39,138 bases of DNA from Vicinamibacterales bacterium (lineage in GTDB: Bacteria; Acidobacteriota; Vicinamibacteria; Vicinamibacterales; Fen-181), in assembly GCA_036504215.1 (NCBI GenBank), contig DASXVO010000076.1, forward strand, positions 99,079 through 138,216, given 5' to 3'. This document shows, one piece after another, positions 1 through 39,138 of the stretch; position 1 is the stretch's first letter, and each line of letters begins with the position of its first letter. Below the pieces are notes generated by a model. That model was not told where the DNA came from and did not search any database. It saw only the letters and a program-made list of their open reading frames with translations. The position numbers were made by a program, and so were the translations under genes.

Positions 1-51
1 TGTTCGATGGCGGATGCCGATTGACGGCCGCGTCAATCGCCTACCCGATGC

Positions 52-128
52 GGGGTCGTAGTTCAGCTGGTTAGAACGCCGGCCTGTCACGCCGGAGGTC
101 GCGGGTTCGAGTCCCGTCGACCCCGCCA
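52..128 (+). tRNA. tRNA-Asp (GTC)
   Basis: The sequence folds as a standard cloverleaf. The acceptor stem GGGGTCG (52-58) pairs with CGACCCC (118-124). The anticodon stem CCGGC/GCCGG encloses the loop CTGTCAC with anticodon GTC, and the T arm contains GGTTCGAGTCC. The discriminator base is G125, as expected for tRNA-Asp, and CCA is encoded at 126-128. The gene runs directly into a tandem repeat whose unit begins with the same CCATCC. Confidence 0.97.
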
Positions 129-239
129 TCCTTCGCTCACCTTCGGCTCGCCACTTACCTCGGTGAGCTTCGGCTTGGCAGGCCATCCTTCGCTCACCTT
201 CGGTCCGTCACTTACCTCGGTGAGCTTCGGCTTGGCAGG
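126..239. repeat. Two tandem 57-bp repeats abutting the tRNA 3' end
   Basis: Units 126-182 and 183-239 are nearly identical, differing at a few bases in the middle, and the first six bases of a third copy follow at 240-245. Each unit carries inverted arms GCTCACC (135-141; 192-198) and GGTGAGC (162-168; 219-225), so each transcribed copy could fold as a hairpin. The repeat starts inside the encoded CCA of tRNA-Asp. It could act in tRNA 3' processing or termination, or be left over from a tRNA-targeted insertion. No integrase gene is visible nearby. Confidence 0.85.
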
Positions 240-455
240 CCATCCAAGCTCATTCACATCAAGAGGTTTCCTGATCGGCGGGACCCTGCTTGCCGCGGAC
301 TCCGAAGCCGCCATATGGGCCCTGTGGAACCGTCTGACCACGATGCGCGTGGGCAATGCGTCGGTCGCCGGCGGGCGAGTACCGCGGCCGCGCGTGATGC
401 GCGACCGTTAGCGAGACGAACACCGGACCGTGAGCTGGACGACTGGAGAACTCGG

Positions 456-474
456 ATGTATACTCAATGTATAT
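456..474 (+). promoter_or_regulatory. Probable mazEF promoter/operator
   Basis: ATGTATA occurs at 456-462 and again at 467-473, an 11-bp period, in an AT-rich island just upstream of the mazE ribosome binding site. The spacing suits autorepression by an AbrB-fold antitoxin. The TGTATA and TATACT elements could also serve as a -10 box. The ATG at 456 is in frame with mazE and could be an alternative start. Confidence 0.45.
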
Positions 475-488
475 CCGGGGAGGCGGTT

Positions 489-731
489 GTGCAGACAAGG
501 ATCCAAAGGTGGGGCAATAGCTTGGGGCTGAGGATTCCGAGAGGACTCGCTGAAGACGCCGGAGTTGGAGCCGGCGCTGAGGTGGACCTGTCGATCCGAA
601 ACGGCGAACTGGTCGTGAAGCCGGCGAGGCGCGTGAAGTACCGACTCGAGGACTTGATCCGGAAGATCACCGCGAAGAACCTCCACGGCGAGATTGACAC
701 CGGCGCTCCCGCCGGTCGGGAGATCTGGTAG
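489..731 (+). CDS. mazE: MazE-type antitoxin (AbrB/SpoVT fold)
   Basis: An 80-residue protein whose N-terminus (RIQRWGNSLGLRIP) is the classic MazE swapped-hairpin DNA-binding motif, followed by the acidic/hydrophobic tail that binds the toxin. GTG489 is preferred because GGGAGG lies about 6 bases upstream and the domain begins there. ATG456, also preceded by GGAG, would add eleven residues with no counterpart in the family. The stop codon overlaps the toxin start by one base (TAGTG), so the two are translationally coupled. By family knowledge it neutralises the neighbouring MazF and represses its own promoter through the AT-rich repeats at 456-473. Confidence 0.88.
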   Translation: MQTRIQRWGNSLGLRIPRGLAEDAGVGAGAEVDLSIRNGELVVKPARRVKYRLEDLIRKITAKNLHGEIDTGAPAGREIW

Positions 732-1078
732 TGGGCGCCGCAGCCGTTCCGGCCCGGGGCGACATCGTGTGGTTGGAATTCAATCCCCAGGCCGGCAGCG
801 AGCAGGCCGGCCATCGTCCCGCGCTCGTGGTATCGCCAGAATCGTACAACCGGAAGGTTGGACTGGCGCTCGTCTGCCCGATCACGTCCCGCGTGAAAGG
901 CTACCCGTTCGAGGTGGTACTCCCCCCGGGCCTCGAGACGAAAGGCGCGATTCTGTGCGATCAGATCAAGAGCCTCGACTGGCGAGCCCGGCGCGCGACA
1001 CGTCTGGGATCCGTTTCCGGACCCATCATGGAGGAAGTGACGGCCCGGATTCTCGCGCTCGTCGACCCGGAGGCATGA
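731..1078 (+). CDS. mazF: MazF-type mRNA interferase toxin
   Basis: A 115-residue protein of the PemK/MazF/CcdB fold. The N-terminal block RGDIVWLEFNPQAGSEQ and the GHRPALVVSP segment (about residues 9-36) are family hallmarks. The conserved Arg in GHRP and the Thr in CPITSRVK (about residue 52) correspond to the active-site region of MazF endoribonucleases. It starts at GTG731 on the last base of the antitoxin stop, the usual toxin-second order. The length matches MazF (about 110-120 residues) and nothing looks broken, so an active sequence-specific mRNA interferase is inferred. Cleavage specificity cannot be read from the sequence. Confidence 0.93.
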   Translation: MGAAAVPARGDIVWLEFNPQAGSEQAGHRPALVVSPESYNRKVGLALVCPITSRVKGYPFEVVLPPGLETKGAILCDQIKSLDWRARRATRLGSVSGPIMEEVTARILALVDPEA

Positions 1079-1572
1079 AGCTCGCTGACAGTCGGTGGCA
1101 GCGGACGGCGCTCCGCGCCGCCGCTGAACCGGATCGCTAGCAGACCAAAGGCGCTCGGACGTGAGTCGACGATTTCATCAGCTTGGGGAGGAGTGGCTCG
1201 TGGAGCCGGGTGGAACCAGTCACGGCGTCAGTGCTCTCTTCCCGCCGCCGCGCAACGAGCTGGTCGGTCGTGTCTCGGTGCCTGCCGGACCCGCAGGGCC
1301 AATTCAACTTTGCTACGGAGTTCGCGAGAGTGCCAGCCGGTGCAGAGCAGCAGAAGTTCAAGCACTGTTGGCTCAACGACGCAATGCTCGGAACAGAACT
1401 CCGAATGCTCGGCTGGATTTACCGTCAGCTCTTCGGAGTTGCCTATGTTGGTCCAGGGTAAGTGGATGGCCCGTCCCAACCGGGCCATTCCGATCCGGCC
1501 ACCCTCTTGCCAGGAGCCAATCCGATCGATACACTCATCGTACGACGATATTGCGATCGATAGGAACAATAG
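1079..1572. other. Gap between the two toxin-antitoxin pairs; possible decayed ORF
   Basis: No gene is supported with confidence. The GC content is lower than in the surroundings. A plus-strand frame at about 1290-1460 reads as plausible protein (containing KFKHCWLNDAMLG and RMLGWIYRQLFG) and stops at 1459-1461. It has no convincing start or ribosome binding site and matches no family I recognise, so it may be a gene remnant. The last 50 bases hold the vapBC operator-like repeats. Confidence 0.3.
1523..1562. promoter_or_regulatory. Probable vapBC operator
   Basis: CGATCGATA occurs at 1523-1531 and 1554-1562, 31 bp apart (about three helical turns). Between the copies lies an inverted repeat, ATCGT (1537-1541) and ACGAT (1545-1549). 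The cluster ends 10 bases before the vapB start and overlaps its ribosome binding region (AGGAA, 1563-1567). This layout fits autorepression by a VapBC complex. The assignment is by position and symmetry only. Confidence 0.4.
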
Positions 1573-1779
1573 ATGGAAACCGTCACGATCTCGCCGAAAT
1601 ACCAAGTGGTCATTCCCAAGACCATCCGTACCCGCCTGAAGCTCCGGGCCGGCCAGAAGGTCCATGCGATCGTGTACCAAGATCGGATCGAGCTGGTGCC
1701 CGTCAGGCCTGTTCGACAGTTGAGAGGATTCCTCAAGGGGATTGACACAAGCGTTCCCCGTGAACGAGACCGCGTATGA
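1573..1779 (+). CDS. vapB: VapB-type antitoxin (AbrB family)
   Basis: A 68-residue protein opening with METVTISPKYQVVIPKTIR, the AbrB/SpoVT DNA-binding hairpin (about residues 1-45), followed by a basic tail that would wrap the toxin. AGGAA lies 5 bases before the ATG. The stop overlaps the toxin start by four bases (ATGA, 1776-1779), a typical coupled arrangement. It is expected to bind the repeats at 1523-1562 and to inhibit the VapC encoded next. It is a second AbrB-fold antitoxin within 1.1 kb but too different from the MazE above to be a recent duplicate. Confidence 0.88.
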   Translation: METVTISPKYQVVIPKTIRTRLKLRAGQKVHAIVYQDRIELVPVRPVRQLRGFLKGIDTSVPRERDRV

Positions 1780-2159
1780 ATGTCGTCGATTCATCGGGCT
1801 GGCTCGAGTACCTCGCTGACGGGCCGAACGCGGGTTTCTTCGCCAAGGCGATCGAAGCCACCGCGGATCTGGTCGTGCCGACCATCAGTCTGTACGAGGT
1901 GTTCACACGCGTGCTGCAGCAGCGCGGTGAGGGAGACGGCCTGCAGGCCGTAGCGCTCATGCACCAAGGGCGCGTCGTCGATCTGTCCGGGGAGTTGGCG
2001 CTGGCGGCGGCTCAGCTGTCGGTGCAGCTTGGAATGCCGATGGCTGACAGCGTCGTGCTCGCGACCGCCCGGGCGTGTGAGGCCACGCTGTGGACGCAGG
2101 ATGCGGATTTCGAAGGGGTGCCGGGTGTGAAGTACGTTGCCACGCAGAAGGCGCTCTGA
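1776..2159 (+). CDS. vapC: VapC-type PIN-domain ribonuclease toxin
   Basis: A 127-residue single PIN domain. The acidic metal-binding set is visible: D5 (NVVDSSGW), E41 (SLYEVF), D91 (MADSVV) and D109 (TQDADF). The spacing and length match VapC toxins, which cleave tRNA or rRNA using Mg2+/Mn2+. Translation is coupled to the antitoxin by the ATGA overlap. All catalytic positions are present, so the toxin looks intact. Together with mazEF it forms a double toxin-antitoxin locus next to tRNA-Asp. The RNA target is unknown. Confidence 0.92.
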   Translation: MNVVDSSGWLEYLADGPNAGFFAKAIEATADLVVPTISLYEVFTRVLQQRGEGDGLQAVALMHQGRVVDLSGELALAAAQLSVQLGMPMADSVVLATARACEATLWTQDADFEGVPGVKYVATQKAL

Positions 2160-2337
2160 GAGCCGCATGCAGCCGGCGACGTCCGCTGGCTTCGCCGGCG
2201 CCGCAACTGGGTGCTCGCGGCGGTCTACGACTACGACCTAGCTCGAGTGGCTTGGCCATCAGCCCTCGGGTACGTTCGACCGGGATTTGCGCAAGCGTGC
2301 GGCCGAGCACCCAGTCAATCAGCGCACGGCGAACCGC

Positions 2338-5300
2338 CTACCGCCCCGCCACTTTCGTGCGCACGCTGTAGAGCGACGTGCGCGCCGTGATGAACAGTGT
2401 CCTGCCGTCCTTCCCGCCGAACACGATCTGTGTCGGCCGCTCCGGCGTCTCGATCGTGTCGATCAGCTTGCCGGCGGGGTCGTACACGTAAATGTGGCCG
2501 GCCGCGAGGTAGACGTTGCCCCGAGCGTCCACGGCCACGCCTTCGCCTCCCTGCTGTACGAATGGCTTGACGTCGGTCAGGTTGCCATCGGGCGCGAGCG
2601 TGCCTCTCCACGTCACGACCTCGGCCTCGCTCGTCAGGTAGAACGCCTGGCCGGGCCTGCCCGACGCGAGACCGAACGCGCGAAGCAGGTCGGCCCCCTT
2701 GACACCCCAACTCGACGCGCCGGTGGCGAAGTCCCTGTCGGCCGCGATGTACGTCGTGCCATCCGGCGACAGGTAGTGGAGCGTCTTCGGTGCCGGGAGG
2801 CTAGTAGCCCGGTCCGTGGCGACTCGCCACTCGCCGACCGCGCGCACCGCGGTCAGGCCCGGGCGCGGCGCGCCGTCAACCGCCGTGAGCAGTTGCACCT
2901 GGTCAATGGGCGTGCCCGGCTTGAACGCGTAGACGGTCCCGGTGCCCGCGTAGGACACCACCATCAGGTTGCCCGCCTTGTCCACCGCGAGGTTGACGGG
3001 ATCGAGCGGCGCGTCGCGCTCGGTCGAGACTTGGCCGGTGACGGCATTCCAACGGTAGATCCGCTGCCGGTAGGCGTCGACGAAGTAGAAGTCACCCGAA
3101 GGGTGCGTCACGCCCCCCGAGATGTTGAAGAAGCCGCCAGCCAGCTTCCGCACCTTCGAACCAGCCTCGAGCACCACCGGCGACTCCGCGACTCTCGGTA
3201 CCGGGGCCGCGCCAGAGACGTCCAGCCACGCGAACTCCCGCTGCCGGATCTCGGTGTTGTGGGTCTCGTCGAAGACGGACGCGTCGAACGCCACCTTGCT
3301 GTTGCTGTAGGAATGGAAGTTGCGGAACCTGATGTTCCCCGAGGCCGTCATCTTCACCGCCCACGGGAACGGCTGGTAGGAGCTGATGACGCGGTACAGG
3401 TGGAAGTTCGCGAAGGTGATGTCGTGCGAGTTGTCAATCTCGAGCGGCAGCGCGAAGCCGCCTTCGCCGCGCTCTTCCTCGGTTTGCATCGCGTAGATCC
3501 GCCAGTTCGCGGCGTTCCTGATCTGGATCTCGTGCCGCACATGGTGTTCGCTCGACATCTGGTAGATCCGACCCTCGGTCGCCGTGTCCGAGATCAGCAT
3601 GCCGGCGCTCGCGAAGCTGCTCGGCGTCCAGATGTCGAAGAACGTCCCACCGCCGCCGTCGGTGACCCACAGGCTCGGATACTGGCTGTCCCAGCGCCGG
3701 GTCGGGTCGGCGTCGGCCGTGCGATTGTTGTTGTAAGGGGTCGCCCGGGTTCCGTCGAGATTGTTGGTGCCGTGGCCGCCCAGCAGCCGGACGTCGTTCA
3801 TCATCGAGTCCTTCCCGGCCATCCACTTCACACCAACCGCGCGCGGGTTGATCCCGTTCGTGTAGATGCCCAGGCCGATCATCACGTTCGTTCCAGCGCG
3901 TGGCGCTTCCACCACGGGCTTGGGGCCGCCAACGCCCTGGAAGGCGTCGGTCCGGTCGAGCAGCACGAGTGCCGTCACCAGCGGGTGCAGGCCGATCAGC
4001 ACCGTGTCCGGCCTCAGCGCCAGCGTGTCGCTGATCACGTAGTAGCCCATCGGCAGGTAGATGGTCTGGTGGGCGGCAATCGCCTTGCGAAAGGCCTCCG
4101 TGTCGTCGGTGATGCCATCGCCCTTTGCGCCGAGCGACTGGACGTTCACCCACGTGTCGGCGGGCGGAAGGGGAACCAGGTCGGACTGCTTCGGAGCGGG
4201 CACTGCTTTCAGCACGGTCGTCTCGAAGATGTCCGCGATCTCGGGCGTCGCCCCGACGTCGGTAAAGTGCAGGCCGTGAGAGAACACCTTTGCTTCGTAG
4301 CTCTCGCCGGGCGCAGCGAACGTTTTCCCGCTGTCACGGAGCCGAGCGAACGTTGGAACGCGCCGGCACACCACGTTCTCGACGTTGATCTCCGTCCGCG
4401 CATTGTCCTCGAGGCTGACGATCACCGCCGGACCAGAGATGTCCTCCATGCGCCCGTCCTTGATCCAGAGTTCGTCGTAGGCGTTCGCGTCGATGGAGAC
4501 GGCCGTCGGCACGTTCTTGAAGTGCGGCCGAACCAGCGTCAGGCCTGCCATCGTCTCGCGGATGGCAGCTTCCGTCTGTCCCTCGAAGTAGACGTCCACC
4601 GCCGTGAACTGCCAGCCGGGCGACGGCGTCCGCGTCCAGACGCCGTAGGTGCCGCCGAAGAAGCGAACGTCCTCCATGACGTTCCCCGTGTCGTGCACGC
4701 CGGCAATCCCGGGCCCGATGCGGATGTCCATGTGGGCCAGGAAACAGTGCTGGGCGTACGTGCCGCGCACGCCGACCGCGCCGCGGTTCCCCTCGCCAAT
4801 CTCGATGTCGATGTTGGTCATCGCCGAGTAGAACGTCCCGGGGCCGGCGTCGCCAGGACGGCCGTCTGACGATCCCCCACGGGCGCCAACTCCGGCTGGA
4901 AGCGCAGCCATCTGTCCGCCGCGGGCTCCGGTACTCATCGGTGGTGACGGAACCTGGCCGCTCCGGGTGGCTGTCGCGCGTGGCCTCGCGCCGGCGAAGA
5001 AGACCATCTGTCGCTCGGCGTTCCGGTCCTGGTAGCCCGGCGAGTTCGGCGCGAGCACGAAGACGGGGCGTGTTGTCCCGTACCCGATCAGCCGGATCGA
5101 CGGCCACACGTCGATGGTCCTGGTGAGCCGGTACCGGCCCTCCGGCACGAAGAGGACCCCTTGCCCGACGGTTTCCTGGACCCGGTCCACCGCCCTCTGG
5201 ATCGCGCCTGAGTCGTCTGTGACGCCGTCGCCTTTCGCGCCGAACGCCTCGAGGTGGACCGCCTTCGGATCGCTCAGTCGCGCCGTGTAGTACGACGACC

Positions 5301-5412
5301 CGGCCCGGGCCGGCCGGTCCCTGACTGCGGCCGGTATCTGGGGCTGACCGCTGGCAACGCCCGCTGAGACCAGGACAATCGTCAGGAGCGCCGTCGAGAC
5401 GAGTCGGTTCAT
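2338..5412 (-). CDS. Secreted double pectate-lyase-like protein with C-terminal propeller
   Basis: A 1024-residue exported protein. A signal peptide covers residues 1-22 (MNRLVSTALLTIVLVSAGVA). Two Pectate_lyase_3/GH28-like right-handed beta-helix modules each open with the hallmark GAKGDG(V/I)TDD, at about 58-67 and 427-436. A C-terminal segment from about 744 to the end contains NHL/SMP-30-like propeller blades (for example SGGVTHPSGDFYFVDA, GGEGVAVDARGNVYLA). The family usually carries one helix domain or a pair, and the propeller tail is less usual. The ATG at 5412 is chosen because GGAGGG lies 6 bases upstream; an in-frame ATG nine codons earlier lacks a good site. It lies 54 bp downstream of the GH3 gene on the same strand, probably in one operon. 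A polysaccharide-binding or cleaving role is inferred; the substrate is unknown. Confidence 0.85.
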   Translation of the reverse strand: MNRLVSTALLTIVLVSAGVASGQPQIPAAVRDRPARAGSSYYTARLSDPKAVHLEAFGAKGDGVTDDSGAIQRAVDRVQETVGQGVLFVPEGRYRLTRTIDVWPSIRLIGYGTTRPVFVLAPNSPGYQDRNAERQMVFFAGARPRATATRSGQVPSPPMSTGARGGQMAALPAGVGARGGSSDGRPGDAGPGTFYSAMTNIDIEIGEGNRGAVGVRGTYAQHCFLAHMDIRIGPGIAGVHDTGNVMEDVRFFGGTYGVWTRTPSPGWQFTAVDVYFEGQTEAAIRETMAGLTLVRPHFKNVPTAVSIDANAYDELWIKDGRMEDISGPAVIVSLEDNARTEINVENVVCRRVPTFARLRDSGKTFAAPGESYEAKVFSHGLHFTDVGATPEIADIFETTVLKAVPAPKQSDLVPLPPADTWVNVQSLGAKGDGITDDTEAFRKAIAAHQTIYLPMGYYVISDTLALRPDTVLIGLHPLVTALVLLDRTDAFQGVGGPKPVVEAPRAGTNVMIGLGIYTNGINPRAVGVKWMAGKDSMMNDVRLLGGHGTNNLDGTRATPYNNNRTADADPTRRWDSQYPSLWVTDGGGGTFFDIWTPSSFASAGMLISDTATEGRIYQMSSEHHVRHEIQIRNAANWRIYAMQTEEERGEGGFALPLEIDNSHDITFANFHLYRVISSYQPFPWAVKMTASGNIRFRNFHSYSNSKVAFDASVFDETHNTEIRQREFAWLDVSGAAPVPRVAESPVVLEAGSKVRKLAGGFFNISGGVTHPSGDFYFVDAYRQRIYRWNAVTGQVSTERDAPLDPVNLAVDKAGNLMVVSYAGTGTVYAFKPGTPIDQVQLLTAVDGAPRPGLTAVRAVGEWRVATDRATSLPAPKTLHYLSPDGTTYIAADRDFATGASSWGVKGADLLRAFGLASGRPGQAFYLTSEAEVVTWRGTLAPDGNLTDVKPFVQQGGEGVAVDARGNVYLAAGHIYVYDPAGKLIDTIETPERPTQIVFGGKDGRTLFITARTSLYSVRTKVAGR

Positions 5413-5466
5413 GTATCCCTCCGGCCCTTGGGGCGTCACTTCGCCAACGGACGCAGGACGACCCTC

Positions 5467-7749
5467 TCAGCGCAGCGCGAACGACGCCTGTTTCACGTCG
5501 CGCGAGTTGCCGCCAACGAAGACCGTGAACTGTCCCGGCTCGGCCTCCCATCGGCCCTGCGCGGTGTAGAACGCGAGGTCGGCCGGCGTGATCGTGAACG
5601 TCACGTCGCGCGACGCGCCGGGAGCCAGTTCGACCCGCTCGAAGCCTCTCAGTTCCTTGATCGGCCGGGTGACGCTGCCGACGAGGTCGCGCACGTAAAG
5701 CTGCGCGATCTCGGCGCCCGCTCGCCCGCCGGAATTCGTCACGGCGACGGTGATCTGCAGCCGGCCGTCGCGGCCGATCTCGGTCGCGCTCAGCCTCGGG
5801 TCTCCATATGTGAACGTCGTGTAGCTGAGACCGAAGCCGAACGGGTACAGAGGCTCATTCGGAACGTCCGTGTAGTGTGACCAGGTGACGCCCGCCTCGG
5901 GGCCAGGCCGGCCGGTGTTCTTCTGGCCGTAGTAGAGCGGCTCCTGGCCGACCAGGCGCGGGAACGACACTGGCAGCTTGCCGGTCGGGTTATAGCCGCC
6001 GAACAGGACGTCGGCGATCGCGTGCCCGGACTCCGATCCCAAGAGCCAGGTCTCGAGCAGCGCGGGAACGGCGTCCGCGACGGGACCGATCGTCAGCGGC
6101 CGGCCGCTCATCAGCACCACGACGACCTTCTTGTTGGCCTCGACCACGGCGCGCAGCAGTTCGTCCTGCAGCCCCTTGAGGCCGATGTCGGCCTGGCTGC
6201 GGCCTTCGCCGGACTGAAACGCGTCCTCGCCGATCGCGAGCAGCACGACGTCTGCCGACCGCGCCGCTTCGACCGCTGCGGGGAAGCCAGACCGGTCGGT
6301 CGTGTTGTACACGGGAGGCGCCTGGAAGGTGCGCGCGCCGGTGATGAGCCTGGCGCCCTCCGCGTAGAGCACCTTGGTGTCCGGGCCAACCGCGGCCTTG
6401 ACGCCCTCGAGCAACGAGACCGCCGAGTTGGCGACGCCCTGTCCGCGCCAGTTGCCGAGCGGCGAGTCCTTGTCGTTGGCCAGGGGTCCGATCACCGCGA
6501 TCGACGGGATACCCTTCGCGAGCGGGAGCAGCCCACCGTCGTTCTTCAGCAGCACAATCGACCTGCGCGCCATGTCGCGCGCCGCCGCGAGGTTGGCCGA
6601 CGTGAGCGTCGCGGCCTTCTCGCGGTGTGCATCGGAGTAGCGGTAGGGATCGTCGAACAGACCGAGGGCGAACTTCACCCGCAGGACGCGCCGCACCGCG
6701 TCGTCCACGAGCTTCACATCGACCTTGCCGGTCTTGACGAGGTCCGACAGGTGACCGATGTAGGCGCGCGACTCCATGTCCATGTCGCTGCCCGCCGTGA
6801 TCGCCTGGCGGGCGGCCTGCGCGAGGTCCGCGGAGAAGCCGTGCGGGATCATCTCGCGGATCGAGCCCCAGTCGGAGACCACGAAGCCCTTGAAGCCCCA
6901 CTCGCCCTTCAGGATGTCGCGCTGCAGGTGCACGTTGCCGGTCGACGGGATGCCGCCGATCTCGTTGAACGAGTTCATGAAGGTGGCGGCACCGGCGTCC
7001 GCGGCCGCCTTGAACGGCACCAGCACGACGTTGCGCAGCGTCTGCTCGGAGATGTCGACCGTGTTGTAGTCGCGTCCGGCCTCGGCGAAGCCGTATGCGG
7101 CGTAGTGCTTGGCGCAGGCCGCGATCGTGTCGAGCGCAGCCAGGTCCGTGCCCTGAAACCCCCGCACACGAGCCGCTGCCATCCGCGCGCCGAGAAAGGC
7201 GTCCTCGCCGGAGCCCTCCATGATCCGGCCCCAGCGCCCGTCGCGCGCGATGTCGACCATCGGCGCGAACGTCCAGTGCTGGCCCGCCGCCGCCGCTTCG
7301 GTTGCCGCCACGCGGGCAGAGTGCTCAACGGCGGCAGGATCCCAGCTCGCAGCCTCGCCGAGCGGGACCGGGAAGATGGTCTTGTAGCCATGGATGACGT
7401 CGTACCCGAAGATCATCGGGATCTTCAGCCGGCTGTTCTCGACGGCCAGTTGCTGGGCCTTGCGCGTCGCCTCGGCACCGTTGACGTTCAGCATCGAGCC
7501 GACCAGCCCCTTCCGGATCTGCTCGTAGGCCAGCTTCTGCCCGCCGGCGCTGGGCGGCGGCCCGGTGAGGTCGAAGGGATTGCTGTACTGGTTGAGCTGC
7601 CCAACCTTCTCGTCGAGCGTCATCTGGGCGAGGAGCGCGTCGATCTTCTTCTCCGTCCGGGGATCGACGAGCGTCTGTGCGAACGCGCCGGACGGCGCGA
7701 TCGCCAGCGCCAGGAGCGCTGCGGCGACGAGTCTCTTCGGGCTGTTCAT
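5467..7749 (-). CDS. bglX: Periplasmic GH3 beta-glucosidase
   Basis: A 760-residue protein, close to E. coli BglX (765). A signal peptide (MNSPKRLVAAALLALAIAPSGAFAQ) is followed by the GH3 TIM-barrel domain with the KHYAAYG motif (214-220) and the nucleophile D293 in GFVVSDWG. The GH3 C-terminal alpha/beta sandwich (from about 400; AIGEDAFQSGEGRSQ, LLMSGRPL-like region) and a C-terminal fibronectin-III-like domain follow. By family it removes terminal beta-linked glucose from oligosaccharides in the periplasm. ATG7749 has GGAGG 7 bases upstream; the frame stays open about 180 codons further but without coding character. It is the first gene of a minus-strand pair with the pectate-lyase-like gene. 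Confidence 0.93.
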   Translation of the reverse strand: MNSPKRLVAAALLALAIAPSGAFAQTLVDPRTEKKIDALLAQMTLDEKVGQLNQYSNPFDLTGPPPSAGGQKLAYEQIRKGLVGSMLNVNGAEATRKAQQLAVENSRLKIPMIFGYDVIHGYKTIFPVPLGEAASWDPAAVEHSARVAATEAAAAGQHWTFAPMVDIARDGRWGRIMEGSGEDAFLGARMAAARVRGFQGTDLAALDTIAACAKHYAAYGFAEAGRDYNTVDISEQTLRNVVLVPFKAAADAGAATFMNSFNEIGGIPSTGNVHLQRDILKGEWGFKGFVVSDWGSIREMIPHGFSADLAQAARQAITAGSDMDMESRAYIGHLSDLVKTGKVDVKLVDDAVRRVLRVKFALGLFDDPYRYSDAHREKAATLTSANLAAARDMARRSIVLLKNDGGLLPLAKGIPSIAVIGPLANDKDSPLGNWRGQGVANSAVSLLEGVKAAVGPDTKVLYAEGARLITGARTFQAPPVYNTTDRSGFPAAVEAARSADVVLLAIGEDAFQSGEGRSQADIGLKGLQDELLRAVVEANKKVVVVLMSGRPLTIGPVADAVPALLETWLLGSESGHAIADVLFGGYNPTGKLPVSFPRLVGQEPLYYGQKNTGRPGPEAGVTWSHYTDVPNEPLYPFGFGLSYTTFTYGDPRLSATEIGRDGRLQITVAVTNSGGRAGAEIAQLYVRDLVGSVTRPIKELRGFERVELAPGASRDVTFTITPADLAFYTAQGRWEAEPGQFTVFVGGNSRDVKQASFALR

Positions 7750-7986
7750 GTGGTGCCTCCGAGTGGCTGTAGAAGTTGTGCGATCCACCCCAACCGCACG
7801 TTGCCGCGCGCGGTCCGCCGACGGTCGTCGAGTATACCGCGGGGTCGGCGGCGGCGGAGATGGATGCGCGGTATCATCGAATGAGGGGCGGCCGTGGCCG
7901 GCTCGGTGGCCACGCGCGGCGCTTCGTGGCGCGGCCGAGCTCGCGCCAGTCCGATGAGGGGGCCTGGTGTGCCGTGGAGGTGTGGA

Positions 7987-8814
7987 GTGAGTATCCGGGT
8001 GAAGGGCGCGAGCGCGGTGGCGGGGCTGCTCGTGATGTGGGTGTTCCTGACAGGCTGCGGCCAGACGAGCAGTTCCCCCACGGCTCCGTCCGGTTCCACG
8101 CCGCCGACTGCCACGAACGCCTGCGGCGCCGTTGGCGGTTCGGCCGTGTCGGCGCTCGCCATCCTGAACGGCACGGACTGCACGGCGAGTGCGTCGCCCG
8201 CCGTTCTCGTCACCCTGCGCGACAGCCGGAACGTGCCGATCGCCACGTGCTCGGGGACGATCATCGCGCCGCGCGCCGTGCTCACGGCGGCCCACTGCCT
8301 GGCTGGAGCTTCAGCCGTCACTATCTACGTGGGAAGCGGGGATCCCGTGGCGGCCACGTCGTTCCAGGCGTCACCCGGGTACAAGGGCACCAGCGACTCG
8401 TCGTCGCTCGACGTCGGAGTCGTGCTCTTTGGGCAAGACCTCGCGCCGACACCCATTCCGATTCTGGTCGGCCGCGACGCGAAGGTCGGCGAACTGGCCG
8501 TGATTGCCGGCTGGGGACAGAACGAGCACGATGCGAAAGGGTCGTTGCGGGCGGGCACGACGAACATCAGCAGCGTCGGGCCGATCACCCTCCAGGCGCT
8601 CTACTCGCCCAGTTCCGGCGGAAGCGGCACATGCTTCGGCGATTCGGGCGGACCGATCCTGTTGTCGGAAGGAGGGACATGGTCTCTCGCCGGCGTGACA
8701 TCGTCGTTCACCGGGAACTCGTGCGCGACAGGAACGAACTCCTTCACCAGCGTGCGAAATCCGGACGTCTCGTCGTTCATCCTGAGTCTGGTTCCGAACA
8801 CCGCACGCAAGTGA
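7987..8814 (+). CDS. Lipid-anchored trypsin-like (S1) serine protease
   Basis: A 275-residue protein. The N-terminus has a lipoprotein signal with lipobox LTGC (Cys24), then a Ser/Thr/Pro-rich linker and an S1 chymotrypsin-fold domain. The triad is H103 (TAAHC), D142 (SSLDVGVVLF) and S220 (GDSGGP). Cys pairs typical of S1 proteases are present around H103 and S220. GTG7987 is preferred: GGAGG lies at 7976-7980 and the signal sequence begins there. An in-frame ATG 11 codons earlier would add residues before the signal. It likely sits on the outer membrane or periplasmic face. It is divergent from bglX with a 237-bp shared promoter region. Substrate unknown. Confidence 0.88.
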   Translation: MSIRVKGASAVAGLLVMWVFLTGCGQTSSSPTAPSGSTPPTATNACGAVGGSAVSALAILNGTDCTASASPAVLVTLRDSRNVPIATCSGTIIAPRAVLTAAHCLAGASAVTIYVGSGDPVAATSFQASPGYKGTSDSSSLDVGVVLFGQDLAPTPIPILVGRDAKVGELAVIAGWGQNEHDAKGSLRAGTTNISSVGPITLQALYSPSSGGSGTCFGDSGGPILLSEGGTWSLAGVTSSFTGNSCATGTNSFTSVRNPDVSSFILSLVPNTARK

Positions 8815-8872
8815 CGGCCGTTCGCCCCCAGGCCACAGGATGACCCGGTCGTCAGCGCGCCGGCAACGAGGG

Positions 8873-10006
8873 TCAGTAGAACGCGCCGCGGGCGGCCACC
8901 CGCCAGACCGCCTCGACCCGGTCGCCACGGTAGCAGACCAGCCAGTCGTGGAGGTTCACCGTCGGATCGCAGTGGCCGGGAATCAGTCTGAGTTTCTGTC
9001 CGAGGACGAGCGTCCCGGGCCCGGCGAGTTCCAGAATGCCGTGTTCGTCCGAGGCTCGCGTGTATCGAGCGCCGGGCACCCCAACCACGAGAGGCATTCC
9101 TGAATCGACGCTGTGCGCCTTCAGTCCGGCGTCCACCGCCGCGCGTTCAGGGATCGGGTGGCTCATCACGGTCGTGAGAACGAAGAGACTGTGTTCGAAC
9201 GACCGAACGGGCCGCCCCTCGCCATCGAGGTTCTGCGCGTAGTCGGCGTCCATGAACACGTAGGACCCTGGCTGAACCTCGTTGTAGACGCCGCTCGACG
9301 CGTCGAACTGGAAGGTGCCGGTGCCACCGCCGGTGACCGTCTTCGCCTGCAGCCCGTCCGCTTCGAGCATGTCGAGCGTCAACCGCACCTTTCCGGCCGC
9401 GGCGGCCGCCGCCACGCGGCGCTCGTCGAAGCTCCGCACGTGCTGCGCCCGGCCGTGATACGCCTGCAACCCCGCGAACCGAAGGTGCCGCTGTTCTGCC
9501 ACCCGGCGCGCCAGTGCCAGCACCGGCGGGCCCGGCTCGACGCCGCACCGGTTGAGGCCGACCTCCACCTCGACGAAGACGTCCAGCGTCACCCCCGCCG
9601 CGTGCGCCGCCCGCTCGATGTCCTCGATGTTGCCGGCGTCGTCGACCGCGACGCCGATTCGGGCGTCGCGAGCGAGACGGGCCAGGCGCCCGAGCTTCAG
9701 CGCGCCGACGACCTCGTTCACCACCACGACGTCCTCGATGCCGCCACGGACCAGCGCCTCGGCCTCGCTGACCTTCTGGCAGCAGACGCCCGCCGCGCCG
9801 CGCGCAATCTGTCGCCGCGCAATCTCCGGACACTTGTGCGATTTCGCGTGCGGGCGAATGCGGACCGGCCGGCCCGCCAATGTCGCGTCCATCGTGTCGA
9901 GATTGCGCTCGAACGCATCGAGGTTCAGGAGCAAGGCCGGCGTGTCCACGTCCGCCAGGTTCGCGCCTGGTTCGGCGGGTGCGGGAAGCGGTGCGTCGAT
10001 GTTCAT
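8873..10006 (-). CDS. D-threonine aldolase / D-serine deaminase-like PLP enzyme
   Basis: A 377-residue fold-type III (alanine racemase-like) enzyme. The N-terminal TIM barrel starts with DVDTPALLLNLDAFERN and carries the PLP lysine K55 in RPHAKSHK. The C-terminal domain has the metal-site signature PGHCDPTVN of the D-threonine aldolase/DSD1 family, where His and Cys/Asp hold a divalent metal. Known members cleave D-threonine or 3-hydroxyaspartate to glycine plus aldehyde, or deaminate D-serine; these cannot be told apart here. Start ATG10006 has only a weak ribosome binding site. It is convergent with the protease gene (58-bp gap) and divergent from the ADOP permease. No partner gene suggests a pathway. 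Confidence 0.87.
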   Translation of the reverse strand: MNIDAPLPAPAEPGANLADVDTPALLLNLDAFERNLDTMDATLAGRPVRIRPHAKSHKCPEIARRQIARGAAGVCCQKVSEAEALVRGGIEDVVVVNEVVGALKLGRLARLARDARIGVAVDDAGNIEDIERAAHAAGVTLDVFVEVEVGLNRCGVEPGPPVLALARRVAEQRHLRFAGLQAYHGRAQHVRSFDERRVAAAAAAGKVRLTLDMLEADGLQAKTVTGGGTGTFQFDASSGVYNEVQPGSYVFMDADYAQNLDGEGRPVRSFEHSLFVLTTVMSHPIPERAAVDAGLKAHSVDSGMPLVVGVPGARYTRASDEHGILELAGPGTLVLGQKLRLIPGHCDPTVNLHDWLVCYRGDRVEAVWRVAARGAFY

Positions 10007-10413
10007 GGTTCGAGGTGTGTTCGCTCTGAGGAAAGGCCATCTCGCCCCGCGGTCCGGCGGGTCGTTCGTGGAGCATAGCATCCGGCAAAATTCGCCGCCA
10101 TGCCCGGTGCACGCACATGGAGCACATACGACGCGCCGCCGCCGCATGTCTGGTGACGCCTCGATGCGGCTTCGCACTGCCCCCGCGGCCACACTCGTTG
10201 TCCTCGTCGTCTCGTTGGGCGATGCCGCGGCCCGCGCGCCGACCTGCCTGCAGTGACAGGCACAGGGCGCCAGGTCTGCGGACCCGCGGTCGTCACCGCT
10301 CAGCCGAAGATATTCACCCCGGATGGAACCCGGCCACGGTCCGATGCGTCATCGTCAGACAGAGAACCCCGTGCGCGCCGGATGCGACGCCGTTTTCGTC
10401 TGAGGCACAGCCC
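10007..10413. other. Divergent intergenic region
   Basis: This 407-bp stretch separates the minus-strand PLP enzyme from the plus-strand permease. Open frames cross it but show no coding character, start site or recognisable motif. It presumably holds both promoters; I see no clear -35/-10 pair, operator symmetry or RNA structure. Confidence 0.5.
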
Positions 10414-12885
10414 ATGAGAGCCCTGCTGAGCGACCTGCGCTTCGCCCTTCGCCTGCTGGCGAGGGATCGCGCGTTTGCCGTCACCACGATCCTGACGTTG
10501 ACGCTGTGCGTCGGCGCGAACGCCGCGGTCTTCACCGTGGTGCGATCGGTCCTGCTGCGCCCGCTTCCGTACGCGGAACCGGACCGCCTGGTGTTCTCCT
10601 ACGACTCGTTCCCGGGCGCGGGCGTGGAGCGGGCGGGGACCTCGGTGCCCAACCACATGGACAGGCTCGCCTTCTCGGACGTGTTCGAGTCGCTGGCGCT
10701 CTATCGGGCGCGGGGCGTCGAGGTCGGCCGCGCGGGCAGCGCCGAGCGCGTTCGTGCCATGGCGGTGACGCCGTCGTTGTTTCGGGTGCTGAGAGTGTCG
10801 CCGCTTCGCGGGCGCCCGTTCTCGGAGGCTGAAGGAACACCGGGACAGAACCATGCGGCCGTTCTCGACTTCGGGTACGCGCAGGCTGCCTTCGGCAGCG
10901 CGGAAGCGGCGATGGGACGCGAGATGACCATCGACGGCGAGCGCTACGCCGTGATCGGCGTCATGCCGAGGTCATTCACGTTCCTCGATCCGGACGTGCG
11001 CATCTGGGTGCCGCTCGCTTTCTCCAACGAGCAGCGTTCCGAGAACCGACGGTACAGCCAGAACCACGACGAGGTCGCCCGCCTCGCGCCAGGCGTGACG
11101 TTGAAACAGGCGCAACAGAGAGTGGACGCGCTCAACGTGAGAAGCATCGAGCGGGCGGGTGCGTTCAAGCCGATGCTCGAGCGTGCGGGCTACCAGACCC
11201 ACCTCGTGCCGCTGGCCGAGGACGTCGTTCGCACGGTGCGACGCCCGCTCCAGTTGCTGTGGGCCGGCGTGCTGTTCGTGCTGCTCATCGCGGCGGTCAA
11301 CATCACGAACCTCGTGCTCGTTCGGGCCAGCGGCCGCATGAAGGAACTGGCAATGCGCCACGCGCTCGGCGCCGGCCGCAGCCGCGTCGCGCGCCAGTTG
11401 CTGACGGAAACCACGCTGATCACCGCGATCGGTGCCTGCCTCGGAATCGCGGTTGCGGCGGCCAGCCTCGGGTGGTTGACGTCGCTCGGCCGGGCCGACC
11501 TCCCGAGGGGGGAAGAGATCCGCATGGACTGGGCCGTCGTGGCCTTCACGGCCGGCCTCGCGATGCTCCTGGGGCTGTCAACAGGTGCGGTCCCCATCGC
11601 GCAGCTTGCCGGCATGAACGTGAGTCTCGTCCTTCGGGAGGACGGGCGCAGCGGGACGGCGAGCCGCGGCGCGCGAGCGTTCCGTCGGTCGCTGGTCGTG
11701 GCGCAGGTGGCGCTCGCCTTCGTGCTGCTCATTGGCGCAGGCCTGTTGTTTGCGAGTTTTCGCCAGCTGCTGGGTGTCGATCCTGGATTCCAGCCGGCAC
11801 AGGTGCTGACGGCGAGACTGAACCTGCCGCAGACCCGGTATCCTGACGATGCGGCTCTGCGGACGTTTGCCGGCCGCACCCTCGAGGCGATCAGGCAGTT
11901 GCCAGGCGTCCGAGCGGCGGGATTCACCAGCGGATTGCCCTTCGTGGGCGACAACTCCAGTTCGGTGATCATCGCCGAAGGCTACGTGATGGCACCCGGC
12001 GAATCCCTCATCTCGCCGTCCCAGATTTGTGTGACGCCAGGCTACTTCGAGGCGATGCGGATTCCGCTCGAGCGGGGCCGTTTCTTCGGCGAGCAGGACA
12101 GCTTCGGCGCGCCGGCAGCCATCATCGTGGACGAGCGTCTCGCGCGAAAGTTCTGGCCGAACGCCGATCCGATCGGCCGTCGCATGTACCAGCCGCAGGG
12201 CCCGGAGGATATCATCCAGCCCGGGCCCAAGACGCACTTCATGCGAGTCGTCGGCGTGGTAGGCACGGTGAGGCAGCAGGCCCTGGCGGACACCGGGGAC
12301 GAACGGGTGGGTGCCTACTACCTGCCCTTTGCCCAAGGTCCGGAGTCGGGGATCGCCATGGCCGTGCGTACGGGTGGTGACCCCGTGAAGCTGGCCGCGG
12401 CGATCCGGACGGTTCTGGCGAAGATCGATCCGAGCTTGCCACTCTACGACGTACGCGCGATGCCCGAGCGCGTCGAGCGATCGCTCGACCGGCGGCGCAC
12501 GCCGATGTTGCTGTCGGTGGCGTTCGGCTTCGTCGCATTGCTGCTGGCCTCTATTGGCATCTACGGTGTTCTGGCGTATCAGGTCGGCCTGCGCTCGCGC
12601 GAGATTGGGATACGCATGGCCCTCGGCAGCGACCCGTCCCGGATCCTGCGGCTGATCCTCCGCGAGGGGATTGCGCTCGTCGCGGTTGGACTACTGCTGG
12701 GTGCGGCAGGTGTCGTGGCGATACGGCCGGCGATTGCGTCCCAGTTGTTCGGCGTCACCGTCCTCGATCCGGTGGTCGTTCTCTCGGTCACGCTCGTGCT
12801 GGGCGGCGCCGCGGCGGTCGCCTGCCTCGCACCGGCCTGGAAGGCATCGCGCGTCGATCCTGTGAGCGCCCTCAGCCGGCAGTGA
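10414..12885 (+). CDS. ADOP-family ABC transporter permease (MacB/FtsX-like, orphan)
   Basis: An 823-residue membrane protein with the duplicated MacB_PCD plus FtsX layout of ADOP (acidobacterial duplicated orphaned permease) proteins. The N-terminal segment DLRFALRLLARDRAF precedes the first membrane helix (about 20-42). A periplasmic core is followed by helices near 285-305, 330-355, 372-393 and 428-450, then a second periplasmic core and three C-terminal helices (about 697-720, 750-770, 783-808). The FtsX-like sequences LAMRHALGAGRSRVARQLL and GIRMALGSDPSRILRLIL recur in the two halves, showing the internal duplication. ATG10414 is preceded by GAGG 8 bases upstream. No ABC ATPase lies nearby, as is usual for the family. 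Substrate unknown; related MacB proteins move macrolides, toxins or lipoproteins. Confidence 0.92.
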   Translation: MRALLSDLRFALRLLARDRAFAVTTILTLTLCVGANAAVFTVVRSVLLRPLPYAEPDRLVFSYDSFPGAGVERAGTSVPNHMDRLAFSDVFESLALYRARGVEVGRAGSAERVRAMAVTPSLFRVLRVSPLRGRPFSEAEGTPGQNHAAVLDFGYAQAAFGSAEAAMGREMTIDGERYAVIGVMPRSFTFLDPDVRIWVPLAFSNEQRSENRRYSQNHDEVARLAPGVTLKQAQQRVDALNVRSIERAGAFKPMLERAGYQTHLVPLAEDVVRTVRRPLQLLWAGVLFVLLIAAVNITNLVLVRASGRMKELAMRHALGAGRSRVARQLLTETTLITAIGACLGIAVAAASLGWLTSLGRADLPRGEEIRMDWAVVAFTAGLAMLLGLSTGAVPIAQLAGMNVSLVLREDGRSGTASRGARAFRRSLVVAQVALAFVLLIGAGLLFASFRQLLGVDPGFQPAQVLTARLNLPQTRYPDDAALRTFAGRTLEAIRQLPGVRAAGFTSGLPFVGDNSSSVIIAEGYVMAPGESLISPSQICVTPGYFEAMRIPLERGRFFGEQDSFGAPAAIIVDERLARKFWPNADPIGRRMYQPQGPEDIIQPGPKTHFMRVVGVVGTVRQQALADTGDERVGAYYLPFAQGPESGIAMAVRTGGDPVKLAAAIRTVLAKIDPSLPLYDVRAMPERVERSLDRRRTPMLLSVAFGFVALLLASIGIYGVLAYQVGLRSREIGIRMALGSDPSRILRLILREGIALVAVGLLLGAAGVVAIRPAIASQLFGVTVLDPVVVLSVTLVLGGAAAVACLAPAWKASRVDPVSALSRQ

Positions 12886-13294
12886 GAGTCGCCGGCGGGC
12901 GGGCCGGCGGCCACTCGGATCCTGTTCGTGAGCAGGTGAGTGCACACCCTGCAAAACAGGTCTCTGAACCACCGCATCCGGCAGCAGGCGCCACTGCGAT
13001 CACGCAACATTCCGCGCGGATCCCAGGCTTGGTTGCAGCCGCCCGTTGCCGCACCCAGGCGCGCCAGGACGCTCAGGACGGCATGGGGGACGGGGTGGGC
13101 CGTGCCGGCAGGCGACGCTGTGATCGCTCGCGGGTCGACCCTAGTCGTGTCGCGGAGCGACGCCATCGGCGCGGCGAGTTTGTCGCGACGCGCGTCGTAC
13201 CGCACGCCGGTCTGGGTATCACACACCGTTCCGCACGATGCGGCCGGGAACACGCGAGGAGCCGAGGCCGTTCAAGGCTGGAGACGCTCGAGTC
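12886..13294. other. Convergent intergenic region
   Basis: This 409-bp stretch lies between the ends of the permease and the SDR genes. Apart from the hairpin at 12921-12960, I see no gene or motif. Frames crossing it are Arg/Ser-rich and have no start signals. Confidence 0.5.
12921..12960 (+). terminator. Hairpin downstream of ADOP permease
   Basis: Outer arms CCTGTT (12921-12926) and AACAGG (12955-12960) flank an inner stem of GCAGGTG (12932-12938) with CACCCTGC (12945-12952, one bulge). It starts 36 bases after the permease stop between converging genes, a sensible place for a terminator. There is no T tract, so a Rho-independent terminator is not proven. Confidence 0.35.
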
Positions 13295-14239
13295 TCACGG
13301 CTTCACGAACGACTGCGCGGTGGCGCGGATGCCGTCTCCGTACGCCGTCGGCACGAACCCGAATCGGCGCTCGAACTTCGACGAGTCGAAAACGTAGTCG
13401 TGGTCGTACTGGTAGAGCATCTCCGCCAGTTCGCGCATCATCCGCACGACGAGGCCGGCTGTCTTCATCGTCCACGCAGGGAGCGGCGACACTCGAGGCG
13501 CGACCCCGAGCGCCTTCGCCGCCAACTCGACGAACTCCCGGCCGGTGAGCGCCGGGTGCGCCGTCGGCAGGTGCCAGACCTGGCCGAACGAATCGTCGGC
13601 ATCTGCCAGCAGGCACAGCGCCTTCGCACAGTCGAGCGTGTAGGTGAACGAGTGCCTCGTATCCGCGCTGACGAAGACCTGCGCCGACTTGCCGGCGGCA
13701 AGCCTCGGGAAGATCAGGATGGACGGGATGCTGGTCTTCTCCGAGTCGGGCCCGTAGAAGTCGGCCGCGCGCGCGATCGACGCGGTGATACGCCCCGCAG
13801 CCATCTCGGTCTGAAGGTAGCCGGCGATCTCGGCCCGTATCTTCCCCTTATGACTGGTCGGGTGGACCGGCGTGTCCTCGGTCATCGGTCCATCGACGCG
13901 GCCGTACGGGTAGACGTTGTCGAAGAAGATCAGCCGCGCGCCTTTCGACTCGCAGGCGCCGACGACGTTTCGCATAATCCGGGGCCATTGCTCCTGCCAG
14001 ACACGCCTGTCGTATGGCAGGCCGGCCAGCAGGTACACCGTCGCTCCTTCCTCCACGGCCCGCATCACCGCATCCGGTTCGGTCAGGTCGGCGCGCACGG
14101 CTCCGGCTCCGGCTGGTCCCGCGCCGCTGCGCGAGACGGTGCGGAGCCTGCGATTCTTCGCGAGCAACTCGAGGGCGAGCGGCGTGCCAATGGCTCCGCC
14201 GGCACCGAGAATGATATGGAGAGTCCGGTCGAGAGGCAT
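13295..14239 (-). CDS. NAD(P)-dependent epimerase/dehydratase-like extended SDR
   Basis: A 314-residue extended/atypical short-chain dehydrogenase. The Rossmann nucleotide motif GAGGAIG is at residues 12-18, followed by substrate-domain features such as FFDNVYPYGRVDGPM and IARAADFYGPDSEKTS. The canonical YxxxK pair is altered: the region reads PTSHKGKIRAE, so Lys may remain but the usual Tyr is absent, as in some atypical SDRs. The internal ATG at 14239 is chosen because GGAG lies 6 bases upstream; the ATG four codons earlier lacks a site. It lies 45 bp after the Kir channel on the same strand. The reaction is unknown; close relatives include NAD-dependent epimerases and saccharopine-dehydrogenase-like proteins. 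Confidence 0.82.
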   Translation of the reverse strand: MPLDRTLHIILGAGGAIGTPLALELLAKNRRLRTVSRSGAGPAGAGAVRADLTEPDAVMRAVEEGATVYLLAGLPYDRRVWQEQWPRIMRNVVGACESKGARLIFFDNVYPYGRVDGPMTEDTPVHPTSHKGKIRAEIAGYLQTEMAAGRITASIARAADFYGPDSEKTSIPSILIFPRLAAGKSAQVFVSADTRHSFTYTLDCAKALCLLADADDSFGQVWHLPTAHPALTGREFVELAAKALGVAPRVSPLPAWTMKTAGLVVRMMRELAEMLYQYDHDYVFDSSKFERRFGFVPTAYGDGIRATAQSFVKP

Positions 14240-14284
14240 AAGAGGCTCCATGTCAGGACGCGTACGGTCTCACAGGCGACGGTG

Positions 14285-15238
14285 TCAGAGCGACGCGGGC
14301 GGCGCTACCGGCTCGATGTCGTGGAGGCGAGAGAGGTCAATCGCGACCCGATCGGCATCCGCGATGTACATGTCGCGGAAGCGCGCGCCCCAGACGATGT
14401 CGGTCTTGTCGTAGCTCGTCTTGGCGTGCACGGTTTGCGCGAAGGTCTCATCGTCGGCGTTGATGAGGCAGACGACCTCCGGATCCGCGCCGGCCAGGGA
14501 CTCGGGCGTCAGGCCCCGCAGGGGGCTGGCATCGGTGATCGGGTGGACGATGACCCAGTGCAGGGGCATGAAGATGATGAAGTCGCGCTCGAGGCCGAGT
14601 TGGTCGAAGCGCCGGCGGCGCCTCCCGTTCTCGTCGGCCCAGCGTGCGAGCGACACGACGGCGTGGACATCCGTCAGGTTGTGGTTTCGCAGGTTGACGA
14701 GGCGGAACATCAGGGCCCACCCGTGCTCGTAGGGCGCGATGATCGCGTGGCGGCTGAAGCTGATCTTGGCACTGGGACGGGTGAACCGGGCAAACAACAG
14801 GCCGCTGAGGATCGCGAAACCGAGGAGGCCGACGAGAGCCTCGACGGCCACCAGAGAGTTTGCCGCCCGCGTGACCGGGACGAGCTTGCCGTAGCCAATC
14901 GTCGCGAGCGTCTGGACGCTGAAGAAGAAGCAGTCCTCGAGGCGCGCGAGCGGGGAGAGCGCTGCGCCGGCGATCGCATCCGGCCCTGCCAGCCAGTATA
15001 AGGAGGCAAACACGAAGTTGGTGGCCAGGTAGCCCGCGGCCATCAGCACGAGCAGGCGAGGGATGGGAAGCGAGAGGAGCGTGTTATAGGCGTTGAAGGG
15101 ATGGAACGCGCTCAGGTTGTTGCGGCGGACGTTGAAGGTGCCGTCGCGGTTGACGAGGCGCACGGGGCTCCGCTCCGAGAGCCTGCCGCCGAGCCCGAGG
15201 TCCTGATTGAGCCGTTGCTGCGGCGACAGTTCGGACAC
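14285..15238 (-). CDS. Inward-rectifier-type potassium channel (KirBac-like)
   Basis: A 317-residue KirBac-type channel. The N-terminal cytoplasmic segment (1-58) includes the slide-helix region. TM1 is about 60-82, the pore helix carries the filter TIGYG at 113-117 (QTLATIGYGKLVP), TM2 is about 127-150, and a C-terminal immunoglobulin-like Kir cytoplasmic domain starts near 155 (KISFSRHAIIAPYEHG, ALMFRLVNLRNHNL). The length matches bacterial Kir proteins (about 300-330). GTG15238 is the start, with AGGAGGT 6 bases upstream. The GYG filter indicates K+ selectivity, and gating by lipid or ions is expected from the family. It is followed on the same strand by the SDR gene; a functional link between them is not known. 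Confidence 0.94.
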   Translation of the reverse strand: MSELSPQQRLNQDLGLGGRLSERSPVRLVNRDGTFNVRRNNLSAFHPFNAYNTLLSLPIPRLLVLMAAGYLATNFVFASLYWLAGPDAIAGAALSPLARLEDCFFFSVQTLATIGYGKLVPVTRAANSLVAVEALVGLLGFAILSGLLFARFTRPSAKISFSRHAIIAPYEHGWALMFRLVNLRNHNLTDVHAVVSLARWADENGRRRRRFDQLGLERDFIIFMPLHWVIVHPITDASPLRGLTPESLAGADPEVVCLINADDETFAQTVHAKTSYDKTDIVWGARFRDMYIADADRVAIDLSRLHDIEPVAPPASL

Positions 15239-15539
15239 GAGCGACCTCCTCGTCTTGTATCCCCCATTCTACATTCCGCGTGGCCAACGCCGCTGCTCCT
15301 GAGATTCATCGCTCGACCTCGCCGCCGCGGCCGTACAATCCAGAGCCGGAGATCCGGGAGGATCGATATACACCGTGTGCCTGTCCATGTCGTCGCGGCG
15401 GTGCTGGTGCCCGTCCTCGCGATCGCGGTTATTCCGGTCTCGGCTGGCCGCCGGGCTGTTCGCGGACGGGTCCGACGCGCTCGTTGTCACAGCCTTCCCG
15501 GACGACAACAAGAAGTACCTGAGTACGGAGAACACGACG
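15239..15539. other. Divergent intergenic region (channel / S9 peptidase)
   Basis: This 301-bp region separates two divergent genes and must hold both promoters. The peptidase frame stays open upstream to 15375 but lacks coding character there. I see no obvious operator or structured RNA. Confidence 0.45.
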
Positions 15540-17585
15540 ATGGTGAAGAAACTCCTGCTGTCCCTGCTCCTCACAGCCTTCGTGGCCGTCCCCGCCTCGG
15601 TGATCGCCCAGGCCGGGGCGACCAGGGTGCCGACGGTTGACGATCTCCTGAACATCAAGACGGTCGGCAGTCCACAACTCTCGCCGGACGGAACCTGGGT
15701 GGCCTATACCGTCACGGCGACCGACTGGAAGCAGGATGCCTCCATCACGCAGGTCTGGCTGGCTCACGTGCCCTCGGGCCGGAGCTTCCAGGCGACGCGC
15801 GGCGAGAAGTCCTGTTCGAATCCGTCCTGGTCACCCGACGGTCCGTGGCTGACCTTTACGAGTTCGCGGGCTGGGGACAAGAACCAGCTCTTCGCCATCC
15901 GTCCGGACGGCGGCGAGGCGATCCAGTTGACGAATGCCGAGAACGGCGTCGGTGGGTACGCCTGGTCCCACGACGGCAAGCAGATGGCCTTCACCACCAG
16001 CGACCTGAAGGAGAAGGACGTCAAGGCGCGCAAGGACTACGTGGGCGACTTCGAGGTGGTGCGGCGCGAGTACACCCACCAGCACCTGCGGACCTTCGAC
16101 GTGGCCGAGGCCCTGACCGCGCCGGTCGCCGGCACCGAGCGGACGCACGGCAAGGACTACACGGTGTCGTCCTTCTCGTGGTCGCCGGACAACAAGCTGA
16201 TTGCATTCAGCGCCACGATCAATCCCGATCTGATTCAGGGCGGTACGTCAGATGTCTATGTCCTGGAGGTCGCGACCAACGCGGTCCGAAAACTGGTGGA
16301 TCTGCCCGGTCCCGACGGCTCGCCAGTGTGGTCGCCCGACGGCCGAATGCTGGTGTTCTCGTCGGCCATGGGCAATCCGAAGTTCTTCCACGCCAACAGC
16401 CGCCTGGCTGTGGTGTCGGTCGACGGTGGCAAGCCGCGATCGATCACCGACTCGTTCGACGAGCAACCAGGTCTCATCGACTGGCTGGCCGACGGCGTGT
16501 ATTTCGCCGCGGCGCAGAAGACCGCCTCGCACCTGTTCCGTGTGGATCCGTCCACCGGCAAGACGACGCGCATCAGCCAGCCCGACGCGCTGATGCTGGG
16601 CAGCGTCAGCTTCTCCAAGGATGGGAAGTCGCTGGCCTTCGCGGCCGCGTCGTCGTCCACGCTGGGCGAGATATATGTGACGACCGTCCAGCCGTTCGCG
16701 CCGCGCCGGCTGACGACGATGACCGACCAGGTCGCGGGCTTCCGTCTGGGCCGGCGCGAGGTCATCTCGTGGAAGAGCAAGGACGGGACGGACATCGAGG
16801 GCGTGCTCATCAAGCCCGCGGACTTCGACCCGGCGAAGAAGTACCCGTTGCTCTGCATCATCCACGGCGGACCGACCGGCGTCGATCGGCCGACGATGAT
16901 CGATGCGCGCACCTACCCCGCCGACATCTGGGCCGCACGGGGCGCGCTGATTCTCAAGGTCAACTACCGCGGTAGCGCCGGGTACGGCGAGAAGTTCCGC
17001 GAGCTCAACGTGCGCAACCTCGGTGTCGGCGACGCGTGGGACGTGTTGTCGGGCGTGGAGCACCTGGTCAAGCTCGGATGGGTCGACCCGAGGCGCGTCG
17101 GCTGCATGGGCTGGAGCCAGGGCGGCTACATCTCGGCATTTCTGACGACGTCGAGCACCGCGTTCGCGGCGATTTCGGTGGGCGCCGGGATCTCCAACTG
17201 GGCGACCTACTACTACAACACCGACATCACGCCGTTCACGATTCAGTACCTGGGCGCGGATCCCGCGATGGATCCGGAGATCTACGCGAAGACGTCGCCC
17301 ATGTCGTACATCAAGCAGGCGAAGACGCCAACGCTCATCCAGCACGGTGAACTGGATCGACGCGTGCCGACGCCCAACGGCTACGAACTGCGCCAGGGTC
17401 TCGAGGATCGAGGCGTGAAGGTCGAGATGATTGTGTACAAGGGCTTCGGTCACGGCATTACCAAGCCGAAGGCGCAGCGCGCGGTCATGCTGCACAACCT
17501 GGGATGGTTCAACCACTACATCTTCGGCGACCCACTGCCGGATTTCACCAGGCCGGAACTGCCGAAGGAGACGAAGGAGAAGTAG
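15540..17585 (+). CDS. Secreted S9-family peptidase (prolyl oligopeptidase / acylaminoacyl-peptidase type)
   Basis: A 681-residue exported serine peptidase. A signal peptide (MVKKLLLSLLLTAFVAVPASVIAQ) is followed by a WD40-like/PD40 beta-propeller (about 30-440; repeats such as PQLSPDGTWVAY and NPSWSPDGPWLTF) and a C-terminal alpha/beta-hydrolase domain. The triad is visible as S526 in GWSQGGY, D606 in GELDRRVP and H638 in GFGHG. By family it cleaves short peptides, often after proline or acylated N-termini, in the periplasm. ATG15540 starts the signal peptide and has GGAG about 9 bases upstream; the frame is open 165 bases further back without coding character. The PD40 pseudogene starts 7 bases after its stop. 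Confidence 0.93.
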   Translation: MVKKLLLSLLLTAFVAVPASVIAQAGATRVPTVDDLLNIKTVGSPQLSPDGTWVAYTVTATDWKQDASITQVWLAHVPSGRSFQATRGEKSCSNPSWSPDGPWLTFTSSRAGDKNQLFAIRPDGGEAIQLTNAENGVGGYAWSHDGKQMAFTTSDLKEKDVKARKDYVGDFEVVRREYTHQHLRTFDVAEALTAPVAGTERTHGKDYTVSSFSWSPDNKLIAFSATINPDLIQGGTSDVYVLEVATNAVRKLVDLPGPDGSPVWSPDGRMLVFSSAMGNPKFFHANSRLAVVSVDGGKPRSITDSFDEQPGLIDWLADGVYFAAAQKTASHLFRVDPSTGKTTRISQPDALMLGSVSFSKDGKSLAFAAASSSTLGEIYVTTVQPFAPRRLTTMTDQVAGFRLGRREVISWKSKDGTDIEGVLIKPADFDPAKKYPLLCIIHGGPTGVDRPTMIDARTYPADIWAARGALILKVNYRGSAGYGEKFRELNVRNLGVGDAWDVLSGVEHLVKLGWVDPRRVGCMGWSQGGYISAFLTTSSTAFAAISVGAGISNWATYYYNTDITPFTIQYLGADPAMDPEIYAKTSPMSYIKQAKTPTLIQHGELDRRVPTPNGYELRQGLEDRGVKVEMIVYKGFGHGITKPKAQRAVMLHNLGWFNHYIFGDPLPDFTRPELPKETKEK

Positions 17586-17591
17586 GCGCCG

Positions 17592-18292
17592 ATGATCGCC
17601 TGCCCTCGCGCGCGAATCGTCCGCGGTCTGGCAGGCCTCGCGGCCGTCGCGGGCCTGCTCTCGATCCAGGCGGTCGTCGTCCGCACCGACGCCGCCCGAG
17701 GTGGCCTCGTTCGCGACCGACCCCAACTACTTCTACATGGAGCCGTGCGTCAGCCACGACGGCCGGCGGATCTTCTTCCTGACGACGCGCCCACGCGCGG
17801 GCCAGGCGGCAAGGCCCGGGTGGGCGAACAACAGCATCTGGGTGGCCGATCGAAACACGGACGGCACGTGGGGCGAAGCGTACGACCTCAGCGCGCCGAT
17901 CAACGGTGATTGGCTCACGTACTTTCCTTCAATCACCAGGGGTGGCACGCTCTACTTCACTCGCGCAAAGGCGCTCGGAAAAGACGGCGCCATCTACCGA
18001 TCCAGGCTCGTCGAAGGCCGCTAACAGGAGCCCGAGCGCCTGCCGGAGTCCGTCAACGGGCCCGGCGATCAACGATCCGGCGACCACCCAGCAGTCGCCG
18101 TACGTGTCTCCCGACGGGCGGTTCTTCTTCTTCTCCTCCAACGCGCCGCGCGAGCGGGGCCTCGATACGTTGTCGGGGTCGACGCACGCCCGGCTCGTCG
18201 AGCTCAACGCCAGCCCGCAGAACGGCAATTCCGACATCTTCTGGGTCAGCGCGGACATCATCGAGACGCTGCGGCCCACAGCGAAGCGGTAG
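17592..18292 (+). pseudogene. Broken PD40 beta-propeller protein
   Basis: An exported PD40 (TolB-like) protein spread over three frames. A signal-like start at 17592 (MIACPRARIVRGLAGLAAVAG, frame 0) breaks near 17690. Frame 1 continues with SFATDPNYFYMEPCVSHDG and IYRSRLVEGR to a TAA at 18022-18024, then still reads QEPERLPESVN. Frame 2 picks up near 18055 with GPAINDP, SPYVSPDGRFFFFSSNA and NSDIFWVSADIIETLRP, ending at TAG18292. A Tyr codon changed to TAA would explain the middle stop, since VEGRYQEPERLPESVN is the normal repeat pattern. Two indels plus a nonsense change argue for true decay rather than one sequencing error. It sat 7 bp after the S9 peptidase, so was probably in its operon. 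Confidence 0.8.
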
Positions 18293-18325
18293 GCACGCGC
18301 GCCGGCCGCGAATCGGGCCGCACGT

Positions 18326-18424
18326 TTGAACGACGTGGCGTGCCTCATCTACGACACCGTATGGGATCAGCAGCCCGACTGGATGTCGAACGTCAAGGTG
18401 GACGAGCCGTTGAAGACCACGTGA
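18326..18424 (+). pseudogene. Short C-terminal gene fragment
   Basis: A 33-codon frame reads LNDVACLIYDTVWDQQPDW then MSNVKVDEPLKTT before TGA. Its composition looks like real protein and the codons suit this genome, but there is no ribosome binding site and no frame continues upstream. It is probably the end of a lost gene. I do not recognise the family. Confidence 0.3.
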
Positions 18425-18742
18425 GCTCAGGGTTTATCGGGAGGAGGGGCTGTGCAATACGCACCTGGTTTGCGCAGGTGAACCCCGGGTGGTCGTCGAT
18501 CCCGGCAGCGCCAGCGGGCCGAAGAGCGTGCAACGCGATGTCGCGCACCCCGGCCCGTTGCAGGCGATCCTTCGGACACCCGGTCACACGGATCGTCGCA
18601 CCGGTGAGGAACGACGTCGAGCGGGCCTGGCTGACACAGGGCATCCGCGCGACGAAGCGACGCGTCGAGTAGTCTGTGCTACCTTTCTAGTGTCGCTCTT
18701 CTTGCGTACCGTCCCCCCTTCTTCCGTGTCGGCCGCCCAGCC
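18425..18742. other. Gap with no supported gene
   Basis: About 320 bases between a gene fragment and the methyltransferase. Frames on both strands cross it (for example a minus-strand frame at 18393-18644 containing AAGIDDHPGF), but none has a start signal or a family I recognise. It may be more gene debris continuing from the PD40 pseudogene. Confidence 0.35.
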
Positions 18743-19675
18743 ATGAGCGAGACGCTTCGAACCGTGTCCGATACCGCGTTGTGGGTTGCGATGTACCGCG
18801 CGCTCGAGTCCGATCGACCGGACGCGCTGTTCCACGATCCGTATGCGCGACGACTCGCCGGCCCGCGCGGCGAGGCCATCCTGGCATCGATTCCCAGGGC
18901 GCGTTCCATGGCGTGGCCGATGATCGTCCGAACCGCCGTGATGGACGAAATCGTGCTCCGGTTGGTGGCGCAAGGGGTCCGGACGGTCGTCAACCTGGCG
19001 GCAGGCCTGGATGTTCGCGCGTACCGCCTGGCGCTTCCCGCGTCGCTGCACTGGCTCGACGTCGATCTGCCCGGCATGATTGCCTATCGGCGCGAGCACC
19101 TGAGCGATGCGGTCGCCACGTGCCGGCACGAGGACGTCGACGCCGACCTGCGCAACGCCGACGCCCGGGCGGCCGTGTTCGGTCGCGCCGGCACCGGGCC
19201 CGGTCCGGGCATGGTGATCACCGAGGGACTGCTGGTCTACCTGACGCCAGGCCAGGTCGGCGAGCTCGCCCGGGACGTGCACGCGGGTCCTGGCATCTGC
19301 TGGTGGTTGATCGACCTCGGGTCACCGCTGCTGTTGAAGATGCTCAGCCAAAGCTGGCAGCCGAGCCTCGACGCCGCGAACGCGCCGATGCAGTTCGCGC
19401 CGGCCGAGAACACGGCGTTCTTCGAGCCGTTCGGCTGGCGTGAGGCCGAGTATCGATCGACATGGGACGAGTCGCGGCGGCTGAAGCGCAGCGTGCCGCT
19501 GGCGGGTCTGTGGGAATTGCTCGGTCGCCTGCGGTCTCGCGCGACTCGCGAGGAATATAAGCGATTGTCTGGGGTGGTGCTGCTCGAGCACACCGACCGC
19601 GCCACGACCGGCGGTCCCCGCCTCAGCAGCGCGCGGGCGATCGAAGTCAATGGGGTCACGCCCTCAGAGCGATAG
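18743..19675 (+). CDS. SAM-dependent methyltransferase, leucine carboxyl methyltransferase (LCM/PPM) type
   Basis: A 310-residue class I methyltransferase of the LCM family. The N-terminal block (SDTALWVAMYRALESDRPDA, HDPYARRLAG) and the SAM-binding motif NLAAGLDVRAYRL (usually GAGLDTRAYRL) are diagnostic. LHWLDVDLPGM supplies the acidic residue for the ribose, and VITEGLLVYLTPGQV is the post-motif helix. The family methylates carboxyl or hydroxyl groups, often on polyketides; the substrate here cannot be told. The start codon has no strong ribosome binding site. It is 27 bp from the Reg_prop receptor and on the same strand, so co-transcription is possible. Confidence 0.88.
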   Translation: MSETLRTVSDTALWVAMYRALESDRPDALFHDPYARRLAGPRGEAILASIPRARSMAWPMIVRTAVMDEIVLRLVAQGVRTVVNLAAGLDVRAYRLALPASLHWLDVDLPGMIAYRREHLSDAVATCRHEDVDADLRNADARAAVFGRAGTGPGPGMVITEGLLVYLTPGQVGELARDVHAGPGICWWLIDLGSPLLLKMLSQSWQPSLDAANAPMQFAPAENTAFFEPFGWREAEYRSTWDESRRLKRSVPLAGLWELLGRLRSRATREEYKRLSGVVLLEHTDRATTGGPRLSSARAIEVNGVTPSER

Positions 19676-19702
19676 CGAAAGAATCGTGGTACGGAGGCTG
19701 GT

Positions 19703-22252
19703 GTGAAGACGCGGGGCGCGGGATGGGGGAGCGTGTGGGCGGTTGGAGTGACGCTGCTGATCGCGGCGTCTCCTGCCACGGCGCAGCAGGGTGGACGCCG
19801 TCCGTTCACCGTGCTCGGACCCGACCAGGGGCTGCCGTCGGCTGCGGTCGTCGCTCTCACGCAGGACAACGACGGCTTCATCTGGATCGGCACCGAGAAG
19901 GGGCTCGTTCGATACGACGGCGGTCAGTGCCGCATCTGGTCCAGGGCTGATGGCCTGCCGGCGGCGTGGGTGCCGCGGATCCTTCCGGCCCGCGACGGCG
20001 GTCTGTGGGTGGGCACGCTCGCCGGCCTCGTCCGGTTCAAGGACGGCAGGCTCGATCGCGTGAGGTTCGGCCCGGCGAGGTCGGAAGCACCCGCCGCGTT
20101 GATCGCCCTCGATCGAAAGGGAAGAGCGTGGGCGGCGACAAACGAGGGGTTGTTCGTCCAGACCGACGGCCTGACGTTCAGCGCCCTGCCGTGGAAGCCT
20201 GAAGGGCTGTCGTTCGAGCTCGCCGGGGGCGGCAACACGGGTTCGATGTATCTCGCCGGCGAAAGCGGTATCCGGGAATTCCTGGCCGACGGTTCGTCCC
20301 GCTCGTGGGGACCGGCCGACGGCCTGCCCGCGAGCGGCCCCGCTGTCGTCGTCGAGGACGGCGGGGGTCGTCTCTGGGCCGGGTCCGGGCGGACGCTCGT
20401 TGTCAAGGAGCCCGGCGCCACGCGCTTCATCGATCAATCGCACCGCCTGCCCGCCAGCCTCTCGGCCAACAGTGTGCCGTTCGTCGATCGTGACGGCAGC
20501 GTCTGGTTGGCGACGCAGGCCGGCGCGCTGCACCTGGTTGGCGGTGACCGCGCCGAGTTGCTCGATGCCGCGGGCGGTCTCCCGTTCCGCTGGGTCCGCT
20601 CGGTGTTCCGCGACCAGGAGGGCACGCTCTGGGTGCTCGGGCCGTCGCTCGCGAAGTTGCAAGGCAGCGGCCGGGTCTGGAACTACACGCTGTCGGGTGG
20701 CGCATCTGGTGAGGTGGTGTGGTTCGTGGCGCACGATCGGCAGGGCCGGGTACTGGCGGCTACAGACGACGGTGCCGCGCGGCTCGGTCCGGGCGGTCTC
20801 GTGCGCATTCCGGGCACCGAGGGCCGGCGCATCAAGGCGCTCGTCGAGGATCGCGGCGGCACGCTGTGGATGGTCAGCTCGATCGGGCCGACCTTGTGGC
20901 TGCGTCCGGGCGCCTCGACCGCGACCGAGGCGCCGCTCGGGACGTTCGGCCAGTCGATCAACTGCCCGATGGAGGACTCGTCGGGCCGCGTCTGGCTTGG
21001 CCATGCCCGCCAGGGACTGATGCGATGGGACCCGCAGGCGCGCCGCCTCGTGCAGGAGGTCGGCCCCGCCTCCACGCGGTCGCAGACACTCGTCGTGTCC
21101 AGCTTTCGGGAAGACACCCGCCACCGGCTCTGGGTCGCCACGAGCGCGGGACTGCTGGTTCGTGAACCGGACGGCCGATGGCGGTCCTTCACCACCGAGG
21201 ATGGTCTGTGCGCCGCCTGGGTGCGCGGGATGGCGTTTCTCCCGGACGGCAGCGCCTGGATTCACTACCAGGAGCCCGTCGGCATGACGCGGGTTCGCGT
21301 CGACGACCACCGGCTGACCATTCTCGAGCAGCGGAGCGCCGGCAGAGGTCTCCGCTCCGACCTGGTCTACGCGGTGCAGGTGGACGCGCGGGGACGGGTG
21401 TGGGCCACCACCGAACAGGGTCTCGACCGCCTCGAGCCGCCACTGCACGTCGGCCGGCACGAAGGCATGGTCAGCGAGGATTGTGCCGTGCTGGCCCTGC
21501 TCGCGGACGGCGATCGCATCTGGGTGGGCACGGCAGGCGGTCTCGTGGCGTACGACACAGGTTCGCCGGAGGCGGCGCCCCTGGCGCCGCGGGCGCACGT
21601 GGTGGAGATGACGTACGGCGGACGCCGGCTCGAGCCGCCGTTCAAGGCGGTCGCGCCGATCGCGTACCGCGATGCGACGATCGAGTTCCGAGTTGCCGCG
21701 CCCTACTACGCGAACGAGCGCGACATGCGATTCCAGGTTCGGCTGTCCGGCCTCGAGCGCGAATGGCGCGACACCTCGTCGAAGACCGTCTACTACCCCG
21801 CCCTGGCCGGAGGACGCTATTGCTTCGAGACGCGCACGGCGATCGGCGAATCGGGATTCGGCCCGATCGCCGGCCTCGAATTCGTCGTGCGCCCGCCGTG
21901 GTGGAGAACCTGGTGGGCTTACGCGCTCGCGCTCGTCGGCGGTATTGGCGGCGTCATCGGCCTGGCCGGCCTCCGCGTCCGGTCGCTGGCGCGGAGCAAG
22001 GCGGCGCTCGAGGCACTGGTCAGCACCCGCACGGCCGAACTCCGGTCGCGCAACGTGGAACTGGAGGATGCACTCGGCCGCGTCAAGCAGTTGTCGGGCG
22101 TGCTGCCGATGTGTGCGCACTGCAGGAAACTGCGCGACGACAAGGGATACTGGACGCAGCTCGAATCCTACATCGCGGAGCACACCGACGCGCAGTTCTC
22201 GCACGGGATCTGTCCGGATTGCATGAAGACACTGTACCCGGACTTCCAGTAG
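19703..22252 (+). CDS. Reg_prop/Y_Y_Y membrane receptor with C-terminal CxxC-CxxC domain and no kinase
   Basis: An 849-residue receptor. A signal peptide (about 1-28) is followed by roughly ten Reg_prop propeller repeats (typical units: QDNDGFIWIGTEKGLVRYDG, DARGRVWATTEQGLDRLEP), a Y_Y_Y domain (about 645-720; VRLSGLEREWRDTSSKTVYY) and one membrane helix (about 734-758). A short coiled-coil (about 765-795; SKAALEALVSTRTAELRSRN) follows, then a 50-residue tail with C804/C807 and C837/C840, plus H834. This tail is known from the ends of various response regulators and signalling proteins and looks zinc-binding. No HisKA, HATPase or DNA-binding domain is present, so output must go through the tail or a partner. 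GTG19703 has GGAGG 5 bases upstream. The winged-helix regulator follows 148 bp downstream. Confidence 0.87.
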   Translation: MKTRGAGWGSVWAVGVTLLIAASPATAQQGGRRPFTVLGPDQGLPSAAVVALTQDNDGFIWIGTEKGLVRYDGGQCRIWSRADGLPAAWVPRILPARDGGLWVGTLAGLVRFKDGRLDRVRFGPARSEAPAALIALDRKGRAWAATNEGLFVQTDGLTFSALPWKPEGLSFELAGGGNTGSMYLAGESGIREFLADGSSRSWGPADGLPASGPAVVVEDGGGRLWAGSGRTLVVKEPGATRFIDQSHRLPASLSANSVPFVDRDGSVWLATQAGALHLVGGDRAELLDAAGGLPFRWVRSVFRDQEGTLWVLGPSLAKLQGSGRVWNYTLSGGASGEVVWFVAHDRQGRVLAATDDGAARLGPGGLVRIPGTEGRRIKALVEDRGGTLWMVSSIGPTLWLRPGASTATEAPLGTFGQSINCPMEDSSGRVWLGHARQGLMRWDPQARRLVQEVGPASTRSQTLVVSSFREDTRHRLWVATSAGLLVREPDGRWRSFTTEDGLCAAWVRGMAFLPDGSAWIHYQEPVGMTRVRVDDHRLTILEQRSAGRGLRSDLVYAVQVDARGRVWATTEQGLDRLEPPLHVGRHEGMVSEDCAVLALLADGDRIWVGTAGGLVAYDTGSPEAAPLAPRAHVVEMTYGGRRLEPPFKAVAPIAYRDATIEFRVAAPYYANERDMRFQVRLSGLEREWRDTSSKTVYYPALAGGRYCFETRTAIGESGFGPIAGLEFVVRPPWWRTWWAYALALVGGIGGVIGLAGLRVRSLARSKAALEALVSTRTAELRSRNVELEDALGRVKQLSGVLPMCAHCRKLRDDKGYWTQLESYIAEHTDAQFSHGICPDCMKTLYPDFQ

Positions 22253-22356
22253 AACCGACGCTTCCTCCCCTGTCCGAACAGACCCGGTTCGAACGCGATC
22301 CTGCAGCCGACGCGGGCGCCAAGGTCCGGCCTCGGCCGCCGGCACCCGGAAAGGTA

Positions 22357-22386
22357 TAGAATTAAAAAGTTCTAAACCGTTCTAAA
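22357..22386. promoter_or_regulatory. Phased direct-repeat operator before the winged-helix regulator
   Basis: GTTCTAAA occurs at 22369-22376 and 22379-22386, exactly 10 bp apart, in an AT-rich island within very GC-rich DNA. TAGAA at 22357-22361 also makes an inverted pair with TTCTA at 22370-22374. OmpR-type winged helices usually bind tandem half-sites one helical turn apart, so autoregulation by the gene starting at 22401 is inferred. AAAGGA at 22385-22390 serves as the ribosome binding site and overlaps the second repeat. Confidence 0.55.
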
Positions 22387-22400
22387 AGGACCGTCCATAC

Positions 22401-24158
22401 ATGCAGGATGTCGTCGTCTTTGGCTTCGGCCCGTTCCGGCTCGACCCGGACACGCGCCAGTTGTCCCGCGAGGGCCGGCCACTGCGGCTGACGTCGCGGA
22501 TGTTCGAGTTGCTGCTCTTCTTCGTGCAGAACGGCGGCCGGCCGATCCGCAAGGACGAGTTGATGGATGCCGTCTGGTCGGACAGCCCGGTGGAGGAGAG
22601 CAACCTGCCGGTGACCGTGTCCGCCCTTCGCAAGGTCCTCGGGGAGCGGCGCGGGCAACACCAGTATCTGCTCACGCTGCCGCGCTATGGCTACCGCTTC
22701 ACGCCGCGCGTCGAGTGGCATCGCCCGGCGGCCGAGGGACCCGTGGCCGCGGCGCCGCCCCGCCAGGCGTTCGGTACGGCAAAGGCGCAGGCGGTCGTGG
22801 TGCTGCCATTCCGCGCGCCCGGGGGCGACGAGACGGTCGCGGCCATCGGCCAGGGCCTGGCGAACGCGGTGGCGAGCGGATTGACTAGGCGCGGCCGCAC
22901 CGTGTTCCGCCCGGGCGCAGACCCCCTGACCGCGCCGCCGGATCTCGAGCGCCTCCGCCAGATGGGACGCCGATTCGGCGCACCGGCGGTTCTCGACGGC
23001 TCGATCTTCCGGTCGGGCAACCGGGTGCGCGTCGCCGTCGAACTCGTCCGGGTTCGCGACGCGGCCGTATTGTGGGCGGAACGGTTTGACGAGACGCTCG
23101 GCGACCCATTCGCCGTAGAGGATGCCATCGGCGGCCGCGTCATCGAGGCGCTGCTCTTGCGGCTGTCGGGTGATCACCACCCGCGGGGCCTCGACGGTGA
23201 TACGCGAAGCGTCGCGGCGCACCAGGCGTATCTGAAGGGGCGATACTTCTGGGAACGCCGGACGGAGGCGAGCCTGCGCCAGGGGATCACCTGCTTCGAG
23301 GAAGCGGCCGCCCACGACCCCGCATTCGCGTCGGCGCACCTCGGTGTAGCCGACTGCTACTTCCTGCTCAGCTACTACGGCGCGATCCCTCCGGCCGAGG
23401 GCTACCCGAAGGTCAGGGCCTCGGCGCAGAAGGCGCTCGAGATCGAACCCTCGCTCGGCATCGCCCACACCTCGCTCGGATGTGTCAGCCTGTTCTACGA
23501 CTGGAACGCCAAGGCGGCGCTGCATGCGTTCCAACGTGCCCTGGCCCTGAACCCGGAGCACGCTCGCACCCATCTCTGGTATTCCGAGTATCTGCGCGTG
23601 TCGGGCCGGTTCGACGAAGCGATCGCCGCGATGGAGCGCGCGCGGGCGCTCGACCCGCTGTCGCTGGTGGTGAACACGAGCCTCGGTCTCGTGCTCTTCT
23701 ACGCCCGGCGCTTCGACGCTGCCGTGGCGCAGGCGCGCAAGACGCTCGAGATGGATCCGTATTTCGGCATCGCACATTGGGTGCTCGGCCTCGCCCTCGA
23801 GCAGCAGCACGACTACGAGGCGGCGATCACCGAGTTCCGGACGGCGTTGGGCCTATCCGGGCGCAGCACGTTGATGCTGGCCACTCTCGGGCACGCCTGC
23901 GCCAGGGCGCGGCACCGCGCCGATGCCCAGCACGTGCTCGACGAACTCCGTCGTCTCGCCACGCGGCGCCACGTCTCCCCGTACGCGCTGGCCGTCGTCC
24001 ATGGCGGCCTCGAGAAGAAGGACGCCGCCCTCGCGTGCCTCGAGCAGGCCGTTGCCGAGCGCACCAGCTGGCTGTGCTACGCCGCCGTCAATCCGGTCCT
24101 CGACACGTTGAGAGGCGATCCCCGCTTCGAGGCGCTCGTGCTCCAGATCGGACTCTAA
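22401..24158 (+). CDS. Winged-helix (OmpR/CadC-type) TPR transcriptional regulator
   Basis: A 585-residue protein. An N-terminal Trans_reg_C winged-helix domain (about 5-100; FGPFRLDPDTRQLSREG, LTSRMFELLLFFVQNGG, LPRYGYRF) binds DNA. A TolB-like/FlgO-like segment (about 130-255; VLPFRAPGGDETVAAIGQGL, GAPAVLDGSIFRSGNRV) is followed by 6-8 tetratricopeptide repeats (about 270-550; for example HAFQRALALNPEHARTHLWY). No receiver domain or membrane helix is seen, so activity is likely tuned by protein contacts on the TPRs. This architecture is very common in Acidobacteriota. It starts just downstream of two phased GTTCTAAA repeats and lies between two Reg_prop receptors, one of which lacks any output kinase. 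Targets are unknown. Confidence 0.9.
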   Translation: MQDVVVFGFGPFRLDPDTRQLSREGRPLRLTSRMFELLLFFVQNGGRPIRKDELMDAVWSDSPVEESNLPVTVSALRKVLGERRGQHQYLLTLPRYGYRFTPRVEWHRPAAEGPVAAAPPRQAFGTAKAQAVVVLPFRAPGGDETVAAIGQGLANAVASGLTRRGRTVFRPGADPLTAPPDLERLRQMGRRFGAPAVLDGSIFRSGNRVRVAVELVRVRDAAVLWAERFDETLGDPFAVEDAIGGRVIEALLLRLSGDHHPRGLDGDTRSVAAHQAYLKGRYFWERRTEASLRQGITCFEEAAAHDPAFASAHLGVADCYFLLSYYGAIPPAEGYPKVRASAQKALEIEPSLGIAHTSLGCVSLFYDWNAKAALHAFQRALALNPEHARTHLWYSEYLRVSGRFDEAIAAMERARALDPLSLVVNTSLGLVLFYARRFDAAVAQARKTLEMDPYFGIAHWVLGLALEQQHDYEAAITEFRTALGLSGRSTLMLATLGHACARARHRADAQHVLDELRRLATRRHVSPYALAVVHGGLEKKDAALACLEQAVAERTSWLCYAAVNPVLDTLRGDPRFEALVLQIGL

Positions 24159-24288
24159 GTCCTTCGATGCACAGATACGGCTACGTCTTCGTGCCCTCAG
24201 GACTTCGTGCTGAGCGAGCAACACCGGCCGCGTGCGCCGAGTGCGGATTGTGGCCGTAGTTGCGGGTCGAAGTACTGAGCCCCCTGCG

Positions 24289-25347
24289 TCAGCGCTCGGG
24301 TGTGCGCTCGCTGTTGACGAGGCTCGCCCTCAGGTCCAGGAGCAGCCACCGGTGCTGTCTCACGGCAGACCGTTCCCGCGCCAGGAGTTCGATGAAACGG
24401 CTCACGCCGAGCGGCTCGTTCCCGTTGCCGTGCACGAGGACGATGCTCCCGTCGGTGGGCCATTCGCCCTTCGCGAGCCAGGCGTCGCTCCCGACCGGCA
24501 CGAGCCCGAACGACACCACGGTCTCGACCAGTTCGCGCGACGACACCAGGCCGGGAAAGCGGAAGAACACGGACGGCACCAGGCCCTGCTCGATGAGCGC
24601 CCGCTCGGTGGCGAGCACTTCTTCGGTCATGTTCGTGCCCGGTTCGAGCAGGAAGTTCGACGCGAGCGGCCGCGAGCGATCCCAGAAATGGTTGAACGAG
24701 TGGTTCACCCAGGTGATCGCGAGCCGATTCGACCGAACGAGGCCGACCAGCCAGTCGAGGTCGGCGGGATGGGTGCGCAGCCACACGCCCGTGACCGCGA
24801 CGGCCACGGGGACCGGCCGTTCGAGGCGCTCGAGCTGCTCGAGCAACGTCGTGAAGAGTCGCCGATCGAGCGGGTGGCGCGACGGACACAAATCCACCGT
24901 CAAGTTGATGCCCGGCTGGCCCCGTCGCAGATGCGTCACGCCGGCGTCTCTGAGGGCGCCCTCGTTGCGGCGGCCGTCTTCGAGGGCGCGGACGTACGTC
25001 GTGCCCGACAGGCGCGCGCGCAGCGTGGCCGCCGGCCAGGATTCGGTGCGGACGCCTTCGGCGGAGACCAGGCTGGTGAGCAGGGTGTCGGGATCGACCA
25101 CGAGCAAGTACGGCCGACCCGCGACCGAGAAGGATCGTAACGCGACAGACCCCGCGGTGCCGCCCGGTCGGCGCACCAGGGCTGACGCGACGGCATAGGA
25201 CTCGACGCGGCCGACAGCCGGCGCGGCCTGCGTCAGGTGGCGTCGCGGCGATCCGTCTGGTCTGGCGGACAGGTCGGAGGCGGTCGTCGCGACGCCCAGC
25301 GCGATGGCGACGACTCCCACGATGGCGCCCAAGAGCCGCTCCCGCAC
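24289..25347 (-). CDS. NodB-type polysaccharide deacetylase with altered metal site
   Basis: A 352-residue protein. A hydrophobic N-terminal signal or anchor (about 5-25; LLGAIVGVVAIALGVATTAS) is followed by a unique region (about 40-145) and a NodB-like domain from about 147. Motif 1 reads INLTVDLCPS, so the catalytic-base Asp is kept as D152 but the usual second Asp (metal ligand) is L153. Motif 2, H216-S-F-N-H220, is intact. Motif 3-like FFRFPGLVSSRELVE and a C-terminal VLVHGN segment are present. GTG25347 is chosen because AAGGAG lies 5 bases upstream. It starts 10 bp after the stop of the hybrid sensor kinase on the same strand, so the two form an operon. Deacetylation of a surface or peptidoglycan sugar is inferred, with caution because of L153. 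Confidence 0.82.
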   Translation of the reverse strand: MRERLLGAIVGVVAIALGVATTASDLSARPDGSPRRHLTQAAPAVGRVESYAVASALVRRPGGTAGSVALRSFSVAGRPYLLVVDPDTLLTSLVSAEGVRTESWPAATLRARLSGTTYVRALEDGRRNEGALRDAGVTHLRRGQPGINLTVDLCPSRHPLDRRLFTTLLEQLERLERPVPVAVAVTGVWLRTHPADLDWLVGLVRSNRLAITWVNHSFNHFWDRSRPLASNFLLEPGTNMTEEVLATERALIEQGLVPSVFFRFPGLVSSRELVETVVSFGLVPVGSDAWLAKGEWPTDGSIVLVHGNGNEPLGVSRFIELLARERSAVRQHRWLLLDLRASLVNSERTPER

Positions 25348-25357
25348 GAGGCTCCTT

Positions 25358-28300
25358 CTACTCTCCGGATCGGGCACGTGCCACGTCCTGCAGGACCTTC
25401 GACAGTTCCACCGCGTCAATGGGCTTCGACAGGTACCCGTCCATGCCCGCCTCCAGGCACCGCTCGCGATCGCCGGACATCGCATGTGCCGTCATGGCGT
25501 AGATCGGCACGTGCCGCGAACCGCCCGCCTCCTCGGCCCTGATGGCCCGCGTGGCCTCGAGGCCGTTCATCTCGGGCATCTGGACGTCCATCAGGATGAG
25601 ATCGAACCGTTCGTGCCGCGCCCTCGCGACCGCCTCCGTGCCACTGACGACAAGCGACGCGCGGTGGCCGCGCTTCTCGAGGAGGCGAGTCGCCAGTTTC
25701 TGGTTCACGGCATTGTCCTCGGCGACGAGGACGCTCAACGCCACACCGTGCTCGCGGAGCGAGTGCCGCGTCACGAGCGTGGTCGAGATCTGCGCAACGT
25801 CCGGCCGAGGTCCGAGCACCGCGACGACGGTGTCCAGGAGGTCGGACTCCCGGATTGGTTTGGTGAGATACCCCTGAATGCCCGCCTGTCGGCACCGCGC
25901 CGCGTCACCCGGCTGTCCGGCCGATGTCAGCATGATCAGCGCCGGCGCCGCATGCGTGGGGTGTTGGCGGATCTGTCCAGCCACGGCAAACCCGTCCATC
26001 TCGGGCATCATGGCGTCGATGAGCGCCAGCCGGAACGGCGCGCCCGCGGCCACCGCTCCATCGAGAGCGGCGATTGCCGCCACGCCGCCATCGACACAGA
26101 CCGGTTCCATCCTCCAACGGCGCAGCGTGTGGAGCAGCAGACGGCGGTTCACTTCGTGGTCGTCGACGACCAGCACGCGAAGGCCCACGAGCGTCTCATC
26201 GTCGGCGGGAACGAGTGCCGGAAGTTCGTGCGCCACGCCGAACTGGACGTCGAAGGAGAACGTGCTGCCACCGCTCGGACGGCTGGCGACTTCGATCCGC
26301 CCTCCCATCAGTGAGATCAGGCGCTGCGAAATCGCCAGGCCGAGACCGGTGCCGCCGTAGCGTCGCGTGGTCGATCCATCCACCTGCACGAACGCTCCGA
26401 AGATCGCCTCGAGCTTGTCGGCCGGAATCCCGATACCGGTGTCATGGACGCGAAATCGCAGCACGACATCTCCGTTGGCCGACTGCGGTGCGCCATCTGC
26501 GACTTCCACGCTCACCTCGCCCTCGTCGGTGAACTTGATGGCATTGCCCACGAGGTTGAGGAGCACCTGTCGCAGCCGCCCCGGATCGCCCACCACCTGA
26601 TCGGGCACCGCGTCGGGCACGTGCCACATCAGTTCGAGGCCCTTCTGCTGTGCCCGCACGGCCAGGGTCTTCAGCGTGTCCACGATCAGGGCGCGGAGCC
26701 TGAATCCGACGCGTTCGAGATCGAGGCGGCCCGCCTCGATCTTCGAGAAGTCGAGGATGTCGTTGATGATGCTCAGCAATCCCTGCGCCGAATCCCGCAC
26801 GGTGGAAAGATAGTCGGCTTGTTCGGCCGTCAGTTCCGTGGCGAGCGCCAGTTCGGTCATGCCGACGATGCCGTTCATCGGCGTCCGGATCTCGTGGCTC
26901 ATATTCGCGAGGAACTCGCTCTTGGCCCGGTTCGCGCCCTCGGCGCGCTCCTTCGCCGCCTCGAGCGCGTCCTGCGTGGCCCTCCGCTCGGCGACCTCGG
27001 CCTGCAGCCGATCCTGCGCTTGCCGACGCTCGGCCACCTCGAGTTGCAGGGCGCGGGTCCGCTCGTCGACCATGCGCATCAACTCCCGCTCGCGGACACG
27101 AACGCTTCGCATGCGGAGGCCGTACGCCCCCGAAGTGGCGGCCACCAGTCCCGCCAGAATCAACGTCCAGAACCAGGTCGTCTGGTAGACATACGGCCGA
27201 AGCTCGAAGGCCGCCGATGCGCCGGTCTCGGACCATCCGAGCGGACTGCTGCTGGCGGTCACCCGGAATGTATACCGGCCCGGCGGCAGGTTCGTGTAGA
27301 ACGCCGTGCGACGCCCCTGCGCCTCGTTCCAGGTCGTGTCGAAGCCGTCGAGGCGATAGCGATACCGTACCCGCTCGGGCGCGCCCAGACTGATCCCGGT
27401 GTACTGGAACTGAATCTCCCGACGTCCGGGCGGCAGGCTGGCGAGGCCGTACGGCGAATACTCGTTGCGGTCGGCCACGAGACGCTGGACGTGCACCAGC
27501 GGCGGCTGCGGGTGTTTCGTCAGGGATCCCGGATCGACCGCCACCGCGCCGGCTTGCGTCGAGAACCAGAGGCGGCCGTTGGACGCCCGCCAGGCCGAGG
27601 GCTGCGTGCCCCCATTGCATTCGCGTGCCCGCATCCCTTCCGCGTAGCCGTAGGTCGTTGATGTCACGGTGCGCAGCGCGCCGCGGGCGACCGAGCGCAG
27701 GTCCGCCTTGGACACCCGGAAGATGCCCTTGTTGCAGGTCATCCACAGGTAGCCGAGCCCATCGTCGAGGATGGCGTAGACCGAGTCGTCTGTCAGTCCG
27801 GTCTTGTACGTGATCGACCTGGCCGAACGGCCTTCGATTCGGACGAGGCCTCCGCCGCCGGTCCCGATCCACACCACGCCTTCGGCATCCTCCAGGATCG
27901 CGAACACCCGTTGCCGGGCCGATACGTCGGGGACCGTGACCGGCGTCAGACGTCCCTGCTCGAAGCGCACGGCACCGTAGCGCGTGCCGATCCAGAGGAC
28001 ACCCTGCCGGTCCAGCATGAGCGCTCGCACGTCGTTACTGGGCAGGCCGTCTCTGGTGGTCAGGACACTGACCCTGTTGTCGAAGAGGTGCACCAGGCCG
28101 TCGTTCACCGTGCCCACCCACAGGCTGCCGTCCGGCGCCGGAAACAGGGAGCGGATGAAGACGAGCGGCACGCCGGCCCGCTGACGATAGGTCGTGAGAC
28201 GCCCGCCATCCAGGACCGACAAGCCGGTGTCGGTGCCGATCCACACGCGGCCCTTGCGATCGGAGACGATCGCGTTGATCTCGTTGCTGGAGAGTCCGTC

Positions 28301-29470
28301 GCGGGTCGTGAAGCCCCTTACGCCGCCCGGCGTCATGCGCCAGGCTCCGCCCCGATCCGTTCCAACCCAGATGGCGCCCGTCGAATCTTCGTGCACGCTC
28401 CACGCGCCGCCCGGCGCCAGGCCCTCGGGCGCGCCATAATTGAGGAAGACGCTGTCCTTCAGTCGGACCACGCCGCCGCCCTGCATGCCTGCCCAGAGGT
28501 TTCCATCGCGGTCGTTCATCAGGCTGGTGACGCGGTTGTACGGCAGGCCGTCGGCCTCGCTCAGCGTCGAGAACTGGCCCGCGTCGAATCGGGCCAGTCC
28601 GCCCGCGTCGGTGCCGATCCACAGCACGCCGTGGTCGTCGCGGATCAGCGCCCGAATGTACGGATTCGGCAGGCCGGATCCGGCGCCGAAGTGATCGACG
28701 CGGTCGCCCTGCCAGTGGTGCAGGCCGTCGCGTCCGCCGACCCACAAGCCACCCGCCCCGTCGTCGACGATGGCGGAGATCGGCGTCCGCGCGAGTGGAT
28801 TGCCGCTCGGCAAGGGCACGACTCGGTCGCCTTGAAAGGCCACCAGCCCGCCTCCCGTGCCAACCCACAATCTACCGTCCGGCCCGCCGTAGATGGCCGC
28901 GACATCGTCGTGGGGCAGGCCGTCCCTTGTCGAGTAGGTTGTGAACCGCCCGCCGGCGAAGCGCGTGAGTCCACCCCCGAGGGTTCCAATCCAGAGCGTG
29001 CCCTTCGAGTCCTCGTAGAGGGCGTAGACATCCTCTCTCGGCAGGCCGTCCTTTGCCCTGTAGGCGGTGAAGCGGCCCTGTGCATAGCGAACGAGGCCTC
29101 CGCCGGTACCGATCCAAAGCGTTCCGTCGCGTCCCTCGACGATGCACTGGGTGGTGTTGTGGGGGTAGCCGGGGACGGTCGTCGTGTCGAACGCGGTGAA
29201 CTCGACGCCATCGAACCTGATCAGGCCCTCCTGTGTGCCGATCCACAGGTAGCCATCCCTGGTTTGGGTGACGGCCAGGACGCCATTCTGCGGCAACCCG
29301 TCCTGAATCTGCCAGACTCGGCGGCTGTACTGGGTGAGGGCCCGCCCGCGCTCGAGGGCAAACGAGGGTGCCGCCACGGTCAGCACGACACAGACCGCAG
29401 CCAAGGCCAGAACGCCGGGCCGTGTGCCGACCAGGCCCACACCGCCGGTTGAACGCGGGTCAGTGGCCAT
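25358..29470 (-). CDS. Reg_prop hybrid sensor histidine kinase with two receiver domains
   Basis: A 1370-residue one-protein two-component system. A signal segment (about 15-40) is followed by about a dozen Reg_prop propeller repeats (about 45-665; typical [19 protein letters not shown]), a Y_Y_Y domain (about 690-755) and one membrane helix (about 765-785). A coiled coil leads into HisKA with H859 in [12 protein letters not shown] and a HATPase domain ([28 protein letters not shown]). Two REC domains follow, with phospho-acceptor Asp in [13 protein letters not shown] and [13 protein letters not shown]. Such hybrids in Bacteroidetes and Acidobacteria sense oligosaccharides. ATG29470 begins the signal region; ATG29518 is a possible alternative. 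Without a DNA-binding domain, the final output must be another protein. The polysaccharide deacetylase follows after 10 bp. Confidence 0.95.
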
Positions 29471-29689
29471 AGGAAACCGTCGGGCGGGCGCAAGGCCCCC
29501 TCCTCTAGAAATCGTCATCGGACGTGCATGCTTGACCCCTGGGCCGTACCTTTGGCGCCAAACGCTGCCGGTTCGCACACGTTGAAGCCCTCCTCGCTGT
29601 CGACCGGTGTCGACTTCTTCCACGCCACGGAGCCGTCGATGTCGAGCACCCTGGCGGTGACAGGCAGCCCCGGTACCGTCCCGCCGGAG
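29471..29689. other. Divergent promoter region of the hybrid kinase
   Basis: About 220 bases between the kinase start and the VWFA-related remnant. A plus-strand frame here contains [17 protein letters not shown], which may be further remnant of the same lost gene, but this is not firm. No clear promoter elements are seen. Confidence 0.3.
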
Positions 29690-29973
29690 CAGGCATGGGC
29701 GGCCGCGGCATGGGCTTCCGCTCACCGCAGGTGCAGTTCCAGATCGGCTTCCTTCGGTCGCTCGCCGAGACGACCGGCGGGCGGGTGTTTCGAGCGAGTC
29801 CCCGGCTGTCGGTCGAGGAAGTGTTCCAGTTGGTTCTCGACGACGCGCGGTCGCGGCATGTGCTGACGTACTCGCCGGACAGACCTGCGTCGGGGTGGCA
29901 CAAGCTGCAGGTCGAGCTGGCTGGCGCCAGGGGCGATGTGGTGGCACGCCGCGGCTACTTCGTGGCCGGCATT
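29690..29973 (+). pseudogene. C-terminal remnant of a VWFA-related protein
   Basis: An open stretch of about 90 codons reads [54 protein letters not shown] and [11 protein letters not shown]. This is the characteristic end of the VWFA-related domain proteins frequent in Acidobacteria, where a Tyr-rich repeat ends in ARRGY(F/Y). The first 200 or more residues, including the metal-ion-binding DxSxS site, are absent, and the frame runs on past the normal end without a stop. It is a truncated relic inserted between the kinase promoter and the MFS gene. Confidence 0.7.
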
Positions 29974-30175
29974 CATCGAGCCACTTCACGGCATCACCTC
30001 TCGAACCAGAACGGCCTGATGGGGCTGCGACCGAGCCGTGCTACCCTTCGACTCCGTTGTGTTGCGCGCCTGCCCAGCCCGTGGCGTGCGATGTCGTCCC
30101 GCTCCGTTCATCGCCGACCGGCGCCATGCCACGAGCTCGAGGCACAGGCGTGCGCACACGTGGAGAGTTACTCGC

Positions 30176-31402
30176 ATGGCCACCAGGTTCGGGACAGAAC
30201 CCATTCGTGTCGCGCCGCACCCCTGGATCTGGATGCTGCTCTACTTCCCGCTCGGGTTGGCCATCGGGTTCCCGTCGGTGGCGCTCGGATTCCTCGGGAG
30301 CCGTGCCGGTCTCGATGTCTCTGCCGTTGCCGCGATCGTCGGCATGACGTTTCTCGCCGGCGGGTGGAAGTTCCTCTGGGCACCGATTGGCGACTACACG
30401 CTGTCGCGCAAGACGTGGTACCTGATTGCCATCGCGTCCATCGCCATCGGCCTTGCCGTGATGACGGCGATCCCCATCTCCAAGGCCACCGCGCCGCTGC
30501 TCTCCGCCGTCACGCTGTTGACGACGGTGGCCGGAACGTTCAGCGCCTTCGCGACCGAAGGGCTGATGGCGCACAACGTGCCGACGGCCGCGCGCGGCCG
30601 GGCCGCGGGCTGGTTCCAGGCGGGCAACCAATTCGGCCAGACCGCCGGCGGGGGCATCGGGCTCTGGCTCGTGGAGCACTCGCCGGCGCCGTGGGTTGGG
30701 GGAGTGGTGCTCGCACTGATTCTCTGTGGCTGCGCGCTCGGGTTGATCGGCCTCGAAGAACCGCCGCGCCACATGGGTGACGCCTCCGTTGGTGCGCGTG
30801 TTCGCGATGCATGGCGCGAGTTGACCGACGTGCTGCGCGCCCGTGCCGGGCGGATTGCGCTCATTCTCGCGATCCTGCCCATCGGGACCGGCGCTGCGAT
30901 GTTTCTCTTCAGTGCAATCGCGCAGGAGTTCCACGCTTCCTCCGACGTCGTCTCCGCGGTCCTCGGTCTGGGCGGCGGGGTGGCGATTGTGGCGGGTTGC
31001 TTCGTCGGCGGCCGGCTCGCCGATCGCGTGCCGAAGCCGACCGCGTACGCCGTATCCTGCGGCCTCGGCCTCGTGGCCTGCGTCGTGATGGCGCTGTCGC
31101 CGCGGACGTCTGCCGCCTACGGGGCGACCACGCTGCTCTACACATTCACGCTGGGGATGGTCACTGCATCGTTCACCGGACTCGTGCTGGCCATCATCGG
31201 CGAGAGCGCGGCGGCGACGAAGATCAACCTCTTCTTCGCGATCAACACGCTGTTCAGCCTCGGCATGCTGAGGCTGGTCGGCTGGGCACACGATGCCTGG
31301 TCCACCAACGGCATGCTGATGACCGAAGCGCTCGTCGGCGTGGCAGCCCTCGTGCTCTTCGTCCTGCTGGCCGGTCGCGTGCGCGGAGCCGAGGTGGCGT
31401 AG
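30176..31402 (+). CDS. MFS transporter (AmpG/PAT-like)
   Basis: A 408-residue protein with about 12 hydrophobic helices in two six-helix halves separated by a hydrophilic loop near residues 190-225 ([20 protein letters not shown]). The segment [15 protein letters not shown] in the TM2-TM3 region resembles the AmpG/PAT subgroup (KFLWAPLxD), which imports muropeptides or acetyl-CoA-like molecules. [14 protein letters not shown] is the second-half equivalent of the MFS loop motif. ATG30176 has GGAG about 10 bases upstream; the frame is open 138 bases further but without signals. The gene is intact while its neighbours on both sides are pseudogenes. Substrate unknown. Confidence 0.88.
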
Positions 31403-31461
31403 TCGCCCGGTCGCATCTCCTTTTCTGGTGGTACACGCGGTGCCGGTACGGAGGCCTGTCG

Positions 31462-31801
31462 GTGACGATGCTGACTGCGATTCAGGCGGACATCGTGACA
31501 CTTGACGTCGATGCCATCGTGAACGCCGCGAACTCATCGCTACGCGGCGGCGGCGGCGTCGACGGTGCGATCCACCGGGCGGCTGGTCCGGCCCTGCTGG
31601 CCGAGTGCCGCGCGCTCGGCGGATGCCCGACGGGGGGACGCGAAGATCACGGGCGTCTACGGCTACCCGGTCGGGCTCGCAGCCGGTGTTGCCGTGGACA
31701 GCGTCCGCCGCGCGCCTCGCTCGGAGTCCGCGTTCGAACAGGTCATCTTCTGCTGCTTCTCGCGCCGTGACTTCGAGGTCTACGACCGGCTGCTGGCGTG
31801 A
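31462..31801 (+). pseudogene. Macro-domain (ADP-ribose hydrolase) gene with frameshift and internal deletion
   Basis: It begins after a good GGAGG (31450-31454) as [36 protein letters not shown], with the NAANSSL and [12 protein letters not shown]-ribose-binding motifs, and continues to LGGCPTG. Six consecutive G bases at 31632-31637 shift the frame. The shifted frame reads DAKIT and jumps directly to [18 protein letters not shown], then [19 protein letters not shown] and a stop. In intact macro domains about 60-70 residues (PxYxLPAxYVIHTVGP to FPAISTG) lie between these blocks. So there is one extra G and one deletion near 31650, and the protein cannot fold normally. Family role: removal of ADP-ribose or O-acetyl-ADP-ribose. 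Confidence 0.85.
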
Positions 31802-31825
31802 GCCGTTGTCCTCCGAGTCCGCACC

Positions 31826-31970
31826 ATGACGGACAGATCGAGCGCCCAGGGCGAAGATCTCGCGCACATTCACGACAGAGGATACGGTGATCTGGCGAGG
31901 GACTGGTGTGACGCCGGACGTGGCCGTGACACCGGTGGGGGAAGTGTTGAACGACGCCTTCGACCCCGAG
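31826..31970 (+). pseudogene. SAM methyltransferase remnant with internal deletion
   Basis: ATG31826 opens MTDRSSAQGEDLAHIHDRGYGDLARD, the usual N-terminus of a class I methyltransferase group (EDLAxIHxxGYGDLA). After a few codons a different frame (0) reads DVAVTPVGEVLNDAFDPE, which corresponds to the later block (xALGEVLNYLFD) of the same family. The SAM-binding part (VVDLGCGSG and beyond), about 65 residues, is missing, as is the C-terminal half. Assignment rests on recognising these two blocks in order; a profile search would be needed to confirm it. Confidence 0.5.
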
Positions 31971-32018
31971 TGTTGCCCTTTCGTGGTATGAATCGCCGTC
32001 TGCCGAGGAGGCACATCG

Positions 32019-32260
32019 ATGACAGAGACTACCGCCACGCCACGGGCCGGTGAGCAGCCGGTCATCCTCGTCGTCGGCAAGTAGCTACGAGTACGGGAAG
32101 ATCTCCAAAGCCGTCAGCGGTCGCAGGATTGCTTCGTGGTGATCGTGGACCACGGAAAGGGTCGTCAACAAGGACTGCATCGAGGCGATCGCCGGCCTCG
32201 AAGGCGTCAAGAACGCACAGTGGTTCATCCGAAGCAAGATGCAGGATCCGGCCACCTGAG
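32019..32260 (+). pseudogene. Small unknown gene interrupted by frameshifts or a UGA
   Basis: An excellent ribosome binding site, AGGAGG (32006-32011), precedes ATG32019 (MTETTATPRAGEQPVILVVGK, then TAG32082). Frame 1 continues at once with SYEYGKISKAVSG. Either frame 0 (QDCFVVIVDHGK, from 32124) is then used, or frame 1 is read through a TGA near 32140. Frame 1 ends with VVNKDCIEAIAGLEGVKNAQWF and IRSKMQDPAT before TGA32260. The segments look like one protein of about 80 residues. I do not recognise the family. It is either decayed or, less likely, recoded. Confidence 0.5.
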
Positions 32261-33107
32261 GCCTGGCCGGGAGTGGTGGCACGGCTCGAAACTCGGCCGA
32301 GCGGGTCTCGAACTGCTGGGCGAGTTGACGCGGACTTTCTGGTACAAGGATGGCAGACCGGTGTACGCGACGGCGGCGCGGTCCAATGCGCAGCGTTCGG
32401 GAAACTCGTCCCCCAGACCGCGGTGTGCAGTGGTCCTGTGCGACGACAACAAACTGTTCGGCATGGAGGTGATTGGACGCGGCAACGCGGCCGCCCACAG
32501 GCGTCGCAACTCAGTCGCGAAGCAAGCCCGGCACGCGTGTCACGTGGTGGACCTCGGCCAGCAAAAGGAGCGTGTCAATACCGGGCGCACGTCTGTGCTG
32601 TTCGCCAGCCTGATCGCCCAGTTCCTCAGTCCTGGATCGAAGCCGAAGGCCACGCTGGGCACCCAGTGCCAACGGGCCCTGGCCATTGCCTACGATTGGA
32701 CGAAGACGTCCAGTGGGCCTGGCGGCCAGCCGTCGCATGCGAATCTGCTCGTCGACATCGGGTCGATGGGTTTGCAGCCGACGGGTCCCCAGTCGCCGCC
32801 GCAGCCAGCCGGCACCGGAGCATTGCGCGCTCCACGGTACGACGAGCTGTGGCGGGAGTGGATCGACTCCTCGAGGAATATTGGGACCATTGGAAACACG
32901 CTGCAACTCTGGCGGGCGGAGGGCTTCGAAGACGTCCGGGGCGACTGCATCTTCGCGTCGAACGTGCCGCACGTGGAGCGTTCCGCGGAACTCAGGCGGC
33001 ATGTGCTGGTGCCGCCGGATTGGCTCACACCCGCATGGAGGACCAGGGCGGAGGCGACCAGGACGTTGGTGAAGGTCGAGCGACGCGCGCCCGGTCAGGA
33101 GGATTAG
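32136..33107 (+). CDS. Hypothetical protein, start uncertain
   Basis: The frame has high GC at third positions and real-protein composition from about 32280 to the TAG at 33107 (ELTRTFWYKDGRPVYATAAR, VVLCDDNKLFGMEVIGRGN, YDELWREWIDSSRNIGTIGN, LVPPDWLTPAWRTRAEATR). I recognise no domain. There is no signal peptide or membrane helix. GTG32136 is the most upstream start with an AGGA nearby, but the first 45 codons overlap the better coding signal of the small broken gene ending at 32260. The true N-terminus is therefore probably later (for example TTG near 32325) or has been lost. It may be the truncated remainder of a larger gene. Confidence 0.5.
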   Translation: MVIVDHGKGRQQGLHRGDRRPRRRQERTVVHPKQDAGSGHLRPGREWWHGSKLGRAGLELLGELTRTFWYKDGRPVYATAARSNAQRSGNSSPRPRCAVVLCDDNKLFGMEVIGRGNAAAHRRRNSVAKQARHACHVVDLGQQKERVNTGRTSVLFASLIAQFLSPGSKPKATLGTQCQRALAIAYDWTKTSSGPGGQPSHANLLVDIGSMGLQPTGPQSPPQPAGTGALRAPRYDELWREWIDSSRNIGTIGNTLQLWRAEGFEDVRGDCIFASNVPHVERSAELRRHVLVPPDWLTPAWRTRAEATRTLVKVERRAPGQED

Positions 33108-33151
33108 CTCTTCCGGCGCGGTCCACGTCGGTCGAGTAGAATGGCAATCCG

Positions 33152-34864
<1,713 letters not shown>

Positions 34865-34887
34865 ACGACACTGCTGGAGGGAGCGTC

Positions 34888-36978
34888 ATGGTCAACCGTC
34901 TGCGTGCTGTTGTCGGGGCCGTCCGAGTCGGCGCGGTCTTGCCCGTTCTGGTCGTCGCGCTCTTCGCCCTGCTCGTCAACACGACTGCCGTCGATGCGCG
35001 CGTCGTCAAGGTGGTGGTCGATTCGCGGGCGGCCGTCGCGGGCGGTCTCGCGTTCGGTGCCGCCGGCGCGTACGAGCGGATCGCTGGACGCGTCTTCTAC
35101 GCCTTCGATCCGTCGAACCCGCAGGACCGGCAGATTGTCGATCTCTCGCTCGCGCCCCGCAATGCGGCTGGGGAGGTCGAGGCCTGGGGCGAGGTCGTCA
35201 TCCTGCGTCCGGTCGATGCGTCGCGCAGCAGCGGGCTCACCCTGGTCGACGTGACGAACCGCGGCAACCAGACGACCTTCGTGTTTCACCTGGGCGCGCG
35301 GCGTGACCTGGCGCCCGACTCGCCCGAGTACTACGGCGACGCGCTCCTGCTGAGACGCGGTGTGACCATCGTCGCCATCGGCTGGCAGTGGGATGTGCCA
35401 CCGCAGGCCGGCCTCCTGCACTTCCATCCGCCAGCCGTCGGCGGCGCCGACCATCCCGTCACGGGCATGGTGAGGTGCGACGTCACCGTTGACACGCCGA
35501 CGCGGACGATCTCGTTGGGACACACCGTGGGGGCGTCACGGGCACTGGCCTATCCGGTGGCCGACCAGGATGACGCGGCGAACGTGCTGACCGTGCGCGA
35601 CGACCCGGTCGGGGAGCGTCGCGTCGTGCCGCGGTCGGCTTGGCGGTTCGCGCGAGAAGATGGCGCCGGAACGGTCACTGACGATCCGCGCTCCATCTAC
35701 ATGGCCGACGGATTCCAACCGGGGAAGATCTACGAGGCGGTCTATCGCGCGAAGGAGGCGGTGGTCGTCGGGACGGGATTGGCGGCGGTGCGGGACATCA
35801 TCTCGTTCCTGAAATACGACCCGTCGAGCCCGGCGCCGACGCGATTCGGGATCGCCTACGGGGTGTCGCAAACGGGGCGCCTGCTCCGGCACTTCCTCTA
35901 TCAGGGATTCAACGCGGACGAGCAGGGCCGCCGAGCCTACGACGGCATCTTCTCACACACTGCCGGGGCGGGACGGGGAAGCTTCAACCACCGGTTCGCC
36001 CAACCCTCGCGCGACGCGCAGCCGTACACGACGTTCTTCTACCCGACAGATGTTTTCCCCTTCACCAGCGTCGAGGAAGTCGATCCCGACACGGGTGCGC
36101 GCGATGGGCTGCTGTCGCACGCGGGTCCAACGGCCAACCTGCCAAAGGTGTTCTACGTGGACGGTGGCTACGAGTACTGGGGGCGTGCGGCGTCGCTGAC
36201 GCACACGACAGTGGACGGTCGGCACGACGTGGGATTCACGCGGCGCGAGCGCCGCTACGTCATCGCGTCGGCGCAGCATTCCAGCCCCGCGCCGTTCCCG
36301 CCGCCGCCTGCCTCTCGCGACCAGGCGGCGCCGTCGTACCGCGGCAACGTGATGGACCAGCGGCTCGCGCTGCGGGCGCTCTTCGTCGCGCTCTCCGATT
36401 GGGTGGTGCGCGGAACCCTTCCTCCTCCGTCTTCGTATCCCACCCTTGCGCGCGGCGAGTTGACGTCGTCCGACCGGCTGACGTTCCCGAAGATACCTGG
36501 CGTTGCGGTGGCGCGCATCCCGGCGCAGCCGTACCGCATGGACTTCGGCCCCCACTGGACGGACGGCATCGTCGAACTCGAACCGCCTCGTCTCGGCGCG
36601 CCGTTCAAGGTGCTCGTGCCCCGCGTGGACGGCTTCGGGAACGACGCAGCCGGCATCCGCAGCGTGGAACTTCGCGTGCCGCTGGCGACCTACCTGCCGT
36701 GGCACCTTCGCACCGGGCTGCCGGCGGGAACGGATCGGCTGATGAGTTTCACGGGGACGTTCATCCCGCTTCCCCGGACAGAACGCGGCCGGACAGCCAG
36801 CGGTGACGCACGTCCGGCCATTGCGCGTCTGTACCCGAGCCGGGCCGCGTTCCTGACGCGCGTCGATGCGGCTTCGCGCACCCTCGTGCGCGAGCGGTTC
36901 ATGCTGCCCGGCGACGTCCCTGCCGCCCGCCAGCGGATGGCCGAGACGTGGGACTGGATCGCGCAACAGGATCAGTGA
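34888..36978 (+). CDS. Large exported alpha/beta-hydrolase-domain protein
   Basis: A 696-residue protein with an N-terminal signal or anchor (about 12-33; AVRVGAVLPVLVVALFALLVN). The body matches the 'alpha/beta hydrolase domain' family of secreted acidobacterial and proteobacterial proteins. It has a beta-rich N-terminal part (VVVDSRAAVAGGLAFGAAGA, YERIAGRVFYAFDPSNP) and a hydrolase core with the nucleophile elbow AYGVSQTGR (GxSxTG). Later conserved segments include YVDGGYEYWGRAASL and a His-rich region near QHSS. ATG34888 is preceded by GGAGG 7 bases upstream, 23 bp after the GGT stop. An esterase or lipase-like function is likely but the substrate is unknown. Confidence 0.8.
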   Translation: MVNRLRAVVGAVRVGAVLPVLVVALFALLVNTTAVDARVVKVVVDSRAAVAGGLAFGAAGAYERIAGRVFYAFDPSNPQDRQIVDLSLAPRNAAGEVEAWGEVVILRPVDASRSSGLTLVDVTNRGNQTTFVFHLGARRDLAPDSPEYYGDALLLRRGVTIVAIGWQWDVPPQAGLLHFHPPAVGGADHPVTGMVRCDVTVDTPTRTISLGHTVGASRALAYPVADQDDAANVLTVRDDPVGERRVVPRSAWRFAREDGAGTVTDDPRSIYMADGFQPGKIYEAVYRAKEAVVVGTGLAAVRDIISFLKYDPSSPAPTRFGIAYGVSQTGRLLRHFLYQGFNADEQGRRAYDGIFSHTAGAGRGSFNHRFAQPSRDAQPYTTFFYPTDVFPFTSVEEVDPDTGARDGLLSHAGPTANLPKVFYVDGGYEYWGRAASLTHTTVDGRHDVGFTRRERRYVIASAQHSSPAPFPPPPASRDQAAPSYRGNVMDQRLALRALFVALSDWVVRGTLPPPSSYPTLARGELTSSDRLTFPKIPGVAVARIPAQPYRMDFGPHWTDGIVELEPPRLGAPFKVLVPRVDGFGNDAAGIRSVELRVPLATYLPWHLRTGLPAGTDRLMSFTGTFIPLPRTERGRTASGDARPAIARLYPSRAAFLTRVDAASRTLVRERFMLPGDVPAARQRMAETWDWIAQQDQ

Positions 36979-37012
36979 CCTGTCGGCCCACCGTGATGAC
37001 GAGAGGACAGCC

Positions 37013-37318
37013 ATGCACTACCTGTTGTTCTATGACGCCGCCCCGGGGTACGTGGAACGGCGAGCCGAGTTCCGCTCTGCGCATCTGGCGCTGGCCTGGC
37101 AGGCGCACGCCCGCAGGGAACTGGTCCTCGGTGGGGCGCTCTCGGATCCGATCGACGGAGCCGTACTCCTCTTTCAAGGCGACTCGCCGGCCGTGGCCGA
37201 GCGCTTCGCGGCTGCGGACCCCTACGTGCGAAACGGCCTCGTCTCGAGCTGGCGCGTCCGCGCATGGACGACGGTCGTGGGGGACGACGCGGCGACGCCG
37301 ATCCGGCCGCCCTCGTAG
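37013..37318 (+). CDS. YciI-like family protein
   Basis: A 101-residue dimeric alpha-beta barrel protein of the YciI type. The start MHYLLFYDAAPGYVERRAEFRSAHLA carries the usual His (RSAHLALA), and GGALSDPIDGAVLLFQGDSP with the following DPYVRNGLV are family blocks. GAGAGGA precedes the ATG. Members have mostly unproven roles; some act as small lyases or dehydratases, or have peroxidase-like activity. It lies 34 bp after the hydrolase-domain gene and 62 bp before the next hydrolase, consistent with one transcription unit. Confidence 0.88.
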   Translation: MHYLLFYDAAPGYVERRAEFRSAHLALAWQAHARRELVLGGALSDPIDGAVLLFQGDSPAVAERFAAADPYVRNGLVSSWRVRAWTTVVGDDAATPIRPPS

Positions 37319-37380
37319 GCGACGTGGCCGACCGGCGATCTTGACGACAGGCGTGAGCGTGTTCATCCAGGAGAACGACG

Positions 37381-38211
37381 ATGGTGGCAGCGCAGGGCGC
37401 CGACCTGTTCTACTCCACGCGCGGCATTGGTCCCGCGTGCCTGGTCCTGACCAGCATTGGCACGAAGCCCTACGAGCGTCTCACGCCCTCGCAACTGAGC
37501 GACAGATTCACGCTCGTCTACGTTGACCTGCGCGGCGCCGGGCGGTCGACGGGCGAGCCCGCGGACCTCACCTTCGACGTGCTCGCCGCCGACCTGGAAG
37601 CGGTCCGTGCGGATCTCGGGGTCGAGCGCGTCGCCGTTCTGGGGCACTCGATCCTCGGCGCGCTCGCGATCGAGTACGGCCGACGGTGCCCATCCACCGT
37701 CTCGCATGTGATTGCCGTGGGCACGCCGCCTCGGGGCGACATGGCCTGGCTCTCGTCCCATGCGGCGTCGTTCTTCGAGCGGGATGCCTCCGACGATCGA
37801 AAGCGGCTGTATCGAGCGAACCTGGCCGCGCTGCCTCCGGATGCCACCATGGGTCAGGTGATGGCTGCCCAGACACCGATGCGCTTCTTCGACCCGAGCG
37901 TCGATGCTGCGACGTTGTTCGAGGGAGCGGAGGTCAAGCGGCCGTTCTTCGCGCACCTCCTCGGACCGCTCACGGCCACGTGGGATGTGACGGTCGACCC
38001 GGGTTCGTTGCAGGTGCCGGTCTTCATCGCTCACGGGCGGTACGATTACACCGTTCCGCACGCGCTGTGGGACGAGGTTGTACCCACGCTTCCACACGCC
38101 GTGCTGCAGGTCTTCGAGCGCAGCGGTCATCAACCGTTCTTCGAAGAGCCCGATCGATTCGTGGAGGGCCTGACGAGCTGGATGGCGAGTCAGGGGTCGT
38201 TGACTCGCTAG
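37381..38211 (+). CDS. Alpha/beta hydrolase
   Basis: A 276-residue single-domain cytoplasmic alpha/beta hydrolase. The oxyanion and strand region VYVDLRGAGRSTGEP is followed by the nucleophile S90 in LGHSILG. The acid is D222 in AHGRYDYTVP and the base H250 in SGHQPFFE. The pattern is that of proline iminopeptidase/haloalkane dehalogenase-like hydrolases. The N-terminal HG(G) loop of proline iminopeptidases is not obvious (LTSIGTKPY instead), so the substrate stays open. AGGAG sits 7 bases before ATG37381. It precedes the ICMT-like gene by 19 bp. Confidence 0.9.
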   Translation: MVAAQGADLFYSTRGIGPACLVLTSIGTKPYERLTPSQLSDRFTLVYVDLRGAGRSTGEPADLTFDVLAADLEAVRADLGVERVAVLGHSILGALAIEYGRRCPSTVSHVIAVGTPPRGDMAWLSSHAASFFERDASDDRKRLYRANLAALPPDATMGQVMAAQTPMRFFDPSVDAATLFEGAEVKRPFFAHLLGPLTATWDVTVDPGSLQVPVFIAHGRYDYTVPHALWDEVVPTLPHAVLQVFERSGHQPFFEEPDRFVEGLTSWMASQGSLTR

Positions 38212-38230
38212 GCCGGCGGCGGCGCATCCC

Positions 38231-38797
38231 ATGTTCAACACCGTCCTCTGGCTCGTCGTTGCCGCCTTCCCAACCTCGGAGATCGTGCTGGCGTTGTTCA
38301 AACGCTCTGATTCACGGTCCGCGCAGCCCGAGGATCGCGGCTCGATGCGGCTGCTGTGGCTCGCGATCACGCTCGGTGTCGCCGCGGCGATCGCCGTTGC
38401 GCCGATGCGCGCCTTCAGGCTTCCGTTCCCCGGCGACATCGTTCGTGCGCTTGGGGTCGCCGTTCTCGCCGGGGGACTCGTTCTGCGCTGGGTTTCGATC
38501 GTCACGCTGGGCCGGCTGTTCACCGTCGACGTCGCCATTCAGCAGAACCACAGCCTGGTCGAACGAGGTCCCTACCGCTTCGTCCGCCACCCCTCCTACT
38601 CTGGCCTCCTCGTGGCGTTTCTGGGCCTGGGCTTGTTCTACGTCAACTGGCTCAGCCTGCTCGTACTGATGGTGCCCGTGACGCTGGCCGTCATCAATCG
38701 CATTGCCAGGGAGGAACAAGCGCTGGTCGCCGCTCTCGGCCCGGCGTATTCCGCCTACTGTTCCCGCACCAAGCGATTGTTTCCAAGCCTGTTCTAG
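38231..38797 (+). CDS. Isoprenylcysteine carboxyl methyltransferase-like (ICMT/PEMT) membrane protein
   Basis: A 188-residue polytopic membrane protein with about five helices. The C-terminal signature GPYRFVRHPSYSGLLV and the later REEQALVAALGPAYSAYCSRTKR are the SAM-binding hallmarks of the ICMT/phospholipid methyltransferase family. Bacterial members methylate small molecules or lipids; no prenylated protein substrate is expected. It starts 19 bp after the hydrolase stop, with only a weak ribosome binding site (GGCGG), so translation may depend on coupling. It is the last gene of the plus-strand run starting at 33152. Confidence 0.9.
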   Translation: MFNTVLWLVVAAFPTSEIVLALFKRSDSRSAQPEDRGSMRLLWLAITLGVAAAIAVAPMRAFRLPFPGDIVRALGVAVLAGGLVLRWVSIVTLGRLFTVDVAIQQNHSLVERGPYRFVRHPSYSGLLVAFLGLGLFYVNWLSLLVLMVPVTLAVINRIAREEQALVAALGPAYSAYCSRTKRLFPSLF

Positions 38798-38957
38798 CAG
38801 CGAGACGGAACACGCGTCGGATTGACGGTCACCGGCTGGAACTCGTCGGAGGGTGTACACTCGACCGTCACGTCGAGGCGCGTCTCGAGGATCAGCGGGC
38901 AGAGACTTCGACACCTGCGGACACCTCATCATGATCTATCGGACCTAGCGGAGCCCA

Positions 38958-39138
38958 ATGACGACCCGGTCGAAGAAGCCGCCCGCCGGCAACGTCGACG
39001 GACCTCCCACCAAGGCGGCCCTCACCGCCATGCTCGGGAGCGCACGTCAGGCATTCGATGCGCTCGCCACCCGCACGGCCGGCGTCACGGCCGAGTGGAA
39101 GCGATACTCGAAGACGACGCCCTGGGTGCTCAAGCTGA
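38958..39138 (+). CDS. DUF3788-like protein, cut by the window end
   Basis: Sixty codons are visible from ATG38958. The segment PTKAALTAMLGSARQAFDAL and the block AEWKRYSKTTPWVLKL match the N-terminal half of DUF3788 proteins, which typically have about 140 residues and an EWK(F/W)Y...GW motif. Function is unknown. No strong ribosome binding site precedes the ATG (GCGGAGCC, 3-8 bases away, is the best). The remainder lies beyond the window. Confidence 0.65.
   Translation, partial: MTTRSKKPPAGNVDGPPTKAALTAMLGSARQAFDALATRTAGVTAEWKRYSKTTPWVLKL

Follow-up and report, generated by a model that had tools for sequence, protein, structure and literature searches.

Proteins in which Reg_prop and Y_Y_Y domains are followed by a GGDEF domain are known, for example GdpX2 and GdpX3 of Xanthomonas oryzae (PMC6637768). 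The receptor described here, which is encoded in a window of 39,138 bp (the whole stretch of DNA that was analyzed) from a member of the Vicinamibacterales, has a periplasmic propeller, a probable, divergent Y_Y_Y domain, and a membrane helix in common with these proteins and with the Reg_prop/Y_Y_Y hybrid two-component systems, and its sensor is 28% identical to that of a hybrid kinase encoded in the same window. Unlike them, it has neither a kinase nor a receiver nor a GGDEF domain, and a Cys-containing C-terminal domain (in the following referred to as the tail) is its sole cytoplasmic domain. Cys-rich output domains are represented by HalOD2 and TackOD1, archaeal response regulator output domains with CXXC motifs (PMC5847659), which resemble the tail as putative metal-binding outputs located after signaling domains. 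Both have been described mainly from archaea, TackOD1 from a few bacteria as well; the N-terminal part of HalOD2 is HalX-like, and TackOD1 contains 11 cysteines (PMC5847659). Neither family was among the Pfam matches listed for 42 tails at E-values of up to 1, from a library that may not include HalOD2. The protein also resembles transmembrane transcription regulators of the CadC/ToxR type in working like a kinase-free one-component receptor of the membrane, but the output of these regulators is a DNA-binding helix-turn-helix (HTH) domain (PMC10269533), of which the receptor has none according to Pfam. Whereas archaeal Cys-rich outputs and Reg_prop-GGDEF receptors are known, a kinase-less Reg_prop receptor with a Cys tail adds a new form to these known kinds, and the widespread tail, which has no name in the databases searched, is a more interesting object than the receptor itself.

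Architecture of the receptor

The receptor gene is an intact open reading frame with a GTG start codon (Table 1). Its product carries the Reg_prop repeats that characterize the family, and hydropathy predicts a single transmembrane helix. An earlier note, made from the DNA sequence of the window, had described a Reg_prop sensor that ends in a Cys tail and lacks kinase, receiver, GGDEF, and HTH domains, and this description was borne out by Pfam and by a six-frame profile search. Pfam matched no catalytic domain (kinase, receiver, or GGDEF) in the receptor, and no HTH family was matched by Pfam or NCBIfam. The Y_Y_Y domain, also named in the note, scored below the curated Pfam cut-off in the window protein. 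Since a 58% identical ortholog (G159:C1:446167-446352) exceeds the cut-off at the same place (E = 3.1e-8), the region in the receptor is read as a divergent but real Y_Y_Y domain.

The six-frame search of the whole window detected no GGDEF domain, and its HisKA, HATPase, and REC matches were confined to the separate hybrid kinase on the minus strand (25403-26935), so no frameshift conceals a kinase. A hidden or frameshifted kinase is ruled out by this search together with the orthologs, and the frameshifted HATPase domain that the note had considered as a possible flaw of its reading was not present in any of the six frames of the window. An open frame of 893 amino acids lies antisense to the entire receptor gene (window 19664-22345, minus strand); such a frame is what the codon bias of a genome with 68% G + C would be expected to produce and provides no evidence of a gene.

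Table 1. Coordinates, in window positions, of the receptor, its parts, and the adjoining genes.
Feature	Position	Strand	Evidence
Kinase-less Reg_prop/Y_Y_Y receptor, 849 aa	19703..22252	+	ORF, Pfam, 21 orthologs
Predicted signal peptide, residues 1-28, KTRGAGWGSVWAVGVTLLIAASPATAQQ	19703..19786	+	sequence reading
Periplasmic beta-propeller, Reg_prop repeats, residues ~43-640	19829..21622	+	PF07494 E 1.6e-35; W-x-G repeat motifs
Divergent Y_Y_Y, residues 669-709 matched	21707..21829	+	PF07495 E 0.13, 12.6 bits vs cut-off 26.6
Transmembrane helix, residues 739-757	21917..21973	+	hydropathy 1.9 over 19 residues
Cytoplasmic coiled coil/signaling helix, residues 758-796	21974..22090	+	AlphaFold2
Conserved Cys/His tail domain, residues 797-849	22091..22249	+	179-tail alignment; AlphaFold2 core model
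LCM-type/TIGR00027 SAM-dependent methyltransferase	18743..19675	+	PF04072 E 4.4e-32; TIGR00027 E 2.5e-35
Winged-helix + TPR regulator (Trans_reg_C)	22401..24158	+	PF00486 E 6.7e-16; TPR_16 E 1.7e-20
Reg_prop-Y_Y_Y-HisKA-HATPase-REC-REC hybrid kinase, ordinary	25358..29989	-	Pfam

Conservation, distribution, and predicted fold of the tail

The tail follows the pattern C-x2-C ... W ... H-x2-C-x2-C, located C-terminally after a signaling helix, and all six positions were confirmed in the window protein as C804, C807, W817, H834, C837, and C840. In a set of 179 distinct tails, which come from 12 or more phyla, each of them is conserved in 99-100% of the sequences, and R811, D813, E821, Y823, F832, and P838 are conserved in 92-98%. 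This conservation rules out a degenerate tail, a case that the note had held against its own proposal. The window tail matched the tail profile with an E-value of 9.6e-34, being itself one of the 42 rows of that profile. The tail was found in 30 of 60 relatives. Its profile matched 136 of the phylum's 396 genomes and, across GTDB genomes, no fewer than 577 confirmed places, and a chance origin is therefore excluded. The 80 GTDB places that were retained belong to Desulfobacterota, Nitrospirota, Nitrospinota, Spirochaetota, Chloroflexota, Verrucomicrobiota/Lentisphaerota, Ignavibacteriota, Neomarinimicrobiota, Hydrogenedentota, Poribacteria, Bacteroidota, Planctomycetota, and Acidobacteriota. 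The genome of an anammox planctomycete (G530, “Candidatus Anammoxibacter”) contains 39 copies; all ten loci sampled from it (L236-L245) encode response regulators consisting of REC and tail, most of which have an insert of approximately six residues before the invariant W.

Neither the tail alone nor its 42 relatives had a meaningful match in Pfam or NCBIfam, and a comparison with PDB sequences yielded nothing significant. Nothing relevant was retrieved with typical tail sequence words from the papers searched. Identity with the zinc anti-sigma (ZAS) domain, whose motif is HxxxCxxC, was set aside, as the tail has H-x2-C-x2-C. The segment FSHGICP is loosely reminiscent of a HisKA H-box; the idea of H834 as a phospho-acceptor was given no weight.

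AlphaFold2 models, which were built without metal, reached a pLDDT of 89.2 for the tail with the preceding helix (42 sequences) and 89.9 for the tail core (64 sequences). A single long helix was predicted up to approximately residue 798, with block pLDDT values of 96-97 over the first 20 modeled residues, followed by the C804/C807 knuckle and by short strands, after which come one further helix and a last one that starts at C837/C840. Judged by this secondary structure, the layout looks like that of a treble-clef-type zinc finger. Foldseek and VIA found no meaningful match in the PDB, so that the predicted binding of zinc or another metal by the four cysteines is deduced from the Cys pattern. 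Two tails (L026 in genome G019 and L050 in G021) have lost at least two of the four cysteines and kept the positions of H834 and W817; they may be metal-free variants, and metal may be dispensable in some cases. A separate frame of 69 amino acids in genome G010 (L034:1486-1692, minus strand) encodes a C-to-S tail much like that of L008, a second receptor from the window's own genome (see below), has no upstream receptor frame, and is likely a pseudogene remnant.

The tail as a terminal output domain

Every one of 160 distinct proteins examined has the tail as its last domain, followed by no more than 40 residues, and according to profiles and a motif search HisKA, HATPase, and GGDEF are absent from all of these chains. 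This exclusion of GGDEF and kinases was made with regular expressions and purpose-built profiles, except for ten proteins, which were scanned against Pfam. The domains that precede the tail are diverse and include REC, PAS, HAMP with dCache or sCache, a phosphonate-binding protein, 7TMR-DISM, TPR, and propellers. The description of a putative zinc tail as the only cytoplasmic output of the receptor stands, with the domain conserved across the 179 tails. The further suggestion that this role is unusual was not supported: because the tail is C-terminal and unaccompanied by HisKA, HATPase, or GGDEF in the 160 proteins, its role as sole output is not exceptional in the window protein and, as far as tested, is the rule for this domain.

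Exchange of outputs on related sensors

The proposed search for kinase-less proteins that combine a propeller with the Cys tail was productive and yielded 39 receptors. A second receptor with propeller, Y_Y_Y, transmembrane helix, and tail is encoded in the window's own genome (L008:6136-9102, contig C85), at least eight occur in genome G064, and single ones were found in Opitutae, Ignavibacteria, and Bacteroidetes. Within the same genomes, propeller receptors carry HisKA kinases, other kinase types, GGDEF domains, or the tail as outputs. In a tree calculated from the sensor region only (57 receptors, 726 columns), the distribution of tail and non-tail outputs needs 10 changes, at least five of which are forced by strongly supported branches. 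The clearest case is the pair formed by L008 and L220, a receptor with a canonical RYGGDEF motif from another family of the same order (G022). Their sensors are 73% identical, with 70-92% identity in most 50-residue windows, and identity drops to 29% just past the membrane helix. A similar break was observed between the tail receptor L096 and a kinase of the same genome (L231), which are 59% identical. These sensors have repeatedly exchanged the tail with GGDEF and kinase outputs, and the exchanges are the strongest evidence for the tail as a complete output module. With the tail in one species and a diguanylate cyclase in another, L008 and L220 offer the same input with two readouts, which is directly testable. 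Another probable output swap is L228 (contig C67 of genome G064), in which the propeller/Y_Y_Y sensor is joined to a C-terminal part resembling a Ser/Thr protein kinase.

The window receptor has 21 orthologs with 50-61% identity over approximately 820-845 residues, all of which end in the same tail. Apart from one Acidobacteria MAG, their hosts all belong to f38, a different family of the same phylum, and among 162 genomes of its own order the receptor had no match at an E-value of 1e-40. The receptor was likely gained by horizontal acquisition, the sensor tree leaving the direction undecided. Contamination of the assembly as its source is less likely because an S9 peptidase encoded nearby shares 81-82% identity with congeneric genomes; the sites are otherwise non-syntenic, so that they revealed no empty site.

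Proposed mode of action

We consider it rather probable that the receptor is a kinase-less protein in which the tail serves as a self-sufficient, metal-stabilized output module that replaces HisKA/HATPase or GGDEF and recruits a putative cytoplasmic partner. A periplasmic ligand would alter the dimer formed by the propeller and Y_Y_Y domains, and the change would run via the membrane helix and a dimeric coiled coil, by analogy with those kinases and diguanylate cyclases that belong to this sensor family, in which the signal passes through these two elements. The metal-stabilized tail of approximately 50 residues, with its Cys4(+His) pattern, would then bind or release the putative partner protein in the cytoplasm. 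Partner binding as the way in which the tail works is deduced from its small size and the lack of any known catalytic family in it, and since no conserved neighbor was detected, the gene for the partner probably lies at another place in the genome. A conserved module that is found at the end of hundreds of receptors and response regulators from 12 or more phyla, and that takes the place of GGDEF or kinase outputs on nearly identical sensors, implies a signaling route that is absent from the sources searched. Only tentatively can the tail be ranked as a major bacterial output class comparable to GGDEF and HisKA, with a dedicated partner pathway of its own and with the invariant H834, which is superfluous to a four-Cys site, as the functional residue.

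Alternatively, the tail could be a metal-dependent DNA- or RNA-binding domain, in which case the receptor would act from the membrane as a one-component regulator, like the transmembrane regulators of the CadC/ToxR type. The Cys4 knuckles and the conserved basic stretch C-K-K-I-R are compatible with such a function, and the HalOD2 CXXC output domains have been proposed to bind DNA or RNA (PMC5847659). We regard nucleic-acid binding as unlikely, however, as the tail also carries the conserved acidic residues D812, D813, and E821, shows no significant similarity to a known nucleic-acid-binding family, and lacks a conserved adjoining target gene.

Genomic neighborhood and further alternatives

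The winged-helix TPR (wHTH-TPR) regulator encoded 148 bp downstream of the receptor had been named in the earlier note as the natural candidate for its partner. Both genes are on the same strand with no terminator-like site between them, and since Trans_reg_C genes are scarce, with 17 matches in this 5.9-Mb genome, the adjacency is notable and unlikely to be due to chance in this one genome. The linkage is not conserved, however. A Trans_reg_C gene was found near none of the 21 orthologs and in only two of the 39 propeller-tail loci, namely in the window and, across a gap of approximately 0.9 kb, in L041. In other phyla it accounts for 1 of 135 genes adjoining tail genes (0 of 279 distal genes), and in the genomes of the orthologs the relatives of the regulator, which are at most 40% identical, are located away from the receptor. 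A conserved pair is thereby ruled out, and signaling through this regulator appears improbable. The sole recurrent feature of the neighborhoods of tail genes are genes with receiver domains, which in other phyla are more common among adjacent than among distal genes (14 of 135 vs. 8 of 279; Fisher p = 0.004); this fits a membership of the tail proteins in two-component networks.

The cysteines might also form a switch (Zn/thiol or Fe-S) that responds to redox or metal and joins the periplasmic ligand to the redox or metal state of the cytoplasm. Four near-invariant cysteines and an invariant histidine, one ortholog located between mnmA-like and thioredoxin-reductase-like genes, and the many orthologs beside a bshA-like gene (all names read from sequence) would agree with such a switch. 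There is little to recommend it nevertheless, as these neighbors do not recur beyond the ortholog family and structural zinc sites with four cysteines are frequent and in most cases lack redox activity. That the receptor is a decoy or dominant-negative protein retaining the tail as a leftover after kinase loss would be in line with the missing catalytic domain (Pfam), but is highly improbable for a domain that is 99-100% conserved across 12 or more phyla, is conserved in the 21 orthologs, and was gained repeatedly on different sensors.

The methyltransferase gene, which precedes the receptor gene by 27 bp, is taken as a neighbor only, and a homolog search with the open reading frame at window:24289-25485 (minus strand), run without a positive control, returned no match. 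Many orthologs (L086, L089, L092, L188-L196) lie immediately downstream of the bshA-like gene, which would encode a glycosyltransferase, and several of these loci have a dinB-like gene on the opposite side, both names being based on the reading of N-terminal sequences only.
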